Below are positions 1-64,000 of a DNA stretch of 64,000 nt, one piece after another (within the stretch, counting starts at the first letter, position 1; every line of letters starts with the position of its first letter). The stretch covers positions 2,340,914 to 2,404,913 of the forward strand of contig BAOK01000001.1 of assembly GCA_000509225.1 (NCBI GenBank). Reading direction: 5' to 3'. The position numbers and the translations under genes were made by a program. This DNA is from Parvibaculaceae bacterium Mf 1.05b.01 (GTDB lineage Bacteria; Pseudomonadota; Alphaproteobacteria; Parvibaculales; Parvibaculaceae). The notes beneath the pieces were generated by a model that saw only the letters and a program-made list of their open reading frames with translations, searched no databases and was not told where the DNA came from.

Positions 1-157
1 GGCGCTTAACCGGTACCGGTTCCTCAACTGGAGCCAGTGCCGGATGATGACGAACTTCCCCGGCACTGCCGCCAAACTCATCGGTGCGCGCCCCAATTGG
101 GCACTTGCCGGACCCGGACTCTCACGGGATTGGGATATGTGGGCGGGGGCATATTGA
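1..157 (+). CDS. 3' end of an unidentified gene (runs off left edge)
   Basis: An open frame enters from the left edge (first full codon at base 2) and stops at TGA 155-157, giving about 51 C-terminal residues rich in Trp, Arg and Pro (for example NRYRFLNWSQC and RDWDMWAGAY). The composition looks like real protein, and the converging VOC gene with its terminator begins just beyond. No domain can be named from so short a tail. An accidental open frame is possible. Confidence 0.45.
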   Translation, partial: ALNRYRFLNWSQCRMMTNFPGTAAKLIGARPNWALAGPGLSRDWDMWAGAY

Positions 158-171
158 TAACGCACACCCAC

Positions 172-202
172 AAAAAAAGCGGGCACCAAGAAGGTGCCCG
201 CT
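172..202 (-). terminator. Rho-independent terminator of the VOC gene
   Basis: A perfect 10-bp stem (178-187 with 193-202, loop AAGAA) is followed on the minus strand by a run of seven T. It lies directly downstream of the minus-strand VOC gene and may also slow transcripts arriving from the left-edge gene. Confidence 0.85.
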
Positions 203-230
203 GGACTGGCGTCACATGACGAAAGCTGTC

Positions 231-614
231 TTAGGTGAATTTGAAGCAGCAAACTTTGTTGCCGTCGAGATCCCGGAAGTAGGCACCATAGAATTGCTCG
301 TTGCGTGCGCCAGGCTCACCTTCGTCCGTCGCACCCAGCTCAATCGCTTTGGCATACATGGCATCAACTTCGTCGGTAGACTCAGCTGCAAGCGCGAGCA
401 TGTTGCCGTTGCCAGGCGTTGCGGTCTTTTCATCGTAAGGAATACAGAGCGAAAGCATTGCACCGCCCTTAGCATCGTTCCAGAAGATGATGCGATCCAT
501 GCTGATCGCCCGCTGGCCGCCAAAGGCACCAAGGAAATCATCATAAAACTTGGCGCCTTTTTCCAGGTCGTTCGATCCAAGTGTTGCGTATCCGATCATT
601 TGAGTATCTCCCAA
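231..614 (-). CDS. VOC family (glyoxalase/bleomycin-resistance fold) protein
   Basis: 127 residues, the usual size of a single-chain VOC protein made of two beta-alpha-beta-beta-beta modules. The N-terminus (MIGYATLGSNDLEKGAKFYD) and the C-terminus (YFRDLDGNKVCCFKF) are the classic VOC start and end motifs. Such proteins are metal-dependent lyases, dioxygenases or drug-binding proteins, and substrate cannot be read from sequence. It is monocistronic, with its own terminator. Start chosen at ATG 614. Confidence 0.85.
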   Translation of the reverse strand: MGDTQMIGYATLGSNDLEKGAKFYDDFLGAFGGQRAISMDRIIFWNDAKGGAMLSLCIPYDEKTATPGNGNMLALAAESTDEVDAMYAKAIELGATDEGEPGARNEQFYGAYFRDLDGNKVCCFKFT

Positions 615-701
615 TTTTCCAGGGGTTTCGCCCCTGGCTTTCAGTCATCAGAACCTTTCGCCTTGAAGGAAACGCTACAGGTTCTGCTTGTTTAGTTTTT
701 C

Positions 702-745
702 GCGTTTCCGGACGAATAACCGGTTACCACCTAGTCTGGAAACGC
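702..745. repeat. Dispersed palindromic repeat, copy 1
   Basis: A 44-bp element with inverted ends (GCGTTTCCGGA at 702-712 pairs with TCTGGAAACGC at 735-745, 10 of 11) around an inner ACCGG-type core. A close relative lies at 8243-8287. The form resembles short palindromic intergenic repeats common in Rhizobiales-like genomes. It sits between the VOC gene and the next plus-strand gene. Confidence 0.7.
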
Positions 746-782
746 TCTCGCCGACACGTTAGACAATCACTGGAGGAATACA

Positions 783-1229
783 ATGCCAACTCGACATCAC
801 AGTTTGCTGATTGGACATGGCGCCATCGTTTTTATTCTGGGGCTCGCTGCAGGCGTCCCCTTTTTATGGGCCCTCGACGCTGTTGCTGCAGGGGGTAGCG
901 CGGTTGAAGCTGAGGCACTGCGCGCCTGGCGAATGGCGCATCTGGAAGGCACACTGAACGGCATGATGATGATCGCCGTCGCTGCCGCCGCCAAACAGCT
1001 CACCTTGAGTGACGGTCGGTCATCCATCATTACCTGGGGTCTGATCGCGACAGGGTGGGGCAATATCCTGGCGTCTTTCGTGTCAGGCATGACCGGTGGG
1101 CGCGGCCTTGCCTTTACCGGCATTGACTGGAACACGCTCACCTTCACACTCTTTTCTATCGCCATCGTCGGCGTTATCGCTGCGTTTGTCGTCCTAGCAC
1201 TTGTCGCCTTTTCGCAACCGAGACACTAG
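783..1229 (+). CDS. Styrene-oxide-isomerase-like (StyC family) membrane protein
   Basis: 148 residues with four predicted membrane helices. Recognised from StyC-type landmarks: GHG near the N-terminus, the central H-x-x-x-x-LNGMM-IAV segment (AHLEGTLNGMMMIAV), GWGN, and the GRGLAF loop before helix 4. StyC isomerises epoxides to aldehydes through a heme-dependent Meinwald rearrangement; the substrate here is unknown. No styrene monooxygenase or aldehyde dehydrogenase lies nearby, so a distinct epoxide or another role is possible. ATG 783 follows a good GGAGGA ribosome site. Confidence 0.7.
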   Translation: MPTRHHSLLIGHGAIVFILGLAAGVPFLWALDAVAAGGSAVEAEALRAWRMAHLEGTLNGMMMIAVAAAAKQLTLSDGRSSIITWGLIATGWGNILASFVSGMTGGRGLAFTGIDWNTLTFTLFSIAIVGVIAAFVVLALVAFSQPRH

Positions 1230-1333
1230 AAAGCCGACGCACCTCGTTTGGCGGAAACTGTTTGTTGAATGTCATTTCCGCCAAACAGCGCATCCCGTAG
1301 ATTAGCATCACCAGCAACAAGGGAGTGCGCCAC

Positions 1334-2017
1334 ATGCACATCGTGATTTTTCTCTATGACGGGTTCACAACGCTAGATGCCATCGGCCCGTTTGAGACTC
1401 TGAGCCGTCTGCCGGATGCAGAAGTGACCTTCGTTGCCAAAGAGGCCGGGATGGTCGCAAACGACAATGGTCTGATCGACATTTATGCGCCAAAAGGCAT
1501 TGATGAAGTCGATAGCGCGGACATTCTGCTTGTGCCAGGCGGGTTTGCCGACGAAGCGGTGCGCAACGACCCTCATCAGATGGACTGGGTTCGCAAGATC
1601 GCGAAGACTACGAAGATCAATGCCTCTGTCTGCACAGGCTCCCTCATCCTGGCGGCGGCAGGGCTACTCGACGGCAAGAAGGCGACGACCCATTGGGCCT
1701 GCTATGATGTTCTCGAAGGCTATGGAGCAACACCTGTTGCCGAGCGGTGGGTGGACCATGGGGACATTATTACCGCAGCCGGTGTGTCGGCAGGGATCGA
1801 CATGGGTCTGCACCTGTCAGCCCAACTCGCAGGCGAGGATTTTGCCAAAGCCCTGCAGCTGGCGATTGAATATGCGCCGGAACCGCCCTTCAATTCCGGT
1901 AGCGTTGCGACGGCGGCCCCGGAAATTGTCGAACTCGTCGCAGCGACGATGGGCAGCGGCGAGGCAACACCGCGCCCTCTTCCCGACCGCATAAGCCGAG
2001 TGCCCCGGGCGCACTAA
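1334..2017 (+). CDS. DJ-1/PfpI family protein, isonitrile-hydratase-like
   Basis: About 227 residues of DJ-1/PfpI fold. The nucleophile elbow is visible (SVCTGSLILAAAGLLDGK, with catalytic Cys), followed by ATTHW, the pattern of the isonitrile hydratase/ThiJ branch. Residues MHIVIFLYDGFTTLDAIGP form the first strand and acidic loop. ATG 1334 is preferred over GTG 1325, because the AAGGGAG ribosome site is correctly spaced for it. The exact substrate is unknown; it could equally be a glyoxalase III-type or regulatory paralogue. Confidence 0.8.
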   Translation: MHIVIFLYDGFTTLDAIGPFETLSRLPDAEVTFVAKEAGMVANDNGLIDIYAPKGIDEVDSADILLVPGGFADEAVRNDPHQMDWVRKIAKTTKINASVCTGSLILAAAGLLDGKKATTHWACYDVLEGYGATPVAERWVDHGDIITAAGVSAGIDMGLHLSAQLAGEDFAKALQLAIEYAPEPPFNSGSVATAAPEIVELVAATMGSGEATPRPLPDRISRVPRAH

Positions 2018-2038
2018 TTGCTTTCCTAGAGCTGGTTC

Positions 2039-2245
2039 CTAGATCTGGGATGACAAGAAGCCGTCTGGCGGGTTTCCAACCTGCCAAACGGTTTCCAATA
2101 GTTTACGACACGCCTCGCGGTGACAGCAATCTGACGCCGTCGCACAGTTCTTCAACGAGAAAAGGCGCTGAGCCCCCTCGCAGTCCAAACCAAACTCTTT
2201 CATGAGTCCGGCGGACGCAATTCTGTCTCTGCAAATGGGTTCCAT
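2039..2245 (-). CDS. Small Cys-rich protein, DUF6455-like
   Basis: 68 residues converging on the PfpI gene. An AGAGGG ribosome site stands five bases before ATG 2245. The body has a leader with repeated Cys, an L-x-x-FGLD segment, then [18 protein letters not shown], which matches the C-x(n)-C-x-x-x-ACR-x-W/L layout remembered for DUF6455. The function of that family is unknown; the cysteines suggest metal or redox binding. The assignment is from pattern memory only. Confidence 0.55.
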
Positions 2246-2377
2246 TTTTCCCTCTTTCTGACATTTCTATGGTGGGGCCGTTCTGGAAAGCCTGCGTTGA
2301 TTGAGATCAAGTCGCAAATAGACGGAACGCCACCACTCCGGTATCTTCCCGGCAAAAGAGCAAAAGAGGGGGACATC

Positions 2378-3343
2378 ATGGCGGCCAAGAATCCGTACGA
2401 TCCAGCATTGTTTGGCGAAGACGCGGTATCTGCTGAAACCAAAGCAATCAACGATGCCCTGGTCGATCTTCTGGAGAATTCAGACGACAATTGGGACATC
2501 GGGGTCGTTGAAGCCCGGGCCCGACGCGATCGGGGCGAAGGACCCTTTCCCCTGGTTCCAAAGTCAGATCGTGCGATCACCCGCACCATCCCAGGCAAAG
2601 GCGGCGACGTGGAGTTGCGGATCATCGCTCCTGAAAACCCGAAGGGCGTCTACCTTCATTTGCATGGTGGTGGATGGGTGTTTGGCTCCGCGGACGGCCA
2701 GGACCCTATGCTTGAACGCATTGCAGACAATTGTGGGCTGGCTTGTGTCAGTGTCGAATACCGCCTTGCCCCTGAGCACCCTTATCCCGCCGGGCCTGAC
2801 GATTGCGAAACAGCTGCCGCCTGGTTGGTTGAAAACGCAAAAACAGAGTTCGGCACTGACGTGCTGACCGTTGGCGGAGAAAGTGCGGGCGCCCATTTGG
2901 CCGCCGTCACGTTACTCCGCATGCGCGACCGACACGGGTATGCGGGCTTTGCAGCGGCCAATCTGGTGTTCGGTGCTTTCGATCTTCGTTGGACGCCAAG
3001 TGCACGCGCCTTTGGCAATGAGCCCTATCTGATCCTGCGCACCCATGACCTGCACAAATTCGATGAGTGTTTTATTCCTAAAGGTGCTGACACCTCAGAC
3101 CCGGACATCTCTCCGCTGTTTGCTGACCTGAAAGGCATGCCACCTGCTCTCTTCAGCGTCGGAACGGCGGATGCGCTGCTTGACGATAGCTTGTTCATGC
3201 ATGCCCGGTGGGCAGCGGCTGGAAATGAGACAGAGCTTGCGATCTACCCTGGTGGCGCGCATGGCTTTGTCGCGTTCCCGGGCGAACTTTCTGCTTCGGC
3301 GGTGAAACGCATAGATGCGTTTCTCACTCAGGTTACGAAATGA
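2378..3343 (+). CDS. HSL-family alpha/beta hydrolase (esterase)
   Basis: 321 residues of the hormone-sensitive-lipase family. The oxyanion motif is HGGGW, the nucleophile motif GESAG, and the acid and histidine fall in [10 protein letters not shown] and GGAHGF, completing the triad. Expected to hydrolyse short-chain carboxylic esters in the cytoplasm. The start is placed at ATG 2378, which follows AGAGGGGGAC; the open frame continues 81 bases upstream without a comparable ribosome site. It precedes the thioesterase cluster on the same strand, after a 107-bp gap. Confidence 0.87.
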
Positions 3344-3450
3344 CCCAGATCTCTAAAAAAAGTAGGGGTGCCCTCGCGTCCCGTCAAGAAAATGACTTTC
3401 ACCACGTACCTTTATAGAGTGCGCCGTCTTCAGTCCTTCCTAGAGTCTTC

Positions 3451-4302
3451 ATGACCGATCCTATTCAAACAGTTCAAAGCATCGTCAACACATGGAACTG
3501 CGATGAAGTGGGCCATATGAACGTTCAGTTCTATGTGGCTGCCGCATCTGACGCCAATCGTGCATTTGGTGTTGCGCACGGCCTCAACAAGTCGGTTATC
3601 TCAAGCCGAGATCATATTCGCTTTCATCGCGAATTGCGGGCAGGCGATATTTTCGCGGTCACGAGCCGTGCCTCCGGCACTCATGAGGGAGGGCTCACCC
3701 TCTCCCATGAGCTGCGCAACTCCGCAACCGGTGTTCTTGCCGCAACGTTGACCAGCCAGACCGACCTTCCCGACGGTTTAGACGGGGGACCATATGAACC
3801 GCTGTCAGATGTCGCACTTCCCCGCGGCGTGCCGGGGACTTCCTCTTTGCCCGGTTTGCAGCTTGATGATCAGGCTGCTGCGAACCTCATTCCCATTTAC
3901 CAAGGACTTGTTCATCCCGAGCATTGCGATGAAACAGGCCTCATGCGCCAGCAACATATTATGGGCCGGTTTTCTGATGGCGCCGCGCACCTTTGGCAAC
4001 AGGTCGGGTTTGATCGCGACACGATGATCAAAGCTCGTAGAGGTACGGTGGTTCTGGAGATGCGCCTCGATCGTTTGGCAGATGTTCGGGCCGGGACAGT
4101 TCTTGTCGGCAAGAGCGCCATGGTCGAAGTGATGGGCCGGGTCCTCTGTTTTGCCCATTTCCTGTTTGACGCATCAACCGGCGCACTGGTTGCAACTGGC
4201 GAGGCCGCCGCTGTGATGCTCGACCTGGATGCCCGTAAAACCGTTGCCTTCAGCGATGAAGAGAGCGCCAAGCTCGCGCCCTATCTTATGAAGGTCGCAT
4301 AG
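3451..4302 (+). CDS. Two-hot-dog acyl-CoA thioesterase-like protein, paralogue 1
   Basis: 283 residues containing two 4HBT-type hot-dog domains in tandem. The N half carries WNCDEVGHMNVQFY, with the usual Asp and GH-x-N of thioesterases. The C half carries HCDETGLMRQQHIMGRFSD, a related but altered motif. These enzymes cleave acyl-CoA or acyl-ACP thioesters; the chain specificity is not readable. It is first of three adjacent paralogues (one base to the next gene), probably one operon running toward the acyl-CoA dehydrogenase. Confidence 0.8.
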   Translation: MTDPIQTVQSIVNTWNCDEVGHMNVQFYVAAASDANRAFGVAHGLNKSVISSRDHIRFHRELRAGDIFAVTSRASGTHEGGLTLSHELRNSATGVLAATLTSQTDLPDGLDGGPYEPLSDVALPRGVPGTSSLPGLQLDDQAAANLIPIYQGLVHPEHCDETGLMRQQHIMGRFSDGAAHLWQQVGFDRDTMIKARRGTVVLEMRLDRLADVRAGTVLVGKSAMVEVMGRVLCFAHFLFDASTGALVATGEAAAVMLDLDARKTVAFSDEESAKLAPYLMKVA

Positions 4303-4303
4303 G

Positions 4304-5200
4304 ATGGGTGAGATGATTGATACCTATCGCGGTTATGTGAACCCGTGGGAATGCGACGAGATGGGCCATATGAACATTCAGTTCTATATGGGCAAAACAT
4401 CCGACGCTGCCTTCCATCAACAAGCGTTTCTGGGTCTGGGGTATGAACATCAGCAAACCGAGCGGACAACCTATGTGGCGCTCGAACATCACATCCGGTT
4501 TCACAAAGAACTCTTCGCGAGTGATCTTGTCGCGGTACGCTCAGGCGTTCTGTCGCTGAGTGACAAGACGATGCGAATCTATCAGGAAGTTCGAAACGCG
4601 CTCACAGATACGCTCTCGGCCACATTGGTTGTCGATGTGGGGCATTTTGATCTGAATGCGCGAAAGCTCGTTCCCTGGACCGACTTTATGTGCAGCCAAG
4701 CTGAAAAGATCATGGTTGACCGTCCTGTTGCAGCTCAACCACGCTCTCAACCGGATGGGTCTCTCGACCGAGATGTTTCACTGACACGCGCTGAGACCAA
4801 AGGCATGCACGAAACAAACCGGTCTGCGGTCAATCGCTGGGAGTGTGATGCAAACGACCATATGAATTCGCGCTTCTATCTCGCGCGCTTTTCTGAGTGC
4901 CAGGGGCATATGTGGGCAGCGGCCGGCCTTGATCGCCATTCGCAGAAAGCCAAGGGCCTTGCGACTGCCACAGTTGAGATGCGCCTTGCCTATTTCAAAG
5001 AAATGAATGCCGGGCAAACGCTCTTCGTGCGCACGGGGCTTGAAGCACAGAACGCCAAGACCCTGCGGTACCGGCATTGGATGTTTGACGCCGAGACGGG
5101 CGAAGCTGCCGCGGCCTCTGAAGGCACTGCCCTACTCATCTCGCGGGAAACCCGCAAGGCCGTCGACCTGCCACACGAAATTCGCGACAGACTCGGCTGA
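4304..5200 (+). CDS. Two-hot-dog acyl-CoA thioesterase-like protein, paralogue 2
   Basis: 298 residues. Both halves keep a near-canonical motif: WECDEMGHMNIQFY in the first, WECDANDHMNSRFY in the second. This makes it the most intact of the three paralogues and the best guess for a protein with two working sites. It begins one base after its neighbour stops, so translation is likely coupled. An internal ATG at 4313 is an alternative start. Confidence 0.8.
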   Translation: MGEMIDTYRGYVNPWECDEMGHMNIQFYMGKTSDAAFHQQAFLGLGYEHQQTERTTYVALEHHIRFHKELFASDLVAVRSGVLSLSDKTMRIYQEVRNALTDTLSATLVVDVGHFDLNARKLVPWTDFMCSQAEKIMVDRPVAAQPRSQPDGSLDRDVSLTRAETKGMHETNRSAVNRWECDANDHMNSRFYLARFSECQGHMWAAAGLDRHSQKAKGLATATVEMRLAYFKEMNAGQTLFVRTGLEAQNAKTLRYRHWMFDAETGEAAAASEGTALLISRETRKAVDLPHEIRDRLG

Positions 5201-5245
5201 GTTCGCCGCACGCCATACACCTATCCACCTTCAATGGAGAGTTTC

Positions 5246-6163
5246 ATGAGCTTTGTTGAGCTTTATCGCAGTTCGGTTCAAACCTGGGAAACCGATGGGA
5301 TGGGGCATATGAATGTGCAGTTCTATTCTGAGAAGGCGACAAATGCTCTTGCTGCCCTCAGCCTTCAGCTGGGTCATGGCCGGGACGAGATTGCCCGGAC
5401 CGGTGCACACCTTGTTGCTGAAGACCACCACATTCGGTTCCTGCGCGAACAGCGCCCAGGTGCGCCCATTTTTATTCAGGGTGGTGTGGTGGAGGCGGAT
5501 GCAAACCGGCTCACCTGCTATTTTGAAATGGTGAACACGGTGTCAGGTGACGTTGCAGCGACCTTCTTTGCGCATGCAAGCCTTCGGTCTGACACAGACC
5601 GCAGCCAAGTCCCGCTCTCAGATGCGATGATTGCCAAGGCAGAGACCGTCAAAGTTGAGGTGCCACCGCATGGAAGCCCCCGTGGACTGTACCTCACACC
5701 GCCCCGCTCTGCCCCAGGCCTTGCCGACGCAGAAGAGATGGGATTGCTCACCACGTTTCAGGGCGAGGTGATGCGGGACTGGTGCGTGACCGGCGGTTTT
5801 CTGGCAACACGGCGCTACATGGGTATTGTCTCAGATTCCATTCCCAATTTGCTCGCTCAAACCCGCGGGGATGATCGCTCAAAAGACAGCACCACAGGGG
5901 GTGCCGCGCTCGAATACCGCTTTGTCTATCGGGACGCACCGAAAGTCGGCGACATTCTGACACTCAGGAGCGGCCTTAAGGAAGTGACCGACAAGACCTA
6001 TACCTGGGCTCATTGGCTGTTTGATGTGGAGACGGGCGCATGTGTCGCGACCGCAGAAGCGGTTGCTATCGCGCTTGATCTCGTGGCCCGCAAGGCCATT
6101 CCCATTCCGCCGGATATGAAAGCGGGCCTTGAGAAGTTCGTTGTGCCAGGATTAGGTGTCTGA
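5246..6163 (+). CDS. Two-hot-dog thioesterase-like protein, paralogue 3 with degenerate second half
   Basis: 305 residues from ATG 5246, which has GGAG seven bases upstream; ATG 5234 is an alternative. The N-terminal hot-dog has WETDGMGHMNVQFY. The matching place in the second half reads DWCVTGGFLATRRYMG, so the Asp and His expected of an active site are missing. One functional site per chain, or a structural second domain, is therefore likely. Last of the tandem trio and followed by a long stem-loop. Confidence 0.78.
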   Translation: MSFVELYRSSVQTWETDGMGHMNVQFYSEKATNALAALSLQLGHGRDEIARTGAHLVAEDHHIRFLREQRPGAPIFIQGGVVEADANRLTCYFEMVNTVSGDVAATFFAHASLRSDTDRSQVPLSDAMIAKAETVKVEVPPHGSPRGLYLTPPRSAPGLADAEEMGLLTTFQGEVMRDWCVTGGFLATRRYMGIVSDSIPNLLAQTRGDDRSKDSTTGGAALEYRFVYRDAPKVGDILTLRSGLKEVTDKTYTWAHWLFDVETGACVATAEAVAIALDLVARKAIPIPPDMKAGLEKFVVPGLGV

Positions 6164-6210
6164 ATTGGCACGGTTCAATTCCGGTTTACCTCGAATGAAC
6201 CGTGCCAATT
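6163..6210 (+). terminator. Long perfect stem-loop after the thioesterase cluster
   Basis: A perfect 15-bp stem (6163-6177 with 6196-6210, 18-nt loop) begins at the last base of the thioesterase stop codon. There is no clean T tract afterwards (ACTTGTTTT), so it may be a weak terminator, an mRNA-stabilising hairpin or a processing site between the trio and the dehydrogenase gene. Confidence 0.5.
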
Positions 6211-6279
6211 ACTTGTTTTGGCGCATTCCCGGACGCTGAAGTCCTTCAACTTCAGCTGGAAATGCTTTTGGGGGACCTT

Positions 6280-7410
6280 ATGACCGCTGAAGAATATCTG
6301 GAAATGGCAGCGCGCTTCCGGCGCGAGATTGTCGAGCCTAATGCTGCCCAATGGGATGCAGAGAAGCGACAGCCTGTGGCCGCATTGAAACAGGCAGCAG
6401 ACGCTGGCCTCATGCGCCTCGAAACGCCCGTCGAGGCTGGCGGCTTTGGCCTCTCATTCCTGACAAAGCTCGCTCTTTGCGAAGACATGTCTCGGGCCGA
6501 CATGCCCTTCATCTTCGCACTCATCAATACACAGAATGTGGCAGCACGGCTTTCAGCCACGGCAAATCCACGCCATCTGTCAGACTATGTTCCCCACATA
6601 TTGTCCGGTGATCTGTTTGCAGCAACAGCGCTCTCAGAGCCAGGTGCGGGAAGTGACTTTGCCGGGATTGCCACCCGGGCCACCAAAGTGGACGGCGGCT
6701 GGGAGCTCACGGGTGAGAAAGGTTGGATCACCAATGCCGGGATCGCCGATCTTTTCGTGACCTATGCTCAATGTGATCCTGACGCGGGCTGGAAGGGCGT
6801 GGGCTCTTTTCTTGTTGATGCGACGCGCTCGGGCTTCAGTCGCGTGGAACCTTATGCGCTCAGCGGCGGCCATGGCATTGGCGCTGGTGGCTTTAAACTT
6901 GATCGCTATTTCGTGGCCGACGAAGATGTGCTTGGTGGACCCGGAGACGGATTTAAATCCGCCATGTCTGGCGTAAACGGCGCTCGCGTCTATGTCGCGG
7001 CAATGTGTGCCGGGCTTGTCGCCGACGCGCTGGAAAAAGCTGTCAGCTATGGCGCCGTGCGGACAGCTTTTAACAAGCCTCTGCTTCATCACCAGGGTTT
7101 GAAATGGTCGCTTGCCGATGTGGCAACAGAATTGGAAGCCATGCGCACGCTCACTCATGCGGCGGGAGTTCTCATTGAAGAAGGGGGAGATGCGGTCACG
7201 CGCGCCGCGCAGGCAAAGAAATTTGCGACAGAGCGTGCGGTGAGCTTGATCGAAACCTGTATTCAGGCAATGGGGGCAAACGGCTTGCGCGAAGAGCACG
7301 GGCTCGGCCGCCATCTCATCTCAGCGAAAATTTTGGGCTATACGGATGGGTCCATCGAAATGATGAACGAGCGCATCGGCGCCGCTCTCCAAAAAGAGTA
7401 CGCCTCGTGA
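6280..7410 (+). CDS. Acyl-CoA dehydrogenase
   Basis: 376 residues from ATG 6280, after a GGGGGACC ribosome site; this gives the family's usual length, while the open frame extends upstream into the stem-loop. FAD-binding signatures are present: ATALSEPGAGSDFAGIATRA and GEKGWITNAG. Near the C-terminus the usual Y-E-G-T segment, where medium-chain enzymes carry the catalytic Glu, reads YTDGSIEMMNERIG, with Asp in that place. It probably oxidises an acyl-CoA at C2-C3 and passes electrons to ETF. Substrate unknown. Confidence 0.88.
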   Translation: MTAEEYLEMAARFRREIVEPNAAQWDAEKRQPVAALKQAADAGLMRLETPVEAGGFGLSFLTKLALCEDMSRADMPFIFALINTQNVAARLSATANPRHLSDYVPHILSGDLFAATALSEPGAGSDFAGIATRATKVDGGWELTGEKGWITNAGIADLFVTYAQCDPDAGWKGVGSFLVDATRSGFSRVEPYALSGGHGIGAGGFKLDRYFVADEDVLGGPGDGFKSAMSGVNGARVYVAAMCAGLVADALEKAVSYGAVRTAFNKPLLHHQGLKWSLADVATELEAMRTLTHAAGVLIEEGGDAVTRAAQAKKFATERAVSLIETCIQAMGANGLREEHGLGRHLISAKILGYTDGSIEMMNERIGAALQKEYAS

Positions 7411-7438
7411 GTGCGTAAAAGATCTGCGCCCGGTCCGC

Positions 7439-7684
7439 TCAGGAGCGGACGGTTCGCGGCAGCACAGATCGAATAATGATGCCACGCTCCCCGGCGATGC
7501 GCTGAATGGTCTTTGTTCCTCGCACCAAGCGGTAGAGCTCTTCCATATTCAATGCGCGGCGTGCTGCTTTCGCTGCAGCGCGGGTCTCGTTGTAGAGTTT
7601 GCGCAGGCTGCGATCATCAAGCTTTTTGATCTCAGCTTCCTTCTCTGCACGCTTCGGATCTGGTTCATCGAACTTCACAATCAT
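7439..7684 (-). CDS. Small charged hypothetical protein
   Basis: 81 residues, rich in Lys, Arg, Glu and Ala, probably helical (KRAEKEAEIKKLDD, then NETRAAAKAARRALN). A CAGGAG ribosome site lies nine bases before ATG 7684. No family is recognised. It follows the signal-peptide gene 7739-8170 on the same strand by 54 bp and may be co-transcribed with it. It converges on the acyl-CoA dehydrogenase gene. Confidence 0.6.
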   Translation of the reverse strand: MIVKFDEPDPKRAEKEAEIKKLDDRSLRKLYNETRAAAKAARRALNMEELYRLVRGTKTIQRIAGERGIIIRSVLPRTVRS

Positions 7685-7738
7685 GATGTCATGCTCCTGA
7701 TTATCTTGTTCCAGCTCAGTCTTGTCTCAAATTCCAGC

Positions 7739-8170
7739 TTATGGATTTGCTTCACTATTGCTCAAGGGGTTTTGCTGTAATTCTTCATCCATGCTCTGCA
7801 TCTCTTCGCCAAAGATGCGCGCTGCCCTGGCAAAACGCTTTGTCATCTTTTCGAAAAACCCGAATGCTTCGTCGAGCTCTTCTTCCGTTGGTATCCCAGC
7901 ACGCTCTGCAGGGGTTTTGGCTTCCAACTTCTCAAGACGTTCGCTCAGAGCGGCAATCTCAGCGTCATAGGCCGCACGTTCGTCAGCCGCCAGTTCGCAA
8001 CTAAAGCCACCTGCTTTTTCACGACAGTGAGAAACTTCGCCCGTTTGAGTATCAAGGCGTAGAAATCCCTCGCCTGTTTCTGTCATGGAATAGCGTGCTT
8101 CATTTGCAAGCGCAGTTCCAGCTGAAAAAAGGCATATGCTTAAAGCAAGCGCGAGCCCAGTCCGGTTCAT
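7739..8170 (-). CDS. Exported hypothetical protein with coiled-coil segment
   Basis: 143 residues starting with a clear signal peptide (LALALSICLFSAGTALA, cleavage near ALA-NE). The mature part has two Cys (SHCREKAGGFSCE) that could form a disulfide, then a Glu/Ala-rich helix (EIAALSERLEKLEAK) and an acidic helix. ATG 8170 has TGAGGG upstream. No function is recognised; its location is most likely periplasmic. Confidence 0.7.
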   Translation of the reverse strand: MNRTGLALALSICLFSAGTALANEARYSMTETGEGFLRLDTQTGEVSHCREKAGGFSCELAADERAAYDAEIAALSERLEKLEAKTPAERAGIPTEEELDEAFGFFEKMTKRFARAARIFGEEMQSMDEELQQNPLSNSEANP

Positions 8171-8242
8171 AAAAAACCCTCAGATGCAGAGCGCGTAAGG
8201 TTTTGATTTTCATCAAACCAGGCTCTGTTTTCTCATTTCGAC

Positions 8243-8287
8243 GCGCTTCCGGACGAAAAACCGGAAACCCACTTTTCCTGGAAGCGC
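8243..8287. repeat. Dispersed palindromic repeat, copy 2
   Basis: A 45-bp palindromic element: GCGCTTCCGGA at 8243-8253 faces CCTGGAAGCGC at 8277-8287. It shares its order and most bases with copy 1 at 702-745, including the GGACGAA and ACCGG inner blocks. It lies between the exported-protein gene and the alpha/beta hydrolase gene. Confidence 0.7.
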
Positions 8288-8366
8288 TGTGATCCGTACC
8301 CATGTTCAGAATGAAGAGGGATTGAGGCAGGAATGCGACCGAAAAACCTTAACTTTTTGAGCTTTT

Positions 8367-9293
8367 CTATGGGTTTTTCTGGGCCTCTATCCTGTCTTCG
8401 ATGGCACCGATTTCGCGACGCGCAATTTCGGGAAATTCCATCGGAAGGAAATGTGACGCCGTGCCAAGACGCAAGATGGTGCCCTGTTTGTCCTGACGCC
8501 CAATAATTTGCGGCGCGTCTCCCCGGCAGGTCGACCCCGCCCCTGCGTAAACAAGACTGATGGGGCATTTAACTTTGTGCAGCGCCACAAACGTATCGTG
8601 CTCATGCCCTCGGAAATTGGCAGCTTCCCAGGCTGGCGCGCAGGTCAGCTCCACCTCACCGCTCGGCAGATCACGGGTTCCACCCTCGACATAGTCAGCA
8701 ATCATCTCGACCGGCCAGGAGGTAAAGGCCCCACGGCCCGTATATTTTTCCACCATGGTTGCACGATCAGGAAACACAGACCTGCGGCGTTCAGCCCCCG
8801 TCGCCAGATCATGAGGGCCCAAACCAATGCCGAGCTTTCGCATCCACTGCAGAAGCCGCCCTTGATTGCGGCGGATCATGACGGGATCGAGCAGCACAAG
8901 ACCCCGCACCAGATCCGGTCGCCGTGCGGCTGCGAGAATGCTCGTGGTTCCGCCCATGGAATGGCCTGCCAGCAACACTGGCCCGCCCGCGTCATCAGCA
9001 AACCGTTCGAGGTGCGCCACCAGATCATCGCTATAGCGATACCAGCTGCGCTGTGTCCGCGGGTTGGCGGTGAGGGTGGTTTGACCATGACCCCGCGCAT
9101 CCCAGGCACGTATATGGAACCGGTCAGCGAGCGGCGACAGGAGTTTGCGGTAGGTCAGGCCGTTAAACCCATTGGCGTGGGCGAAGTGGAGCGGCGGCAG
9201 ACCTTCGCCCGTCTTCCACTCGAGATAGGACTGCGCACCTTCCGCCCGCTCAAAACTTGCGCGGACAGGTTCGGCAGATAAGGGACTCGACAT
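8367..9293 (-). CDS. Alpha/beta hydrolase
   Basis: 308 residues from ATG 9293; GTG 9299 is an alternative start and neither has a strong ribosome site. It shows HANGFNG (oxyanion region), WDARGHGQT, the nucleophile motif GHSMGG, and a late His (ASHFLPMEFPE). The fold covers esterases, epoxide hydrolases and C-C hydrolases, and no more specific role can be supported. It is the last gene of a minus-strand series with another hydrolase and two crotonases upstream. Confidence 0.83.
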   Translation of the reverse strand: MSSPLSAEPVRASFERAEGAQSYLEWKTGEGLPPLHFAHANGFNGLTYRKLLSPLADRFHIRAWDARGHGQTTLTANPRTQRSWYRYSDDLVAHLERFADDAGGPVLLAGHSMGGTTSILAAARRPDLVRGLVLLDPVMIRRNQGRLLQWMRKLGIGLGPHDLATGAERRRSVFPDRATMVEKYTGRGAFTSWPVEMIADYVEGGTRDLPSGEVELTCAPAWEAANFRGHEHDTFVALHKVKCPISLVYAGAGSTCRGDAPQIIGRQDKQGTILRLGTASHFLPMEFPEIARREIGAIEDRIEAQKNP

Positions 9294-9311
9294 GTTCACG
9301 TAGGGGCACTT

Positions 9312-10493
9312 TCAAGCTTCTAATAGAGACTTTCTTCTCAACCAGTCTGTGACGACACCAACAGCGGCCATCATCTTGTCCGGCTGGCCGATATAATAGT
9401 GGGTCGCGCCGTCAATCACATGAAACTCTTTGTCGTCATGCTGTACACCGGCTAACAGCCGCTTTGCATGGCTTGGGGTGCATCCATCGTCTGCGCTGTT
9501 TTCAATGACAAGAATGGGTACCGTAACGTCACCGGCGCATTCCGGCCCCTTGGCGCGGGAATGCTCAATGGACCATTGGGAGAGCCAGGCGCGTAGAGAA
9601 CAAAAACGGGCAAGACCCGCCGGCATCATGTTGACGGTCTTTGGGTCGCCCATAAAGCACCAATTCGGGCCCTTGCGGTCATTTGGATCGACATTCAGGT
9701 CCAACCAACGCGGGTCTGCCATGGTGCCATGAACGACAAAGCCAAATTCCTCCTTGGGAAGCCCTGCGCGCTTTAATTCATCCAGCTTGTTCCAAACGAA
9801 ATCGTCGATCCGTTTTGATCGGGCCACCTGCGCTGCCCTGTATCGTTCCACATAAGCGTCTGCGTAGGTTGGCTGGTTCGGATTGTCGGGATCGTAGAGG
9901 TTGAGGTCGACCTCTCTCTTTGTGAGGTCGTTTTCATCAATGATCGAGGCGTCTAACCATTCGGTCAGAATGATCGCCCGGCTTACATGGGCAGCAAGCT
10001 GAAGCACCGCGTCCGCAGGGATCAATGCTGCCCCCACAACATCAACAGGGTCACCCGCCGGCGTCGCGGTGATGGTCGGCTTCTCTGCCTGAGATTGATA
10101 GAACATGGACAGCGAACCGCCGCCGGACCATCCAGCAAGGATCACTTTCTTAAAGCCGAGCTTCTCTTTGGCATATTTGATGTACTGCCCAAGATCGAGA
10201 ATGACCTTTTCCATGATGAGCGCCGTATCATTATGAGGATAGCGGCTCCCACAACACAGACAGTGGATCCCGGCAGCGGCCAGGGCATTGGGCATGGGCA
10301 ACAGGTTCATGGTGCCCGTGGGATGCATGAAGATGAGCACGGTGTCGGAGTCCACACCCTTTGGCTTCAGGTATTGCCCCTCAACCACGATCGTATCCAA
10401 TGCCCCCGCATAGGTTTCCTTAAAGGCTGATTTTTCCTGCCAATGTAAAAAGATGGGACGGCGTTCAACCTCATGTGGTGCTGCTTCTGTCAT
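9312..10493 (-). CDS. Alpha/beta hydrolase family protein
   Basis: 393 residues, longer than a minimal alpha/beta hydrolase. Visible are FMHPTGTMNLLPMPNALA, then the nucleophile elbow AGWSGGGSLS, and near the end VIDGATHYYIGQP with the probable catalytic His. It abuts the crotonase gene (10494) with no gap, indicating one operon. The context of fatty-acyl-CoA enzymes suggests an ester- or thioester-linked substrate, but this is inference. Confidence 0.8.
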   Translation of the reverse strand: MTEAAPHEVERRPIFLHWQEKSAFKETYAGALDTIVVEGQYLKPKGVDSDTVLIFMHPTGTMNLLPMPNALAAAGIHCLCCGSRYPHNDTALIMEKVILDLGQYIKYAKEKLGFKKVILAGWSGGGSLSMFYQSQAEKPTITATPAGDPVDVVGAALIPADAVLQLAAHVSRAIILTEWLDASIIDENDLTKREVDLNLYDPDNPNQPTYADAYVERYRAAQVARSKRIDDFVWNKLDELKRAGLPKEEFGFVVHGTMADPRWLDLNVDPNDRKGPNWCFMGDPKTVNMMPAGLARFCSLRAWLSQWSIEHSRAKGPECAGDVTVPILVIENSADDGCTPSHAKRLLAGVQHDDKEFHVIDGATHYYIGQPDKMMAAVGVVTDWLRRKSLLEA

Positions 10494-11372
10494 TTAGTCC
10501 TCCACAAGGTTTCCGTTGGCATCCCGAATCTCAGGACCGTTCACCCGGACCCGCCCGTCGCCGAATTTTCCGTCGCGCTCCCTGAAGGCTTCTTTCAGGC
10601 CTTTCTCAGCGGCATTCTGTCTGAATGTTTCGGCAGCTTTGGCGCGGTGGCCGCGGGCATCATTTTCGCAGGCGAGCCGTTGAAGGGTTCTCGCTCCCAT
10701 CAGCTCCAACCCCAAATTGACCACACGTTTCTGCGTGGTCAGCAGATCCGGATCGATCATCGAGAGCCGGTCCGCAAGGCCTTCCACTTCTGCTTCCAGC
10801 ATGTCCGCAGGTACCGACTTCATAACAAGCCCGATCTCTTGTGCTTCTTTGCCTGTGATGCTGTCCCCGGTGAGCAGCAGGCGCTTCGCCCATTGCGGAC
10901 CACAATGATAGAGCCACATTTGATTGGGCAGGGAGCCCAGATCGCGCGCGGGCGGAAAAGCAATCACCGCGTCATCGGCAGCAATCACCATGTCGCTCAG
11001 AAAGGCGATATCGGTGCCTCCTGCCAGGCAGCGTCCGTGCAGTTGCGCAATGACCGGTTTGTGCATGTCAAAAATCGCCATTCGAAAGCGCTGCTGCCGT
11101 TCCAACTGCCAGATGTCGTCGTCAATGCTGGAGGCACCTCGGAGATTACGATCCCGATCACGCGGTGCCGCGCCTGCGAGGTCATAGCCCGCACAGAAAT
11201 CCTGCCCTGCGCCTCTCAGGATGACGGAGTGCACGTCCCGATCATTGTCCGCATCCCAAAGCGCCTCGCTCAACAGGCGTTGCACTTCGTACGAAAGAGC
11301 ATTTCGTTTTTCAGGGCGGTTGAGCGTCAGACGCATGCGGCCCCGGTCAACCTCTACCTCGACATCTGCCAT
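10494..11372 (-). CDS. Enoyl-CoA hydratase/isomerase family (crotonase) protein
   Basis: 292 residues with the crotonase signature NRPEKRNALSYEVQ and the oxyanion/CoA region GAGQDFCAGYDL. At the two catalytic Glu positions of classical hydratases the sequence has Asp (LAGGTDIAFLSD) and no acid (FPPARDLGSLP). Ordinary hydration of enoyl-CoA is therefore doubtful. Isomerase, dehalogenase, thioesterase or C-C lyase variants of the superfamily are possible. Directly adjacent to the hydrolase gene and 38 bp after the second crotonase. Confidence 0.8.
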   Translation of the reverse strand: MADVEVEVDRGRMRLTLNRPEKRNALSYEVQRLLSEALWDADNDRDVHSVILRGAGQDFCAGYDLAGAAPRDRDRNLRGASSIDDDIWQLERQQRFRMAIFDMHKPVIAQLHGRCLAGGTDIAFLSDMVIAADDAVIAFPPARDLGSLPNQMWLYHCGPQWAKRLLLTGDSITGKEAQEIGLVMKSVPADMLEAEVEGLADRLSMIDPDLLTTQKRVVNLGLELMGARTLQRLACENDARGHRAKAAETFRQNAAEKGLKEAFRERDGKFGDGRVRVNGPEIRDANGNLVED

Positions 11373-11410
11373 GAGACTGGCCTTCCGGTTAGGGGTGTCT
11401 GGTCGTCGTT

Positions 11411-12211
11411 TTATCGAAAGTTCGCAGGGCGTTTTTCAAGGAACGCATTTACGGCTTCCTCATGCTCCGGCGTTTCCCAGCACTCGTGCAGAAATTTGGT
11501 TTCAAGCTTCTGCGCGGCATCGAGATCGGTCGTCACGGCGTTTGCTGTGAGCAGTTTCTTGGTCATGCGGAGCTGGGTGTCCGGATTGGTCGCGATCTGC
11601 TCCCCAATGGCAATGGCTTTGTCCAACAGCTCGTTCGATGACACGCAATGCTCTGCGAGGCCCAAGTCGGCAGCTTCTTGCCCTGAATAGAGACGTGCGG
11701 AGAGCATCATCTCACTCGCTTTGCCCCATCCCATGCGCGAGATGAGAAAGTGACTTGAGGCAAGTTCCGGCACGATACCCATCTTCACAAACACCAGACC
11801 GAACTTCGCGGCGTCAGACGTCACGATCACGTCGAAAGGCAGGATCATGGTGACACCGATGCCGACGGCAGGGCCGTTTACCGCAGCAATCAGCGGTTTG
11901 GATTCACGCACGAGCTTGATCCAATCAACGGTTGCAGGCACGCCGCCGGAGCCACCTGCCGTGTCGTTGCCCGGGTCATTGCCATCGATGCGTGTCTTGA
12001 AGGTGCTCTCAATATCAGCGCCCGCACAGAAGCCACGGCCCGCGCCGGTCATCACAATCGAGCCAATGCTTTTGTCCCCATTAGCTGTCTCAATTGCGTG
12101 GGCCAGCTCTTCCATCATCTGCGGTGTCCAGGCATTCAACCTGTCCGGGCGGTTCAGTGTGATGAGCGCAATGGTGCCCTTGGTCTCGTAGATGATCTGT
12201 TCGTATGTCAT
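11411..12211 (-). CDS. Crotonase protein, delta3,delta2-enoyl-CoA isomerase-like
   Basis: 266 residues. TLNRPDRLNAWTPQMMEEL and GAGRGFCAGADI are clear crotonase motifs. The hydratase glutamates are absent (GIGVTMILPFDV, FGLVFVKMG), but the GIVPELASS segment supplies a Glu at the place used by enoyl-CoA isomerases. A role in shifting double bases during unsaturated acyl-CoA degradation is the best guess: moving a double bond into the position needed for beta-oxidation. First gene of the run 12211 to 9312. Confidence 0.83.
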   Translation of the reverse strand: MTYEQIIYETKGTIALITLNRPDRLNAWTPQMMEELAHAIETANGDKSIGSIVMTGAGRGFCAGADIESTFKTRIDGNDPGNDTAGGSGGVPATVDWIKLVRESKPLIAAVNGPAVGIGVTMILPFDVIVTSDAAKFGLVFVKMGIVPELASSHFLISRMGWGKASEMMLSARLYSGQEAADLGLAEHCVSSNELLDKAIAIGEQIATNPDTQLRMTKKLLTANAVTTDLDAAQKLETKFLHECWETPEHEEAVNAFLEKRPANFR

Positions 12212-12293
12212 CTGTTCCTCCCCAGGATATGTTTTTGTTGAGGGAAGTGTAGCGGGCGTTGCTCAGCAAGGCGAGCCATGTAGGTCGGAGATA

Positions 12294-12899
12294 TCACGCC
12301 TGCTCTTTGAGGGCGTCCTCCAGCATGTCGAGCCTGTCCTGGCCCCAGAAAAATTCATTGCCAAGACAATAAGACGGCGCGCCAAAGAGCCCTCGGTCAA
12401 TCGCCTCCTGTGTGTTTTGTTTGATTGCATCAGAGATATCTGAGCGCGACGCTGCGTCAACAACCGCTGCACCGTCCAACCCATTTTCGTTTGCAATCAT
12501 GGCGACCATTTCTGGGTCGGCAATGTTGCGCTCTTCTTCCCAAACAGCGCGCATCAAAGCGTCCGCCAGTTGACCGGCGGTTTCTTCACCGGCCTCCCGA
12601 ATTGCCACGAGAACGGCGCCATCTGCCAATCGCGGATTGACCGGCCAATGCGCCGGATCGAAGTTCATGGGCAGTCCGCGCTTTGTGCTCCAGCGTTTCA
12701 TCTCTATTTTCCGCCAGGCCTGTCGCTGGGGCGGACGCTGACCAGCCGGAAGACCGCCGGTGGCTTCGAATAAGGTGAGGAGATTGGTTGGTTTGTGATG
12801 GACCTTCACATCGCAGCGTTTTGCCAGATCCCGAAAGGCGCGTGACCCAACGTAACTCCAGGTGGAGAGTGTCGAGAAATAATAGTCAATGTCCTCCAT
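12294..12899 (-). CDS. 2-hydroxychromene-2-carboxylate isomerase-like (DsbA/GST-kappa fold) protein
   Basis: 201 residues. The start IDYYFSTLSTWSYVGSRAF has the S-x-x-S-x-W-x-Y active-site region of HCCA isomerases, and DRGLFGAPSYCLGNEFFWGQDRL is their typical C-terminal motif (G-x-P-x-F/Y ... FWGQDR). The family is glutathione-dependent and acts in naphthalene-type aromatic degradation, but many members have unknown substrates. It lies upstream of the crotonase genes with an 82-bp gap. Confidence 0.85.
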   Translation of the reverse strand: MEDIDYYFSTLSTWSYVGSRAFRDLAKRCDVKVHHKPTNLLTLFEATGGLPAGQRPPQRQAWRKIEMKRWSTKRGLPMNFDPAHWPVNPRLADGAVLVAIREAGEETAGQLADALMRAVWEEERNIADPEMVAMIANENGLDGAAVVDAASRSDISDAIKQNTQEAIDRGLFGAPSYCLGNEFFWGQDRLDMLEDALKEQA

Positions 12900-13047
12900 A
12901 GGCCGCGCCTCCTGTCCTTTGTCTTTCGCTCCGAAAACCTAGCACACGCCTCAAAATGGACGCGATTAGTCCCTATATTAGAAGAGACAAATGATGAAAC
13001 GAAAGCGCCCAGCACCGATGACCGGGCGACGAAGAGAGGAGGCACAA

Positions 13048-13479
13048 GTGGCCTATATTGACAAGACCCTGGCGCAGGGCGAACACATACTCGCGCGAGG
13101 GCATTTTCACTGGACCTATAGTATAACGTCGTGGATGTGGCTGCTCATTGCCGGGTGGGCCTTGATTGGGATCTACATGTTTTTTTCCCGGCAGATCCGC
13201 AAGTGGACGACAGAGCTTGTCGTCACCAACAGGCGGTTTGTCTTCAAACGCGGCGTGCTCAATATCAAAACAGATGAGTTCACCGCCAACCGCATTCAGG
13301 CGATCACCCTTTCGCAGCCTTGGCTCGGAAGATTGCTTGGTTATGGCCAACTGAATATTCGGGGGGAAGAGATCGGGCAGTTCGGTTTGCCGGTTATCGC
13401 CGATCCGCTGGCCTTTCGAAAAGCGCTTATCTCGTCTGCTGAGGGCGCGAACAGCGCCAAGCTGCCAGCGGCAGCTTGA
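13048..13479 (+). CDS. PH-domain (bPH2-like) membrane protein
   Basis: 143 residues from GTG 13048, chosen because a strong AGAGGAGG site stands five bases upstream; the open frame extends back to 12991. It has two closely spaced hydrophobic segments near the N-terminus, then TTELVVTNRRFVFKRGVLN and ANRIQAITLSQPWLGRLLGYG, the standard bacterial PH (YdbT/YdbS-like) pattern. Probably membrane-anchored with a cytoplasmic PH domain. Function unknown. Confidence 0.82.
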   Translation: MAYIDKTLAQGEHILARGHFHWTYSITSWMWLLIAGWALIGIYMFFSRQIRKWTTELVVTNRRFVFKRGVLNIKTDEFTANRIQAITLSQPWLGRLLGYGQLNIRGEEIGQFGLPVIADPLAFRKALISSAEGANSAKLPAAA

Positions 13480-13486
13480 CCCAGCG

Positions 13487-13696
13487 TCATCCTTCCAACG
13501 CAATATCCTGGGCTGCCATGCGTCCATTGTCGGCCTCGGTGAGCTGATAGCTCACCTTTTGTCCATCTCGGAGCGTCGTGAGCCCAGCTTGCTGAACTGC
13601 CGTGATATGGACAAATGCATCTTTGCCACCGTCTTCTGGTTCAATAAAGCCAAAGCCTTTTGTTGAGTTGAACCATTTTACAGTTCCCGTCGGCAT
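13487..13696 (-). CDS. Cold-shock domain protein (CspA family)
   Basis: 69 residues from ATG 13696, preceded by GGAG. The whole chain is one cold-shock OB fold with RNP1 (KGFGFI) and RNP2 (DAFVHI). It binds single-stranded RNA or DNA as a chaperone. An ATG 21 bases upstream would add seven residues not typical of the family. Converges on the PH-domain gene; a candidate small RNA lies just upstream on the same strand. Confidence 0.93.
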   Translation of the reverse strand: MPTGTVKWFNSTKGFGFIEPEDGGKDAFVHITAVQQAGLTTLRDGQKVSYQLTEADNGRMAAQDIALEG

Positions 13697-13793
13697 TTTT
13701 GTCTCGCTCCATGTCACAGTTCAGGTGTCCTGCAGAAAATGGAACTAGACCATGACAGGCGTTTGACAATGGCTCGCAAACAAACGTGAAAAG

Positions 13794-13822
13794 AAAAACC
13801 CCCGCCAGTTGCCTAGCGAGGG
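13794..13822 (-). terminator. Intrinsic terminator of the candidate small RNA
   Basis: Minus-strand stem CCCTCGCTAG (13813-13822) pairs with CTGGCGGGGG (13799-13808) around a GCAA loop, followed by TTTTTC. No coding gene ends just before it on this strand, which is why a separate transcript is proposed. Confidence 0.85.
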
Positions 13823-13905
13823 TTCTTGGCGCAGCTGCGAAGCGCGCCTCACACGATAAGACCTATTCCCCCGAGTAGGTCTCCTCGTACGTCTTTCGAA
13901 AACTT
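13794..13905 (-). ncRNA. Candidate small RNA upstream of the cold-shock gene
   Basis: Between the terminator of the acidic-protein gene (13999-14032) and the cold-shock gene lie three successive minus-strand hairpins and no plausible reading frame. Hairpin 1 is AGACCTA/TAGGTCT at 13859-13882 with a G-rich loop CTCGGGGGAA. Hairpin 2 is GGCGC/GCGCC at 13828-13848. Hairpin 3 at 13799-13822 has a 10-bp stem with one G-U pair, a GCAA tetraloop and a T5 tract: a textbook terminator. The 5' end is a guess; no known RNA family was recognised. Confidence 0.55.
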
Positions 13906-13998
13906 CAGCCGATATGATTAGTCATAGCTACGGTATTCGTCCAGTGCGCATTTGCAACACTTTGTCTGAAATCAAATCCTGCGGGGCACAAAACGGAA

Positions 13999-14032
13999 AA
14001 GACCTCCGTGGACGAATGTCCTCGGAGGTCTT
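13999..14032 (-). terminator. Terminator of the acidic-repeat protein gene
   Basis: A 10-bp perfect stem AAGACCTCCG/CGGAGGTCTT (13999-14008 with 14023-14032) is followed on the minus strand by TTTTCCGTTTT, 34 bases beyond the stop codon of 14066-14317. Confidence 0.8.
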
Positions 14033-14065
14033 CTGACCAATCTCATCTAGCCGTTATAGGCCGGA

Positions 14066-14317
14066 TCAATAGTCATCCATCTCGTCTTCGATCTCGTCCA
14101 TTTCGTCTTCGAAATCTTCCTCGATCTCATCCATTTCATCCTCGAAGTCTTCTTCGATCTCATCCATTTCATCTTCGAAGTCTTCTTCGGCTTCAATCTC
14201 GTCTAGCTCTGCTTCGAGATCATCATATTCGTCCGCCATTGCCGCGCCCGACAGGCCAACAAATGGAAGTGTCATCAATGCGAGAGCAGCGACAAAAAGT
14301 TTCACCCAATCACTCAT
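14066..14317 (-). CDS. Exported all-acidic hendecad-repeat protein
   Basis: 83 residues from ATG 14317, with AAAGG nine bases upstream. A signal peptide ends near GAAMA-DE. The mature part, about 55 residues, contains no Lys, Arg or His and is mostly Glu and Asp. It has three perfect copies of the 11-residue unit EDFEDEMDEIE. Phe, Met and Ile recur at 4-3-4 spacing, the hydrophobic pattern of a hendecad coiled coil. No family is recognised; a periplasmic metal-binding or charge-based partner role can be imagined but not shown. Confidence 0.72.
   Translation of the reverse strand: MSDWVKLFVAALALMTLPFVGLSGAAMADEYDDLEAELDEIEAEEDFEDEMDEIEEDFEDEMDEIEEDFEDEMDEIEDEMDDY
14090..14188. repeat. Three tandem 33-bp coding repeats
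   Basis: Units at 14090-14122, 14123-14155 and 14156-14188 encode the 11-residue acidic repeat. Units 1 and 3 differ at four bases, all at positions spaced by multiples of three and silent. Units 2 and 3 differ at one silent base. Confidence 0.9.
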
Positions 14318-14390
14318 CCCCAAATACCTTTCCCAGTTTTAGGTACCCCTGAAACGAAACTGTCACATTTGGGATGCGGCCTGTCCAGAA

Positions 14391-14422
14391 AAGAAAAGCC
14401 CCACCGAAAATTCGGCGAGGCT
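14391..14422 (-). terminator. Terminator of the long-chain acyl-CoA dehydrogenase gene
   Basis: An 11-bp stem (14397-14407 with 14412-14422, two G-U pairs, 4-nt loop) is followed on the minus strand by TTTTCTTTTC, 30 bases after the gene's stop codon. Confidence 0.85.
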
Positions 14423-14452
14423 CTGCTTATTTTGGCCGATGTTCCGGAGCGC

Positions 14453-15610
14453 CTAGAGCGTGCGGGAAATCAACACTTTCATGATTTCGTTTGTGCCGCC
14501 GTAAATCTTCTGCACACGGGCATCCCGGTACATGCGGGCAATGGGGTATTCGTTCATGTATCCATAGCCGCCGTGGAGCTGAAGACATTCGTCCACCACT
14601 TCGCACTGCATATCAGACACCCAATATTTTGCCATTGATGCTGTCGCCGCATCTAGCTTGCCTTCCAACAAGAGGCCGGTGCAGTGATCTGTGAATACAC
14701 GCGCGACTGTTGTTTTCGTCTTCGCCTCAGCAAGTTTGAACTGTGTGTTCTGAAAATCCATCACAGCCTGACCGAAGGCTTTGCGCTCCTTCACATAGTC
14801 AACGGTCTGCTCCAGCGCTGCTTCCATCATGGCAACACCCTGCAGGCCAATCTGCAGCCGCTCAGAGGCAAGTTGCTGCATCAGCTGGATGAAGCCCTGG
14901 CCCTCTTCCGTCCCCAGAAGGTTGGATGTGGGCACCCGGACATTGTCAAAAAACAATTCGGAGGTGTCCTGGCTCTTCTGGCCGATCTTGTCGAGATTGC
15001 GACCGCGGCGGAAGCCTTCGACTTCGTCGGTCTCAACCACAACAAGCGACGTTCCCTTGGCGCCAGCGCTTGGGTCTGTCTTCGATACAACAATGATCAG
15101 ATTTGCCTGTTGACCATTGGTGATGAAAGTCTTCGATCCGTTGATCACATATTCATTGCCATCAAGTTTCGCGGTCGTCTTGATGTTCTGCAGGTCCGAT
15201 CCGGTTCCCGGTTCGGTCATGGCGATGGCACCAACAAGCTCGCCGCTCGCCATTTTTGGCAGCCAGCGCTGTTTCTGTTCTTCAGAGCCATAGTGCACGA
15301 TGTAAGGGGCGATGATGGCGTTGTGGAGCGATGCCCCAAAACCGGTGATGCCCTTTTTCCCGAACTGGTCGATCAGCATGGCTTCATGGGCAAAGCTACC
15401 GCCGGCACCGCCATATTCCTCGGGAACAGACGCGCAGAGAATGCCTGCCTCGCCGGCCTTGTACCAAACATCCCGATCGACGATTTCGTTCTTCTCCCAA
15501 CTGTCGACGTGGGGAGCGAGTTCTTTCTCGCAGAATTTTCCAACCGCGTCGGCGAAGATCTCAACATCTTCTGTCATCCAGGCTGGCTTTTCGACTTGCA
15601 GTACAGACAT
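14453..15610 (-). CDS. Acyl-CoA dehydrogenase, long-chain type
   Basis: 385 residues from ATG 15610 (GGGAG upstream); a 26-residue open extension before it looks non-coding. FAD motifs IAMTEPGTGSDLQNIKTTA and KTFITNGQ are clear. The C-terminus VQKIYGGTNEIMKVLISRTL carries Gly where medium-chain enzymes have the catalytic Glu, the pattern of the long-chain/isovaleryl branch, whose base lies elsewhere. It catalyses the first step of beta-oxidation with ETF as acceptor. The MerR gene upstream on the same strand may regulate it. Confidence 0.9.
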   Translation of the reverse strand: MSVLQVEKPAWMTEDVEIFADAVGKFCEKELAPHVDSWEKNEIVDRDVWYKAGEAGILCASVPEEYGGAGGSFAHEAMLIDQFGKKGITGFGASLHNAIIAPYIVHYGSEEQKQRWLPKMASGELVGAIAMTEPGTGSDLQNIKTTAKLDGNEYVINGSKTFITNGQQANLIIVVSKTDPSAGAKGTSLVVVETDEVEGFRRGRNLDKIGQKSQDTSELFFDNVRVPTSNLLGTEEGQGFIQLMQQLASERLQIGLQGVAMMEAALEQTVDYVKERKAFGQAVMDFQNTQFKLAEAKTKTTVARVFTDHCTGLLLEGKLDAATASMAKYWVSDMQCEVVDECLQLHGGYGYMNEYPIARMYRDARVQKIYGGTNEIMKVLISRTL

Positions 15611-15790
15611 TTGATTTGAACTCCCAGGTCCCCCCGGGACCAAATTGACTAATGTGGATTCGAGTGCGGCGGTTGAGCTGGCGTGCACGGGTTTGCACGC
15701 CCCTCAATCAATCGACATATGCCGCACACAGTTCGGGCTTGGAACAATGAGCCCGTCGCGCAGTGACCCGCGCGACTGTGTTCATTTTTA

Positions 15791-16246
15791 TTAGGCTTCG
15801 CCGTCTGCCTGCTTTGCAAGCTGAAGCATGCGATCACAGCCTTCCTGAAGCAGCTCGATCTGAACGTCGATGTCCTGTTTCTGCTGCTCCAGATTGGAAA
15901 TCTGTTCACGGAATTTTTCCTGGGCGATCAGATATTGACGCTCGTCGCCATAGGTGTCGTAAAGATCAATTAGCTCTTTGATCTCGCCAAGGGAAAAACC
16001 AACGGCCTTACCACGTACGATCAGTGCCAGACGGGCACGGTCACGGGGACGATAGACCCGGGTCTGTCCCTGACGGGATGGATGAAGAAGATCCTTGTCT
16101 TCATAGAAGCGAATTGCGCGGGTGGTCACATTGAACTCATCTGCGAGCTGGGTGATGGAGAAGGTCGCATCGCCCTGTGCATCTTTTGCGGCAGCGTTTT
16201 TGTAAGTACCGGCGGCGGCGGATTCTGGTGTGCTCATCTGTTGCAT
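15791..16246 (-). CDS. MerR family transcriptional regulator
   Basis: 151 residues. After a disordered leader of about 28 residues comes the winged helix-turn-helix (SITQLADEFNVTTRAIRFYEDKDLL, read in parts), then the dimerisation coiled coil (NLEQQKQDIDVQIELLQ). The conserved Cys of metal-sensing MerR proteins are lacking; a single late Cys remains. It resembles regulators of branched-chain or fatty acid catabolism. The neighbouring dehydrogenase genes and the dyad at 16322-16358 suggest autoregulation plus control of acyl-CoA oxidation. Confidence 0.87.
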   Translation of the reverse strand: MQQMSTPESAAAGTYKNAAAKDAQGDATFSITQLADEFNVTTRAIRFYEDKDLLHPSRQGQTRVYRPRDRARLALIVRGKAVGFSLGEIKELIDLYDTYGDERQYLIAQEKFREQISNLEQQKQDIDVQIELLQEGCDRMLQLAKQADGEA

Positions 16247-16321
16247 GTTTGAAAACTCCCGGTGGCATTAAGGATCAAATTCGCAGTTTTCTGCGGTTTT
16301 CTTTTGTGATACCGACTCTAG

Positions 16322-16360
16322 TTGACGCTTACGTCAACGTCAATGGTTTCCGTTGACGTT
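16322..16360. promoter_or_regulatory. Probable MerR-family operator
   Basis: A perfect dyad TTGACG-CTTA-CGTCAA spans 16322-16337. A second dyad, CGTCAA then TTGACG, runs 16338-16358. Four TTGACG/CGTCAA hexamers in 37 bp, located 75-115 bases upstream of the MerR start codon, fit an autoregulatory operator in which TTGACG doubles as a -35 element. Confidence 0.65.
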
Positions 16361-16446
16361 AGGGGAAATCGGGAGCCAGCCTCGCATATTGCCCCTGGTT
16401 CGTCGGAATGGTTAAGTATCTCAATCACACGACATGGGAGAATCTG

Positions 16447-16983
16447 ATGCAGCGCCTCTATTCAATAGCCAGCCTCGTAATGGCCTGTGCTTTTTTGGCG
16501 GCATGTTCCTCCGGTCGGCCCGGAGAACCCGCGCCGCTTCGCAGCGTTGGCCTGCCACAGCAGGCAGCCAGTTCTGCCGTCAGCGACACGCCCCTCGGTC
16601 GTGCGGTTGCCCGTGCGGTCAATGACTATCGCAGCGCTGCGCCCTTGGCCGTGAACAGTACTCTGCAGAGAGCGGCAGCGGTCCATGCCAGCGACATGGC
16701 AATTCGAAACTATGCTGGCCACCACAATCCAGAGGGACAAGGCCCAGTGGATCGGGTTTTGGCGATTGACGAGAATTACCAACGGCGCATCGGCGAGACC
16801 ATATGGATGGGCCAGGTCCCCGCAGGGCGGAGCGACGCACAGATTGCTGCCATGGTCATCAATGCCTGGAGTAACAGCCCCCGCCACCGCACAATTGTTG
16901 AAGCGTCCCGCAATAGTCAGATTGGCGTTGGCACTGCGCAAAAGGGCGACGCTTATTACGTTGTCGCCGTCTTTAGCGACTGA
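16447..16983 (+). CDS. CAP-domain lipoprotein (SCP/PR-1 family)
   Basis: 178 residues from ATG 16447 (GGGAG seven bases upstream). A lipoprotein signal ends in the lipobox AFLAAC, placing it in the envelope. The CAP domain follows: NDYRSAAPLAVNSTLQRAA, HASDMAIRNYAGHHNPEG, GETIWMG, WSNSPRHRTIVEA and IGVGTAQKGDAYYVVAVF. These fit the family's His/Glu cleft motifs. The biochemical role of bacterial CAP lipoproteins is not settled. Confidence 0.88.
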   Translation: MQRLYSIASLVMACAFLAACSSGRPGEPAPLRSVGLPQQAASSAVSDTPLGRAVARAVNDYRSAAPLAVNSTLQRAAAVHASDMAIRNYAGHHNPEGQGPVDRVLAIDENYQRRIGETIWMGQVPAGRSDAQIAAMVINAWSNSPRHRTIVEASRNSQIGVGTAQKGDAYYVVAVFSD

Positions 16984-16999
16984 TTGATCGGGACACCCT

Positions 17000-18088
17000 T
17001 TGACCAAACCTGACCTCAGCCGCCGTGCGGTTCTAGGTGCGAGTGCCGCTGTCGGGACTCTGCTCAGCACCAGCGATGTCCATAGCGCAGAAACCCGTCA
17101 GTGGAAGATGGTGACGTCCTGGCCGAAAGGTGCGCCGGGGGTCGGCACGTCAGCTGATCGTCTTGCGGCAAAAATCAATGAGATGAGCGGCGGGCGCCTG
17201 ACAGTCACCGTCTATGGTGCAGGTGAACTGGTCCCGCCCTTCGAGGTCTTTGACGCCGTCTCGTCAGGCACTGCAGAGATGGGACATGGCGCGTCACATT
17301 TCTGGTCGGGTAAAGATCCTGCCTTCAATTATTTTACCGGTCTGCCTTTTGGTCTCACCGCTCATGAACGCATTGGATGGCTCGCCTTTGGAGGCGGACA
17401 GGCGCTTTGGGACGAAACCTATGCGCCCTTTGGTGTCCGCGCCTTCTTAGCCGGATCCAGCGGGGTGCAGGCGGGTGGCTGGTTCAGAGAGCCCCTCAAT
17501 ACCCTTGATGACCTGCAAGGCCTTAAGATGCGCATCGCAGGTCTTGGTGGCGAGGTACTCCGGCAACTTGGTGTCACGGTCACTCTCATGCCGCCGGGCG
17601 ACATTTTTGGTGCCATGACTTCGGGCACCATTGATGCGGCAGAATGGGTCGGCCCCTGGAATGACATAGCGTTTGGCCTGGCCGACGTCGCGAAACACTA
17701 TTACCTGCCGGCCTTTCACGAGCCGGGTCCGGCGCTTGAGTGCCTTGTGAATGAAGAAGCCTATGGTGCGCTGCCAGCGGACCTCCAAGCGATCGTGCAA
17801 GCCGCTGCGGGAGCGGCAGCCCTCGAAAGCCTTGGAGAGTTCGCTTTCTATAACGCACAGGCCTTCGCGACCCTGGGTGAGCTGGGCGTCACGGTGCACA
17901 CCTGGCCTAAAGATATAGTCTCCGCGATGCGCACTGCTTCTGACGGGGTATTACAGGATCTGTCGGAAGCCAACGAGCTCTGTAGGCGCATCCATGCGTC
18001 ATACGAGTCCTACAGGTCGAAGGCCATTGCCTACGCAGATGCCTCAGAACGCGAAATGTTGAGGCTGAGAGTCAAAAATCAGCCCTGA
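17000..18088 (+). CDS. TRAP transporter solute-binding protein (DctP/TakP-like), Tat-exported
   Basis: 362 residues, starting at TTG 17000. The N-terminus has a twin-arginine signal (LSRRAVLGASAAVGTLLS). The mature chain shows DctP-family features: VTSWPKGAPGVGTSADRLA, AMTSGTIDAAEWVGPWNDIA and the conserved Arg in the GLKMRIAGLGGEVLRQLG region. The family binds organic acids such as 2-oxo acids. No DctQ or DctM membrane genes are present in this window, so it is an orphan here and needs a permease from elsewhere. Confidence 0.88.
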   Translation: MTKPDLSRRAVLGASAAVGTLLSTSDVHSAETRQWKMVTSWPKGAPGVGTSADRLAAKINEMSGGRLTVTVYGAGELVPPFEVFDAVSSGTAEMGHGASHFWSGKDPAFNYFTGLPFGLTAHERIGWLAFGGGQALWDETYAPFGVRAFLAGSSGVQAGGWFREPLNTLDDLQGLKMRIAGLGGEVLRQLGVTVTLMPPGDIFGAMTSGTIDAAEWVGPWNDIAFGLADVAKHYYLPAFHEPGPALECLVNEEAYGALPADLQAIVQAAAGAAALESLGEFAFYNAQAFATLGELGVTVHTWPKDIVSAMRTASDGVLQDLSEANELCRRIHASYESYRSKAIAYADASEREMLRLRVKNQP

Positions 18089-18100
18089 CGACGCCAAAAG

Positions 18101-18117
18101 TTAACCCCGCGTTTACC
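18101..18117. promoter_or_regulatory. CtrA-like site upstream of the podJ-like gene
   Basis: TTAA-N7-TTTACC at 18101-18117, one base off the CtrA consensus TTAA-N7-TTAAC. It lies about 180 bases ahead of a cell-polarity gene of a kind known to be cell-cycle controlled. Confidence 0.4.
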
Positions 18118-18201
18118 AAAACCCTGCTTGATAAGGCTTTAGCAAGATCGGTTACGCGTTCGTGACAACTCGCACCGCCTAACCCGCGGAAATGGCGTAC
18201 A

Positions 18202-18287
18202 GAATCCAGATATTGTGGATGGTCGCCGGGTTTACACAGAATCACGTGGTCGATACAGTCCTGAATCGTTAACGGGCATAGTGATTC
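18202..18287. promoter_or_regulatory. Cluster of four GANTC (CcrM) methylation sites
   Basis: GANTC at 18202-18206, 18239-18243, 18263-18267 and 18283-18287, all in the 87 bases before the podJ-like start codon. Chance would give well under one. In alphaproteobacteria such sites are methylated by CcrM and read by GcrA. Confidence 0.6.
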
Positions 18288-18288
18288 G

Positions 18289-21200
18289 ATGAGACCGGGG
18301 GTTCCTTGGAGCGTTAAGGGCATTGAGCCCGAAGCCAGAGAAGCAGCCAAACAGGCTGCTCGCAAGGCAGGCGTGACGCTGGGCGCCTGGCTGAACCAGG
18401 TGATCATGGACAGCGGCACCGATGACATTAACGCCGCCATCCAAAATTACGGAAATCTTGACGCTGCTGCCAGCCAGCCACAACCACCGGCTGGTGCACC
18501 TTATATGCAACCGAATATGCAGCCCGCTGCGTTCGCGGCTCCACCCGCACAGCCTCAAGTTGACCTTTCGCCGGTGACAGAAGCGGTACGCGACCTGGTT
18601 CGCCGCATCGATTCAAACGAACGGCTTCTCGAAACATCGCTGGACTCGCTTGCTGGCAGGATCGAGTCCTCAGAGCAGCTGATCGCCTCAGGTGGTCTTT
18701 CTGGTGCGGCCGACTCTGGCATGGAACGCAAAGTTCAACAGCTCACAGATCGCCTGGAAGCGGCTGAAAAAGCGCGTCTTCCCTTCGCCAAAAACACCGG
18801 CGATCGGCTCGCATTTCAGACCCTTGAGAAGACCATGAATGCCGTAGTCGACCATCTCGAGACAGTCGACAGTCAAAGCGAACAAAAATTCGCAGAAATG
18901 CGGCACCTTCTGTCCGAACTTGCCGATCGGGTCGACAATTCTGAGGAATCAAAGAAGCTTGATCAGGAACGGGCGAAAACCGATGCGCTCGGCAACACGC
19001 TGCAAAACCTTTCTGAGCGAATGGCTGAAACTGAACAGGCGCTCCACGCGGCAAACGCCAGCGCGGAACAAGGCCGCCGTCAGGCGGTCGAAGAAGCTGT
19101 TCAGATCGTTTCCAACAAGCTCGATTCCGACAGTCAGCGCGCCCAGATGGCCGAGCTGCAGACAGCGATCGAGAAGATGAACAGTCGGATCGACCATTCC
19201 GAAGCGCAAAGTGCCCACGCCATCAAAACGCTTGAAGGCAGCCTAACGGCATTCGTTGATCGACTGGAACAGACCCAGGTGCGGGCCGATGACATTGTGC
19301 CTCAGGTCATGGATCAGCTCGATGGACGCCTGGAGCAAGTCGTCTCCCGAGTCACTGATAGCGAGACGCGGGCCCTGGAAACCGCCAGTTCGGTTGAACA
19401 AGCGCTTTCCTCTCTTGCACAAACCATGAATGCGACTGAGCAGCGCAACGCGGCAACGCGTGAAACGGTTCAGTCTATGGTCGCGCAGGTGAATGAGCGG
19501 ATCGAAAACATCGAATCCGGCTCAGGTCTTCCACTTTCACCAACTATTGCCGTCGGCGCTGGCCTGGCAGGCATGCCTGCTCCGCCGCTTTCCAGCGCGC
19601 CCATGCCGCCACCAGGATTTGCGGCCGAGCGCGCACCTGATCATCTTCTGAAATCGCCGGTGACGATCCCATCATCGGGACCACCTTTGCCATCTATGCC
19701 GTCCGCAGCCGAGGCGCCACAGCCACCTGCCTCACCAATGGCAGATGTGCCTCCTCCGCCATCACCATCGCTTGATGCTCCGGCACCGCCCCTTTCAGAC
19801 GTGCCGCCGCCGCCAAATATCGGGCCAGATGCACCGCCCGTGGCAGCCGACGCCCCGCCTGCACCTGGCGATCTTCCACCGCCACCCCCGCTCGAGCCAC
19901 CAATTGCTGCGCCAGCGGAACCGCCGGTCATGAACGAAAAGAAGGCTGCGCGTGATTTCATCGCCGCCGCGCGGCGCGCTGCCCAGTCAGCCCATCAGAC
20001 CGGCGACACGGCGAGCCTGGGCTTTGGTGAGCAATCCGACCGCTATGCGGCTTTTGAAGATCAGGAAGAAGGCCGCGGCAAACGCCTCGCCATTATTATT
20101 GGCGGTGCAGTCGTTGCCCTTATCGTCGTTCTAACGCTGGTTAACTGGCTCGTCGCGCCTTCGACACCTGAGATTCCTGCTGACGATATCGACATTATTC
20201 TCGATGAGCCTGCTCCCGGCGATAGCGCCTTGGAAGATCTGGCCACCGTGCCCGACGCGACCGTGCCGGATAGTGTTGCACCGTTAGAAGATTTGACTGT
20301 TATTCCGGAGGCCATTCCGGAGGATGCTGGGACCGCAGCTGCGGCTGCCGTTCCAGCATCCACGCCTTCACCTGCTGAAAGCGAACGGCCTGCCCCCGCA
20401 CCGCTTCCAGAGCCCCGCACACCGGCCTCGGCTGCCCCGCGGGCAATCGTTCCGAACAATGCTGCGGATATGCCGCCTGTTGAAGCAGCGCCGACCACAC
20501 CGGTCACGCAGGCGCCAACGGGCACCCGCAATGCCCTTCGCAGCGCTGCTGCTGCAGGGAACCCAGCCGCACAATATGAAGTGGGCTTGCGCTACGCACG
20601 TGGCGGCGGTGTTCCGCAGGATTATGGGCAGGCAGCCTATTGGTTCGAGCTTGCAGGCAAACAAAACCTCGCGATTGCGCAATATCGGCTCGCGACGCTT
20701 TTTGAGAAAGGCCGCGGCGTTCCCCAGGACATGGAGAAAGCACGCAGCTGGTACGAAAGCGCGGCGCAGGCTGGCAATGTCAAAGCGATGCACAACCTGG
20801 CTGTCATCTATGCCGAAGGCAAAGGTGTCCCTCAAGATTTCGCCAAAGCGGGGCAATGGTTCCTGGCTGCGGCAGACCATGGACTTGCGGACAGCCAGTA
20901 CAATGTCGCTGTTCTTTTTGAGCGCGGCCTTGGCGTCAGCGAAGACCTTCCTGAAGCTTTCAAGTGGTTCTCTGTCGCTGCGGCGAATGGCGATGAGGGA
21001 GCAGCCGCACGACGCGATGCGATTGCCGAACAGATGGACGCCAACACTCTCGTGGATGCAAAACTTGCCGCGCAAACCTGGGCCCCGAAACGGGGTGATC
21101 CGATTGCGAACGGCAACCTAACGTCTCTTGGGAATTGGAGTAACGCGTCTCTCACAAGCTCCGGCGGTGCCTCTAGCGCACCGCAGGCCAGCGCAGAGAT

Positions 21201-21375
21201 TGCCAAAGCACAACGTCTTTTGCGCGACCTTGGCTACCAGCCGGGTCCTGCTGACGGATTGATGGGTCCCCGCACACGGGATGCCATCAGTGATTTTCAA
21301 CGCACCGCGGGGCTTGGGGTCACCGGTGCCGTCGACGCACAGCTTCTCAACACACTGGAAGCATACGTCCGGTGA
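18289..21375 (+). CDS. PodJ-like polar localisation protein with Sel1 repeats and peptidoglycan-binding domain
   Basis: 1028 residues. The start PWSVKGIEPEAREAAKQAAR and TLGAWLNQVI is typical of the PodJ/PodJ-like family. A long coiled-coil region (about 80-410) is followed by a Pro-rich stretch (about 425-545) and one membrane helix near 598-620. Then comes an Ala/Pro-rich periplasmic linker. Four Sel1-type repeats follow (about 752-913), then a C-terminal peptidoglycan-binding domain (about 970-1028). It probably marks a cell pole, with the cytoplasmic coil recruiting signalling proteins and the periplasmic end touching the wall. Confidence 0.88.
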   Translation: MRPGVPWSVKGIEPEAREAAKQAARKAGVTLGAWLNQVIMDSGTDDINAAIQNYGNLDAAASQPQPPAGAPYMQPNMQPAAFAAPPAQPQVDLSPVTEAVRDLVRRIDSNERLLETSLDSLAGRIESSEQLIASGGLSGAADSGMERKVQQLTDRLEAAEKARLPFAKNTGDRLAFQTLEKTMNAVVDHLETVDSQSEQKFAEMRHLLSELADRVDNSEESKKLDQERAKTDALGNTLQNLSERMAETEQALHAANASAEQGRRQAVEEAVQIVSNKLDSDSQRAQMAELQTAIEKMNSRIDHSEAQSAHAIKTLEGSLTAFVDRLEQTQVRADDIVPQVMDQLDGRLEQVVSRVTDSETRALETASSVEQALSSLAQTMNATEQRNAATRETVQSMVAQVNERIENIESGSGLPLSPTIAVGAGLAGMPAPPLSSAPMPPPGFAAERAPDHLLKSPVTIPSSGPPLPSMPSAAEAPQPPASPMADVPPPPSPSLDAPAPPLSDVPPPPNIGPDAPPVAADAPPAPGDLPPPPPLEPPIAAPAEPPVMNEKKAARDFIAAARRAAQSAHQTGDTASLGFGEQSDRYAAFEDQEEGRGKRLAIIIGGAVVALIVVLTLVNWLVAPSTPEIPADDIDIILDEPAPGDSALEDLATVPDATVPDSVAPLEDLTVIPEAIPEDAGTAAAAAVPASTPSPAESERPAPAPLPEPRTPASAAPRAIVPNNAADMPPVEAAPTTPVTQAPTGTRNALRSAAAAGNPAAQYEVGLRYARGGGVPQDYGQAAYWFELAGKQNLAIAQYRLATLFEKGRGVPQDMEKARSWYESAAQAGNVKAMHNLAVIYAEGKGVPQDFAKAGQWFLAAADHGLADSQYNVAVLFERGLGVSEDLPEAFKWFSVAAANGDEGAAARRDAIAEQMDANTLVDAKLAAQTWAPKRGDPIANGNLTSLGNWSNASLTSSGGASSAPQASAEIAKAQRLLRDLGYQPGPADGLMGPRTRDAISDFQRTAGLGVTGAVDAQLLNTLEAYVR

Positions 21376-21449
21376 TCCATCGGCGGTTTGACACGGTACT
21401 TGCCGTCTCCCGCCAGCACCAAACTGCGGTTTCTGGACGGGCTGGTTGA

Positions 21450-22376
21450 ATGTTCCAAATATACCTCCCCATTGCAGAGCTGCCCGTGAACGTGTTCCTG
21501 ATATTGGGCATGGGCGGACTTGTCGGCTTTTTGTCAGGCATGTTCGGCGTTGGCGGTGGGTTTCTCATGACGCCTCTCCTCATCTTTACCGGCATCCCAC
21601 CGGCGGTCGCCGTTGCGACACAGGCTAACCAGACCGTCGCCTCATCCATTTCGGGCGTGGTTGCGCATTGGCGGCGTAGCGCCGTCGACTTCAAAATGGG
21701 GGGCGTGCTGCTGATAGGCGGCGTCGTGGGTGCCGTCGCTGGTGTCTATCTGTTTGCGTACGTGCGGGCCCTCGGGCAAGTCGACCTCATGATTTCGCTG
21801 TCTTATGTTCTCTTTCTGGGTGTGATTGGCAGCCTGATGCTCAATGAAAGCGTCAGAGCTTTGATCGCTGTTCGCCAGGGCCGGAGCCCTGCATCAGCCA
21901 ACAGATCGCACCATAGTTGGATGCACGGACTACCCTTCAAAATGCGGTTCCGGCGCTCAAAGCTTTACATTAGCGCGATCCCCCCCATCGCGATCGGGAC
22001 CTTTGTCGGCATCCTCGTTGCCATCATGGGCGTTAGCGGTGGCTTCGTCATGGTCCCTGCGATGATCTATATGCTGCGCATGCCGACCAATGTTGTCGTC
22101 GGCACATCGCTTTTTCAGATCATCTTTGTCACGGCCCTCGTCACCGTTCTGCACGCAGTTGAGAACCAGGCTGTCGATATCCTGCTGGCATTTCTGCTGC
22201 TGCTTGGCGGCGTTGTTGGCGCTCAGTTTGGTGCACGGGCCGGGCAGCGGCTTCGCGGTGAACAGTTGAGAGCTTTGCTCGGTCTCATTGTTCTTCTTGT
22301 GGGCTTGCGGCTCGGCTTCGACCTTGTCGTCCAACCGGATGAACTCTTCTCCCTGACAACGGGAGGTGCTCCATGA
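21450..22376 (+). CDS. TauE/SafE (TSUP) family permease
   Basis: 308 residues with about eight hydrophobic helices in two halves. Each half opens with the TSUP motif: GLVGFLSGMFGVGGGFLMTP and GTFVGILVAIMGVSGGFVMVP. The family exports or imports sulfite, sulfoacetate or other sulfur-containing anions. It overlaps the next gene by four bases (ATGA), and that partner is the family's usual companion in alphaproteobacteria. Substrate inferred as a sulfur compound. Confidence 0.88.
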   Translation: MFQIYLPIAELPVNVFLILGMGGLVGFLSGMFGVGGGFLMTPLLIFTGIPPAVAVATQANQTVASSISGVVAHWRRSAVDFKMGGVLLIGGVVGAVAGVYLFAYVRALGQVDLMISLSYVLFLGVIGSLMLNESVRALIAVRQGRSPASANRSHHSWMHGLPFKMRFRRSKLYISAIPPIAIGTFVGILVAIMGVSGGFVMVPAMIYMLRMPTNVVVGTSLFQIIFVTALVTVLHAVENQAVDILLAFLLLLGGVVGAQFGARAGQRLRGEQLRALLGLIVLLVGLRLGFDLVVQPDELFSLTTGGAP

Positions 22377-23161
22377 GAAACACTGCACTGGTTCTGAGTT
22401 TTCTCTGGGTGACACTGACCTGCGGAACCGCCCAGGCCGATCAGTTGGTAACTGATCTGTCAGAACATCAGATTTCGATCCGATCCAACTTCACCGGTAC
22501 AGAGATTTTGATCTTTGGGGCGGTGGAGGCAGAAGACCCTACAGACCTTGCAACCGAACGCGACATCGTCGTTGTTGTCACCGGCCCGGAAGGCCCTGTC
22601 ACTGTTCGGCGGAAAGACCGGATCGCCGGCATCTGGATCAATTATGACGCCGTTCGTTTTGAGCGCGTCCCGTCCTTCTACTCTGTCTCCAGCACGCGTC
22701 CCTTATCGCGCGTGGTTTCCCTGGATACCCGGACCATCGAGGGTCTTGGGCTGCGGCATATTGGCCTTGGTGCAGCAACCGGGCTTGGGCCGACAGGCAC
22801 TGAAACATCTCTTTCTGAGGACGAGCAGAAGGTATTTTCGCAGGCTTTGCTGAGGAACAAACAGAACCAGAACCTCTATCGCGCTGAGCCGAGCGGTGTG
22901 GCGTTTCTGGGCCGCTCCCTCTTTCGCGCAACCGTCGACATTCCTTCCAATGTGCCCAACGGCCTATATACGGCAAAGGTTTATCTGGTTTCGAACGGTC
23001 AGATATCGGATGCAGCCTCCACACCGCTCTTCATCGTAAAAAGCGGGATGGAGCGGGCGATCTACTCATTTGCCCACGAACAACCCCTGCTCTACGGCAT
23101 CTTTGCGGTGGTATTTGCCACCTTTGCGGGATGGGCTGCGACGCTCATTTTCAAGGATTAA
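22373..23161 (+). CDS. TIGR02186 family membrane-anchored protein
   Basis: 262 residues with a signal peptide (cleavage near AQA-DQ), a large periplasmic beta-rich part (HQISIRSNFTGTEILIFGAV; VTGPEGPVTVRRKDRIAGIW) and a C-terminal membrane helix (GIFAVVFATFAGWAATLIF). This layout and the coupling to a TauE/SafE permease match TIGR02186. The role is unknown; an accessory or assembly partner of the permease is likely. Confidence 0.82.
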   Translation: MRNTALVLSFLWVTLTCGTAQADQLVTDLSEHQISIRSNFTGTEILIFGAVEAEDPTDLATERDIVVVVTGPEGPVTVRRKDRIAGIWINYDAVRFERVPSFYSVSSTRPLSRVVSLDTRTIEGLGLRHIGLGAATGLGPTGTETSLSEDEQKVFSQALLRNKQNQNLYRAEPSGVAFLGRSLFRATVDIPSNVPNGLYTAKVYLVSNGQISDAASTPLFIVKSGMERAIYSFAHEQPLLYGIFAVVFATFAGWAATLIFKD

Positions 23162-23263
23162 CCCTCACTGCCAAGTGAACTTGCGTTCCTTGAGCATTGC
23201 CCCAAACTATGTCACGCAATACCGGCGATTAAGACTGGTTAAAGCTCGGGAGTTGGCAGGATA

Positions 23264-24031
23264 ATGGACGGCGTTGACGCAGGCTTTGCGGCGGCACTTA
23301 TTGGCGGGATCATCAGCTTCCTGTCTCCGTGTGTCCTGCCTCTCGTTCCTGCCTATCTTTCTTTTGTGGCAGGCGCCTCTCTCGACGAGCTGACCGAAGA
23401 GATCGACAAGCCCTCAAACGACATCGCACGACGGGTGCTTTTTGGCTCGTTTGCCTTCGTCGCCGGGTTTTCCACAGTCTTCATTATGCTGGGTGCCTCG
23501 GCGGGCGCCATCAGCCCGTTTCTGCTGGCGCACAAGGTCATCCTTGGTCAGATCGCCGGGGTCATTATCATCATTCTGGGTCTGCATTATGTAGGGCTTT
23601 TCCGGTTCGCTCTGCTCAATCGCGATGTCCGTTTTCTTCCGAGTTTCACACCCGACAGCGGGAGCGGTTTTGTTCCGCGGATCGGCATGCCGTACCTGGT
23701 GGGCCTGGCCTTTGCCTTTGGTTGGACACCCTGTATCGGCCCCATCCTCGCAACCATTCTCACCATCGCCGCTTCACAAGAGAGCCTGGGCTACGGGGTC
23801 GCGCTCTTGAGCGTCTACTCTGCGGGGCTTGGCATTCCTTTTATAGCGGCGGCACTCGCGGTTCAGGCCTTCCTGCGCTTCTCAGCCGGATTCAGACGTC
23901 ACCTGCCGAAGGTTGAAGTGGCGGCTGGCGTTCTCCTGATTGGTACTGGTCTGCTCATTGCCTTCGGCACCTTGGAGACGATTGCCATTTACATGATAGA
24001 GGTCGCGCCATGGCTCGCGGAGCTCGGATGA
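23264..24031 (+). CDS. ccdA: CcdA-like cytochrome c biogenesis/thiol-disulfide transporter
   Basis: 255 residues, six hydrophobic helices. The two redox Cys are in SFLSPCVLPLVPAYLSF and GWTPCIGPIL, at the family positions. CcdA moves reducing equivalents from cytoplasmic thioredoxin to periplasmic thiol proteins such as those of cytochrome c maturation. The stop codon overlaps the next start (ATGA), implying coupled translation. Confidence 0.92.
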   Translation: MDGVDAGFAAALIGGIISFLSPCVLPLVPAYLSFVAGASLDELTEEIDKPSNDIARRVLFGSFAFVAGFSTVFIMLGASAGAISPFLLAHKVILGQIAGVIIIILGLHYVGLFRFALLNRDVRFLPSFTPDSGSGFVPRIGMPYLVGLAFAFGWTPCIGPILATILTIAASQESLGYGVALLSVYSAGLGIPFIAAALAVQAFLRFSAGFRRHLPKVEVAAGVLLIGTGLLIAFGTLETIAIYMIEVAPWLAELG

Positions 24032-24507
24032 GCGATAAACCCGCCCCAATCATGCCGCGAAGCGCCCAACTCCTGGGATATGGCGGCGTCATCCCTTTTG
24101 TGGGGACCAGCGTGGTCATCTGGACCATGTGGCCGTCTGAAATGGGACAGACCGCGTTGCAAGCGCAGCTTGTCTATGCAGCGATCATTCTCTCGTTCCT
24201 TGGGGGCATTCGTTGGGGGTCGGTGATGCAACGTTTGGGGCATTTCAAGCGCCGGGCACCTGAAGGACTTGCACGAGAGCTATCACTGTCTGTCGTGCCG
24301 CCTGTCGTCGCATGGACAACGCTCTTTGGACCGGCCGAAGCCGCTCTGGTTGTCTTCTTTCTGTTTTTCGTCGCCCAGGCCATCTCTGATTTTCGGGCGG
24401 TCCGGTCCGGCGAGGCACCAGACTGGTATCAACCGCTCCGATTGCAACTCACCTTTTTCGTCTGTGCGGCTCTCATAGCGAGCCTTGTCCGGCTGGTGAT
24501 CGCTTAA
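24028..24507 (+). CDS. DUF3429 membrane protein
   Basis: 159 residues from ATG 24028, which overlaps the ccdA stop; ATG 24010 is an in-frame alternative. Four to five hydrophobic helices. PRSAQLLGYGGVIPFVG, FLGGIRWG and APDWYQPLRLQLTFFV are the recognised DUF3429 blocks. Function unknown; the ccdA linkage suggests a membrane redox or respiratory setting. Its last four bases overlap the converging PdeM gene. Confidence 0.82.
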   Translation: MSDKPAPIMPRSAQLLGYGGVIPFVGTSVVIWTMWPSEMGQTALQAQLVYAAIILSFLGGIRWGSVMQRLGHFKRRAPEGLARELSLSVVPPVVAWTTLFGPAEAALVVFFLFFVAQAISDFRAVRSGEAPDWYQPLRLQLTFFVCAALIASLVRLVIA

Positions 24508-25238
24508 AGGCTTCGATCTGGGATCAGTTTGCCGGCGGAAACGGGCACGATTTGATCCCGCCCCATCATCCAGGCATGAAATTCGCGTCCCGCGAAAAGG
24601 TCGCTATAGGCCACATCACACACATTGAGACCGCCTGTATAGGCGCCGAATGCCGGCAGGATCATGCGCGTGCCGTCACTTGCGAAACAGCGCCGTCGCA
24701 AGCGGCGGCCACGTACGCGGACTACAGCACACGGGTGTAGGTGACCGGCGATTTCCCCTGTCGCAGGCGCAGGTGCCGGTTCGTGACGAAAGGTCAGCGC
24801 GCCTAATCGCACCTCCTCCGCAATCATTCCCCCAAACCCTTCGGGCAAGGGGTCGTGGTTTCCCGCAATCCATGTCCACACACAAGCGGTCGTGAGGTTG
24901 GTGATACGGGCAGCATCTGCAGGTGCAATGCGCGCACGGGCCTCGCCATCGTGAAAACTGTCACCGAGGGCTATGACGGAGGCTGGCTTCAGTCGGGCCA
25001 CCAATTCTTCGAGACGGTTCAGCGTGGCTGACGTGTCATAGGGCGGCAGATGGACGCCGCGGGCAGCATAGGACGAGCCTTTCTCAAAATGCAGGTCCGC
25101 AACGATGAGACACTCCTTGGACGGCCAGTAGAGCGCTCCTTCGACGAGGGGCTGGACGGTCTCGCCGCAGATCTTGAGACGGGTTTCCTCAGTTCTCACT
25201 CTGTCAGGCGTGTCATACAAGACGGGTCGCTTCCTCAA
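24504..25238 (-). CDS. pdeM: Ligase-associated DNA damage response endonuclease PdeM
   Basis: 244 residues of calcineurin-like phosphoesterase fold with the metal ligand motifs in order: VADLHFEKG, ALGDSFHDG, AGNHDP and GHLHP. The variant and the adjoining Lhr-type helicase define PdeM. It probably cleaves damaged or branched DNA in a pathway with the helicase. It overlaps the helicase 3' end by 26 bases on the same strand. Confidence 0.9.
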   Translation of the reverse strand: MRKRPVLYDTPDRVRTEETRLKICGETVQPLVEGALYWPSKECLIVADLHFEKGSSYAARGVHLPPYDTSATLNRLEELVARLKPASVIALGDSFHDGEARARIAPADAARITNLTTACVWTWIAGNHDPLPEGFGGMIAEEVRLGALTFRHEPAPAPATGEIAGHLHPCAVVRVRGRRLRRRCFASDGTRMILPAFGAYTGGLNVCDVAYSDLFAGREFHAWMMGRDQIVPVSAGKLIPDRSL

Positions 25239-27783
25239 TCAGATCATCGGCGGCTTCGGCCAGCAAGGCTTCATTGGCATCGCCATAAACCGCTTCCTTG
25301 CTGATGTCGAGCAGGACAGGCACGGCTAAGGGCGACACGCGCTCCAGGCGTTTCAGCTCTATCTTACCCTTGATTCGGGCCAGCATGTCGGAGACGCGCG
25401 CCACATCCAGAAGACCTGCCGCTGCATCGTCATGGGTTGCTTGCAACAGGATATGGTCCGGCTCGTGTTCTCTCAGCACATCATAGATAAGGTCGGAGGA
25501 AAACGTGACCTGGCGCCCTGATTTCTCTTTCCCCGGGAACCGTCGCTCAATCAATCCAGCAATGATGGCGCAGGTCCGGAAAGTGCGTTTCATCAGATTT
25601 GATTCCGCAAGCCAGGTTTCCAGGTCATCCCCTAACATATCCTCAGCGAAGAGCTCTTCCAGGGACAGCTGTCCGCGCTCGACCAACATTCCCATATCGC
25701 GGAGACCCCAGATTGCCAGCGCATATTCACTGGCGATAAAGCCGAGCGGCCGCGCGCCCATGCGATCCAAGCGTTTGGTGAGTAACATACCCAGTGTCTG
25801 ATGCGCCAAGCGTCCCTCAAACGGGTAGCAGACCATGTAAAAGCGGTCAGCGCGTGGAAATGTCTCTACTAAAAGCCCGCCTTCCTTCGGCAGCACGGAG
25901 CGCCATTGCTGTATGCGCAGCCATTCGGAAACCTGATCGGGCAGTTTGTGCCAGTCTTCCGGTGTCGCTAGCATGTGCCGCACCTGCGACGCTAGATAGG
26001 TTGAGAGGGGAAACTTGCCGCCATAGTAAGATGGGATGGCAGGGTTCTCGTCCTTGGTACTGGTCACCACCGCTTCTGTTTCGACCAGCCCCTCAAAGCG
26101 CAGGACCTTTCCAGCAAAAAGAAACGTGTCGCCTGGAACGAGCTGCTCAATAAAATATTCTTCGATCTGCCCGAGCCGCCTGCCGCCACGGCCAAGCGAT
26201 GCCCCAGCAGCGGGCCGTCTGCGCACCAGACGCACATCAAGCATGGGGGCTTCAACAATGGTGCCGACATTCATCCGGTATTGCTGCGCCAGCCTTGGAT
26301 GCGCCAGCCGCATGCGATGGTCATTGCCATTGGGGTCGACGGGCCGAAGGCGGCGATAGCGATCATAGGTTTTGAGCGCATACCCGCCGGTACTCACAAA
26401 GTCGACCACACGGTCGAATGTGCGCCGGTCGAGCGCGGCATAAGGCGCCGCGCTTCGTACTTCTTCGTAAAACAGTTCCGTGTCGAACGGGCCGCAGCAG
26501 GCCGTGCCAAAAATGTGCTGGGCCAGGACATCCAGGCTGCCCGTCTTTTCCTTCATGCCGTCATGCACGCCTGCGATGGCGGCAGTGCGTGCCGCCTCGC
26601 ATTCCAAAACCTCGAACCTGTTGGCTGGCACAAGCAAGGCGCGGCTTGGATCATTGAGCCGGTGGTTCGCCCGCCCGATCCGCTGAAGCAGGCGACTAGC
26701 GCCTTTCGGCGCACCCAAATTGATGACGAGGTCCACATCGCCCCAGTCAATGCCGAGGTCGAGGGTGGAGGTGCAGACAATGGCGCGCAGGCTGCCCGCC
26801 GTCATGGCCGCTTCAACCTTTCGCCGCTGTTCAGCGGACAGGGACCCGTGATGAAGCGCAATGGGCAGCGCATCATCATTTGCGCGCCATAGCGCCTGAA
26901 ACACAAATTCAGCCTGGCTTCGCGTGTTTACAAACACCAGAACCGTTTTGTTTTCCCGAATGATGTTATAGACCGCATCGATGGCGTGTTTTGCGGAATG
27001 ACCAGACCAGGGAACCCGTTCGTCAGGCACCAGGATGGACACATCGGGTGTAGCCCCCGCTTCGCCGCGGACGATCTCCGCCATTCGCGTTTTCTTACCC
27101 GCCTGCGGAATCAGAAAGCGGCGTAACTGATCCGGGTCGGCGACCGTTGCCGAGAGACCAACCCGCCGGTGACGGGGAGCCAATGTTGACAGGCGCGCGA
27201 GATCAAGCGCCAGCAAATCGCCGCGCTTGGTGTTCACCATCGCGTGGAGCTCATCCAGAATTACACATTTCAAATTGCCGAACATGCGCTCAGCGTCCGC
27301 GTAAGAGAGAAGGAGCGCCAGCTGTTCCGGCGTGGTCATGAGAATGTCCGGCGGCTCGTGACGTTGACGCAGGCGTCGGTTTTGTGGGGTGTCTCCAGTC
27401 CGGGTTTCCAGCGTGATGGACAGACCCATTTCCGCAATCGGCATTTCAAGATTGCGCTTCACATCCACCGCGAGGGCTTTGAGCGGCGAAACGTAAAGGG
27501 TGTGAAGTCCCTTGCCAGCACCTCCCGGTTTTTTTTGAGGGCCGCGTTCCTCCAACTCCACCAGAGACGCCAGAAATCCCCCCAGCGTCTTGCCGCCGCC
27601 TGTTGGTGCGACCAGAAGGGACGAGCGTTCCTGAAGGCCGAGCTGCATCAATTCAAGCTGATGTGGCCGCGGCTCCCAGCCTCGCGACCGGAACCAGGCA
27701 TCAAACATCGCTGGCAGCCCAAACCCCGACGGCCCTGGGGCACCAGCAGTCAGATCCAAATTGAGGTGATCATCCGCGTCCAT
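25213..27783 (-). CDS. Ligase-associated DNA damage response DEXH helicase (Lhr-like)
   Basis: 856 residues, the size of the Lhr core. Walker A is APTGGGKTLGG, motif II ILDELHAM, motif III GLSATV, and motif VI QRIGRANHR. A winged-helix and Lhr-specific C-terminal region follow. The enzyme is an ATP-driven 3'-5' single-strand translocase. It leads a two-gene operon with pdeM; the ATP-dependent ligase and exonuclease often clustered with them are not in this window. Confidence 0.92.
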   Translation of the reverse strand: MDADDHLNLDLTAGAPGPSGFGLPAMFDAWFRSRGWEPRPHQLELMQLGLQERSSLLVAPTGGGKTLGGFLASLVELEERGPQKKPGGAGKGLHTLYVSPLKALAVDVKRNLEMPIAEMGLSITLETRTGDTPQNRRLRQRHEPPDILMTTPEQLALLLSYADAERMFGNLKCVILDELHAMVNTKRGDLLALDLARLSTLAPRHRRVGLSATVADPDQLRRFLIPQAGKKTRMAEIVRGEAGATPDVSILVPDERVPWSGHSAKHAIDAVYNIIRENKTVLVFVNTRSQAEFVFQALWRANDDALPIALHHGSLSAEQRRKVEAAMTAGSLRAIVCTSTLDLGIDWGDVDLVINLGAPKGASRLLQRIGRANHRLNDPSRALLVPANRFEVLECEAARTAAIAGVHDGMKEKTGSLDVLAQHIFGTACCGPFDTELFYEEVRSAAPYAALDRRTFDRVVDFVSTGGYALKTYDRYRRLRPVDPNGNDHRMRLAHPRLAQQYRMNVGTIVEAPMLDVRLVRRRPAAGASLGRGGRRLGQIEEYFIEQLVPGDTFLFAGKVLRFEGLVETEAVVTSTKDENPAIPSYYGGKFPLSTYLASQVRHMLATPEDWHKLPDQVSEWLRIQQWRSVLPKEGGLLVETFPRADRFYMVCYPFEGRLAHQTLGMLLTKRLDRMGARPLGFIASEYALAIWGLRDMGMLVERGQLSLEELFAEDMLGDDLETWLAESNLMKRTFRTCAIIAGLIERRFPGKEKSGRQVTFSSDLIYDVLREHEPDHILLQATHDDAAAGLLDVARVSDMLARIKGKIELKRLERVSPLAVPVLLDISKEAVYGDANEALLAEAADDLIEEATRLV

Positions 27784-27902
27784 AGAGCGAACTATACCCC
27801 TCTGTTCACGCTTTTGGCTGGCGGAATCTGTCGTTCTTGGCCAAGATGCGCGCTTAGAGCCGGGGGTACCAAAGTTCTAATTTGACCTAGTTGGGGACAT
27901 GA

Positions 27903-28748
27903 ATGCCTGAATCACTTACTGCTGCGCTGCCCGAGGGCATGCGCGAAAATGCCGATACTCTTCTGCCGCTTTTTGTTGAGCACGGCCTCAACATTGTCGG
28001 CGCCGTTCTCATCCTCATATTGGGGTTCTGGATTGCGGGCCGCGCACGCACCTTCACCCTCAAGGCGCTCGACAAACCGCTGAACTCGGACGAGATGCTG
28101 AAAGGCTTCTTCGGCTCCATCGTTCGGTATCTGGTCATTATTGCCACCGTCCTGGCGGTTCTCGGACAGTTTGGGGTTGAAACCACCAGCCTTATCGCTG
28201 TTCTGGGCGCAGCCAGCTTGGCCATCGGCCTTGCGCTTCAAGGCACGCTTTCCAATGTGGCCGCTGGCGTGATGTTGCTGGTTTTCCGGCCCTTCCGTGT
28301 CGGTCAGTTTGTCGAGCTCAATGGGATGTCCGGCACAGTGAAAGACCTTACCCTCTTTACGACAGAGCTCGCCACCGGCGACAATGTTCAAATCATCCTT
28401 CCGAACTCGAGCGTTTGGGGCTCACCGCTGAAAAACTATTCAGCGCACCCAACCCGGCGTGTCGACATGGTCTATGGCATTGCCTATGACGCAGATATCG
28501 ACAAGGCGATGAGCATCATCAAAGCAGCCATTGCTGCGGATGACCGGTGCCATACGGCGCCAGAGCCGCTGGTCGTTGTCGGTAATCTGGGGGATTCGTC
28601 TGTGGACATCACCACCCGGGTCTGGTGTGCATCCGCAGACTATTGGGGCGTCAAATTTGATCTCACCAAGAAGATCAAAGAAGCGTTTGACGCTGAAGGT
28701 GTGGACATTCCCTTCCCCACCCGCACGGTCTACCAAAGCGGCGCGTAA
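27903..28748 (+). CDS. Small-conductance mechanosensitive channel (MscS family)
   Basis: 281 residues. Three N-terminal helices are followed by the pore helix pattern GAASLAIGLALQGTLSNVAAG and the MscS signature ILPNSSVWGSPLKNYS. Minimal MscS length. It opens under membrane tension to release solutes on osmotic downshift. The start ATG 27903 sits shortly after a weak ribosome site. A strong stem-loop follows the gene. Confidence 0.93.
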   Translation: MPESLTAALPEGMRENADTLLPLFVEHGLNIVGAVLILILGFWIAGRARTFTLKALDKPLNSDEMLKGFFGSIVRYLVIIATVLAVLGQFGVETTSLIAVLGAASLAIGLALQGTLSNVAAGVMLLVFRPFRVGQFVELNGMSGTVKDLTLFTTELATGDNVQIILPNSSVWGSPLKNYSAHPTRRVDMVYGIAYDADIDKAMSIIKAAIAADDRCHTAPEPLVVVGNLGDSSVDITTRVWCASADYWGVKFDLTKKIKEAFDAEGVDIPFPTRTVYQSGA

Positions 28749-28756
28749 CTGATTTT

Positions 28757-28794
28757 TTGGGGCGGCCGGTTTACCCAGACTTGGGCCGCCCCAA
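28757..28794 (+). terminator. Stem-loop between mscS-like and DUF6460 genes
   Basis: An 11-bp perfect GC-rich stem (28757-28767 with 28784-28794). It lies eight bases after the MscS stop. There is only a short T-poor tail on the plus strand, so termination may be partial. Confidence 0.5.
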
Positions 28795-28866
28795 CCTTTC
28801 CGGCCACTTTGTTGCCCCATTGTTTGGGCGTCATGGCCGAGCGACAACAAAGACAAAGGTGACGAT

Positions 28867-29145
28867 ATGGAGAAGTATTTCGGCGGTCCGGTTATTCCGA
28901 CGATCCTCAAACTCGCCATCGTGTCGTTCCTCGTGGGCATCGTCCTTGTGATCTTTGGGGTCGAACCTTTTGGTTTCTGGACCAGCTTCCTCGACACGGT
29001 CGTCGAGGTCTGGGATCTCGGCTTTGAGTTCCTCGGCTCCGCCTGGGGCTATTTCGTGATCGGCGCGATCATTGTTGTGCCGATCTGGATTATCATCCGC
29101 GTCTGGTCGGTCTTTTTCGAAAACAAAGAAAAAGATCCATCCTAG
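28867..29145 (+). CDS. Small membrane protein, DUF6460-like
   Basis: 92 residues with two hydrophobic helices (LAIVSFLVGIVLVIFGV and YFVIGAIIVVPIWIIIRVW) joined by an amphipathic stretch (FLDTVVEVWDLGFEFLGSAW). This matches a small alphaproteobacterial inner-membrane family remembered as DUF6460. No function is known. It lies between a channel gene and a lipoprotein gene transcribed the other way. Confidence 0.7.
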   Translation: MEKYFGGPVIPTILKLAIVSFLVGIVLVIFGVEPFGFWTSFLDTVVEVWDLGFEFLGSAWGYFVIGAIIVVPIWIIIRVWSVFFENKEKDPS

Positions 29146-29148
29146 ATA

Positions 29149-29700
29149 CTACAAGACCCCAGCTGACCAGGTGATTTCCTGCACGGTAAAAGTTGCCAGC
29201 ACATCTGCCGGTGGCAGCTCGCCGTCGGGGCCTGCATAATCACCACCAAAGATCAGCCCCACATGAGGCACTTTACCGTCGCGGCATAGCGCCAAGCCCG
29301 AGCGCTCTTCGAGACCGGCGACGCAGTCCTGCGGCGCAACGCTCATATCCGCATATGTCATGCCCAATGAAACGCGCTCGTCAAACACAATGTCGGCGGT
29401 CTTCACGACGACGCCACCGACCATTTCTTCCATCTCAAACCGGGGCAGGACTTCGGCAATGACCCTGTCCCCCTCGCGGACCACAATCATGGGATAGGGG
29501 TCGCCTTCGGCGTAGTAGTTTTCTGCCGTGACGGCGTAGCCAGGCAGGGCCGCTGATACGGCTTCGACGGAATAGGCGGTTCCACTTCCGAGATCCGCTA
29601 ACCCGTTCTCGGTGAGTTTGAGTGTTGATACCTCTTCGGCCCCACAAGCGCTTGTTGCGATCATCAGGGAAACAGCAGCCAGTCCAAGTTTTAAACGCAT
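29149..29700 (-). CDS. DUF1131 family lipoprotein
   Basis: 183 residues. Lipobox IATSAC places the mature N-terminal Cys in the envelope. LTENGLADLGSGTAYSVEAVSAALPG and the later GVVVKTADIVFDERVSLGMTY follow the DUF1131 (RpoE-regulated lipoprotein, YfeY-like) pattern. In enterobacteria this family belongs to the envelope-stress regulon; whether that applies here is unknown. It ends next to the plus-strand DUF6460 gene and starts two bases after the quinone-oxidoreductase stop. Confidence 0.8.
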   Translation of the reverse strand: MRLKLGLAAVSLMIATSACGAEEVSTLKLTENGLADLGSGTAYSVEAVSAALPGYAVTAENYYAEGDPYPMIVVREGDRVIAEVLPRFEMEEMVGGVVVKTADIVFDERVSLGMTYADMSVAPQDCVAGLEERSGLALCRDGKVPHVGLIFGGDYAGPDGELPPADVLATFTVQEITWSAGVL

Positions 29701-29701
29701 C

Positions 29702-30688
29702 CTATTTGTCCTCGTTCATGGTGAGCACCACTTTGCCCACGGCCTGTCTGTCCTGCAACATGCGCATGGCATCGACCGCGCGCTCTAACGGGAAGGTTGC
29801 GCAGACATAGGGGTCAATCTTGCCCTCACTTGCCCAATTATCTATGGCCTGGATATTCTCCTTGCCCGCTTCTGGGTCGCGGCGGCCATGTTCGCCAGCC
29901 CGCACCCCCACAACCGAAAACCCTTTGATCAAGGGCATGTTGACCGGCACGCTCGGGATGCGACCGCTGGTAAACCCAATAATCAACAGGCGGCCATTCC
30001 AGGCGATACAGCGGACCGACTCGTCAAACACATCGCCACCCACAGGGTCATAGATAACGTCCGCGCCTTTTCCACCGGTAAGCTCCTTGACCTTCTCCCT
30101 GAACCCCTTCGTGACGTTGAGTACATGGTCCGCCCCGCGGTCTTTCACGGTCTTGAGCTTCTCATCCGACGCTGACGTGGCGATAACCGTGGCGCCTAGA
30201 AGCTTGCCAACATCGACGGCAGCCAGACCAACGCCGCCGGTACTCCCATGAACCAGCAGCGTTTCGCCGGGCTGCAGATTGCCGCGAACAACCAGGGCGA
30301 CATAGGCGGTGAGATAGGCAGCGGGATAGGCCGCCGCTTTCACAAAATCCATGCCTTTGGGGATGGGACGGCACGCAGCGGCGGCGGCATTCACTTCTTC
30401 TGCAAAACCGCCGATCCGGAGGCCAGCGACCACTTCATCGCCGACGGAGACGTTATCCACCCCTGGACCCAGCTCAGTGACAATGCCCGAGCCTTCCATG
30501 CCAGGGGAAAAAGGCAGATCGGGCTTGAACTGGTATTTCCCCTGAATCATCAGGAGATCGGGGAAATTGATGGAGCAGGCCTTCAGCCTAAGGCGAACTT
30601 CGCCCTCACCTGGTGGCGGTAAGTCCGCCTCAACCAGCTCAATCGAGCCAATATCGTCCGACAATTCATGCACACGCATTGCCCGCAT
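29702..30688 (-). CDS. NAD(P)H:quinone oxidoreductase (zinc-free MDR family)
   Basis: 328 residues of the medium-chain reductase superfamily. GroES-like N-terminal part (SPGMEGSGIVTELGPGVDNV), then the Rossmann motif VHGSTGGVGLAAVDVGKLLG. The Cys/His zinc ligands of alcohol dehydrogenases are absent, as in QOR proteins. It reduces quinones or enoyl substrates with NADPH. ATG 30688 has AGGGGA upstream. Two bases separate it from the lipoprotein gene, so they are likely co-transcribed. Confidence 0.9.
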   Translation of the reverse strand: MRAMRVHELSDDIGSIELVEADLPPPGEGEVRLRLKACSINFPDLLMIQGKYQFKPDLPFSPGMEGSGIVTELGPGVDNVSVGDEVVAGLRIGGFAEEVNAAAAACRPIPKGMDFVKAAAYPAAYLTAYVALVVRGNLQPGETLLVHGSTGGVGLAAVDVGKLLGATVIATSASDEKLKTVKDRGADHVLNVTKGFREKVKELTGGKGADVIYDPVGGDVFDESVRCIAWNGRLLIIGFTSGRIPSVPVNMPLIKGFSVVGVRAGEHGRRDPEAGKENIQAIDNWASEGKIDPYVCATFPLERAVDAMRMLQDRQAVGKVVLTMNEDK

Positions 30689-30794
30689 GGTTTTTTCCCC
30701 TATTTATGAATATCAATGAGCCAGAGATTACCGGTATTTAGGCAATGCGCGAAGAGCGTTGGCTTGGCTAGATTGGCCGTGGAGGAGATTGTTC

Positions 30795-31871
30795 GTGGAT
30801 ACAGTGACACAGGCTGTTTTTGGGGCCGTTGTGGGCCAGGTCGGTTTCCAGTCCAAACTTGGATGGCGGGCCGTTGCCGCAGGGGCAGCCTTGGCAACAG
30901 TACCTGATCTCGATGTCTTTGGCAGTCTGTCCGATCCGTTCAGCGAGTGGGTACATCATCGCGGAATCACCCATTCCGTCTTTTTCGGCCCTATCGCCGG
31001 ACCGCTCGTCGGCATTACCATCTGGAAGATGTATCAGTGGCGCGAGACCCGAACGCCGGGGAAACTCCCCGTGGGACTTTCGAATGCACAAGCTCTCAGC
31101 GCCTGGGTCTGGCTTTCTGTTCTCGCTTTCCTCACTCATCCCTTCCTCGATGTCCTGACGCCTTACGGTACTCAGTTGCTCGCCCCGTTTTCAGATGAAC
31201 GCTTTGCCGTCAACGCCATGTCGATCATTGATCCTGTCTATACGGGCATTCTCGCTCTCGCCCTTGTCGGCGGATGGCTGGTGCGGCGAGGGACGTTCGG
31301 CAAACCAGGCTGGTCGCCTCATATCGCAGGCGCCACAATTGTGATGAGCGTTGGGTGGCAGATCTATGCCTGGGGCATCAATGAAGGGACAAAGATTGCC
31401 GCGCATGAAAGCCTGGCAGAACAGGGGATCGAAACAGCAGAGGTCTCTTCCTATCCGACATTGTTCCAACCCTGGTTCCGGCGGATGACGGCCGAAACGG
31501 ATGACGCCATTCGCGTTGGCTTCTACTCACCGCTCACAGATAAACCCATCGATTGGCAAATCTACCCTAAGGCCGAGAGCGCCCTTATCAACGAACTGTC
31601 ACGGACGATGGAGTATCGGATACTGGAGCGCTTTGCCATGGGCGAGGTTGCCTGGCGGGTGCAAGAACTGCCGAACGGGCACACCCGTGTTGAAGCCCAT
31701 GACCTGCGCTATCTCGGATTTGCAGAGACGGAGCTGTCAGCGCTTTGGGGCATTGTGGGCACGTTCAATGGTAATAATGAACTCATCGCCCCGCCTGTAC
31801 GTTTCTCCAATCGTCCGGAACCAAGTGCAGACATTTTTTCGGTGATGTGGGTTGGGGCGTTTGGCGAGTAG
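30795..31871 (+). CDS. YdjM/LexA-regulated-type metal-dependent membrane hydrolase (DUF457 family)
   Basis: 358 residues from GTG 30795, chosen because GGAGGAG is eight bases upstream. Near the start DTVTQAVFGAVVGQ, then VPDLDVFGS and HHRGITHSVFF, carry the Asp and His of the DUF457 metal site. About five membrane helices follow and a soluble C-terminal domain of roughly 140 residues is attached. The family is annotated as metal-dependent hydrolase, though the substrate is unknown (phospholipid-type substrates have been suggested). Confidence 0.82.
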   Translation: MDTVTQAVFGAVVGQVGFQSKLGWRAVAAGAALATVPDLDVFGSLSDPFSEWVHHRGITHSVFFGPIAGPLVGITIWKMYQWRETRTPGKLPVGLSNAQALSAWVWLSVLAFLTHPFLDVLTPYGTQLLAPFSDERFAVNAMSIIDPVYTGILALALVGGWLVRRGTFGKPGWSPHIAGATIVMSVGWQIYAWGINEGTKIAAHESLAEQGIETAEVSSYPTLFQPWFRRMTAETDDAIRVGFYSPLTDKPIDWQIYPKAESALINELSRTMEYRILERFAMGEVAWRVQELPNGHTRVEAHDLRYLGFAETELSALWGIVGTFNGNNELIAPPVRFSNRPEPSADIFSVMWVGAFGE

Positions 31872-31890
31872 GCCCCGATAATCGATTGGA

Positions 31891-33420
31891 TCAGATCGCT
31901 CTGCCTGACTCTTTCCAATATGGATCGCGGAGTTTGCGCTTAAAGATTTTTCCTGTTTCTTCTCTCGGCAGGGCATCGTGGAACGTCACCACATGAGGAA
32001 GCTTGTACTTTGCGATGCGGGGCGCGAGCCAGCTGGTCACCTCCTCCGCGCTCAATGTTGACCCTTCCATCAGCTGGATGGCTGCTGCAAGGCTTTCGCC
32101 AAACTCTTCATTGGGAATCCCAAACACAGCGCAATCCTGGACACCCGGCATCTGGATGAGTTCGTGCTCGATCTCGACCGGATAGATATTGACGCCCCCC
32201 GAAATCACCATGTCTCGCTTTCGGTCGCGCAGATAAAGGAATCCGTCTTCATCCAGGCAGCCAACATCGCCACAGGTGATGAGGCCTTCGCGCTCGCATT
32301 CGCCACGCGCATCATCTTTGTTGTGATAGGTGAAATCCGGGAATGACCAGAGGCGAAGAAAGATCTCACCGACTTCGCCAGCGGGCAGTTCCCCGCCCTC
32401 ATCATCCAGAACTTTCACCGTTGCACCCGGAATGGCTTTACCGACAGACCCCGGATGCGCCAGCCATTCTTCTGAAGAACAATGCACTGCGGCACCTGTC
32501 TCAGTGCCACCGTAATATTCATGGATCACCGGGCCCCACCAGTCGATCATTTGTCTCTTCACCGCTTCCGCACAGGGGGCTGCGCCGTGCATCACCCTCA
32601 CGAGCGAGCTCAGGTCATATTTGGCGCGCACGTCTTCTGGCAAGCGCAGGAGCCGCACAAACATGGTTGGCACCAAATGGCCATGAGTGAGCTTTTCTCG
32701 TTCAATCAGCGCAAGCGTTTCTTCTGCGTCAAAGCGTGGCTGAAGAAAAAGCGTTCCCCCGATGCGAACCGAAAAGGTGGAATAGAGATTGGGCGCAGAA
32801 TGATAGAGCGGACCCGTCATTACCGCGCGCATAGAGGGTTGAAAATCGAAAACATATTTCCGGGCTTCAAGGGTCGCTGCCGTCTGATCTTCCTTTGGTG
32901 GAAGGCGTCGCACGCCCTTCGGATGTCCGGTGGTGCCCGACGTATAGATCATGCTGGCAGGTGCCGCCTTGGCATCGCCAGCATAAGGCGTTTGTTCCTC
33001 AAGCCAGCCGTCCCAGTTCCGCTCTCCCTCGGGCACCTGGCACGCATCTACTGATAAGCGATAGGCCTCTTGCACTTCCGGTGGCGTTGCGACGACGACA
33101 CATTGGACATTATCCGGCACGCTGTTTTTCAGGTCGAGGAGGAGATCAGCATGAATGACCAGCGCCTTCGCACCTGAATCGTTCAGTACATAAGCTGTTT
33201 CGTCTGCTGAAAAATGCCAATTGACCGGGACTGGGTAGAGACCCAGTTCTCCACAGGCGAAGGTTGCCTCAAGAAAGGCGATGTCATTTCGCATGAGGAT
33301 CGCCACGCGATCCCCTTCCCTCAACCCCAGAGCCAGAAATCCACTGGCCGCCTTTTTTACGCGTTCTTCCAGTGCTGCCCCGCCGATGCGGCGGTCACCG
33401 CTGATCACGGTTCCGAGCAT
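31891..33420 (-). CDS. Acyl-CoA synthetase (AMP-binding family)
   Basis: 509 residues. The P-loop MIYTSGTTGHPKGVR, the YYGGTETGAAVHCS region, the GDVGCLDEDGFLYLRDRKRDM hinge (read in parts) and the final ETGKIFKRKLRD with the catalytic Lys are all present. It activates a carboxylic acid as acyl-AMP and then acyl-CoA. The neighbouring esterase, thioesterases and monooxygenase suggest a fatty or cyclic acid substrate. The chain may begin slightly later than ATG 33420. Confidence 0.9.
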   Translation of the reverse strand: MLGTVISGDRRIGGAALEERVKKAASGFLALGLREGDRVAILMRNDIAFLEATFACGELGLYPVPVNWHFSADETAYVLNDSGAKALVIHADLLLDLKNSVPDNVQCVVVATPPEVQEAYRLSVDACQVPEGERNWDGWLEEQTPYAGDAKAAPASMIYTSGTTGHPKGVRRLPPKEDQTAATLEARKYVFDFQPSMRAVMTGPLYHSAPNLYSTFSVRIGGTLFLQPRFDAEETLALIEREKLTHGHLVPTMFVRLLRLPEDVRAKYDLSSLVRVMHGAAPCAEAVKRQMIDWWGPVIHEYYGGTETGAAVHCSSEEWLAHPGSVGKAIPGATVKVLDDEGGELPAGEVGEIFLRLWSFPDFTYHNKDDARGECEREGLITCGDVGCLDEDGFLYLRDRKRDMVISGGVNIYPVEIEHELIQMPGVQDCAVFGIPNEEFGESLAAAIQLMEGSTLSAEEVTSWLAPRIAKYKLPHVVTFHDALPREETGKIFKRKLRDPYWKESGRAI

Positions 33421-33488
33421 AGTCCCCCCAAGTCTTCAGAAATGTCTAGGTCAGCGCCCTCATCCCAGGGCTCTTATCCCTCAAGTCT

Positions 33489-34514
33489 TCACCCAAGGGC
33501 TCTGGCCATATCGCGGGCAATTTCCTCACATGCTGCTTTTGCCGCTGGGACCGTCCCGGAAAACGCCGTATAGGCGTGACACAAGCTGTCATAGCAACGA
33601 TAGGTCACAGGCACGCCTGCGGCGCGGAGCTGATTGGCATAGGCTTCACCCTGATCGCGCAAGACATCAAAACCCGCTGTGGTGATGATGGCTGGGGCCA
33701 ACCCAGACATATCGTCTGACTTTGCTGGCGACGCACGGACGTCGTTCTTCTCGTCAGGACTGTTCATCACCTGATCCATGAACCAATCCATGATTTCCAC
33801 GGTCAGTGGATAGACATCCTTACAGCTCTCTCTGGATCCGCCTTCCGCCGTGACATCCGTCGCCGGGTAGATGAGAAGTTGAGCCTTTGGCTGCGGCAGC
33901 CCTTCTTTCTTGCGATGCTGACAGACAACCGCAGAGAGCCACCCGCCTGCACTGTCACCGCCAATGCCGAGCCGCGTATTGTCAATGCCAAGGGCTTCGG
34001 CATTGTCCGCAACCCATTGGTAGGAACTGATCGCATCCTCCATGGGAGCGGGGAATTTGTTCTCCGGCGCCAGTCGGTAGTCCACCGAGACGACAATCGC
34101 CCGACAATCATCCGCCAAAATGGAACAGAACGTATTGCAGGTTTCCAGTCCGCCAATCACGCATCCACCCATATGGTAGTAGACAATGCCCGGCAATGGC
34201 CCCGTCGCCCCTGCCGGGGTGTAAACGCGGACATGAAGGTCTCCACCTGGGCCTGGAATGGTTCGATTGAGCACAGCCACGGTGCGGCGCGGCTTACCAT
34301 CAAGCATGGCCAGACCGTCGTCAGCATTTTTCCGTGCCTCTTCGATCGGAAGCGTCGTCATGGAGGGCGCTTTGGCGCCTTGCGCAGCCAGCAGTTGCAC
34401 ACGCGGGTCCATGGTGCGACCGTCAATGACAACCGGCTCACCGCCTGCGAGTTTCAAAATCCAGCTTTCCGGAAGTTTCATCAACGTCCGAACAATCAGC
34501 TTCTGAAGGCCCAT
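33489..34514 (-). CDS. HSL-family alpha/beta hydrolase with altered oxyanion motif
   Basis: 341 residues. The family's HGGG is HMGGCVIGG here. The nucleophile motif is GGDSAGGW; the acid lies in TAGFDVLRDQGEAYA and the His in SLCHAYTAF, so the triad is complete. Ester hydrolysis is likely, with changed selectivity. It lies in a minus-strand run: TetR, hydrolase, acyl-CoA ligase. Confidence 0.85.
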   Translation of the reverse strand: MGLQKLIVRTLMKLPESWILKLAGGEPVVIDGRTMDPRVQLLAAQGAKAPSMTTLPIEEARKNADDGLAMLDGKPRRTVAVLNRTIPGPGGDLHVRVYTPAGATGPLPGIVYYHMGGCVIGGLETCNTFCSILADDCRAIVVSVDYRLAPENKFPAPMEDAISSYQWVADNAEALGIDNTRLGIGGDSAGGWLSAVVCQHRKKEGLPQPKAQLLIYPATDVTAEGGSRESCKDVYPLTVEIMDWFMDQVMNSPDEKNDVRASPAKSDDMSGLAPAIITTAGFDVLRDQGEAYANQLRAAGVPVTYRCYDSLCHAYTAFSGTVPAAKAACEEIARDMARALG

Positions 34515-34550
34515 GTATTTTGTCCCTGCAAATTGGTCTTTTGGAGCGAA

Positions 34551-35201
34551 TTAGTCTTTGAGAGCGAGCCCTGGCACACCGCTCAAGATCAGATTGGCTG
34601 CGAACTCTGCTGCTTCTTGAGGGTCAGGGTTTTCACGAAGCATCATCTTCTCACCAATTTCCTGCGCCAGACCGATTGCCGCTGCGGTGAGATATTCCCC
34701 ATCCACATTGCGCAGTTTGCCAGCGGCGATGTCTTCTTCGATGTAAGTCCTGATCTCTTCAAAGCCTGCAATGACTTCCGGTGTGTCCATGCGCACCCGA
34801 AGGGCGCCTGTATTCCGACGCATGACCCGATGGGCGCTTTGATCTGCTACCAGGAACTCAAAATATGCGCGCAACGCATTGTGGATATATTCTTCAAAAG
34901 TCCGCGAGCGAATACGCTCGGCTCTCAGGCGCGGACGGATGCGCATCATGCTGTCATCCATCAACGCTTCGAACACTTCCTCTTTGCTTTTGAAGTAGTT
35001 GTAGAACGTGCCAGAGGCCAGGCCTGTCTGCCGGATGATGTCCCGCACTGTCGTCGCGCCATAGCCAAGTTCTGAGAAAACTTCCGTCGCCGCCGCCAGA
35101 ATAGCTTCGCGATTATTTGCTTTTGTCCGCTCCCGCTTGCCCAACGGTTTCATCGTCGTATCTGGAGCGGGTTTCACGGTTTTTTCGATCGTATCCGACA
35201 T
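34551..35201 (-). CDS. TetR family transcriptional regulator
   Basis: 216 residues from ATG 35201 (GGGA upstream); the open frame reaches 35255 without support. The N-terminal helix-turn-helix is clear: EAILAAATEVFSELGYGATTV, then GLASGTFYNYFKSKEEVFEAL (both read in parts). The C-terminal ligand domain has the TetR_C layout found in regulators of fatty-acid use. It probably represses the downstream hydrolase and acyl-CoA ligase genes or the upstream monooxygenase, pending an acyl ligand. Confidence 0.9.
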   Translation of the reverse strand: MSDTIEKTVKPAPDTTMKPLGKRERTKANNREAILAAATEVFSELGYGATTVRDIIRQTGLASGTFYNYFKSKEEVFEALMDDSMMRIRPRLRAERIRSRTFEEYIHNALRAYFEFLVADQSAHRVMRRNTGALRVRMDTPEVIAGFEEIRTYIEEDIAAGKLRNVDGEYLTAAAIGLAQEIGEKMMLRENPDPQEAAEFAANLILSGVPGLALKD

Positions 35202-35301
35202 ATATTCCCGGCGTGCCTTATCGTCTCTGCCTACCCTGATCGGTAGACGCCCCATAGTCTAACAGGATCGCCATAAGGGTGAAACGAAGGAAAACGGACT
35301 C

Positions 35302-36693
35302 TTAGGCAGCTTCTTTGCTTGCGGCCTTGGCCAGAATCGGTAGTGGGTTGCCTGTGGCTTTTGCCCGTTTTTCCCCCTTTTTCCATTCTTTCTTGAGATC
35401 ATTCACGTAACGATTGAAATCAACTTGCATCTTGTGACGCGGCGACTCGTAGAAATGGCCTATGTACATCTTCTCGTCGGAGGTGATTGCCGCCTCCATT
35501 TCCGCCTCACGAGGCAGAGCATATTCGCCAACAAGATAGGCAGCGAGCCACTTTGCCTGTTGCTCAGCAAAGTTAATGAGCGTGGGGAGTGGTTGGGCCA
35601 GCCCCATAAAAAGGAGGTTCGGCAGGTCGGGGCGGATTGCTCTCTTGAATAGAGGCAAATGATTGTCTTTGGCCGACAGGAAATCCGGATCAAAGAAAGG
35701 GAATTCAACATTGTAGCCGGTGGCATAGACGATGATGTCCACATCTTCAGCGGTACCATCGGTGAAACGCACTTGGTTGCCCTCAAACCGCTCGATGTTG
35801 GGCTTCATCTTGATGTCGCCGCAGCCCACCCGGGTCAGGAACTCGCCAGAGACTGACGGATGTCCTTCAAGAGGTGCATGATCCGGCTTGGGCAGGCCGT
35901 AGTCTTCCATGTTGCCTACTGCGCGTTTGATCGCCATGGCAGCAAGCTTGCGTTGCGCCCACAGGGGGATCCATGTAGGGAGCGACGCCTTATCAGCGAC
36001 CTGGCCACCGATATATTTCGGCATCACATAGACACCACGACGTGCCGCAACCCACAGATTTTTCGCGATGGGTTTTTGGCTAAGCTCGGACGCGATATCC
36101 ATCGCACTATTGCCCATGCCGACAACGACAATATTTTTGCCACGAAAGTCATGCGGCTCGAATGGGGAAAGATAGGAATGGGCGTGCATCTGGATGCCCT
36201 CAAAGTCCCCTTCGAAAGCAGGCGTCGGCCAGCGTGGTGACCAGTGATGGCCGTTGCACACGAAGAGAACATCGTAATAGTCCACATCCTGAGATGGCCC
36301 GCCCGCGCCTGACCGGTCCAGCGTCACTTTCCAGGTGCCATCGTCCATTCGGTCTACATGGGTGACGGCGGTGTTGAAGGTCACTTTCTCGCGCAGTCCG
36401 AAATGATCCAGATAGGAATTGAAGTAATCCAGCACCTGCGAATGGTGCGGAAAGTCGGGATAATCATCAGGAATAGGAAAGTCCTCGAACTGCATACGGT
36501 ATTTGGATGTATCGATATGCAATGACGAGTAGCAGGCGGACATGCCGTTCTTGTTCCCATAGGCCCAGTTGCCGCCGACCGTGTCGGAAAGCTCGAAAAT
36601 GTCGAAGGGAATGCCTCTGTCCTGGAGCGCCTTTGCTGTTGAAAAGCCGCTACATCCCGCACCGATGATGCAAGCTTTGGGAAGTTTGCTCAT
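35302..36693 (-). CDS. Flavin-containing monooxygenase (FMO/BVMO-like)
   Basis: 463 residues. FAD motif IIGAGCSGFSTAKALQ at the start, NADPH motif VVVGMGNSAMDIASEL in the middle, an HSYLSPFEPHDF segment close to the FMO fingerprint, and a late ATGYNVEFPFF. It probably inserts oxygen into a heteroatom or a ketone using NADPH and O2. Substrate not readable; the surrounding lipid genes favour a hydrophobic compound. Divergent from the PaaI thioesterase pair. Confidence 0.9.
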   Translation of the reverse strand: MSKLPKACIIGAGCSGFSTAKALQDRGIPFDIFELSDTVGGNWAYGNKNGMSACYSSLHIDTSKYRMQFEDFPIPDDYPDFPHHSQVLDYFNSYLDHFGLREKVTFNTAVTHVDRMDDGTWKVTLDRSGAGGPSQDVDYYDVLFVCNGHHWSPRWPTPAFEGDFEGIQMHAHSYLSPFEPHDFRGKNIVVVGMGNSAMDIASELSQKPIAKNLWVAARRGVYVMPKYIGGQVADKASLPTWIPLWAQRKLAAMAIKRAVGNMEDYGLPKPDHAPLEGHPSVSGEFLTRVGCGDIKMKPNIERFEGNQVRFTDGTAEDVDIIVYATGYNVEFPFFDPDFLSAKDNHLPLFKRAIRPDLPNLLFMGLAQPLPTLINFAEQQAKWLAAYLVGEYALPREAEMEAAITSDEKMYIGHFYESPRHKMQVDFNRYVNDLKKEWKKGEKRAKATGNPLPILAKAASKEAA

Positions 36694-36838
36694 GTCATGT
36701 CCACCTTTTGACTATCAATGGGGCGGATTATAGAGATGAGTAGACCGTGGTCTAGTTTTGTCAGTTCCCCGCTTCCTTGACGCAGGGGCGCTTAAGCGCC
36801 TAGCTATCGCATGTGGGGAGCTACACGACGGAAAACCG

Positions 36839-37333
36839 ATGGACGACAAAACAATCAAAGAAAACCTCGGTCTCATGCGGGATGTTCTGATCTCCCATGT
36901 GCCCTTTGCCAAGGCTATCGGCATGGAGATTCTGGACGCGAAAGAAGGCGAAGCCTGGATGCGTGTGCCATATGACGACAAGCTGATCGGCAACCCGGAC
37001 ACGGGCGTGATCCATGGCGGCGTGATTACCTCCGCGCTCGACAATATCTCGGGTGTTGCGGTGCAGCTCTCTCTGCCTGAACGGATGGCCATTGCGACGC
37101 TTGATTTGCGCATCGATTACATGAAACCGGCAACTCCGAAGCTGGATCTCACGACCCACGCCCATTGTTACAAGGTCACCCGCAACATCGCGTTTGTGCG
37201 TGGCACGGCCTATCACGATGACATTAGCGATCCAATCGCCACGTCCGTCGGCGCCTTCATGCTTGCAGCCAATCGGTCCATGTCCCCAGGCGATGCGGCC
37301 GAGGCTGGCCTCATTAAGAAAGCGGAGGGCTGA
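36839..37333 (+). CDS. PaaI-like hot-dog thioesterase, first of a pair
   Basis: 164 residues from ATG 36839; a TTG at 36758 is a less likely start. The hot-dog signature is DTGVIHGGVITSALDNISG, with the HGG helix and catalytic Asp. Typical single-domain PaaI/4HBT size once the leader is removed. It hydrolyses acyl- or aryl-CoA esters. The next gene begins three bases after its stop and encodes a second hot-dog protein; the two may form hetero-oligomers. Confidence 0.85.
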   Translation: MDDKTIKENLGLMRDVLISHVPFAKAIGMEILDAKEGEAWMRVPYDDKLIGNPDTGVIHGGVITSALDNISGVAVQLSLPERMAIATLDLRIDYMKPATPKLDLTTHAHCYKVTRNIAFVRGTAYHDDISDPIATSVGAFMLAANRSMSPGDAAEAGLIKKAEG

Positions 37334-37336
37334 TCC

Positions 37337-37783
37337 ATGGAACTTCTGAAGCAGGCGCGCGAAGCGGGAACAAAAGTCGATCTGAATGCGCTTATCGACG
37401 CTATCCCTTACGCCAAGTTCATTGGCATGGAGGTTGATCAGAAAGGCACAGAGATCACCACCGTGCTGAGGTTCGACCACAAGATTATCGGCAACCCGGT
37501 CCTGCCGGCCCTTCATGGAGGTGTCATCGGATCCTTCCTTGAAACCACCGCCATCCTACAACTTGCATATGAGACGGGCGGCGAGGTGCTGCCGAAACCA
37601 ATTGATCTCACGATTGACTATCTCCGCTCCGGGAAGCCACAAGACACATTTGCGCGGGCGCGCATTACCAAGCATGGACGGCGTGTCGCCAATGTGCATG
37701 TTGAGGCCTGGCAGGATGAGCATACGAAGGCGATCGCCGCTGCGCACGGGCATTTCCTGCTGAAACCGCCAGAAGAGACCTAG
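37337..37783 (+). CDS. PaaI-like hot-dog thioesterase, second of a pair
   Basis: 148 residues. NPVLPALHGGVIGSFLETTA has the HGG motif with Glu in the place of the first protein's Asp. IDLTIDYLRSGKPQDTFARA is the standard strand after the helix. It is translationally close to the preceding thioesterase and five bases ahead of the MATE gene, so the three are probably one operon. Confidence 0.87.
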   Translation: MELLKQAREAGTKVDLNALIDAIPYAKFIGMEVDQKGTEITTVLRFDHKIIGNPVLPALHGGVIGSFLETTAILQLAYETGGEVLPKPIDLTIDYLRSGKPQDTFARARITKHGRRVANVHVEAWQDEHTKAIAAAHGHFLLKPPEET

Positions 37784-37788
37784 ATCCC

Positions 37789-39120
37789 TTGGCGCCTACC
37801 GATACGGATCAACCCATCACGCATAAGAGGGTGCTGACGCTTGTCACGCCCATTGTTCTGATGGGGCTCTCCACGCCGCTGCTCGGGATTGTGGACACTG
37901 CCGTGATCGGGCAGTTGGGACAGGCATCGCTCATTGGCGCAGTTGCGGTGGGCGCGCTCATTTTTACTTTTCTGTTTTGGGCCTTTGGCTTCCTGCGTAT
38001 GGGCACGACTGGCCTTGCGGCTCAAGCCTATGGTGCGAATGACGCAGGTGAAATTCGGGCGACGCTCGGCCGCGCGCTTCTGATCGCCGCGGTTGCCGGT
38101 GTTGGCCTTCTGCTCTTACAGCTGCCGCTCAACTGGGTTGCCTTTCACCTCGTGCAAGGAAGCGACGCTGTTGAACAGGAAGCCCAGACCTATTTTTCCA
38201 TCCGCATGTGGAGCGCGCCCTTCACGCTCGCAAATTATGCGGTGCTGGGCTGGCTGGTGGGCATGCAGCAAACACGGCTCGCCATGGTGCTGCAGATTTT
38301 TCTGAATGGGGTCAATGCAAGCCTTGATGCGCTGTTTGTTCTCTACTTCGGCTGGGGTGTCGCAGGCATCGCGGCGGGGACAGTGATTGCGGAGATCGCC
38401 ACCGCCTTTGTAGGGCTCGGCATCGCCCTTACATTGCTGGGGAAATATGGAGGTCACTGGTCCTGGCATGCCATCAGCGCCTGGGAGAAAATCTCTGCGA
38501 CACTTTCAGTCAATCGCGACATCATGATCCGCACGCTGGTGCTCCTGCTTGCCTTCAGCTTCTTCACGATGGAGGGGGCACGTCAGGGTGACACGGTTCT
38601 CGCGGTGAATGCGGTGCTGATGCAGTTTGTGTCCTTCAGCGCGTTTTTTCTGGACGGCTTCGCCTTTGGGGCTGAGGCGCTTGTTGGTTCTGCCATTGGC
38701 GCCCAAAACCGTAACCGGTTTTCAGAGGCCGTAAAGCTCACGAGCCTATGGGCAATCATTCTCTCGATGCTGCTCACTTCAGGGTTTCTACTGCTCGGCG
38801 GATTCTGGATTGATTTCCTGACGACCAGCCCAGAGGTCAGAGAGGCGGCGCGACACTATCTGCCCTGGGCCGCCTTTATGCCGATCATTTCTGTCGCCTG
38901 CTTTCAGCTTGATGGCATCTTCATTGGCGCCACCCGCGCACGGGAAATGCGCAATGCCTCCTTCGTCTCAACAGGGGCTTTCTTTTTTTTCTGGTATCTT
39001 CTCCTGCCCTTTGGCAATCACGGGCTTTGGGCGGCGCTCGCACTCTTTAATGTCACACGCGCTTTCGCTCTCGGTCGCTACTATCCGAGACTGACCGCGG
39101 CGCTCGCTGCAAAGGCCTAG
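37789..39120 (+). CDS. MATE family efflux transporter (DinF-like)
   Basis: 443 residues, twelve hydrophobic helices in two related halves. LTLVTPIVLMGLSTPLLGIVDTAVIGQLG (read in parts) and GTTGLAAQAYGANDAGEIRATLG are the MATE start and signature. The only upstream start is TTG 37789; the next ATG lies inside the first helix. Exports cationic or organic compounds against Na+ or H+. Its last four bases overlap the converging arsC-like gene. Confidence 0.9.
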   Translation: MAPTDTDQPITHKRVLTLVTPIVLMGLSTPLLGIVDTAVIGQLGQASLIGAVAVGALIFTFLFWAFGFLRMGTTGLAAQAYGANDAGEIRATLGRALLIAAVAGVGLLLLQLPLNWVAFHLVQGSDAVEQEAQTYFSIRMWSAPFTLANYAVLGWLVGMQQTRLAMVLQIFLNGVNASLDALFVLYFGWGVAGIAAGTVIAEIATAFVGLGIALTLLGKYGGHWSWHAISAWEKISATLSVNRDIMIRTLVLLLAFSFFTMEGARQGDTVLAVNAVLMQFVSFSAFFLDGFAFGAEALVGSAIGAQNRNRFSEAVKLTSLWAIILSMLLTSGFLLLGGFWIDFLTTSPEVREAARHYLPWAAFMPIISVACFQLDGIFIGATRAREMRNASFVSTGAFFFFWYLLLPFGNHGLWAALALFNVTRAFALGRYYPRLTAALAAKA

Positions 39121-39464
39121 AGGATATCGAGCACCTGCTCCGGCGGGCGTCCAAGCGCTGCCTTGTCGCCCGACAAAACAATGGGGCGTTCGATGAGAAT
39201 CGGATGGGCCACCATGGCTGCAATCAATTCATCATCTGTTTTTGAGGTGTCACCAAGGCCCAGCTCTTTGTAAGCGTCTTCCCCTTTGCGAAGAATATCC
39301 CGCGGGCTTTTTCCAAGCATGCCAAGAACGCGTTTCAGGGTCGCTGCGTCCGGGCCTTCTTTCAGATATTCAATGATCTGCGGCACCACTCCTTTTTCCT
39401 CGATCAAGGCGAGGGTCGCCCGAGATTTGGAACAACGGGGATTGTGATAGATGGTGACGCTCAT
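39117..39464 (-). CDS. arsC: ArsC-like arsenate reductase (glutaredoxin type)
   Basis: 115 residues. TIYHNPRCSKSRATLALIEE holds the catalytic Cys, and HPILIERPIVL the conserved Arg. This is the glutaredoxin-dependent ArsC/YffB group. No arsR, arsB or acr3 gene lies nearby, so a role in arsenic resistance is not certain; the related YffB/Spx-like proteins have other roles. Confidence 0.87.
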   Translation of the reverse strand: MSVTIYHNPRCSKSRATLALIEEKGVVPQIIEYLKEGPDAATLKRVLGMLGKSPRDILRKGEDAYKELGLGDTSKTDDELIAAMVAHPILIERPIVLSGDKAALGRPPEQVLDIL

Positions 39465-39488
39465 TGGTTTTCTCTCCTGTCTTCGAAT

Positions 39489-40532
39489 CTAGATTCCGAC
39501 ATCGACGCCAATAGCGTCTTCAAGACGTTTATACCCATCCCGCTTCAGATCAGACGCGAGATCTCGTTTGATTTTGGTTACAAGCTCTGCGCCCTGAAAG
39601 GTGAGCGCTGTGTAAAGCTGCACCAGGGACGCACCGGCCCTGATCTTCTTATAGGCATCTGTGCCCGACGAGACACCGCCAACGCCGATCAAGGGTATCG
39701 TGCCTTTGGTGAGGCGCCGCATGTCTGCCAACACATCCGTCGCCATATCCATCAAAGGCGCGCCTGAGAGCCCACCGGCCTCGGCTGCATGGCGTCCGGA
39801 CACGAGACCGTCGCGCGCGATGGTCGTGTTGGAGACAATGAGACCATCTACCCCGCTCTCCAACACCACGGCGGCGATATCTTCGCGCTCTTCATAGACA
39901 AGGTCCGGCGCGATTTTAAGGAGCACCGGTGTCTGCCCTTTGCGGGCTTCCAGCACACGTCCGAGCAAATCTTCCAGTTCCGCCCGGCTTTGCAAGCCAC
40001 GCAAACCCGGTGTGTTGGGCGATGACACATTGACGGTGAAATAGCTCGCAAGCGCTTCAAAGCGTTTGATGCCCGTCACATAGTCGGCTGCTTTATCTTC
40101 CGTGTCTTTGTTCGCCCCCAGATTGACGCCGACAATGCCACCGCGACCCGCGCGTTTTTTGAGCCGCGTTTCCATTGCTTCATGGCCTTCATTGTTAAAG
40201 CCGAGACGGTTGATGACCGCACGGTCCTGCTGAAGACGGAAAATACGGGGCTTGGGGTTCCCCGACTGAGGACGCGGCGTTGTCGTGCCAACTTCTGCAA
40301 AGCCAAAGCCCAGCTTTAACATTGCGTCAGGCACTTCGCCGTTTTTGTCAAAGCCTGCGGCAATACCCAATGGGTTGGGGAAGTGCATGCCCAACAGATC
40401 AATGCCGAGCGCTTCCGGATCTTTCTTGCCGCACGGCCCCAGGCCCGTCTTCAACGCCAACAGGGTTGCCTGATGCGCCTGTTCCGGGTCCATCAGCCGC
40501 AGGAAGGGTAGAGCAAGTGCAGAGAGGCTCAT
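39489..40532 (-). CDS. pyrD: Dihydroorotate dehydrogenase (quinone), class 2
   Basis: 347 residues, the class 2 size with an N-terminal membrane-binding helix pair. FMN and substrate motifs: NRLGFNNEGHEA, VNVSSPNTPGLRGLQ (active-site Ser), SNTTIARDG and GVGGVSSGTDAYKKI. Fourth step of pyrimidine synthesis, with electrons passed to ubiquinone. Its ATG overlaps the stop of the DUF952 gene (ATGA), a common alphaproteobacterial pairing. Confidence 0.95.
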   Translation of the reverse strand: MSLSALALPFLRLMDPEQAHQATLLALKTGLGPCGKKDPEALGIDLLGMHFPNPLGIAAGFDKNGEVPDAMLKLGFGFAEVGTTTPRPQSGNPKPRIFRLQQDRAVINRLGFNNEGHEAMETRLKKRAGRGGIVGVNLGANKDTEDKAADYVTGIKRFEALASYFTVNVSSPNTPGLRGLQSRAELEDLLGRVLEARKGQTPVLLKIAPDLVYEEREDIAAVVLESGVDGLIVSNTTIARDGLVSGRHAAEAGGLSGAPLMDMATDVLADMRRLTKGTIPLIGVGGVSSGTDAYKKIRAGASLVQLYTALTFQGAELVTKIKRDLASDLKRDGYKRLEDAIGVDVGI

Positions 40533-40897
40533 GAGCTCTCTCCTGCAGCGGCAACATGAGCTGGAAACTGATGCTTGCTGTTCGCCCCGACAGGAAGGTC
40601 ATCCACCCGGGTGACGTGGTTCATCTCCAGCGGCGCATAAAGATGCGGAAAAAGATCGCCGCCGCGCGAGGCCTCCCACTTAAGTGCCTCTCCCAATGCC
40701 TCAGTTGACACACTCACAAGCAGAAGCCCCTCCTGCCCGGTGAAATGGAGGGCGGCTGTCTCCGGCGCCTGGGCAGCGGTCGAGAAGTGAATATATCCGT
40801 CTGTAAGGTCGATCAATGCGCCCTTGAAGACCCCCGCAGTCTCAGCTGCCGCCCACTCATCCTTGCTTATGATTTTGTAGATCTCGCTGGCGCCCAC
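40529..40897 (-). CDS. DUF952 domain protein
   Basis: 122 residues from GTG 40897 (AAGG upstream). IYKIISKDEWAAAETAGVFKG and DGYIHFSTAAQ are the DUF952 hallmarks. Function unknown; it is often found directly before pyrD, as here, and resembles a small ADP-ribosyl-type fold. Its upstream region is interrupted by the mobile element starting about 128 bases away. Confidence 0.9.
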   Translation of the reverse strand: MGASEIYKIISKDEWAAAETAGVFKGALIDLTDGYIHFSTAAQAPETAALHFTGQEGLLLVSVSTEALGEALKWEASRGGDLFPHLYAPLEMNHVTRVDDLPVGANSKHQFPAHVAAAGESS

Positions 40898-41011
40898 CTG
40901 TGGCCTTCTTTCGCGTCAAATGTCTGCCGAATCCGGCGGTTTTCGCCCCTTGGCGCGGCACTTTAGTCCCGCACCACAACGCCCACAAGGCGCAGAACGC
41001 CTCACTGGAAA

Positions 41012-41024
41012 TAGGCTTGTTTTC
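41012..41024 (+). repeat. Left copy of 13-bp direct repeat (candidate target-site duplication)
   Basis: TAGGCTTGTTTTC, repeated exactly at 43354-43366. The two copies flank the transposase and passenger genes. A 13-bp identity at these spots is not expected by chance, although the IS1595 family usually makes 8-bp duplications. Confidence 0.65.
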
Positions 41025-41027
41025 AGA

Positions 41028-41046
41028 ATTATATACTTGACGTACC
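41028..41046 (+). repeat. Left terminal inverted repeat
   Basis: ATTATATACTTGACGTACC; its inward TTGACG (41037-41042), followed 17 bases later by CATATG, may also be the transposase promoter. Three bases separate it from the left direct repeat. Confidence 0.65.
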
Positions 41047-41087
41047 AACCCTCCGTACCCATATGAGTTGGGCAAGGAGATAAGCCA

Positions 41088-42056
41088 ATGTTCGACCTCA
41101 CAAACGAAATCTATCAAGACAAAAACAAGGCCCGCGAACACCTAGAGGCTATCCATTGGCCCGATGGTCCTGTCTGCCCTCACTGCGGCAATTGCGACCA
41201 AGCCCGCATTACAAAGCTCTCAGGCAAATCAACCCGTCCCGGCGTCCACAAGTGCAAAGAGTGCCGCAAGCCCTTCACTGTGACCGTGGGCACCGTCTTT
41301 GAGCGCTCTAAAGTGCCCCTCAACAAGTGGGTGCTGGCAACTCACCTTATGGCCGCATCCAAAAAAGGCATATCTGCCCACCAGCTACACCGCATGTTGG
41401 GCGTCACCTATAAAACCGCTTGGTTCATGTCTCACCGCATCCGCGAAGCCATGAAAGAGAATACCGATACATCCGGCCCCCTAGGTGGCGAAGGTAAGAC
41501 CGTAGAAGCCGACGAAACCTATATCGGCAAGCGTGACCGCCCTTATGTCTCTCCCCAGCGTAAAGGCCGTCCCTACCTCAAGAACCGCAAAGGCGGCATC
41601 CAGAAGCGTACCGTTGTTGCTCTGGTAGAACGCGGCGGCAAAGTCCGCTCTTTCCACATTGACCAAGCGAACAAAGAAACTGTGCGTGACATTCTTGTCC
41701 GCAATGCAGACCGTAAATCAAACCTCTATACCGACGAGTCCCGCCTCTACACAGTGACAGGCAAGGAATACAACTCCCACGAAACAGTCAATCATTCCGC
41801 CAAGGAATACGCTCGCGGCAAGGTTCACACCAACACCATCGAGAACGTCTTCTCTGTCTTCAAACGCGGTATGCGTGGCATCTATCAGCATTGTGGCGAG
41901 GCTCACCTGCACCGCTATCTCGCTGAATTTGACTTCCGCTATAACCACCGTTCAGCCCTGAAAATCTCAGATAACGAACGCGCCAACGCCCTTTTGGCAG
42001 GTGCCCGCGGTAAGCGCCTGACCTATCGGCGGACTGGTGAAGCCACGCTCGCTTAA
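41088..42056 (+). CDS. IS1595-family transposase (ISXO2-like DDE)
   Basis: 322 residues after AAGGAG. An N-terminal zinc finger (CPHC at 30-33, CKEC near 60) precedes a helix-turn-helix (HQLHRMLGVTYKTAWFMSHR) and the DDE catalytic core: VEADETYIGKR, NLYTDESRLY and TNTIENVFSVFKRGMRG. The frame is intact and all catalytic regions are present, so the element may be active. Family assigned from these blocks. Confidence 0.92.
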   Translation: MFDLTNEIYQDKNKAREHLEAIHWPDGPVCPHCGNCDQARITKLSGKSTRPGVHKCKECRKPFTVTVGTVFERSKVPLNKWVLATHLMAASKKGISAHQLHRMLGVTYKTAWFMSHRIREAMKENTDTSGPLGGEGKTVEADETYIGKRDRPYVSPQRKGRPYLKNRKGGIQKRTVVALVERGGKVRSFHIDQANKETVRDILVRNADRKSNLYTDESRLYTVTGKEYNSHETVNHSAKEYARGKVHTNTIENVFSVFKRGMRGIYQHCGEAHLHRYLAEFDFRYNHRSALKISDNERANALLAGARGKRLTYRRTGEATLA

Positions 42057-42162
42057 GCAAAAAGCGAGGGCTTTCCAGCGATGGGCTAAGCGTCAGAAAT
42101 AGACGCCTGTGATTCTCTATCTCATCCGGTATAGTGAAACCAGAGATTCAGATGGAGAAGTC

Positions 42163-42378
42163 ATGGCAGAAGACCGAATAACCGTCACTTGCGCCAAGTG
42201 CAAGAGCACAAAGTTTTCATTTCCCAACGATCCACCCAAGGACGATGACATCATCACTTGCTCCGAGTGTGGAAATGTCGTCGGGAGATACGCTGATATC
42301 AGAGCAGCGGCTATGGACGCAGCTAAGGCCGAGGTCGGCAAGATCGTTTCCGATGTTTTTGGCAAGCTCAAGAAGTAG
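42163..42378 (+). CDS. Small zinc-ribbon protein (transposon passenger)
   Basis: 71 residues from ATG 42163 with GGAGAAG upstream. Two CxxC pairs (CAKCKS and CSECGN) separated by a polar loop form a zinc ribbon; a helical C-terminal tail follows. It resembles small zinc-binding proteins seen on phages and transposons. Function unknown; DNA or RNA binding is possible. Located 106 bases after the transposase, same strand. Confidence 0.75.
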   Translation: MAEDRITVTCAKCKSTKFSFPNDPPKDDDIITCSECGNVVGRYADIRAAAMDAAKAEVGKIVSDVFGKLKK

Positions 42379-42429
42379 GTCGGGAGGAAATGACTCAAAT
42401 GCAATCACAATCTTTCGATTCATAACAGC

Positions 42430-42453
42430 AAAAAACCCGCCTATTTGGTGGGC
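42430..42453 (-). terminator. Terminator at the end of the 48-residue gene
   Basis: On the minus strand CCCACC-AAATA-GGCGGG is followed by TTTTTTG. The stem has one A-C mismatch and contains the stop codon. On the plus strand the same stem is fully paired with one G-U, so it may act for the zinc-ribbon gene too. Confidence 0.6.
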
Positions 42454-42587
42454 TTCTCCTTTTTCGGTTTCTGTTCTGGCTTCTTGCCTTCTTTCTCCCC
42501 CTCTTTCGGTGGAGGCGGAGTCTTCAACATGCGGCGGAGTATCTCGTCACCTTCCTCCGTTTCTTTATTATCTTTAGGATTTGGCAT
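42441..42587 (-). CDS. 48-residue basic/acidic small protein with RRMLKTPPPP motif
   Basis: ATG 42587 to TAG 42441-42443. A TGGAGG site stands seven bases before the start. The chain begins MPNPKDNKETEEGDEILRRM, continues LKTPPPPKEG and ends in a Lys-rich tail. The RRMLKTPP element recalls a widespread class of tiny uncharacterised bacterial proteins. A hairpin and T6 run (42430-42453) terminate it at the stop codon. Its start codon overlaps the plus-strand gene's start codon by two bases. Too short for routine gene finding. Confidence 0.7.
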   Translation of the reverse strand: MPNPKDNKETEEGDEILRRMLKTPPPPKEGEKEGKKPEQKPKKEKPTK

Positions 42588-43185
42588 GTCTAAACCTCCA
42601 GATATTGAGCTCCCCCCTCTGACGGGGCCAAGCCGGGAAGAGTGTGATTACACGCTCGGCGTATATATGAGGGTATGGGGCGCTGTAGAAACAGCGGTAT
42701 CTCAGCTTATTCAAAAATTCCTGGATACAGACCCAATCTCCGCTCAAATAGTCATTCGGACCGTAGGGTCGATGCACGCCCAAAGAGAAATGGCTTCTGA
42801 GTTAGGACTTCATCGACTCGCTAAAGCTTCAGACCGACAAACCCTAAAGAAGCTAATGAGAAGACTAAAGTCAGCCAATACAAAACGAAATAGAATTGTT
42901 CATGGTGCATGGCAGCTAGTCATTGTCATGGGGGAGAAAACAAGGGCAACTCCACTTCGCGCCAAATCTCAAGAGTGGATTCGATCTTACACTCCATCCG
43001 AAGACGCTGTCTTTCAGGAGCTCATGCAAGGAAAGAACAAAAAACTGAATGCCGCATATAAATTTCCACCGGATTCAATTATCTCTCATGCAAAATCTTC
43101 GCAGTCTCTAGCTGAAGACATCATAAGTTTCGCTAACGCGGCACAATTACGGCCCCCGAGAATCCCGCAGCACGTAGAATGGTGA
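42586..43185 (+). CDS. Unknown passenger protein with HEPN-like R-x4-H motif
   Basis: 199 residues from ATG 42586 (TAGGAT upstream). Mostly helical. RNRIVHG at residues 101-107 gives R-x4-H, the active-site pattern of HEPN ribonucleases, following a basic helix (LKKLMRRLKSANTK). No other domain is recognised. Codon use is more AT-rich than in flanking genes, indicating transfer. It starts back-to-back with the 48-residue gene and its end overlaps the 65-residue gene by 53 bases. Confidence 0.7.
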   Translation: MSKPPDIELPPLTGPSREECDYTLGVYMRVWGAVETAVSQLIQKFLDTDPISAQIVIRTVGSMHAQREMASELGLHRLAKASDRQTLKKLMRRLKSANTKRNRIVHGAWQLVIVMGEKTRATPLRAKSQEWIRSYTPSEDAVFQELMQGKNKKLNAAYKFPPDSIISHAKSSQSLAEDIISFANAAQLRPPRIPQHVEW

Positions 43186-43330
43186 GAACGGCTTCTTGCA
43201 AATCATACGCTGGCGCCCCCTCACGCAAATCTTCTCCAAGCTCTTCTCGCAATAGAAAGATAAAGTGCGCCATATCATCCGGCGCTATCTCAATATCCGC
43301 AGTTTCTTTGGTTTTCTCTGAATTGCTCAT
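43133..43330 (-). CDS. 65-residue acidic hypothetical protein (passenger)
   Basis: Acidic chain (IEIAPDDMAHFIFLLREELG, then YDLQEAVLTILRAAGF). No family recognised. ATG 43330 lies five bases inside the right inverted repeat, leaving little room for a promoter within the element. Ribosome site weak (CCGGAT). It overlaps the end of the plus-strand neighbour by 53 bases, so one of the two could be shorter than drawn. Confidence 0.5.
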   Translation of the reverse strand: MSNSEKTKETADIEIAPDDMAHFIFLLREELGEDLREGAPAYDLQEAVLTILRAAGFSGAVIVPR

Positions 43331-43351
43331 ATCCGGTACGTCACATATATC
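43323..43351 (+). promoter_or_regulatory. Candidate outward promoter at the right end of the transposon
   Basis: TTGCTC at 43323-43328, 17-base spacer, TATATC at 43346-43351. It would start RNA near 43358, about 25 bases before the S24 repressor gene, whose own upstream region was displaced by the insertion. Confidence 0.35.
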
Positions 43352-43353
43352 AT
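43335..43353 (-). repeat. Right terminal inverted repeat
   Basis: On the minus strand ATGATATATGTGACGTACC; 16 of 19 bases match the left repeat. It abuts the right direct repeat with no gap. Confidence 0.65.
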
Positions 43354-43366
43354 TAGGCTTGTTTTC
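43354..43366 (+). repeat. Right copy of 13-bp direct repeat
   Basis: TAGGCTTGTTTTC, identical to 41012-41024. It ends 17 bases before the start codon of the S24 repressor. Confidence 0.65.
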
Positions 43367-43383
43367 CTATTATAGTCGCCCCC

Positions 43384-44028
43384 ATGACAGATTCACTTTC
43401 TCATGGCGCAGTTTGGTCCGCCATCGACACACTAGCGGACCGCTATGGCCATTCGCCGTCCGGCCTCGCCCGCCTGGCGGGCCTTGATCCCACGACATTC
43501 AACAAATCCAAGCGACGCACCGCATCTGGACGGCTTCGCTGGCCGAGCACAGAGAGCTTGTCCAAAATCCTTGAGGCCACCGGCGCAACACTGGACGAGT
43601 TTTCGTCCCTCGCTGGATCGGGCGGGTCAGGCACCTCAGCCCTCTCCCTCATCCCTGTGATTGGCATGGCGCAGGCGGGTGATGGAGGGTTCTTTGATGA
43701 TGCAGGATTTCCTGTCGGCGGCGGGTTTGATGAGATCAGCTTTTCCGACGTGGGCGACCCTAACGCCTATGCGTTGGAGATTAGTGGTGACAGCATGGTG
43801 CCGCTCTATCGCCACGGCGACCGGGTGATTGTGTCACCTGCAGCGACCGTGCGACGCGGCGACCGGGTTGTTGTCAAAACCGGGGAAGGGGAAGTTCTGG
43901 CGAAGCTGCTCACCAGACAAACGCCAACATCGATTGAGCTTACCTCGCTCAACCCCGACTATGACGACCGCACCCTGAATGTAAGCGACGTTGTTTTCAT
44001 GGCGAAGATTATCTGGGCGAGCCAATAG
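43384..44028 (+). CDS. S24/LexA-like transcriptional repressor
   Basis: 214 residues. An N-terminal helix-turn-helix (HSPSGLARLAGLDPTTFNKS) precedes a LexA/CI-type latent protease domain. ISGDSMVPLYRHGD holds the catalytic Ser near 137 and RRGDRVVVKTGEG the Lys. It may autocleave on RecA activation and control stress or other genes. The mobile element inserted about 30 bases upstream, so its expression has probably been rewired. Its end overlaps the converging TPR gene by 20 bases. Confidence 0.87.
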   Translation: MTDSLSHGAVWSAIDTLADRYGHSPSGLARLAGLDPTTFNKSKRRTASGRLRWPSTESLSKILEATGATLDEFSSLAGSGGSGTSALSLIPVIGMAQAGDGGFFDDAGFPVGGGFDEISFSDVGDPNAYALEISGDSMVPLYRHGDRVIVSPAATVRRGDRVVVKTGEGEVLAKLLTRQTPTSIELTSLNPDYDDRTLNVSDVVFMAKIIWASQ

Positions 44029-44854
44029 GGGGTCTGATTTGAAGACGGCCGGGTGCTGAAACCGCAACCGCATCGCCCTTTTGTGTCCGTACAACATGTT
44101 CGATCATCGTGTCATTGTCCGTCGCCAGCGCATCCTTGAGTATGCGCATGCGCTCAAATGTCAGTGTCTCTAGCGCGTCAGGGTTGTCCGGCAATCTGGC
44201 TTTTTGCAACAAGGTCATCGCTCTGCTCTTAAATGGCTCATCCCCTAGTGCCGCCAGCTGAAGCGCGCATTGGTAGACAATGACCAAATCATCGGGCCTC
44301 AAGCTCAGCGCCTGATCGTAGGCCTGAATCCCTTCCTCCACCTCAGCTCCGTAAATTGTGCGGCCAAGAAACCCGCCCACTTCAGAAATCTCAAGGTGCC
44401 ACCCGCCGAGCAAGGCATACATCCAAGGATTGTCTGGTTCCCGAACAGCGACATATTCCAGATGGGCGCGGGCTTCGTCTGCATAGCCTTCCGCATGCGC
44501 CGTCAGACGGCCTTCCAGGCGGGCCTTGAAGCCGAGTGCCACCGCCAGTTGCAGGTGGCCTTCGGCAAAATCTGGCGCCATCGCGATGGCAGCCCGGGCA
44601 TCTTCTTCGGCTTGCTCGATGAATTTCAATCTATCCTGGGGTTCTGCAACCAGATCCGCATGCACAAGGCCAGCGCGCGCGGCCAATGCCCAACCTTTGG
44701 CTGTTTTGGTTGACCGGGCTTCTTCCGCAGCACGCGGGAAATCACCCGTCGCAAAAATTTCTCGCGCTGTTGTCAAATCAGATGACGCAGCAGCACTGAT
44801 GGCGGCGATCATCCACAAGCCAACGCCCAACAGGGTTTGCCAAGTCCGCCTCAT
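44009..44854 (-). CDS. Exported TPR-like protein
   Basis: 281 residues. A signal peptide (LLGVGLWMIAAISAAA) is followed by helix pairs of TPR type: DARAAIAMAPDFAEGHLQLA, HLEYVAVREPDNPWMYALLGG and AYDQALSLRPDDLVIVYQCA. Probably a periplasmic scaffold. Its start overlaps the stop of the upstream lipoprotein gene by four bases, so the two are expressed together and probably act together. Confidence 0.78.
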   Translation of the reverse strand: MRRTWQTLLGVGLWMIAAISAAASSDLTTAREIFATGDFPRAAEEARSTKTAKGWALAARAGLVHADLVAEPQDRLKFIEQAEEDARAAIAMAPDFAEGHLQLAVALGFKARLEGRLTAHAEGYADEARAHLEYVAVREPDNPWMYALLGGWHLEISEVGGFLGRTIYGAEVEEGIQAYDQALSLRPDDLVIVYQCALQLAALGDEPFKSRAMTLLQKARLPDNPDALETLTFERMRILKDALATDNDTMIEHVVRTQKGDAVAVSAPGRLQIRPPIGSPR

Positions 44855-46314
44855 CGCTTGAACGCCTCATCCAAAATGTATGGGTCGTCCGCATGCCGCG
44901 TCCCGACAAAGGCCGTGGCATGGGTGCCCCACTGGCGCATGGCACCGGGGCTTGAGATCCCCATGGGCCAGAGAATGAAGCGTTCTGTTCTTTCCGTCCC
45001 CGCTACGATGCCATCCGGCGAGAAGAGCGATCGCCGTGTTGTTTCATCTGTCGCAAATGAGCGAAGCCCGAATTCCGGAGCGGCATGTTCATCAACCACG
45101 CGCAATGCCTTGGCGTCTTCCCAGGAGGGTGTTGTTGACAGGCCGCGCAGATAGTGACTTCCCGACGCTAAATGCAACACGAGGCGTTCGCCTTCCTGCA
45201 GCTGCGGCGCCTGCATGGGTGTCAGCGGTTCTTCGCGCAGGTCACCATCTTCAGAGACAGGCACGCGCTGCACGAGATCGGTCGGGAAAAACAGATGATA
45301 GCAGCCACAGCTGTGAAAACTGTCATAGACAAGCGGGCGACCCTCGCGGTCGAGCGTCACGCGCCAGACAAGACCATCTAATGCACCACCCAGAATATCG
45401 AGAGGACTTTCCCTCGGGCGTTCGGGAAACCAGACGGTGTAGACCAGCTGCGGCAACACCTTACCATCCATGCGGGTGTGGGCCAGCCGGATATACACGA
45501 CAGGATCGCTTGGGTCTGTAAGCGGAGTGGCTCTTTGACTGCCCCAATAAGGTCGCCCCACCTTGTCCGCGGAAGATGTTTCTTCAACTGCGAAGACCGG
45601 GGCATAGGCCTCTGCCATTCGCATCAACACTGACCCGGTAATATCTGGAATGCCAAGCGGGTTTTGTGCTGATAGATCGATGAAGGCGCCGACATCACTG
45701 TCTGGCAGGTCAAAGTCTGCTGCCAGCGTGTAGCGGGTTTCGGACGCTCTCCATGTCGACGGATCTTCGCCAAATGCAGGCAGATTGTCGGCTTTCCAGC
45801 GATCAAATCCGAGCGCCACACCAATATGTGTCAGCGGATAAAGCCCGGCGGCGCGGACCCAATCATTATAGTGACGGGGCGCCTGGGCAGCCTTCAGGAG
45901 GTACGACTGGAGAGCGGCTTCTTCTAAGTCGTGTTCGAGAAGCAGCTCCGCACACTCATCAACGAAAGGGATGATGTTGGCTGCGCCCAGATTTTGCAGC
46001 TCTACAATACGACCTTCTCTGTCCAAGGTGCGCAATCTGCGCACCCAATCATCAAAGGCCGCCGCTTCGCCGACGTCACCTGTGAAGCTTGCGAGAAACC
46101 GATTGATCCGCAGATAAGGAAAGCCGTCAACCGGTTCCGCTTCGGCATCTCCAACTTGTTGGTCGGCTATACGTTGATCTACGCGGTCGATCAGCGAGCT
46201 GCATTGAGCCAAGCGGTTGCTGCCAGCGGGTATGCTCACGCAGGCAGAGACCAAGCTCAAGACCCCGCCCGCTATCAGTACCTGTCTCAAGCGACTAAAC
46301 ATGGCCGCGATCAT
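44851..46314 (-). CDS. Conserved lipoprotein of unknown function
   Basis: 487 residues with lipobox LVSAC after a basic n-region. The large mature domain has several distinctive segments (GFPYLRINRFLASF, VYIRLAHTRMDGKVLPQLVY, SFHSCGCYHLFFPT) that suggest a single conserved enzyme-like fold, not named here. ATG 46314 lies in the stem of a short hairpin; ATG 46302 is an alternative start. Coupled to the TPR gene downstream. Confidence 0.72.
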   Translation of the reverse strand: MIAAMFSRLRQVLIAGGVLSLVSACVSIPAGSNRLAQCSSLIDRVDQRIADQQVGDAEAEPVDGFPYLRINRFLASFTGDVGEAAAFDDWVRRLRTLDREGRIVELQNLGAANIIPFVDECAELLLEHDLEEAALQSYLLKAAQAPRHYNDWVRAAGLYPLTHIGVALGFDRWKADNLPAFGEDPSTWRASETRYTLAADFDLPDSDVGAFIDLSAQNPLGIPDITGSVLMRMAEAYAPVFAVEETSSADKVGRPYWGSQRATPLTDPSDPVVYIRLAHTRMDGKVLPQLVYTVWFPERPRESPLDILGGALDGLVWRVTLDREGRPLVYDSFHSCGCYHLFFPTDLVQRVPVSEDGDLREEPLTPMQAPQLQEGERLVLHLASGSHYLRGLSTTPSWEDAKALRVVDEHAAPEFGLRSFATDETTRRSLFSPDGIVAGTERTERFILWPMGISSPGAMRQWGTHATAFVGTRHADDPYILDEAFKR

Positions 46315-46370
46315 GGGGCTTTAGCCCCATCATCACAATGGCTCGCCCTTCAAGAAAATGTCAGAGGGCT

Positions 46371-48002
46371 TTACCCCTTTGACAGATCTTCTCCGGCCAA
46401 TGCGCGAGAGATCAGTGCTGAGGTTTCTTTCACACCGTAAAGGGCGATGAAAGAACCGAAGCGAGGGCCCTGACTTTCGCCAAGCAGCACCTCATAGAGC
46501 GCCTTGAACCACTCCCGCAGGTTCTCGAAGCCCTGGGTTTTGCCGACTTCATAGACCTCAGATTGCAATTCTTCGCCGGTTGCATGGGGTGCTGCTGCCT
46601 CAAGCTTGGCGACGAGCGCTTCGAATGCGGGACGCTCTTCCTCCGTCATGGCGCGATAGGACTTGTTGGGTTTGACGAAGTCATGGAAATAGTTGATCGC
46701 GTAACCCACAAGGTCGTTCAATTTCGGGTGGTTTTCCGGCGTGGCATCTGGCGCATAGTTCTGAATGAAGCCCCACAACACGGCCGGGTCTTCGGAGTGA
46801 CTGGCGCTTACCAGATTGAGAAGCAGCGAATAGCTGATTGGGACATCGGAAACTGGCGGCTCGCCCTCATGAATATGCCAGACGGGATTGCCGATCTGTG
46901 CCTTAGGTTCCTGCCCAGGGAAGCCGGACAGGTGGGACAGATATTCATCCACATTCTTCGGGATCACATCAAAGTAAAGCCGCTTTGCCTTGCGCGGGGC
47001 CTGATACATGAAGAGCGACAGGCTTTCCGGGCTGGCATAGCGCAGCCATTCGTCAATGGTCAGACCATTGCCGCGGGACTTTGAGATTTTTTCGCCATTC
47101 TCATCGAGGAAGAGCTCATAGTTGAACCCCTCCGGCGGCTGTTCACCGAGTACCCGCGTGATTTTGTTCGAGAGCTTCACGCTGTCGATCAAATCCTTAC
47201 CCGCCATTTCATAGTCGACCTTAAGCGCCGCCCAGCGCATGGCCCAGTCGGCTTTCCACTGCAGCTTGCAATGACCCCCAGTGATCGGCAGTTCCGTCTT
47301 CTGACCATTTGCCGGGTCTTCGAAGACGACGGTTCCATTTGACGCGTTTCTTTCCAGGATAGGCACATAAAGCACTTCGCCTGTTACCGGAGAAATTGGC
47401 AAGATCGGCGAATAGGTTCCACGACGTTCCTGGCGCAGCGTCGGCAGCATGATGTCGAGAATGTCGTCAAATTTCTCCAGCACCTTCAGCAAGGTCTCAT
47501 CGAAACGCCCTGAGGTGTAGTAGTCGGTCGACGACGCAAACTCATACTCGAAGCCATAGCTGTCGAGGAATGCCTGCAGGCGCGCGTTGTTGTGCGCCCC
47601 AAAGCTATCATGGGTGCCGAACGGATCCGGGACCTTGGTTAGAGGCTGGTTCAGATGCCCCGTCAGCATCTCTTTGTTCGGCACATTGTCGGGGACTTTG
47701 CGCAGACCATCCATATCGTCTGAGAAACAGAGGAGCTTTGTCGGCACATCTGGCATCAGAATCTGGAAGGCATGGCGCACCATGGTTGTGCGCGCCACCT
47801 CGCCGAATGTCCCAATATGGGGCAATCCACTGGGGCCATAGCCGGTCTCAAACAGGACCTCTGCCTTGTTAGATCCTCTTTTTTCCAAGCGTTTGACCAG
47901 CTTTCGGGCCTCTTCGAACGGCCAGGCCTTAGCGGACTGACCGAGATCTTGGAGCTCTGCCAAAGTGGCAGGCACAGATGCCGTTGACTGATCACTGGAC
48001 AT
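46371..48002 (-). CDS. lysK: Lysine--tRNA ligase, class I
   Basis: 543 residues, class I LysRS length. The HIGH-type motif is GLPHIGT and the KMSKS-type motif EKISKSRG, with a Rossmann fold between ([20 protein letters not shown]). It charges tRNA-Lys. This archaeal-type enzyme replaces class II LysRS in alphaproteobacteria and spirochaetes. Divergent from the histidine-kinase gene. Confidence 0.95.
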
Positions 48003-48133
48003 AATTGCCTCAATTACTGCTTAAAGGTTTTTAAAGCCCCGGAAACTAGGCTTTCGGCAGGTGTCAGTCAACGCGACCTCTATGTGACTCATGAGGTTGT
48101 TTCCGGGCGATCGGCAAAAGAAGGAGTGGCGGT

Positions 48134-49978
48134 TTGAGTTCGTCCGCCGAACCATCCAGGACAAAAAAACCTGCAGGGGATGTCTCGCCTGCTGACCCAA
48201 CACCTGTGGCCGATCCGCGAATTGTCGACGAACAGGTGCGGCGGCTTTTCGATCTCGGAAAATCTGGCAGCATCATTGTCTTTATTGCCCTCGTGACGGT
48301 ATGGCTGCCTTTCTATGGCACATCGTCTGTTGCTGAACTGATGATCTCTTTCGGGTTGCTGGTTACCTCCCAATCAGCGTTCAACCTGCTGAGAACCCAA
48401 TATCATTGTGAAGAGAAGCGGGAGGTTTCCTCCAAGCAGTGGGGTGATCGCTATGCGCTCATTTGCCTCCTTTCCGGTGGTGCCTGGGGTATCGCAGGCG
48501 TTCTGTGGCTCCCAGACGCGCCCTTTGCATCCCAGGCCATTTTTGGTGTGGTGGTCGCCGGGCTTTGCCTCAACACGGTGATGTCTCGCCATGTCTATCC
48601 AAGCGCCATGGTCGCCTATACCGCCGCCGCGGCTCTGCCGGGCATGGTGGCGCTCCTAGTCAGCGCGCACTGGGAGGGACAGCTTATGGCAGCGCTTAGT
48701 TCCTTGATGTGGATTGTTCTCTATTCCGCCACCAAGAAACTACACCTGACCAGTATCTCTGCCATCTCCCTTCAATTGCAGAATGATGAACTGGTCAACG
48801 GGCTGGCGGAAGCCAAAGCTGAGGCCGAGAAGAAGGCGAAAGACGCCGAAGCAGCTTACGCCGTCGCACGCAAAGCAGCACGGTCGCGGCAGGATTTTCT
48901 CTCCATGGTCACTCACGAGATCCGCTCACCGCTCGCCAGCCTTTCCGGTCTCGCACACATGCTCGATGCAACTGACCTGGACGAGAAGCAGCGTGGCTAC
49001 ACACGGGGGGTGGAAGAATCCAGCCGTCTCCTAAATCGGCTCGTCGACGATCTGTCCGATCTGACGGAGATGGAGGCGCTTTCAATCAAGCTTCGTCCAA
49101 CTGACATGTCGCCGATGGAAATCGCCCAGGCCGCGATCCATGTGACGCGCCATGATGCGTCTTCCCGAAAACTATCAATTGAGGTGGATGAGCTCCCCGG
49201 GACACCTAAAGCTATTCACAATGATCCAGACCGGGTGAAGCAGGCACTTGTCAATCTCATCGTGCGGGCGCTTCGCACCACGGAGGTGGGCGGTGTCATC
49301 GTGCGTCTTTCGCCCGTCGACATAAATGATGGGGTGGGCGTGAGATTCTCGGTCACGGACACAGGCGCTGGCATGCCATCTGAAGAGGCGGCACGTCTCT
49401 TCTCTTCGCTCGATAATGAAGGCGAACATGTGCCCCTGAAACGTCGCGACGTCAATCTGACCATATGCGACCGTTTGGTGCGGCTGATGGGCGGAAGGGC
49501 CGGTGCAGACAGCATGGTCGGTGGTGGCTTTACAGCCTGGTTTGTTCTTGCACCTGACATCAATCAGCGCTCCAAGCAACATCCAGGACAAAAGGAAAAT
49601 CAAAGCCACCCTGCGTCCAATAACGGGCAAATGCTTGATTTCGACCGGATCTACGAGCTGGAGCAGGACCTTGGCACAGCCCGCATCGCCGACCATCTGG
49701 GCGAAGCCATCCATGCAATTGCCGATTTGCAAAAGGCTTTGAGTGAGGCCGTGAGGCGAGGTGACCATCGCACGCTTCGTTCCATGGCCGAAAGCCTTGC
49801 TATTGAGGCCAATGCAATTGGCCTGATTGGCCTTTCCGGAAGCGCCTCTCATCTTCTTGATGACCTGCAAGAAGCCTCCCGCGAGCAGGTGCTCTTTGAG
49901 CGCGTTGGGCAGCTCGAAAGAAAGTTCAAGTCGGGAGCAAGCGCGCTCACCCGTGCCTATCCAGCCCTTGCAGGATAA
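48134..49978 (+). CDS. Membrane sensor histidine kinase with degenerate C-terminal HPt-like domain
   Basis: 614 residues from TTG 48134 (AAGGAG upstream). About six membrane helices (near 40-195) precede a coiled coil. HisKA follows, with H about 261 in VTHEIRSPLASLSG, then HATPase with DTGAGMP. The N-box reads NLIVRAL, with Arg where the second conserved Asn belongs. The last 115 residues look like an HPt helix bundle, but the phospho-His place reads AESLAIEANAIG. Signalling probably works through altered chemistry or as a scaffold. Target unknown. Confidence 0.83.
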   Translation: MSSSAEPSRTKKPAGDVSPADPTPVADPRIVDEQVRRLFDLGKSGSIIVFIALVTVWLPFYGTSSVAELMISFGLLVTSQSAFNLLRTQYHCEEKREVSSKQWGDRYALICLLSGGAWGIAGVLWLPDAPFASQAIFGVVVAGLCLNTVMSRHVYPSAMVAYTAAAALPGMVALLVSAHWEGQLMAALSSLMWIVLYSATKKLHLTSISAISLQLQNDELVNGLAEAKAEAEKKAKDAEAAYAVARKAARSRQDFLSMVTHEIRSPLASLSGLAHMLDATDLDEKQRGYTRGVEESSRLLNRLVDDLSDLTEMEALSIKLRPTDMSPMEIAQAAIHVTRHDASSRKLSIEVDELPGTPKAIHNDPDRVKQALVNLIVRALRTTEVGGVIVRLSPVDINDGVGVRFSVTDTGAGMPSEEAARLFSSLDNEGEHVPLKRRDVNLTICDRLVRLMGGRAGADSMVGGGFTAWFVLAPDINQRSKQHPGQKENQSHPASNNGQMLDFDRIYELEQDLGTARIADHLGEAIHAIADLQKALSEAVRRGDHRTLRSMAESLAIEANAIGLIGLSGSASHLLDDLQEASREQVLFERVGQLERKFKSGASALTRAYPALAG

Positions 49979-50016
49979 AACTCAACCCTTCTGGTTGCTC
50001 CGCTATACTGCGGCGG

Positions 50017-52905
50017 ATGTCTGATTTTTCTGCCCCCGATTCTTCCGCCTCCGACGCTTCCGGTGAAGACGAAGCGTCCGCGACGCTCATTGCCGCCGTG
50101 CCCCTTCCCGGCGGCGGCGCCATCGGTGTGTCCGATGACGGGGAAGTTGTGGAATGGAATGCCGAAGAGGCAATTGCCGCGCTGGCAGAACAACCGCTTC
50201 TTCTCTGCCATCGCCGGTTTACCGCGAGACGCGCGGCAGGGGCCGCCGGGCGCCGGGGCGCTGCCAATGGCAGGAGCCTCTACCCCGGCCTCTATGACGT
50301 CTTGGAACTCTTTGCATTTGTTCGTCCTGCCCAGTTTTGCGTACCCACGCCAGCAGGACTTGCTCAACAGGTAGGGCTTTCCGCGCCAACCAATTCAGAA
50401 GAAGCAGCCCTCACGCTCCACCTCATCACCAAAGCCCTGCTCAGCGAGCTGCAAAACCCAGCCTATCCGGACCGGGAAGAAACGGTCCGGATGGCAAAGG
50501 CCCTGATGGACACTGGCTGGCCATGGGCACCCTTGGTTACCAGCGCCCTTGGTGATCTCGCACCAAACTCAGTCGCGGCTGCACGGGCCCGGCTCGACAT
50601 CTGGTCACACCTGGAGGAATGGGAAGATCAACCGCCACCCCCACCACCCGGTGCCCTGCCCGTCGATCCGGACGCTGCGAGAGAGCGGCTGCAGCGCTTA
50701 ACCGGTGCCGATGCAGAAGAACGGGAACAACAGGCTGCTTACACTGCAACAGCAGCCAAAGCATTTCTCCCGCGGGAAACGGCAGGTGCGCCCCAATTGC
50801 TGTTGGCAGAGGCTGGCACCGGAACGGGCAAAACGCTGGGATATATTGCACCGGCGAGCCTCTGGGCCGAACAGAATGACGGCACGGTCTGGCTCTCGAC
50901 CTACACCAAAAACCTTCAACGCCAACTTGACCAGGAACTCACCCGCCTTTTCCCCGACCCAAAGGAGAAGGAAGAAAAAAGCGTCATCCGAAAAGGACGT
51001 GAGAACTATCTCTGTCTGCTCAATCTTGAAGAAACCGCTGGCGGACTGCTGACAGGCACACAAGGGACCGCAGCCATCCTCATGGCACGGTGGGCCCGCT
51101 ATAGCCGCGACGGGGACATGGTTGGCGGCGATTTCCCCGCCTGGCTGCCAGGTGCCATGGGCGCAGAAAGCGTTGCAGCTGGCCTCACTGATCGACGCGG
51201 CGAGTGCTCCTATTCAGCCTGTGCCCACTACAAAAAGTGTTTTATTGAAAAGGCCGTTCGCAAGGCACGTCGCGCGCAAATCGTCGTTGCGAACCATGCT
51301 TTGATCATGATCCAGGCAGCACTGGATCACACGCTCACACGGCCGGACTCAGCGCCGCCAAGCGGGGAAATTGCTGGTGGGGCTGAGGATGATGAGCCCA
51401 TGAACCTGTATGCGAGGCGTCATATTGTTTTTGACGAAGGGCATCATCTTTTTGATGCGGCGGACAGCGCCTTTTCTTCCTTCCTGAGTGGACGGGAAAT
51501 GTCGGAGCTCAGACGATGGACAAGAGGCCCAGAAGATGGACGTCGCCGGCGGAGTCGCGGTCTACAAGACCGGGTAAGTGACCTTCTGGCCGGCGATGAA
51601 GAGGGAGAAGGCCTCCTAGACGCGGCGACACGGGCGGCGGCGGCACTGCCGTCCTCTGGATGGCTCGCGCGCCTGGGATCTGATGCCAGCAAAGGTCCGG
51701 CAGAGGGGTTTTTGACCGCTGTCCGACATGTTGTGCTGGCGCGGTCTGATTATCCCGACAATCTCTATTCGCTTGAGTCTGATTTACGTCCGGCACATGA
51801 AGAGCTGAGCGCGGCGGCTGCAAATCTTGATGTTGCCCTTGCGAAGCTCGGGCGCTCTTTCAGTTCCCTTTCTGATTGTCTGCGGCGTCTTATGGATGCG
51901 CATAACGAGACGCTCGACACATCAACAAAAACGCGGATGGATGCCGCGATCCGCGGTCTTGACCGTCGCGGCCGGGCGACGCTTCCTGCGTGGCGCATGA
52001 TGCTCTCAGACTTGATGAGCGATCCCAAGGAAGCGTTTGTCGATTGGCTCTCGATTGAGCGTATCGGTGGGACAGATTTTGACGTTGGCCTGCACCGACA
52101 TTGGGTAGACCCAAGCGAACCCTTCGCTGAGGCCGTCCTGCAACCTCTGCACGGAGGCCTTATCACATCTGCGACACTTAGAGACCGAACCTCACCGGAC
52201 GATGACCCTGATGATGGCTGGCAAACGGCAGAAGTCAGGACCGGCGCAACGCATCTCCCTACCCCTGTGGAACGCGCTCACTTCACCTCGCCTTTCGACT
52301 ACGCCGCGCAATCGCGCATCTTTGTGGTGCAGGATGTTGCCCGCGACAGCGCCGACCAAGTCGCCAGCGCCTATCGCGATCTCTTTTTGAACGCTGGCGG
52401 TGGTGGGCTTGGCTTGTTCACCGCGGTCAATCGGTTGCGGGCTGTTTACAGCAAGCTTGTTGAGCCTTTGGAAACAGCGGGCCTGCCACTCTATGCGCAG
52501 CATATTGATGCTATCGATACCGGCACGTTGGTCGATATTTTTCGGGCGGAAGAAAAATCATGCCTGTTGGGAACTGATGCGGTTCGCGACGGTGTCGATG
52601 TGCCGGGTGCCTCGCTGCGGCTCATCGTGCTCGATCGTACGCCCTGGCCCCGCCCCGACATTCTCTATAAAGCGCGGCGGGCTGCCTTTGGTGGCGGTCG
52701 ATATACCGACATGATCACCCGGCTGCGTCTGCAGCAGGCGTTTGGGCGGTTGGTGCGGACAGCGACGGATAAAGGGGTCTTCGTGCTCCTCGATAACCGT
52801 TTGCCGACGCGGCTAACGAGCGCCTTTCCACCAGAAACACCGATTGAGCGTCTCAGCCTTGCTGAAACAATCGTTGAAATGCGGAAGTTCCTCACAGAGC
52901 CCTGA
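50017..52905 (+). CDS. DinG/YoaA-type ATP-dependent DNA helicase
   Basis: 962 residues. Walker A AEAGTGTGKTLGY near 265-277, an Fe-S region with Cys in ENYLCLL and GECSYSACAHYKKC, motif II IVFDEGHHLFDA, and a C-terminal LQQAFGRLVRTATDKGVF motif VI. This is the XPD-like DinG family, 5'-3' helicases that resolve R-loops and damaged forks. A long N-terminal extension of roughly 250 residues is specific to the alphaproteobacterial branch. Confidence 0.9.
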   Translation: MSDFSAPDSSASDASGEDEASATLIAAVPLPGGGAIGVSDDGEVVEWNAEEAIAALAEQPLLLCHRRFTARRAAGAAGRRGAANGRSLYPGLYDVLELFAFVRPAQFCVPTPAGLAQQVGLSAPTNSEEAALTLHLITKALLSELQNPAYPDREETVRMAKALMDTGWPWAPLVTSALGDLAPNSVAAARARLDIWSHLEEWEDQPPPPPPGALPVDPDAARERLQRLTGADAEEREQQAAYTATAAKAFLPRETAGAPQLLLAEAGTGTGKTLGYIAPASLWAEQNDGTVWLSTYTKNLQRQLDQELTRLFPDPKEKEEKSVIRKGRENYLCLLNLEETAGGLLTGTQGTAAILMARWARYSRDGDMVGGDFPAWLPGAMGAESVAAGLTDRRGECSYSACAHYKKCFIEKAVRKARRAQIVVANHALIMIQAALDHTLTRPDSAPPSGEIAGGAEDDEPMNLYARRHIVFDEGHHLFDAADSAFSSFLSGREMSELRRWTRGPEDGRRRRSRGLQDRVSDLLAGDEEGEGLLDAATRAAAALPSSGWLARLGSDASKGPAEGFLTAVRHVVLARSDYPDNLYSLESDLRPAHEELSAAAANLDVALAKLGRSFSSLSDCLRRLMDAHNETLDTSTKTRMDAAIRGLDRRGRATLPAWRMMLSDLMSDPKEAFVDWLSIERIGGTDFDVGLHRHWVDPSEPFAEAVLQPLHGGLITSATLRDRTSPDDDPDDGWQTAEVRTGATHLPTPVERAHFTSPFDYAAQSRIFVVQDVARDSADQVASAYRDLFLNAGGGGLGLFTAVNRLRAVYSKLVEPLETAGLPLYAQHIDAIDTGTLVDIFRAEEKSCLLGTDAVRDGVDVPGASLRLIVLDRTPWPRPDILYKARRAAFGGGRYTDMITRLRLQQAFGRLVRTATDKGVFVLLDNRLPTRLTSAFPPETPIERLSLAETIVEMRKFLTEP

Positions 52906-53083
52906 TTGTCCGGACCCTTCTCAGACCTTGCCCTTCTGCTCTGCGCTTCGAAGGTTTTTCGCCTATTTGGTCGCATTTTCGGGCCACAAAAATCTCGCAA
53001 CTTTTGCTGAAAATGCTCTAAGTTGCGGGTCCTTGCCCGCATGCCCTCTCCGGCGCGGCGTATTCCAGAAATAGGCTAGCTTT

Positions 53084-53497
53084 ATGTCGCAGACGATTAA
53101 TCCTCATACCGCTCTCATCTACGTGATGGTGACCATGTCCGCTGTTGATGCGGCCATCAGTGACAATGAAACGCGGAAAATCGGCAATATCGTCACAAAC
53201 CTGCCTGTCTTTAAGGACTTCAATGCAGATCGTCTCCTGGGCGTTGCCGAAGAATGCGCCGCAATCCTGGCAGAAGATGGGGGGCTTGATGCTGTGTTCG
53301 GGCTCGCCCGCGACGCGCTGCCACCTCATATGTACGAAACGGCGTATGCCCTGGCGGTAGATGTTGCTGCGGCTGATCTGGCTGTAGGGCAGGAAGAACT
53401 TCGCCTGCTTCAGATCCTGCGCGATACGCTCGGTATTGAAAAACTCTCCGCGGCCGCCATCGAGCGCGGCGCCCGGGCACGTCACGCGACCCTATAA
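53084..53497 (+). CDS. TerB-like (tellurite resistance/DjlA-type) protein
   Basis: 137 residues, all helical. LIYVMVTMSAVDAAISDNETRKIGNI (read in parts) and VDVAAADLAVGQEELRLLQIL carry the paired acidic positions (D-x-x-I-x-x-x-E) of TerB domains. Such proteins bind metal ions and are linked to membrane stress. No other ter genes lie nearby. Confidence 0.85.
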   Translation: MSQTINPHTALIYVMVTMSAVDAAISDNETRKIGNIVTNLPVFKDFNADRLLGVAEECAAILAEDGGLDAVFGLARDALPPHMYETAYALAVDVAAADLAVGQEELRLLQILRDTLGIEKLSAAAIERGARARHATL

Positions 53498-53542
53498 GAG
53501 CCAAACCGAGAGCAGCAGAGATCAACAATCCGGGGACAGGCG

Positions 53543-54364
53543 ATGGAGGAAGCTCTTCTAAGCGTTGAACCAACGCTTCGCGTGAGTGTTTTCCTGGGTG
53601 TCTTGGGCATTATGGGAGCATGGGAATATCTTGCCCCTAAGCGCCCGCCCGCCTTCTCCAAGCTAAGGCGCTGGTCCACAAATCTTGGCCTTAGCATTGT
53701 AAATGGTCTGATGCTGCGTATTCTCGTCCCTGTTTTGGCTGTGGGCGCCGCAGCATGGGCTGAAGGTCAATCTATTGGTCTGCTCACCTTTCTGGAGCTG
53801 CCTTTCCTGGTCTCCTGCGTCCTGGCATTTGTTCTTCTTGATCTGCTGATCTATGCGCAGCATGTGCTGTTTCATCACGTCCCGGTCTTTTGGCGGCTTC
53901 ACCAGGTCCACCACGCGGATCCCGATATTGACACCTCGACGGGCATTCGCTTCCATCCGATCGAGATCCTGCTGAGCATGGGGATCAAAATAGGTGCGGT
54001 CGTGCTGCTCGGCGCGCCAGCCGTCGCGGTCATCCTCTTTGAGATCGTGTTGAATGCAACCTCCCTCTTCAACCATGGGAATGTGCGGCTTGCAGGTTGG
54101 CTTGACCGTCTCATCCGGCAGGTTTTTGTCACCCCGGACATGCACCGGGTGCACCACTCCGTTATCCAACAGGAAACCGACAGCAATTTCGGTTTCAACT
54201 TCTCCCTTTGGGACCGTCTTTTCGGTACATACAGGGAAGCTCCCGAGATGGGTCATCTTGAGATGGAAATAGGGCTCAGGGAATTCCGCGATGAGGGTCC
54301 GACGCGGATCACCTGGAGCCTGGGCTTGCCTTTCCGGCCGCTGCATGGGAAAGACGGGTCATGA
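53543..54364 (+). CDS. Sterol desaturase/fatty acid hydroxylase family protein
   Basis: 273 residues, four hydrophobic helices, with the three histidine clusters that bind the di-iron site: HVLFHHVPVFWRLHQVHH, FNHGN and HRVHHS. It oxidises a lipid substrate in the membrane using O2. Downstream gene overlaps by four bases (ATGA). Whether it acts on fatty acids, carotenoids or hopanoids is not known. Confidence 0.9.
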   Translation: MEEALLSVEPTLRVSVFLGVLGIMGAWEYLAPKRPPAFSKLRRWSTNLGLSIVNGLMLRILVPVLAVGAAAWAEGQSIGLLTFLELPFLVSCVLAFVLLDLLIYAQHVLFHHVPVFWRLHQVHHADPDIDTSTGIRFHPIEILLSMGIKIGAVVLLGAPAVAVILFEIVLNATSLFNHGNVRLAGWLDRLIRQVFVTPDMHRVHHSVIQQETDSNFGFNFSLWDRLFGTYREAPEMGHLEMEIGLREFRDEGPTRITWSLGLPFRPLHGKDGS

Positions 54365-54885
54365 AACGTCTCTGCCTCATGCGCCACGCCAAATCTGACT
54401 GGAACCAGCCGGAAACCGAAGACTCCCAGCGCACCCTCAATGGGCGCGGTGTAAAATCCGCCGCATTTCTCGCAGGGTTTATCGTCGATAAGGGATGGAC
54501 GCCTGATCACGCTTTGTGTTCAACGGCCGTTCGCGCCCGCTCGACCATTAAACCGTTGGCCGAAACGCTGCAGGACAGGTGCGCTATTGAGTATCGTGAC
54601 GATCTCTACATGGCGATGCCCGGCACATTGTTGAATGCAGTGCACTGGCTGGACGATACAAACGAAACTGTTCTTATCGTTGCGCACAATCCTGGTCTGG
54701 AGATGCTTGCCGTTGCGCTGGCAGACAAGGACAGCAAGGATCTGTCGGCGCGCATGGCCGATCACTACCCGACTGGTGCGCTGGCCGTTTTTCAGTTTGA
54801 TGTAGATAAATGGTCAGACGTCAAAGAAGGTACCGGCCGGGTTGTGTTTTACGGCAAGCCACGCGAGTTGATGAAGATCAGCTAA
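54361..54885 (+). CDS. SixA-like histidine phosphatase
   Basis: 174 residues of phosphoglycerate-mutase-like fold. The catalytic RHA is in LCLMRHAKSDW, the second His in LIVAHNPGLEML, as in SixA. SixA dephosphorylates phospho-histidine domains, such as HPt modules or the nitrogen PTS. It is coupled to the hydroxylase gene. Confidence 0.88.
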   Translation: MKRLCLMRHAKSDWNQPETEDSQRTLNGRGVKSAAFLAGFIVDKGWTPDHALCSTAVRARSTIKPLAETLQDRCAIEYRDDLYMAMPGTLLNAVHWLDDTNETVLIVAHNPGLEMLAVALADKDSKDLSARMADHYPTGALAVFQFDVDKWSDVKEGTGRVVFYGKPRELMKIS

Positions 54886-54982
54886 TCGCTGCAGCCGACC
54901 GCGTTCAACCTGAACCTAAAAAGGCGCTGAGATTACGCGTTTTTTTTGCCCTTTTGACGACGTTTGTGAAACGCCAGACGCT

Positions 54983-56158
54983 TTAGAAAATCGACCCACT
55001 GAAATAGCGGTTGGAGAGCCTCGCACTTGTCCCATCCTCGAGCATGTCTTGAAGCTGTGCGTTGAGCGCGTCGAGCAAGCCCATCTCTTCGTCCTGGACA
55101 ACGAGACCTATCCCTTCACCAAAGAACGCTTCATCGGTGATCGGGTTTCCTAGAGTTGTGCAGCAGCCCTGCTCCTTAATCCATCTCAGCATTGCCGCAT
55201 TGTCCCCAAAAGCTGCTTCGACCTTTCCATCTGCAACATGCTGCAACGCTTCTGACAGGGAACGCGTCTTCACAAGGCTGACCTCGGCATATTGAGCCTG
55301 GAGGTAGGCCTCATGAACGCTTCCGCCCTGCACGGCAATCTGGGAGCCGGCAACCCGCAAAAGCCCCGGCCCCGCAATGCCTGCGCCTTTGGAGGTCACA
55401 AATCGTCCCCGCGACCCATAATAAGGATTGGAGAATATGACCCCTTGAGGTTTGGTTGAGGGGATCCGCATGGAGGCAGCAATGAGATCAATGTCTCCAC
55501 GTCGCAGCGAGGGCATCAAGTCGGACCAGGGCTTCACTACAAAGGCACACTGCCTTTCAAGGCGGCGGCACAATTCCTTTGCGACATCAATATCAAAACC
55601 CGCAGGTTTGCCATCACTATTCAGATAGTTGAACGGCGCAAAGGCACCTTCCGTTGCAACCACAAGCGGCGGGGCGTGTTCCTCACCTGCTTCCTGCTCC
55701 CCACCAATCTGAGCGAGGGGGGGCTCTTCAACTACGACCGGTTCAATCGCAGTTGGTTCAACTGCACCGGTTTCAGTTTCAATTTTTCTTGGTGCAGGAA
55801 GCGGGATTGGCGCGTCAGGCGCGGCGACAAGGCCGATGTCACCGTGGAGCGGGGCCGGCTCGCCATGTTCTGCCTCCTGGTGGGTAGGTGCTTCTACCTC
55901 ACGCGATTCAGGCTCACTGACCGCTGTCGGGTTGTTCGTTAAGTCAGCCGGTGGCAAGAATTCATTCTGCGAAGCGGAGACGGGTTCGTCTGCGCTTGCT
56001 CCCTCAAGAGCGCTTTCGAGCGCAGGGTTGATGTCGCCCGATGCTTCGGCGGTCCTGCCGTCAGGCCCGGTTCCCACAGGCGTGCCTTCGATAACGATCG
56101 CAACTGCGCCGCTTAAAAGCACAACAGCCAGCAGGTTTATGAGAAGAAGCCAACGCAT
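54983..56158 (-). CDS. Membrane-anchored family 3 solute-binding protein
   Basis: 391 residues from ATG 56158; TTG 56209 would add 17. One N-terminal helix (WLLLINLLAVVLLSGAVAIV) is followed by about 150 residues of Pro/Glu-rich linker, then a complete SBP_bac_3 domain (GAFAPFNYLNSDGKPAGFDI; GDIDLIAASMRIPSTKPQG). The helix has no obvious cleavage site, so the domain is probably tethered in the periplasm. No ABC permease or ATPase genes are adjacent. It may sense rather than import an amino acid. Confidence 0.8.
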   Translation of the reverse strand: MRWLLLINLLAVVLLSGAVAIVIEGTPVGTGPDGRTAEASGDINPALESALEGASADEPVSASQNEFLPPADLTNNPTAVSEPESREVEAPTHQEAEHGEPAPLHGDIGLVAAPDAPIPLPAPRKIETETGAVEPTAIEPVVVEEPPLAQIGGEQEAGEEHAPPLVVATEGAFAPFNYLNSDGKPAGFDIDVAKELCRRLERQCAFVVKPWSDLMPSLRRGDIDLIAASMRIPSTKPQGVIFSNPYYGSRGRFVTSKGAGIAGPGLLRVAGSQIAVQGGSVHEAYLQAQYAEVSLVKTRSLSEALQHVADGKVEAAFGDNAAMLRWIKEQGCCTTLGNPITDEAFFGEGIGLVVQDEEMGLLDALNAQLQDMLEDGTSARLSNRYFSGSIF

Positions 56159-56291
56159 CGGCGGAGAATGCCCAAGGCTCTCCTTGCGGTCCAGCGAACT
56201 TCCAATCAATTCAGCCGCAACGTTAATGGCAGCTACTCAACCTAAGAGTGCAGACGCACGCCAACCTATCTAAACCCTTGTATTGCAATGG

Positions 56292-56308
56292 TTAATAGTA
56301 ATTTTACC
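56292..56308. promoter_or_regulatory. CtrA-like site upstream of the glycosyltransferase gene
   Basis: TTAA-N7-TTTACC, the same variant found before the podJ-like gene. It lies 38-54 bases before the start codon at 56346. Confidence 0.35.
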
Positions 56309-56345
56309 ATGAACTCTTTCGTTCATCTTAAGGGGATCGGTCTGA

Positions 56346-58292
56346 ATGAGGGAGGAAAATGAGACGCCGGGTGACGGTGCAGATTATCAAGGGCATCTGC
56401 GTGGTTTTGACGACGCAGCACCTGCATTTGTTCTCAAACGCCCACAACTCGGCGCGCTGCTCTTGGAGCAAAACGCAGTGTCGCCGGTGGAACTTGCCCA
56501 GGCGCGCAGCAGGCAAGAACAATCCGGTGCGCGCCTTGGCGAAGAACTAATCGGTCACGGAGACGCTCGTGCCTTTGATGTCTACCGGGCACTCGCCGAG
56601 CAGCGAGGCATCCGCTTCGTCAACCTGCTTCTCAGCCCACCAGATCGGCAGTTGCTCGTCGCAGAAGACATCACTTTCTATCTGCAGCACCAATGCCTTC
56701 CCTGGAAGACCGACGGGATGACACCAACCTACGTTGCTGTGGACTTGGAAAAAGCGGCGGCGGCGTTGGAAGAAAAAACGGCGGCTCCTTTTCTGCTGCT
56801 CCAGACTGCGCCGCTCGATATCCTGCGAACAATCCGGGCCACCTTTGGCGGAGAGTTGACCCAACAAGCCCAGCTGGCGCTGCTGGTGGACCAGCCCGAT
56901 GCATCGGCGCGACAGCTCTTGTCCAAAGAAGCAAAGACGATCTGCCTGGTTGGCATTTGTATGTTGCTCGCTTGTACCTTGCTGTTTCCCAGCTGGGTCC
57001 TGCTAACGCTCAACATCGCAACCATCACCGCCTTCATCTCTTTAGCTTCTTTAAGGCTTCTCTCGGCGAATATCGGCCGACAATTGATCTCCAGGGAAGC
57101 GACTAATGTTGACCGTATCAGTGACCGGGACCTCCCTCTCTACACAATTATGGTTCCCCTGCTTCAGGAAGCAGACGTTCTTCCCATACTGATGGATGCC
57201 ATTCAAAAGCTGGATTACCCGCTTGCCAAGCTCGACATCAAACTTGTGTTGGAAGAAACCGATCAGGGAACGATCGACGCAGCACACGATCTGAAGCTTC
57301 CTGGAAATGTTGAACTGATTCTTGTTCCACCATCTCATCCACTCACGAAACCAAAAGCCTGCAATTACGCACTCGCTTTTGCCCGTGGAGAGTTCCTGGT
57401 TGTCTATGACGCTGAAGATATTCCGGGGCCTGCACAACTGCGCGAAGCAGTGCAGGCGTTTCGATCCGGTGGTCTTGGTCTGGCATGCGTGCAAGCCCCC
57501 CTTGCCTACTATAATTGGGATGAGAACTGGCTCACGCGGCACTTCGCAATTGAGTATGCGTCTCTGTTCGATCTCCTTCTCCCGGTTCTTGCGCGATTTG
57601 GACTCCCTTTTCCGCTCGGTGGAACCTCTACTCATTTTCGCACCTACATATTGAAAAAGGTCGGTGCCTGGGACCCTTATAATGTCACCGAAGACGCGGA
57701 CCTGGGCTTCCGGCTTTGCGAGCATGGCTTCAAGACCGGCGTCATATCAACAGCAACCCTCGAAGAGGCAAACTGTGTTTTGCCCAACTGGATACGTCAA
57801 CGGTCCCGGTGGCTGAAAGGGTGGATGCAAACCTACATTGTTCGGATGCGCAAACCGCTACAAACATATGCAGCACTTGGGCCTGCCGGCTTTGTCGTTC
57901 TCCAGATCGTCACGGGCGGCTTCTTATTGTCCGCTCTAGCTCATCCATTGTTCTACATTTTACTCTTATGGATGCTTGTGAACGGCTTCGCCCCCCTGGA
58001 CGGTACCGGCCCCCTGGTCTTAGGTCTGCTCAACTTTGGGGTTCTTTTTGTTGGCTTTGGTGCAGCCATGATCGCAGGCCTTGTTGGCGCGCAGGCACGG
58101 AGGCTCACTGGACTCGGGTGGCATGTGTACACGATGCCGTTCTACTGGCTGCTCATCTCTACAGGCGCCTATAAAGCGCTCTATCAGCTTTTTGCCAGCC
58201 CCCATTATTGGGAAAAGACTGTTCACGGAGTCAGCGCCCAAATGCCCGCCTATGCGGCGCGCGCGCGCCGAGGGCTGTCCGATCGGCAGTAG
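56346..58292 (+). CDS. Family 2 glycosyltransferase fused to an MshEN/GspE N-terminal domain
   Basis: 648 residues. The N-terminal 150 residues show the GspE/MshEN layout (LGALLLEQNAVSPVELAQAR, GARLGEELIGHG, AEQRGIRFVNLL), a fold known to bind c-di-GMP in some proteins. After a membrane helix pair comes a GT2 domain with VYDAEDIPGP, EDADLGFRL and RQRSRWLKGWMQTY (QxxRW type), then about four helices. It probably makes a membrane-exported polysaccharide. The receiver proteins just downstream may regulate it. Confidence 0.85.
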   Translation: MREENETPGDGADYQGHLRGFDDAAPAFVLKRPQLGALLLEQNAVSPVELAQARSRQEQSGARLGEELIGHGDARAFDVYRALAEQRGIRFVNLLLSPPDRQLLVAEDITFYLQHQCLPWKTDGMTPTYVAVDLEKAAAALEEKTAAPFLLLQTAPLDILRTIRATFGGELTQQAQLALLVDQPDASARQLLSKEAKTICLVGICMLLACTLLFPSWVLLTLNIATITAFISLASLRLLSANIGRQLISREATNVDRISDRDLPLYTIMVPLLQEADVLPILMDAIQKLDYPLAKLDIKLVLEETDQGTIDAAHDLKLPGNVELILVPPSHPLTKPKACNYALAFARGEFLVVYDAEDIPGPAQLREAVQAFRSGGLGLACVQAPLAYYNWDENWLTRHFAIEYASLFDLLLPVLARFGLPFPLGGTSTHFRTYILKKVGAWDPYNVTEDADLGFRLCEHGFKTGVISTATLEEANCVLPNWIRQRSRWLKGWMQTYIVRMRKPLQTYAALGPAGFVVLQIVTGGFLLSALAHPLFYILLLWMLVNGFAPLDGTGPLVLGLLNFGVLFVGFGAAMIAGLVGAQARRLTGLGWHVYTMPFYWLLISTGAYKALYQLFASPHYWEKTVHGVSAQMPAYAARARRGLSDRQ

Positions 58293-58405
58293 CTGCTCAT
58301 AAACCTTCAGTTAACGCGTCCACCAATATACTCTCATAACGGGTGGCTTTCCGTCTCTAAACGTTTCACGTGTATCGAAGAGACGTATTGCTAGAAGGCT
58401 GCCCG

Positions 58406-58897
58406 ATGCGTGATTTCGACCTTTCGCCGCTCTCGTTTTTGGTCGTTGATGACAACCACCACATGATTTCTATTCTCCGGGAATTGCTGCGGGCCCTAGG
58501 CGCGGGAACCGTGCACGATGCCCGCGATGCAGCAGATGCCTTTGAGATTGTTCGCTCGTCACCGATAGACGTCGCGATCGTAGATTATTTGATGGAACCA
58601 CTTGATGGTCTGGATTTCATCCGCCTTATCCGTACGGCAAAGGATAGTTACGATCCAGAGCTCCCTATCCTGTTGCTGACAGCCCACACAGAGCGCGCGC
58701 GCATCCAAGAAGCGCGAGATGCAGGGGCAAGCGACGTTGTTGGCAAGCCAATCTCCGCACAAAGACTTTATCAGCGCATCCAAGCGATGCTGAAGATCAA
58801 CAGACGGTTTATCAAGACACCGCATTACACCGGACCGGACAGACGCCGAGACCGGCCAAAACCACATTCAGGCCCGGACCGGCGTGAGGATGCTTAA
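58406..58897 (+). CDS. Single-domain response regulator, canonical receiver
   Basis: 163 residues from ATG 58406 (AGAAGG upstream). The receiver pocket is complete: VVDDNHHM, phospho-Asp in AIVDYLMEPLDG, Thr in LLLTAHTE, Lys in VVGKPIS. A basic tail follows with GPDRRRDR and GPDRRED. No output domain, so it acts through partners. It follows the glycosyltransferase by 113 bases and precedes a close paralogue. Confidence 0.87.
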   Translation: MRDFDLSPLSFLVVDDNHHMISILRELLRALGAGTVHDARDAADAFEIVRSSPIDVAIVDYLMEPLDGLDFIRLIRTAKDSYDPELPILLLTAHTERARIQEARDAGASDVVGKPISAQRLYQRIQAMLKINRRFIKTPHYTGPDRRRDRPKPHSGPDRREDA

Positions 58898-58989
58898 GGG
58901 AAAGTAAATAGCCCTATGGTAAAATCCTAACAAATGGGTAATTTTTTGCACCTACGCTGGCGCTTCAAGGCTTAACCGGACGGGCGTGC

Positions 58990-59502
58990 ATGAGTAGCTC
59001 AGCAATGGAAGACGTCGATCTCTCAGACCTGCGGTTCGTCATCGCGGAGGAAAACCGCTATATGCTGACCGTGCTTCGGCAGCAGTTGAAAGCTTTCGAA
59101 ATCAAAGAGATCACAGAAGCGCGGGATGGTGACAACGCAGCTCAATTGCTGCACGCCTCGGAAATCGATTTCGCCATTGTGGATAGTGGGATGGCCCCCG
59201 TTGACGGCCTTACCTTCACACGCCATGTGCGCACCGGGAAAGGCATCCCGAACGCAGAACTTCCCATCATCGTGCTTATTGCCCATCCAAGCGTTGACGC
59301 CATTGCCGCCGCCCGCGACGCGGGCGCAACCGAGGTTCTTTGCAAACCGGTCTCGGCGCAGCTGCTTTTCGATCGCATTCAATATGCGATCAAAAACAGC
59401 CGCGATTTTGTCAGGTCCGAGAGCTTTTCCGGGCCAGACCGTCGAAGACGCAAAGACAGCCAGCCCGCTACTGGCGGCGAACGCCGAGACAATCCTGCTT
59501 AG
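58990..59502 (+). CDS. Single-domain receiver paralogue with altered acidic pocket
   Basis: 170 residues, clearly related to the preceding protein, including the tail (SGPDRRRRK). Phospho-Asp (FAIVDSGMAPVDG) and Lys (EVLCKPVS) are kept, but the metal-binding DD is EE (VIAEENRY) and the switch Thr is Ile (IVLIAHPS). Phosphorylation may be weak or the protein constitutively in one state. It probably arose by duplication. Confidence 0.85.
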   Translation: MSSSAMEDVDLSDLRFVIAEENRYMLTVLRQQLKAFEIKEITEARDGDNAAQLLHASEIDFAIVDSGMAPVDGLTFTRHVRTGKGIPNAELPIIVLIAHPSVDAIAAARDAGATEVLCKPVSAQLLFDRIQYAIKNSRDFVRSESFSGPDRRRRKDSQPATGGERRDNPA

Positions 59503-59504
59503 TT

Positions 59505-59924
59505 TTAACCGAGAGCCAGAAGATTGCGAACGGCAATACCGATCAGGGCTAAAGTCGACAGCGCGAAAAGTGAGAACCGGACCAATACAATATTGACGGT
59601 GTTTTGCACCAACGAATGAACAATCCGCAGGACAACATAGGTCCACGCCAAGCCAATGTTCAGTGGATCGGCTACACCTGCTAAATGGCTGTAGACAATC
59701 AGCGCGTAGAATATTGTCGGTTGCTCGTGCAGATGGTTGTAATTGTCCGCGACCCGCTGCGCTTCTGATGGCAGGAGACCGGCCAGCGCACCTGGATGCT
59801 GGGCTTGTTGTGGATCAACATTGGCTGCACTCATAGCCGGCAGACGCCGCGCATACATCCAAAGCCACACCACCAGTGTCCAACTCACCAAAACCAGGAT
59901 CGGTGTCAGAATAGTTCCACCCAT
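59505..59924 (-). CDS. MAPEG family membrane protein
   Basis: 139 residues with four helices. LPSEAQRVADNYNHLHEQPTIF and YVVLRIVHSLVQNTVNIVLVR (read in parts) are the MAPEG signature regions with the glutathione-binding Arg/Asn. Possible glutathione transferase or structural role. Its stop lies two bases from the converging receiver gene. Confidence 0.85.
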   Translation of the reverse strand: MGGTILTPILVLVSWTLVVWLWMYARRLPAMSAANVDPQQAQHPGALAGLLPSEAQRVADNYNHLHEQPTIFYALIVYSHLAGVADPLNIGLAWTYVVLRIVHSLVQNTVNIVLVRFSLFALSTLALIGIAVRNLLALG

Positions 59925-59948
59925 GAGTTTCCCCCCTCATTTGCTGTT

Positions 59949-60022
59949 TGGAGCGGGCGAGGAGAATCGAACTCCCGTCTTAAGCTTGGGAAGCTTCTGC
60001 TCTACCATTGAGCTACGCCCGC
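59949..60022 (-). tRNA. tRNA-Gly (anticodon CCC)
   Basis: A complete cloverleaf on the minus strand. The seven-pair acceptor stem is GCGGGCG/CGCCCGC. The D arm is GCTC/GAGC. The anticodon loop TTCCCAA gives CCC. The T arm loop is TTCGATT. The discriminator T is followed by an encoded CCA. One G-A mismatch closes the anticodon stem. It reads GGG codons. Confidence 0.95.
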
Positions 60023-60130
60023 TCAGGCCCTTTTTACTAGCGCTCCAGGCACCTGCAGCGCAAGATATCAATTGGATCGTTTAGACTGCGGTGGCATTGC
60101 TGGCCGCCGCGCTTTTCGGGGGAGAAAACA

Positions 60131-60628
60131 ATGCGTTGGTGGGCAAAGGGACTTATCGGAGTGGGGCTGATCGCGGTCGCCGGTTATGGTGTGATCAAAA
60201 TTGGCGGGCCTGACCTGATCTACCCAAGAGTTGACGGGGTCAATTATGGCCCCTCATCGATTTCGTTTACGGACACTGACCCTGGTCAGACAATCGGCGG
60301 GATAGTGACGCTCGGACGCGCCGTTGATGAGACCGGTGTCGATATGTACATGGTTCATTGGGGCCTGGAAGTCGGAGAGCCTGGCGTCGAAGATGACGCG
60401 GGCAATGGCGATCATGGCGGTGACTGCAAAGGCTTTAGAGATACAGGCCACGTGGTTATGTCGATGGTCGACACAGGGGGCACACCCATCACGATGGAGA
60501 TCCCCCAAGGGACGGAAGTGCCGGAAGACGCCGTCTATTTTGTGGCACACACGATCTATAGCGGAAGACACAATCTGGCCAAATGCATCCAAATCCCTAT
60601 CGAAAACGTGGTTGATACGGCTTCCTGA
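60131..60628 (+). CDS. Membrane-anchored periplasmic hypothetical protein
   Basis: 165 residues, one N-terminal helix (GLIGVGLIAVAGYGVIKIG), the rest probably periplasmic and beta-rich. NGDHGGDCKGFRDTGHV and AHTIYSGRHNLAKC hold the only two Cys and several His, suggesting a disulfide or a metal site. No family recognised. The radical SAM gene follows after 71 bases on the same strand. Confidence 0.65.
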   Translation: MRWWAKGLIGVGLIAVAGYGVIKIGGPDLIYPRVDGVNYGPSSISFTDTDPGQTIGGIVTLGRAVDETGVDMYMVHWGLEVGEPGVEDDAGNGDHGGDCKGFRDTGHVVMSMVDTGGTPITMEIPQGTEVPEDAVYFVAHTIYSGRHNLAKCIQIPIENVVDTAS

Positions 60629-60699
60629 GGCGGATCAAATTTCTGTCAGTTGAGAAATCGATGGGGCACAAACGACCGGCTGAGTGGTAGGATCGGCTC

Positions 60700-61659
60700 A
60701 TGAATGATCCGCTGCAGCCACTCGCCGGGCAGGCGCTTGCCCCCTTTACCGACCCCACCCTTACAGCGAAAGGGGAAGCGCGCGCGCATGTGAGCCTGAC
60801 CAAGCTCGACACGCTCTGGTTCAATACCGGCACACTTTGCAATATCGAATGCGCAAGCTGCTATATCGAGTCCAGCCCTACGAACGACCGGCTTGTTTAT
60901 CTGACAGAGGCGGATGTTGCTTCTTACCTGGACGAGATCGAACGAGACACGCTTGGCACCAGGGAAATTGGTTTCACCGGCGGCGAACCCTTCATGAATC
61001 CGTCGATGCTCGCGATCCTGGAAGACACCCTTGGACGCGGATTTGATGCTTTGGTTCTTACCAACGCCATGCAACCGCTCCTTCGACCAAGGGTGAAAAA
61101 GGGCGTTGAAGAGCTGGTCAATAAGTATGGTCCGCGCCTCACTTTCCGTGTGAGTCTGGACCACTACTCGGCCGCCCTGCACGATGAAGAGCGGGGACCC
61201 GGCGCCTTTGACAAGGCGATGGAAGGTCTTGCCTTTCTCAGTTCACTAGGGGCGCAGATCACCATTGCAGGCCGAACTTGCTGGGGAGAAGACGATGTCA
61301 GTTCGCGCCTGGGATATGCCGATCTCTTCGCCGCTCAGTCTCTTGCCATCGACGCCAATGACCCGCTCACTGTCACGCTCTTTCCTGAAATGGACGAGAC
61401 TGCCGACGTGCCGGAGATTACAACTGCCTGCTGGTCGATCCTGAATGTCAATCCGAATGACATGATGTGCGCCACCAGCCGCATGGTTGTGAAGCACAAG
61501 GGTGCGGGTGCGCCCACCGTCGCTGCCTGCACATTGCTGCCCTACGACCCGCAGTTTGATCTTGGCGCGACACTTTCCGACGCGTCAAAGGACGTTGCCC
61601 TCAATCATCGGCACTGCGCAAAGTTCTGTGTATTGGGCGGGGGATCGTGCAGCACCTGA
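60700..61659 (+). CDS. Radical SAM protein of unknown substrate
   Basis: 319 residues. The 4Fe-4S motif CNIECASC spans about residues 47-54 and the SAM-binding GFTGGEPF lies about 40 residues later. Three more Cys near the end (HCAKFCVLGGGSC) plus internal Cys could bind an auxiliary cluster. It uses a 5'-deoxyadenosyl radical. No precursor peptide or cofactor pathway is evident nearby, so the substrate is open. Confidence 0.85.
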   Translation: MNDPLQPLAGQALAPFTDPTLTAKGEARAHVSLTKLDTLWFNTGTLCNIECASCYIESSPTNDRLVYLTEADVASYLDEIERDTLGTREIGFTGGEPFMNPSMLAILEDTLGRGFDALVLTNAMQPLLRPRVKKGVEELVNKYGPRLTFRVSLDHYSAALHDEERGPGAFDKAMEGLAFLSSLGAQITIAGRTCWGEDDVSSRLGYADLFAAQSLAIDANDPLTVTLFPEMDETADVPEITTACWSILNVNPNDMMCATSRMVVKHKGAGAPTVAACTLLPYDPQFDLGATLSDASKDVALNHRHCAKFCVLGGGSCST

Positions 61660-61666
61660 TCAAAGA

Positions 61667-61975
61667 TCAGTCGTCCGTTACAAGCTCGTATAGGCGGCCA
61701 GGCCGCGTCGCCTCAATCGTCTTTGAGAGCGCCTTGAGCGCTTCGGCAGGCGCCTCTTTTTGCGCAACACCCTGCCAACGAGCATAAGCTTCAGCCGTTT
61801 CCCAGCGTCCGATAACGGCAAAGGTAGCGCCGTCCCTGACCAGTTCTGCATCCACAAAGCCGTCGATACTCTCTGGGCGGGTCAACATTCCAGCTGCGAG
61901 AAATGCATGCAGGAAGGATTGTTCCGCGCCGGCTTTCACATCAAATTCGATAAAACTGCGATAGTGCGACTTCAT
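61667..61975 (-). CDS. ABM-type (antibiotic biosynthesis monooxygenase fold) small protein
   Basis: 102 residues of ferredoxin-like fold: FIEFDVKAGAEQSFLHAFLA, then FAVIGRWETAEAYARWQ, typical of ABM/dimeric alpha-beta barrel proteins. Members include heme-degrading and quinone monooxygenases. The start ATG overlaps the stop of the degenerate upstream frame (ATGA). Confidence 0.75.
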   Translation of the reverse strand: MKSHYRSFIEFDVKAGAEQSFLHAFLAAGMLTRPESIDGFVDAELVRDGATFAVIGRWETAEAYARWQGVAQKEAPAEALKALSKTIEATRPGRLYELVTDD

Positions 61976-62223
61976 GGCTGATGGATAACCTTTCCAGCCA
62001 TGAAGACATGGCAGAGCGCATCGGGTTCACCGAGGGCGGAAACATTTTCTAGCGGATTAACATTGTACATGGCATGCAGAATTTCTCTGCCCGTCTCGCC
62101 CGGCGACACAATCCTCCCATACCCCGAGATCTGTGCGGTCGCCTCCAGAAAGGAGAGGGTAGATCTATCGGAGAGATTGGCATTGTGGGTCAGCATACGC
62201 ATATGAACGCTCGTTTCCTTCAA
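61972..62223 (-). pseudogene. Remnant of an amidohydrolase C-terminus
   Basis: Up to 83 residues, best start ATG 62202. LEATAQISGYGRIVSPGETG, NPLENVSALGEPDALCHVFM and AGKVIH match, in order, the last blocks of imidazolonepropionase-like amidohydrolases. The metal-binding barrel is absent, and the sequence upstream has AAAGGAGG and an ATG that stops after five codons. It seems to be a decayed gene whose 3' end is still translated together with the ABM gene. Confidence 0.55.
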
Positions 62224-62409
62224 AATATTTCGGGCATCGGGAAGGTGTGCCTCCTTTGTTCTACCTCACCTATGCAGGTCCTTCAAATCGATCCGGCGAC
62301 ATCCCCACTATTCCCATTCGCTCTTGATACGGATCAAGGCGGGTTATCCGCAGCGGCTCGATAATGGGTATTGAGAACGCTGGGAGGCTTTCAAAGGAAG
62401 GATAAACGC

Positions 62410-62823
62410 ATGAAGAACTTACTTGTTGCTGCGCTTGCAGCCACTTTCGCTATGACGTCTGTGCCGGCAATGGCTGACGTTTTTATGCCAGGACATGAAG
62501 TTGCAGCTGTCGTTGTCGGCAATACGATTGAAGGTCAATACCGTGAGTGTGGTGCTGCCCGGAATGATTTCCGCGAACACTACACTGCTGACGGAAAAAT
62601 CAAGGGCGAAGAACGCCCCTGTAACCAGGCTGGCGACTGGGCGACCTATGGCGGTGCATGGACCGTCGAAGACGGTAAGTTCTGTGTGAACTTGGGCTCT
62701 GACCGATCAAGCGGGTGCTTCGACTATGAAGCCGGTGAAGATGGCACCCTCACTCGCGTAGGTGAGCCGGGCGTCGGCAACACGAATTTCAAAATCTATG
62801 ACGGCAATCCAAACAATCTGTAA
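62410..62823 (+). CDS. Small secreted protein
   Basis: 137 residues from ATG 62410 (AAGGA upstream). Signal peptide to PAMA-DV. The mature chain has four Cys (YRECGAA, RPCNQAG, FCVNLG, GCFDYE) probably in two disulfides, and a lipocalin- or MoaF-like beta rhythm (GNTIEGQYRECG, WATYGGAWTVEDGKFCV). Function unknown. A strong terminator follows. Confidence 0.72.
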   Translation: MKNLLVAALAATFAMTSVPAMADVFMPGHEVAAVVVGNTIEGQYRECGAARNDFREHYTADGKIKGEERPCNQAGDWATYGGAWTVEDGKFCVNLGSDRSSGCFDYEAGEDGTLTRVGEPGVGNTNFKIYDGNPNNL

Positions 62824-62840
62824 TGGATACCGACAAGACC

Positions 62841-62871
62841 TTGGAAGCGGCTTTCGGGCCGCTTCCAATTT
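62841..62871 (+). terminator. Terminator of the small secreted protein gene
   Basis: A perfect 11-bp stem (62841-62851 with 62858-62868, loop TTTCGG) followed by TTTCTTTC, 17 bases after the stop codon. Confidence 0.85.
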
Positions 62872-62875
62872 CTTT

Positions 62876-64000
62876 CTAGCGATATCGTAAATTGTTACGG
62901 TTCAGCTGATCAACGGATGAACAGCCCATCAGCTTCATATCGCGCTCAATCTCTTCTCGCAGGAGCCCAAGCGCACGCTCGACACCGGGTTGCCCAGCGG
63001 CCGACAAAGCATACAGATAGAGTCTGCCACCAGAGCAAGCTTTCGCTCCAGCGGATAGCGCTTTCAACACATGGGTGCCGCGTTGGATGCCGCCCTCGCA
63101 GATCACGTCAATCTTGTCACCTACTGCATCGACAATCTCTGCCAGCTGATCAAAGGGGCTGCGTCCGCCATCGAGTTGGCGACCACCATGGTTTGAAACC
63201 ATGATGCCGGTGCAGCCAATGTCCACAGCACGCCGGGCATCTTCCACGCTCATAATGCCTTTCAATGCGAAATGCCCGCCCCACTTGGCGCAAAGAGCTT
63301 CTGCGTCTTTCCAGCTCATGGATTGATCCAGCATGGTGGAGAAATAGTCGCCGATTGATGTCGCAATGTCTGTTCCCTCACTTACATGTTCCTGCAAATG
63401 GGGCAGCTCAAACTTGGCGTGCGTGAAATAGTTGATGGCCCACCGGGGATGGGTCGCAAAGCTGAGCAGGCTGCGAGGGGTGAGGCGCGGTGGGGAGGTA
63501 AACCCTGTTCGGAAATCCCGCTCGCGGTTCCCACCAGTGATCGTGTCCACCGTGAGGGCCATGACATCAAACTTCGCAGCCTTCGCCCGCTCCAAAATAC
63601 TGTCATTCAAGCCGCGGTCTTTGTGAAAATAGAACTGGAACATGGTGGGCGCATCAATCATGCCCGAAATTTCTTCGACACTCACGGTGCCGAGTGAGGA
63701 CACCCCAAACATGGTCTGGTATTTTTCAGCCGCCCGGGCCACCGCCCGTTCCCCATCATGATGGAAGAGACGTTGCAGCGCCGTCGGCGCGCAATAGACC
63801 GGCATGCCGAGCTTCTTGCCGAAGATCTCGACGGACAAGTCCACATTCTCGACACCTGCCAGCACGCTTGGTACCAGATCGCATGCTTCATAGGCTGCCC
63901 TATTACGCCGATAGGTCACCTCATCGTCAGCAGCACCATCAATATAGTGGAAGATCGGCCCTGGCAGGCGCTTCTTCGCAAGCTTCCGGAAATCCTGGAA
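62876..64000 (-). CDS. FMN-dependent alpha-hydroxy-acid oxidase/L-lactate dehydrogenase (5' end beyond window)
   Basis: At least 375 residues; the frame stays open to the right edge, where codons give FRKLAKKRLPGPIFHYIDGA, the family's N-terminal block, so an internal ATG at 63919 is not the start. Catalytic signatures include SNHGGRQLDGG, with the active-site His and Arg, and EGGIQRGTHVLKALSAGA with FMN-binding residues. It oxidises (S)-2-hydroxy acids such as lactate or glycolate; an electron acceptor cannot be assigned. Confidence 0.9.
   Translation of the reverse strand, partial: FQDFRKLAKKRLPGPIFHYIDGAADDEVTYRRNRAAYEACDLVPSVLAGVENVDLSVEIFGKKLGMPVYCAPTALQRLFHHDGERAVARAAEKYQTMFGVSSLGTVSVEEISGMIDAPTMFQFYFHKDRGLNDSILERAKAAKFDVMALTVDTITGGNRERDFRTGFTSPPRLTPRSLLSFATHPRWAINYFTHAKFELPHLQEHVSEGTDIATSIGDYFSTMLDQSMSWKDAEALCAKWGGHFALKGIMSVEDARRAVDIGCTGIMVSNHGGRQLDGGRSPFDQLAEIVDAVGDKIDVICEGGIQRGTHVLKALSAGAKACSGGRLYLYALSAAGQPGVERALGLLREEIERDMKLMGCSSVDQLNRNNLRYR

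Follow-up and report, generated by a model that had tools for sequence, protein, structure and literature searches.

The element described here, which lies in a 64,000-nucleotide stretch of DNA (the window), presumably belongs to a widespread, passenger-bearing alphaproteobacterial lineage of the IS1595 family that generates 8-bp target duplications, selects operator-like sites of the form TAGG-N8-CCTA and rebuilds these sites upon insertion (estimated probability about 0.75). Based on the sequence comparisons we conclude that this lineage is specialised on RogA-type operators of gene transfer agent (GTA) genes, where the orthology to RogA, the binding of the sites and their co-regulation with the GTA are predicted properties. 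Gene transfer agents are domesticated phage particles.

Structure of the element and evidence for its insertion

The element, its ends and the flanking host genes are arranged as follows.

40529-40897, minus strand: host gene for a DUF952 protein, across the insertion from the S24 gene (Pfam profile search)
41012-41027, no strand: left junction dyad TAGG-CTTGTTTT-CAGA, with a degenerate half towards the element (matrix score 6.1)
41016-41023, no strand: left copy of the 8-bp target duplication CTTGTTTT (comparison with relatives)
41024-43357, plus strand: whole IS1595-family element, 2334 bp (ends from comparison with 71 relatives with exact 8-bp repeats and from three empty sites)
41024-41046, plus strand: left terminal inverted repeat CAGAATTATATACTTGACGTACC (sequence; relatives carry CCTAATTATATACTTGAC)
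41088-42056, plus strand: IS1595-family DDE transposase, 322 aa (NCBIfam and Pfam profiles)
43335-43357, minus strand: right terminal inverted repeat CCTAATGATATATGTGACGTACC (sequence and comparison with relatives)
43354-43369, no strand: right junction dyad TAGG-CTTGTTTT-CCTA, before the S24 gene (matrix score 15.8)
43358-43365, no strand: right copy of the 8-bp target duplication CTTGTTTT (comparison with relatives)
43384-44028, plus strand: host gene for a RogA-like 214-aa HTH and S24 LexA-like protein (Pfam; upstream dyad footprint in homologues)

The open reading frame of the transposase is intact and was correctly assigned to the IS1595 type by the initial annotation, as it reaches 208 bits with the NCBIfam model IS1595 NF033547 (cut-off 75) and also matches the Pfam profiles DDE_Tnp_IS1595 (PF12762) and Zn_ribbon_IS1595 (PF12760) above their cut-offs. 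The DDE transposase with its N-terminal zinc ribbon, the 8-bp duplication and the terminal inverted repeats that characterise the family are thus all present. Direct repeats of 8 bp have been described for ISApl4 and of 7-9 bp for IS1016 elements (PMC12561309).

The inverted repeats span 23 bp in the same register at both ends, with 18 of the 23 bases matching. They had been recognised before, but with an extent of 19 bp that stopped four bases short of either outer end. The apparent three-base offset noted earlier at the left end can be explained: the repeat had been read from ATTATATAC, the left terminus being CAGAATTATATAC, a variant with CAGA in place of CCTA. The common terminus among the relatives is CCTAATTATATAC(T/G)TGAC. 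Since a copy at a different insertion site in a congener (G001:C33) ends in CAGA too, this terminus is, judging from the two copies, a lineage variant able to insert and not the product of decay at the window site.

The initial annotation had predicted that related strains would hold an empty locus, and three congeners (G001, G002 and G003) indeed have an uninterrupted site TAGGCTTGTATTCCTA between their DUF952 and S24 genes, on which the two flanks of the insertion share an overlap of exactly 13 bp. Judged from these uninterrupted sites, from which we also infer transposition, the insertion is real and, as proposed before, recent. The exact 13-bp direct repeats reported earlier were likewise found, with TAGGCTTGTTTTC at 41012-41024 and 43354-43366; a search of the same 3.8-Mb genome returned only these two copies and a single copy of the element. 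On plasmids, the search revealed similarity at the level of the transposase only and no close copy of the whole element.

Target sequence and insertion sites

A total of 80 loci that code for proteins closely related to the transposase were retrieved, all named ones of which originate from alphaproteobacteria. From these loci and the window, 71 elements were obtained for which both ends and an exact direct repeat of 8 bp could be assigned, the ends having been found without use of the flanks. The pooled target consensus of these elements is TAGGAATATATTCCTA; the 8 bp are AT-rich and are preceded by AGG and followed by CCT in 47/71 cases. The elements prefer the 16-bp palindrome TAGG-N8-CCTA, which is AT-rich at its core and has TAGGAAnnnnTTCCTA as its best form, and matrices built with one site class left out recovered the same motif at each site class. 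Furthermore, the terminal bases of the elements fit their own target better than targets exchanged at random between elements (6.04 versus 5.63 of 8; reached in 0/1000 permutations). The sequence TAGG-W8-CCTA is rare, being present in only 30 of the 241 genomes and mostly once in each.

The element of Tepidicaulis marinus (L026, also L111) has different termini, GGGG.../CGGG..., and its insertion site is the GC-rich palindrome CCCCGG-CATAAAGC-CGGGG.

More than half of the elements with both ends located (40/75) lie in the promoters of three loci, namely the GTA cluster, gafY and a gene encoding an HTH and S24 protein. The promoter region of the GTA cluster accounts for 21 of the 75 (19 with the terminase gene downstream, two by shared flank sequence). 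In a further 16 the gene downstream codes for a small Bac_DnaA_C protein, the counterpart of the GTA activator GafY; in one of these cases a second element is interposed. Three, including that in the window, lie upstream of the LexA-like HTH and S24 gene. Wherever the neighbouring hotspot gene was found it is directed away from the element, and the dyad of the GTA promoter abuts a TTGAC -35 box. Because the transposase tree implies no fewer than 25 switches between site classes and seven or more reversals of orientation at the GTA site, the GTA-related insertions are, according to this tree, many independent events.

The remaining 35 of the 75 insertions were detected at other loci, and the motif is retained in 23 of the 32 scored targets of this group, nine scoring poorly. 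The copy in G001:C33 is located at the 3' end of the GTA cluster beside the GTA_TIM and DUF2793 genes, and the genome of the window holds an empty version of this site, TAGGTTTATTTTCCTA. In G000, G002, G010 and G240 the single exact AT-core copy per genome is the GTA 3'-end site. Given this rarity and this location, sequence preference alone could direct the elements to GTA operators.

The conserved TAGG-W8-CCTA at the GTA 3' end was located at L276:3804 (G000:C2:1703803), L278:4117, L279:5950 and L280:2776. In at least some of these four genomes the small gene behind it is transcribed away from the cluster.

At the gafY promoters of the window's own family the motif was looked for and is not enriched, and at GTA promoters it occurs in only part of the class. 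The use of the hotspots is therefore, as far as the motif distribution indicates, lineage-dependent.

The transposase might simply prefer AT-rich intergenic palindromes, in which case the overlap with GTA operators would have no regulatory meaning for the element. This we regard as possible but doubtful. The numerous insertions elsewhere, most of them with the same motif, and the different palindrome in Tepidicaulis are in line with such a preference, and a rare motif could by itself account for the hotspots. Against it speak the covariation of the element ends with the target, the location of more than half of the insertions, from many genera, in three GTA-related promoters, and the dyads rebuilt at both ends (see below).

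The RogA-like gene and its presumed operator

The gene downstream of the insertion encodes a protein of 214 aa that matches Peptidase_S24 (PF00717) at 4e-21 and an Xre-like HTH at 3.3e-5, just under the cut-off of the latter. RogA is a 213-aa HTH and S24 protein which represses gafYZ (Gozzi et al., PMC9632790), and the N-terminal HTH, the C-terminal S24 domain and the length of the window protein agree with this architecture. RogA binds the gafYZ promoter region, which contains inverted repeats GGAA-N4-TTCC (PMC9632790), and the transposon target TAGGAA-N4-TTCCTA contains exactly this core. From architecture, length and site we infer orthology to RogA, and the RogA-like protein is predicted to bind these sites, which would be co-regulated with the GTA. 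The S24 neighbour and the target sequence would place the insertion in a putative operator of the GTA-repressor type, a point missed by the initial annotation.

The RogA of Caulobacter (CCNA_00080) is said to be without LexA-type cleavage residues (PMC9632790). In contrast, Ser137, Lys174 and AG98-99 are present in the window protein, and the cleavage residues are kept in 42-43 of 47 S24 homologues. Since the loss reported for the Caulobacter protein does not apply, the gene is referred to as RogA-like and not as RogA. Unlike Caulobacter RogA, the homologues (the window protein and L160-L212) may be cleavable during DNA damage.

The 120 bp upstream of the S24 genes were scanned with a dyad matrix built from targets other than S24 sites. 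The dyad was detected in 36 of 47 genomes, compared with 2.7 expected from shuffled sequences and 1/47 in coding controls, and in 21 of the 22 genomes that host an element. The sole S24 promoter without it among these hosts is that of Tepidicaulis marinus, which carries the element with different termini. Over all loci the dyad precedes the S24 gene in 57/69, as would be expected for autoregulation. The S24 gene itself is present in 22/22 sampled hosts versus 33/144 class-wide, a comparison that is supporting only, as the hosts are a phylogenetically biased sample and different cut-offs were applied.

The palindrome could also be the operator of a different regulator, such as an XRE-family protein, and not of the S24 protein. 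The Caulobacter RogA was detected at gafYZ and CCNA_02002 only, and neither at its own nor at the GTA promoter (PMC9632790), which would suit another regulator. This seems rather unlikely, however, because the published RogA site matches the core of the palindrome and the frequent motif upstream of the S24 gene fits autoregulation.

Even less probable appears a tethering of the transposase by the bound repressor instead of a recognition of the DNA sequence. The presence of the S24 gene in all sampled hosts and the clustering of insertions at presumed sites of its product would agree with tethering, but the half-sites of the target are matched by the ends of the element itself, and at some insertions the motif is missing altogether.

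Two further loci carry related sequences. In L024 (G001:C67, about 3330-4806) a right end is followed by CCAGGATTTTTTTTCCTATA and accompanied by other cargo reading frames (257 and 173 aa); no transposase was detected at the DNA level and the left end was not found, so that this locus is possibly a non-autonomous derivative. In a more distant congener, the same S24 promoter is occupied at L025 (G005:C2, 3347-4414) by a right end with HEPN-like cargo, with neither a transposase nor a recognisable left end; according to these remnants, L025 is a truncated relative at this site.

Junctions and length of the target duplication

Each junction consists of a target half-site and an element terminus, and both junctions score as a dyad in 59/71 elements. 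In the window the right junction TAGGCTTGTTTTCCTA precedes the S24 gene at the original spacing, and its matrix score equals that of the reconstructed empty site. As each terminus supplies the missing half-site and the dyad is rebuilt, the neighbouring gene probably keeps its control after insertion, and the junction would remain a target for further elements, giving rise to arrays. At six loci (L081, L092, L094, L098, L105 and L121) a further element end lies across one shared 8-bp core. The left end sets a dyad about 10 bp upstream of the transposase promoter TTGAC, and the same regulator might also repress the transposase.

The target flanks (TAGG...CCTA) have the same bases as the termini of the element, so that in the window five bases beyond the 8-bp duplication CTTGTTTT are identical through this likeness. 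According to the comparison of the relatives, the 13-bp repeat is consequently an ordinary 8-bp duplication with five such additional bases. In the relatives, too, the apparent direct repeat exceeds 8 bp where the target resembles the CCTA/TAGG ends, and its length mostly ranges from 8 to 18 bp and is greater in a few. A true 13-bp duplication by an unusual IS1595 transposase, for which the exact 13-bp repeats in the window and in G001:C33 and the single copy in the empty sites could be cited, is scarcely credible, since the apparent repeats vary around a constant 8 bp and targets without TAGG/CCTA give about 8-10 bp with the CCTA ends kept. Such ends in the targets of L062 and L078, which lack the full motif, exclude a duplication longer than 8 bp, and lengths of 13 or 16 bp were ruled out on the same grounds. 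Of the two readings offered by the initial annotation, the 13-bp duplication was wrong and the alternative of 8 bp plus something further was right, the repeat being exactly 8 bp in 71 relatives.

Cargo genes

Four small open reading frames had been noticed between the ends, and all of them were confirmed.

42163-42378, plus strand: 71-aa zinc-ribbon-like protein, four cysteines in two CxxC pairs (open reading frame; weak Pfam zinc-ribbon matches)
42441-42587, minus strand: 48-aa conserved small protein, motif RRMLKTPP (conservation and codon-position entropy)
42586-43185, plus strand: 199-aa HEPN-like protein, R101-x4-H106 (invariant R/H, structure model, structural matches)
43133-43330, minus strand: 65-aa open reading frame at the right end (open reading frame)

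The cargo region is AT-richer, as described earlier, with 47-50% GC versus 56-60% outside. For the 65-aa reading frame no match was found in Pfam or NCBIfam.

The elements are mostly 2.0-3.2 kb long (one 5.7 kb) and follow a common plan: the transposase gene comes first, then a slot with one or several small genes that vary between elements, and then a minus-strand reading frame of about 50 aa, usually followed by a plus-strand gene of 170-300 aa that is HEPN-like in 44/71. The minus-strand frame, recognised by the motif RR(L/M)LxTPP in at least 45/71 elements, is coding according to the codon-position entropy of the 48-aa family (0.97/0.59/1.53). It is arranged head-to-head with the HEPN-like gene, and in the window their start codons overlap in CATG. 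The variable slot holds a PemK/MazF toxin in L101 and a DUF3892 protein in L123.

The longest relative, L058 (5678 bp), possibly a composite of two elements, is located at GTA promoter flank sequence. It carries seven cargo reading frames and, on the other strand, a small TPP-motif frame.

In an alignment of 35 members with a mean column identity of 15%, R101 and H106 are the only invariant residues, and their spacing conforms to the HEPN motif R-x4-6-H. The predicted structure is a helical bundle (pLDDT 80) whose structural matches include the HEPN chains 2hsb, 3o10, 7bxo, 7ae9 and 1jog at Z 6-7.3, the range of common bundles. The window protein has no match in Pfam, where no HEPN model reaches its cut-off, and one of 35 relatives matches HEPN_RiboL-PSP at 1.3e-5. 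Neither the HEPN-like model nor the second cargo family (C1) had a significant Foldseek match in the PDB. By analogy, we consider an RNase-type toxin or a defence module the likeliest role of the cargo, an assignment to which we attach modest confidence. An assignment of the HEPN cargo to a known defence family was rejected, as PADLOC returned weak scattered matches only.

Proposed mode of insertion and its significance

In the proposed mechanism the transposase makes 8-bp duplications and chooses a 16-bp palindrome whose outer bases equal the element termini. In alphaproteobacteria this palindrome is an operator-like site before GTA regulatory genes and the RogA-like HTH-S24 gene. The termini supply the missing half-sites, yielding a full dyad at each end, so that the control of the neighbouring gene would be retained and the junction would stay open to further elements, and the HEPN cargo might act as an RNase or as a defence or addiction module. 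Weighing against this explanation are the 35/75 insertions elsewhere, the nine poorly scoring targets, the absence of Caulobacter RogA from its own and the GTA promoters, the retained S24 cleavage residues, the unenriched gafY motif in the window's family and the restriction of the GTA-promoter motif to part of the class.

More speculatively, the element could be a parasite of the GTA circuit, with a transposase controlled by the GTA repressor through the operators at the element ends, transposition coupled to GTA production, packaging and delivery, and addiction or defence conferred by the HEPN protein. This extension is rather improbable; it would imply that an element of 2-3 kb is packaged in the GTA and carried to a new cell.

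If the proposed mechanism applies, an IS1595 lineage would gain a defined 16-bp target and a target-rebuilding insertion mode, and this rebuilding would account for the long, variable apparent duplications and for the arrays. It would also connect mobile elements with gene transfer agents, the ecological drivers of which are a matter of debate. The insertions would furthermore map candidate RogA-type operators in alphaproteobacteria at the GTA promoter, gafY, the S24 gene and the GTA 3'-end gene.

Comparison with known systems

IS1595-family elements with passenger genes are already known and were reportedly described as 'transporter IS' by Siguier et al. in 2009, a study cited in PMC12561309. 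The present elements resemble them in transposase domains, inverted repeats, 8-bp duplication and passenger genes, but differ in the 16-bp palindromic target that mimics the termini, the recurrent insertion at GTA promoters and the cargo of HEPN protein and small reading frame.

IS30 (PMC9333248) also inserts into near-palindromic hot spots or beside its own ends. It belongs, however, to an unrelated family, whereas here 8-bp duplications occur and the operator-like target is rebuilt at both ends. The insertion sequences that target REP elements (PMC1525189) likewise prefer a conserved intergenic palindrome, but REP targets are repeats without a fixed neighbour gene, whereas here specific regulatory promoters recur across genera.

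The GTA control by RogA and GafYZ (PMC9632790, PMC11150451) matches in the HTH and S24 repressor, the GGAA-N4-TTCC operators and the gafY and GTA promoters. No link to a transposon has been reported for that system, and the S24 and GTA-promoter sites proposed here derive from sequence analysis only.

With the HEPN RNases of toxin-antitoxin and defence systems the cargo protein shares the invariant Rx4H motif and, in its predicted structure, a helical bundle. It differs in that no Pfam HEPN model reaches its cut-off and in that the putative partner is a 48-aa protein absent from the profile libraries searched.

The literature search yielded no paper joining IS1595 with GTA or RogA and no account of IS1595 with HEPN cargo. 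As far as this search shows, novelty lies in the operator-like target and the way it is regenerated, in the repeated insertion at GTA regulatory promoters and in the cargo plan of HEPN gene plus small reading frame.

What the first reader, a model, noticed from the sequence alone, without database searches (positions are those of the whole stretch)
42441..43185. Divergent genes whose start codons overlap by two bases
In CATG at 42585-42588, the minus-strand ATG (42587-42585) and the plus-strand ATG (42586-42588) share two bases. Each gene's ribosome site (TGGAGG on minus, TAGGAT on plus) lies inside the other's coding sequence. Both transcripts must therefore cross the partner's 5' coding region and would be mutually antisense. 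That architecture suggests built-in reciprocal control, as expected of a toxin and its antidote or an addiction-type module on a mobile element.
Basis: partly seen in the sequence, partly recalled or inferred. Interest (0 to 1): 0.72.

Follow-up and report, generated by a model that had tools for sequence, protein, structure and literature searches.

The report
Transposon cargo with fused start codons
A small jumping DNA element carries two genes that point away from each other and share two bases of their start codons, and the same fusion recurs in related elements whose larger gene is unrelated, which suggests a reusable docking point for toxin-like cargo.

Summary
The CATG overlap at 42585-42588 is real. 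Taken alone it is not beyond chance (24 CATG sites in the window have comparable open frames), but comparison makes it meaningful. The pair lies in a 2.3-kb IS1595-family transposon with passenger genes (about 41025-43353, 13-bp direct repeats; three congeners have the empty site). The 48-aa gene belongs to a family unnamed in Pfam and NCBIfam (core DExLRRMLxTPPxP), convergent with the transposase in every IS1595 element where it was found. The 199-aa gene looks like a HEPN RNase (E35, RNRIVH), but no profile confirms this. Of 34 elements with a divergent partner, 23 keep the exact overlap (8 of 12 in held-out loci), although partners include HEPN-like, DUF3800, PBECR3-like, HNH-like and unnamed families. 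In four elements with co-directional cargo, the cargo's stop overlaps the small gene's start instead. Two congeneric elements (91% identical transposase DNA) share only the ends, the transposase and a 55-nt stretch of the small ORF. The toxin/antidote reading is partly supported: mobile, toxin-like cargo, both frames conserved. Against it, two loci have an intact HEPN gene beside a broken small ORF, and 15 of 29 HEPN loci lack the small ORF.

The parts
41012..41024 (.). left copy of the 13-bp direct repeat TAGGCTTGTTTTC (target-site duplication)
   Evidence: and sequence; single copy (one base different) in congeners G005 and G008
43354..43366 (.). right copy of the direct repeat
41025..43353 (.). 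IS1595-family transposon with passenger genes, about 2329 bp (ends good to 1-2 bases)
41027..41046 (.). left terminal inverted repeat, 17 of 20 pairs
   Evidence: I3
43335..43354 (.). right terminal inverted repeat (last base may belong to the direct repeat)
   Evidence: I3
41088..42056 (+). IS1595-family transposase, 322 aa
   Evidence: Pfam PF12762 1.5e-35; NF033547 1.2e-61
42163..42378 (+). 71-aa putative zinc-binding passenger protein, ECs_2282 family
   Evidence: NF047912 6.7e-13, above cut-off
42428..42455 (-). terminator-like hairpin formed by the last codons and stop of the small ORF plus a T run; a weaker terminator-like site faces the other way (42436-42452 +)
   Evidence: a similar hairpin at the same place in Tepidicaulis marinus
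42441..42587 (-). 48-aa small ORF of an unnamed family, core GDEILRRMLKTPP
42503..42557 (-). 55-nt core of the small ORF, 94.5% identical to the element of congener G006 while both flanks differ
42585..42588 (.). CATG in which the two start codons overlap by two bases
   Evidence: conserved
42586..43185 (+). 199-aa HEPN-like protein, putative RNase
   Evidence: no Pfam or NCBIfam match
42886..42903 (+). codons for RNRIVH (R101-H106), candidate HEPN Rx4H motif
   Evidence: motif definition from PMC3710099
43133..43330 (-). 65-aa ORF at the right end, 3' end overlapping the HEPN-like gene; similar ORF at the same place in Tepidicaulis marinus
   Evidence: no family match

Best explanation
Shown: the pair is cargo of a young IS1595-family transposon. 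The 48-aa gene is part of the element's recurring backbone: always convergent with the transposase, and conserved in its middle while the cargo changes. The divergent gene is one of several unrelated toxin- or defence-like cargo genes that abut the small gene's start codon: start against start in CATG when divergent, stop on start in four of six elements when co-directional. Inferred: the HEPN-like protein is a metal-independent RNase acting as a growth-arrest or abortive-infection effector. A terminator-like hairpin separates it from transposase transcription, so its promoter should lie inside the small gene. The two genes are then transcribed against each other and the small gene tunes cargo expression, by opposing transcription and perhaps through its protein. 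Cargo is exchanged by recombination that leaves the small gene's core in place, so its start codon works as a docking point.
For: Transposon: Pfam/NCBIfam, inverted repeats, direct repeats and empty sites in G005, G008 and G006 (target sequence read base by base in G005 and G008). Census: 55 transposase copies in 40 of 385 class genomes; inverted repeats scoring 14 or more in 39 of 58 loci (at least two perhaps spurious); the small ORF at E<0.01 in 23 of the 54 fetched census loci plus the window, all antiparallel to the transposase. Overlap: of 46 small ORFs classified, 23 exact CATG, 11 divergent at other spacings, 8 co-directional (two doubtful), 4 none. Held-out loci not in the profile: 8 of 12 divergent pairs exact (leaving out L183). 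One more exact case on a named plasmid, Mesorhizobium sp. AR02, whose annotation starts the partner at that ATG. Unrelated partners at CATG: HEPN-like, DUF3800 2.2e-4 and PBECR3 4.5e-4, HNH_5 0.024, an unnamed family (L115, L179, L213). Small ORF codes: codon-position entropy 0.96/0.61/1.59. Mosaic. HEPN: G, E, R, H kept in 14-15 of 15 homologues.
Against: No expression data. Promoter-like sites are at chance level (2 found, 1.3 expected). The small gene's strong ribosome site in the window is not conserved. Partner ribosome sites inside the small ORF are better than random windows but not better than codon choice alone predicts (chi2 36.5, 28 df). No profile confirms HEPN for the window protein; the structure model is too poor to use (mean pLDDT 39); hhalign to a Pfam-confirmed HEPN gave probability 13%. 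The terminator-like hairpin over the stop was found by script in only 3 of 27 small ORFs, the window's own being missed because of one mismatch. The mosaic rests on one congeneric pair.
Confidence: 0.58

Rival explanations
1. [quoted passage not shown] the family neutralises many unrelated toxins, as the Panacea domain does.
For: Partners of the small ORF are mostly toxin-like: HEPN-like, RelA/SpoT 1.6e-13, NYN 2.1e-6, GmrSD plus HNH, PBECR3-like. Related IS1595 elements are annotated with VapC/PIN genes. The Panacea antitoxin domain is described as hyperpromiscuous (PMC10440598, abstract). TA pairs are known transposon passengers (PMC7157771, passages).
Against: An intact HEPN frame beside a broken small ORF in L201 and L212; 15 of 29 HEPN loci without such a small ORF; the small ORF has only one short conserved block; divergent rather than operonic; some partners (DUF3800, L115-type) are not known toxins.
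Confidence: 0.25
2. Cargo hinge only: the small gene is a transposon backbone gene and the overlap is the scar or optimum of cargo exchange and compaction, without regulatory meaning.
For: Mosaic against G006 with only ends, transposase and 55 nt of the small ORF shared; unrelated partners with the same overlap; ATGA or one-base stop/start overlap when cargo is co-directional, L063, L066, L070, L078; no codon-level selection on the buried ribosome site.
Against: Does not say why two bases of overlap beat other spacings; 11 of 34 divergent pairs keep gaps or other starts.
Confidence: 0.35
3. A solitary defence effector: the HEPN gene works alone or with host factors and the small ORF matters only to the transposon.
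For: HEPN homologues, nearly all with an intact motif, and no small ORF in 15 of 29 loci.
Against: Does not explain the recurrent start overlap.
Confidence: 0.25
4. One of the two frames is spurious.
For: In this window such open frames are common.
Against: Both proteins conserved; the small ORF shows coding constraint.
Confidence: 0.03

Closest known systems
IS1595-family insertion sequences with passenger genes (transporter IS, tIS; Siguier et al. 2009, seen only as cited in PMC11891212)
   Same: Transposase family, terminal inverted repeats, passenger genes behind the transposase; ISNha5 is cited there as carrying a regulator
   Different: The recurrent small gene, the fused starts and the nuclease-rich cargo were not found described in the papers searched
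Toxin-antitoxin pairs as passengers of Tn3-family transposons (PMC7157771)
   Same: Toxin-like gene pairs, including HEPN-MNT, carried by a transposon
   Different: Known antitoxins there; here no known antitoxin family and a head-to-head start overlap
HEPN superfamily RNases (PMC3710099)
   Same: Rx4H with N after R, upstream acidic residue, presumed toxin or Abi role
   Different: No significant profile match for the window protein; partner is not MNT
Panacea hyperpromiscuous antitoxin (PMC10440598)
   Same: One small family next to many unrelated toxin-like genes
   Different: Different family; no neutralisation shown; divergent arrangement

Membership tests
IS1595 family | IS1595-type DDE transposase | tested here: met
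   PF12762 1.5e-35, NF033547 208 bits against cut-off 75
IS1595 family | terminal inverted repeats and target duplication | tested here: met
   inverted repeats; 13-bp repeat and empty sites. A duplication of about 8 bp for the family is recalled, not checked
transporter IS (tIS) | passenger genes not needed for transposition | tested here: met
   four ORFs besides the transposase; different cargo in relatives. Dispensability for transposition not tested
HEPN superfamily | Rx4-6H motif with a polar residue after R | tested here: met
   RNRIVH at 101-106; R and H invariant in 15 of 15
HEPN superfamily | profile or fold match | tested here: inconclusive
   none for the window protein; weak for partners in other elements; HEPN_MAE_28990 9.6e-14 for L079 cargo; model pLDDT 39
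HEPN superfamily | RNase activity | not testable with these tools
   needs a biochemical assay
HEPN-MNT (type VII) toxin-antitoxin | MNT nucleotidyltransferase partner | tested here: not met
   no MNT match among the neighbours scanned
Type II toxin-antitoxin | protein antitoxin that neutralises the toxin | not testable with these tools
   broken small ORF beside an intact HEPN frame in L201 and L212 speaks against
Type II toxin-antitoxin | bicistronic operon | tested here: not met
   divergent genes; co-directional only with other cargo

The most novel reading that the evidence does not exclude
The TPP-motif small gene is a previously unnamed backbone gene of IS1595 transposons that acts as a universal cargo dock and silencer. 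Unrelated nucleases and toxin-like genes are swapped in precisely at its start codon, and its product or its opposing transcription keeps them in check during transfer, a transposon counterpart of a hyperpromiscuous antitoxin.
Probability: 0.2. Interest if true: 0.85.

Novelty: new variant of a known kind. Interest (0 to 1): 0.62.

Why it matters
If the pattern holds, IS1595 elements are small vehicles that pick up, hold and spread toxin- and defence-like genes through one standard joint. That gives a simple handle for finding new bacterial defence genes (look beside the small ORF) and a testable case of natural selection on an exact start-codon overlap between opposite strands.

Tried and rejected
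A strong, conserved ribosome site for the small gene: present in the window, not in relatives. Selection on synonymous codons of the small ORF to make the partner's ribosome site: not significant. A general terminator at the small gene's end: found by script in 3 of 27, and in the window by folding, with one mismatch. Structure of the 199-aa protein: pLDDT 39, so no fold search was run. PDB search with the HEPN profile: best E 0.066, nothing convincing. Relatives of the HEPN protein in plasmids and phages: none. First scan of genome contigs with the single protein: none; the second, with the two-sequence alignment, gave only Tepidicaulis marinus. Rfam: none. The G028 match (E 7e-4, one stop inside) was taken as chance. 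Rows left out of the overlap count: L082 (no ATG start for the small ORF) and L170, L174, L175, L180, L181 (no usable ATG, broken or long unrelated frame). L111 (small ORF E 0.62), L162, L167, L169 and L182 are doubtful rows kept in the count. Several census contigs end before or within the cargo.

Full report
What is there. The window holds CATG at 42585-42588, in which the minus-strand ATG of a 48-aa ORF (42441-42587) and the plus-strand ATG of a 199-aa ORF (42586-43185) share two bases. By itself this is weak: 24 of 341 CATG sites in this window have open frames of at least 190 and 45 codons in opposite directions.

The setting. Upstream on the plus strand is an IS1595-family transposase (PF12762 1.5e-35; NF033547 1.2e-61), then a 71-aa putative zinc-binding protein (NF047912 6.7e-13). 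Inverted repeats lie at 41027-41046 and 43335-43354, just inside a 13-bp direct repeat. Three genomes of the same genus lack the element: their two flanks lie next to each other, and in G005 and G008 the target sequence was read as a single copy. So the pair is cargo of a young transposon of about 2.3 kb. IS1595 elements with passenger genes are a known kind (PMC11891212, passages, citing Siguier et al. 2009, which I did not read).

Relatives. In 40 genomes of the group the 199-aa protein has one clear relative, in Tepidicaulis marinus (55% identity), in an IS1595 element with the same gene order and with the start codons separated rather than overlapping. The 48-aa protein has relatives in four other genomes, three of them with different partners. 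I therefore took the transposase as an unbiased handle: 55 copies in 40 of 385 genomes of the class. I fetched 54 of them besides the window and also examined four loci already chosen for their small ORF. Inverted repeats with score 14 or more bound 39 of these 58. The small ORF was found at E below 0.01 in 23 of the 54, always antiparallel to the transposase.

The overlap recurs. Across 46 small ORFs classified, 23 have a divergent partner whose ATG overlaps exactly as in the window, 11 have a divergent partner at another spacing, 8 have a co-directional frame ending near the small ORF's start, and 4 have neither. Among loci found with a profile that had not seen them, 8 of 12 divergent pairs are exact. 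If exact overlap had a 10% chance per pair, 23 of 34 would have probability 1e-15; shared ancestry makes that too small, but the partners are not one family. By motif or Pfam they are HEPN-like (RNxxxH-type motif in 16 of the first 22 partners), DUF3800 (L176), PBECR3-like (L172, below cut-off), HNH_5-like (L087, weak) and an unnamed family (L115, L179). In a named plasmid of Mesorhizobium sp. AR02 the annotated start of a partner is again that ATG, while the small ORF is not in the gene table. When cargo runs the same way as the small ORF, its stop overlaps the small ORF's ATG by four bases in L063 and L066 and by one in L070 and L078, and ends 6 and 11 bases before it in L064 and L079. In that order these are NYN, an unscanned frame, DUF3800, GmrSD plus HNH, RelA/SpoT and HEPN_MAE_28990 cargo. 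The start codon of the small gene is thus the joint to the cargo in either direction.

Mosaic. The window element and that of congener G006 share 997 nt of transposase region at 91%, about 90 nt at the left end and 59 nt at the right end. Between these they share only 55 nt, the core of the small ORF, at 94.5%. Everything else has been replaced.

What the proteins are. The small protein is coding by codon-position entropy (0.96, 0.61, 1.59; the rows were chosen by protein profile, so the conserved residues are partly by choice) and matches no Pfam or NCBIfam family beyond chance-level single hits. The 199-aa protein shows the HEPN signs described in PMC3710099 (passages): R-N-x3-H and an upstream acidic residue, kept across 15 partners. 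No profile, solved structure or usable model confirms it for the window protein. HEPN is therefore likely, not shown.

How it may work. A terminator-like hairpin covers the small gene's stop, with a weaker site facing the other way. If active, it cuts the cargo gene off from transposase transcription and puts its promoter inside the small ORF; the two messages would then be antisense to each other. This is inference: promoter-like sites are at chance level.

Against toxin and antidote. In a search with a HEPN profile over 357 genomes (37 places), 29 loci were examined: 13 have the small ORF opposite (9 of them training members), one more (L195) has a diverged 63-aa ORF at CATG, and 15 have none. 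In L201 and L212 the CATG joint is present and the HEPN frame intact but the small ORF is broken (frameshift-like; early stop). Sequencing error cannot be excluded. An obligatory antitoxin would not be expected to decay first.

Verdict. The stronger finding is a reusable joint between a transposon backbone gene and unrelated toxin-like cargo. Searches of the open literature for IS1595 with passenger genes, toxin-antitoxin, HEPN, defence, or overlapping divergent starts gave no paper describing it (listings only); most subscription papers are not held.

Noticed in passing
43133-43330 (-); L116 and other HEPN elements: A 65-70-aa ORF at the right end of the element overlaps the 3' end of the HEPN gene; small ORFs sit at the same place in L005, L059, L060 and L114, some starting inside the terminal repeat. 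It may be a third cargo gene or an alternative antitoxin.
   Followed up: partly
L088, L094, L098, L101: IS1595 elements without the TPP small ORF carry another small protein type (core like ARELGxDExxxxFD), next to HEPN-like or PIN-like cargo.
   Followed up: no
L104 (element coordinates 796-1246): The same element holds an ORF pair that looks like HicA and HicB (recalled, not scanned) besides the small ORF/HEPN pair.
   Followed up: no
L064, L065 and window 42163-42378: Short CxxC zinc-ribbon-like proteins recur directly behind the transposase.
   Followed up: no
L005 and L114 element ends: Elements lie in palindromic CCCTCCCC/GGGGAGGG sequences that look like terminators, suggesting a target preference.
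   Followed up: no
L186 (G177) and L104 (G264): 3408 nt containing the element are 99.97% identical in two genomes of different families; recent transfer or contamination of G264 (10%).
   Followed up: partly
L069 and L095: Small proteins resembling Cas2/VapD-like ferredoxin folds (recalled) as further cargo.
   Followed up: no
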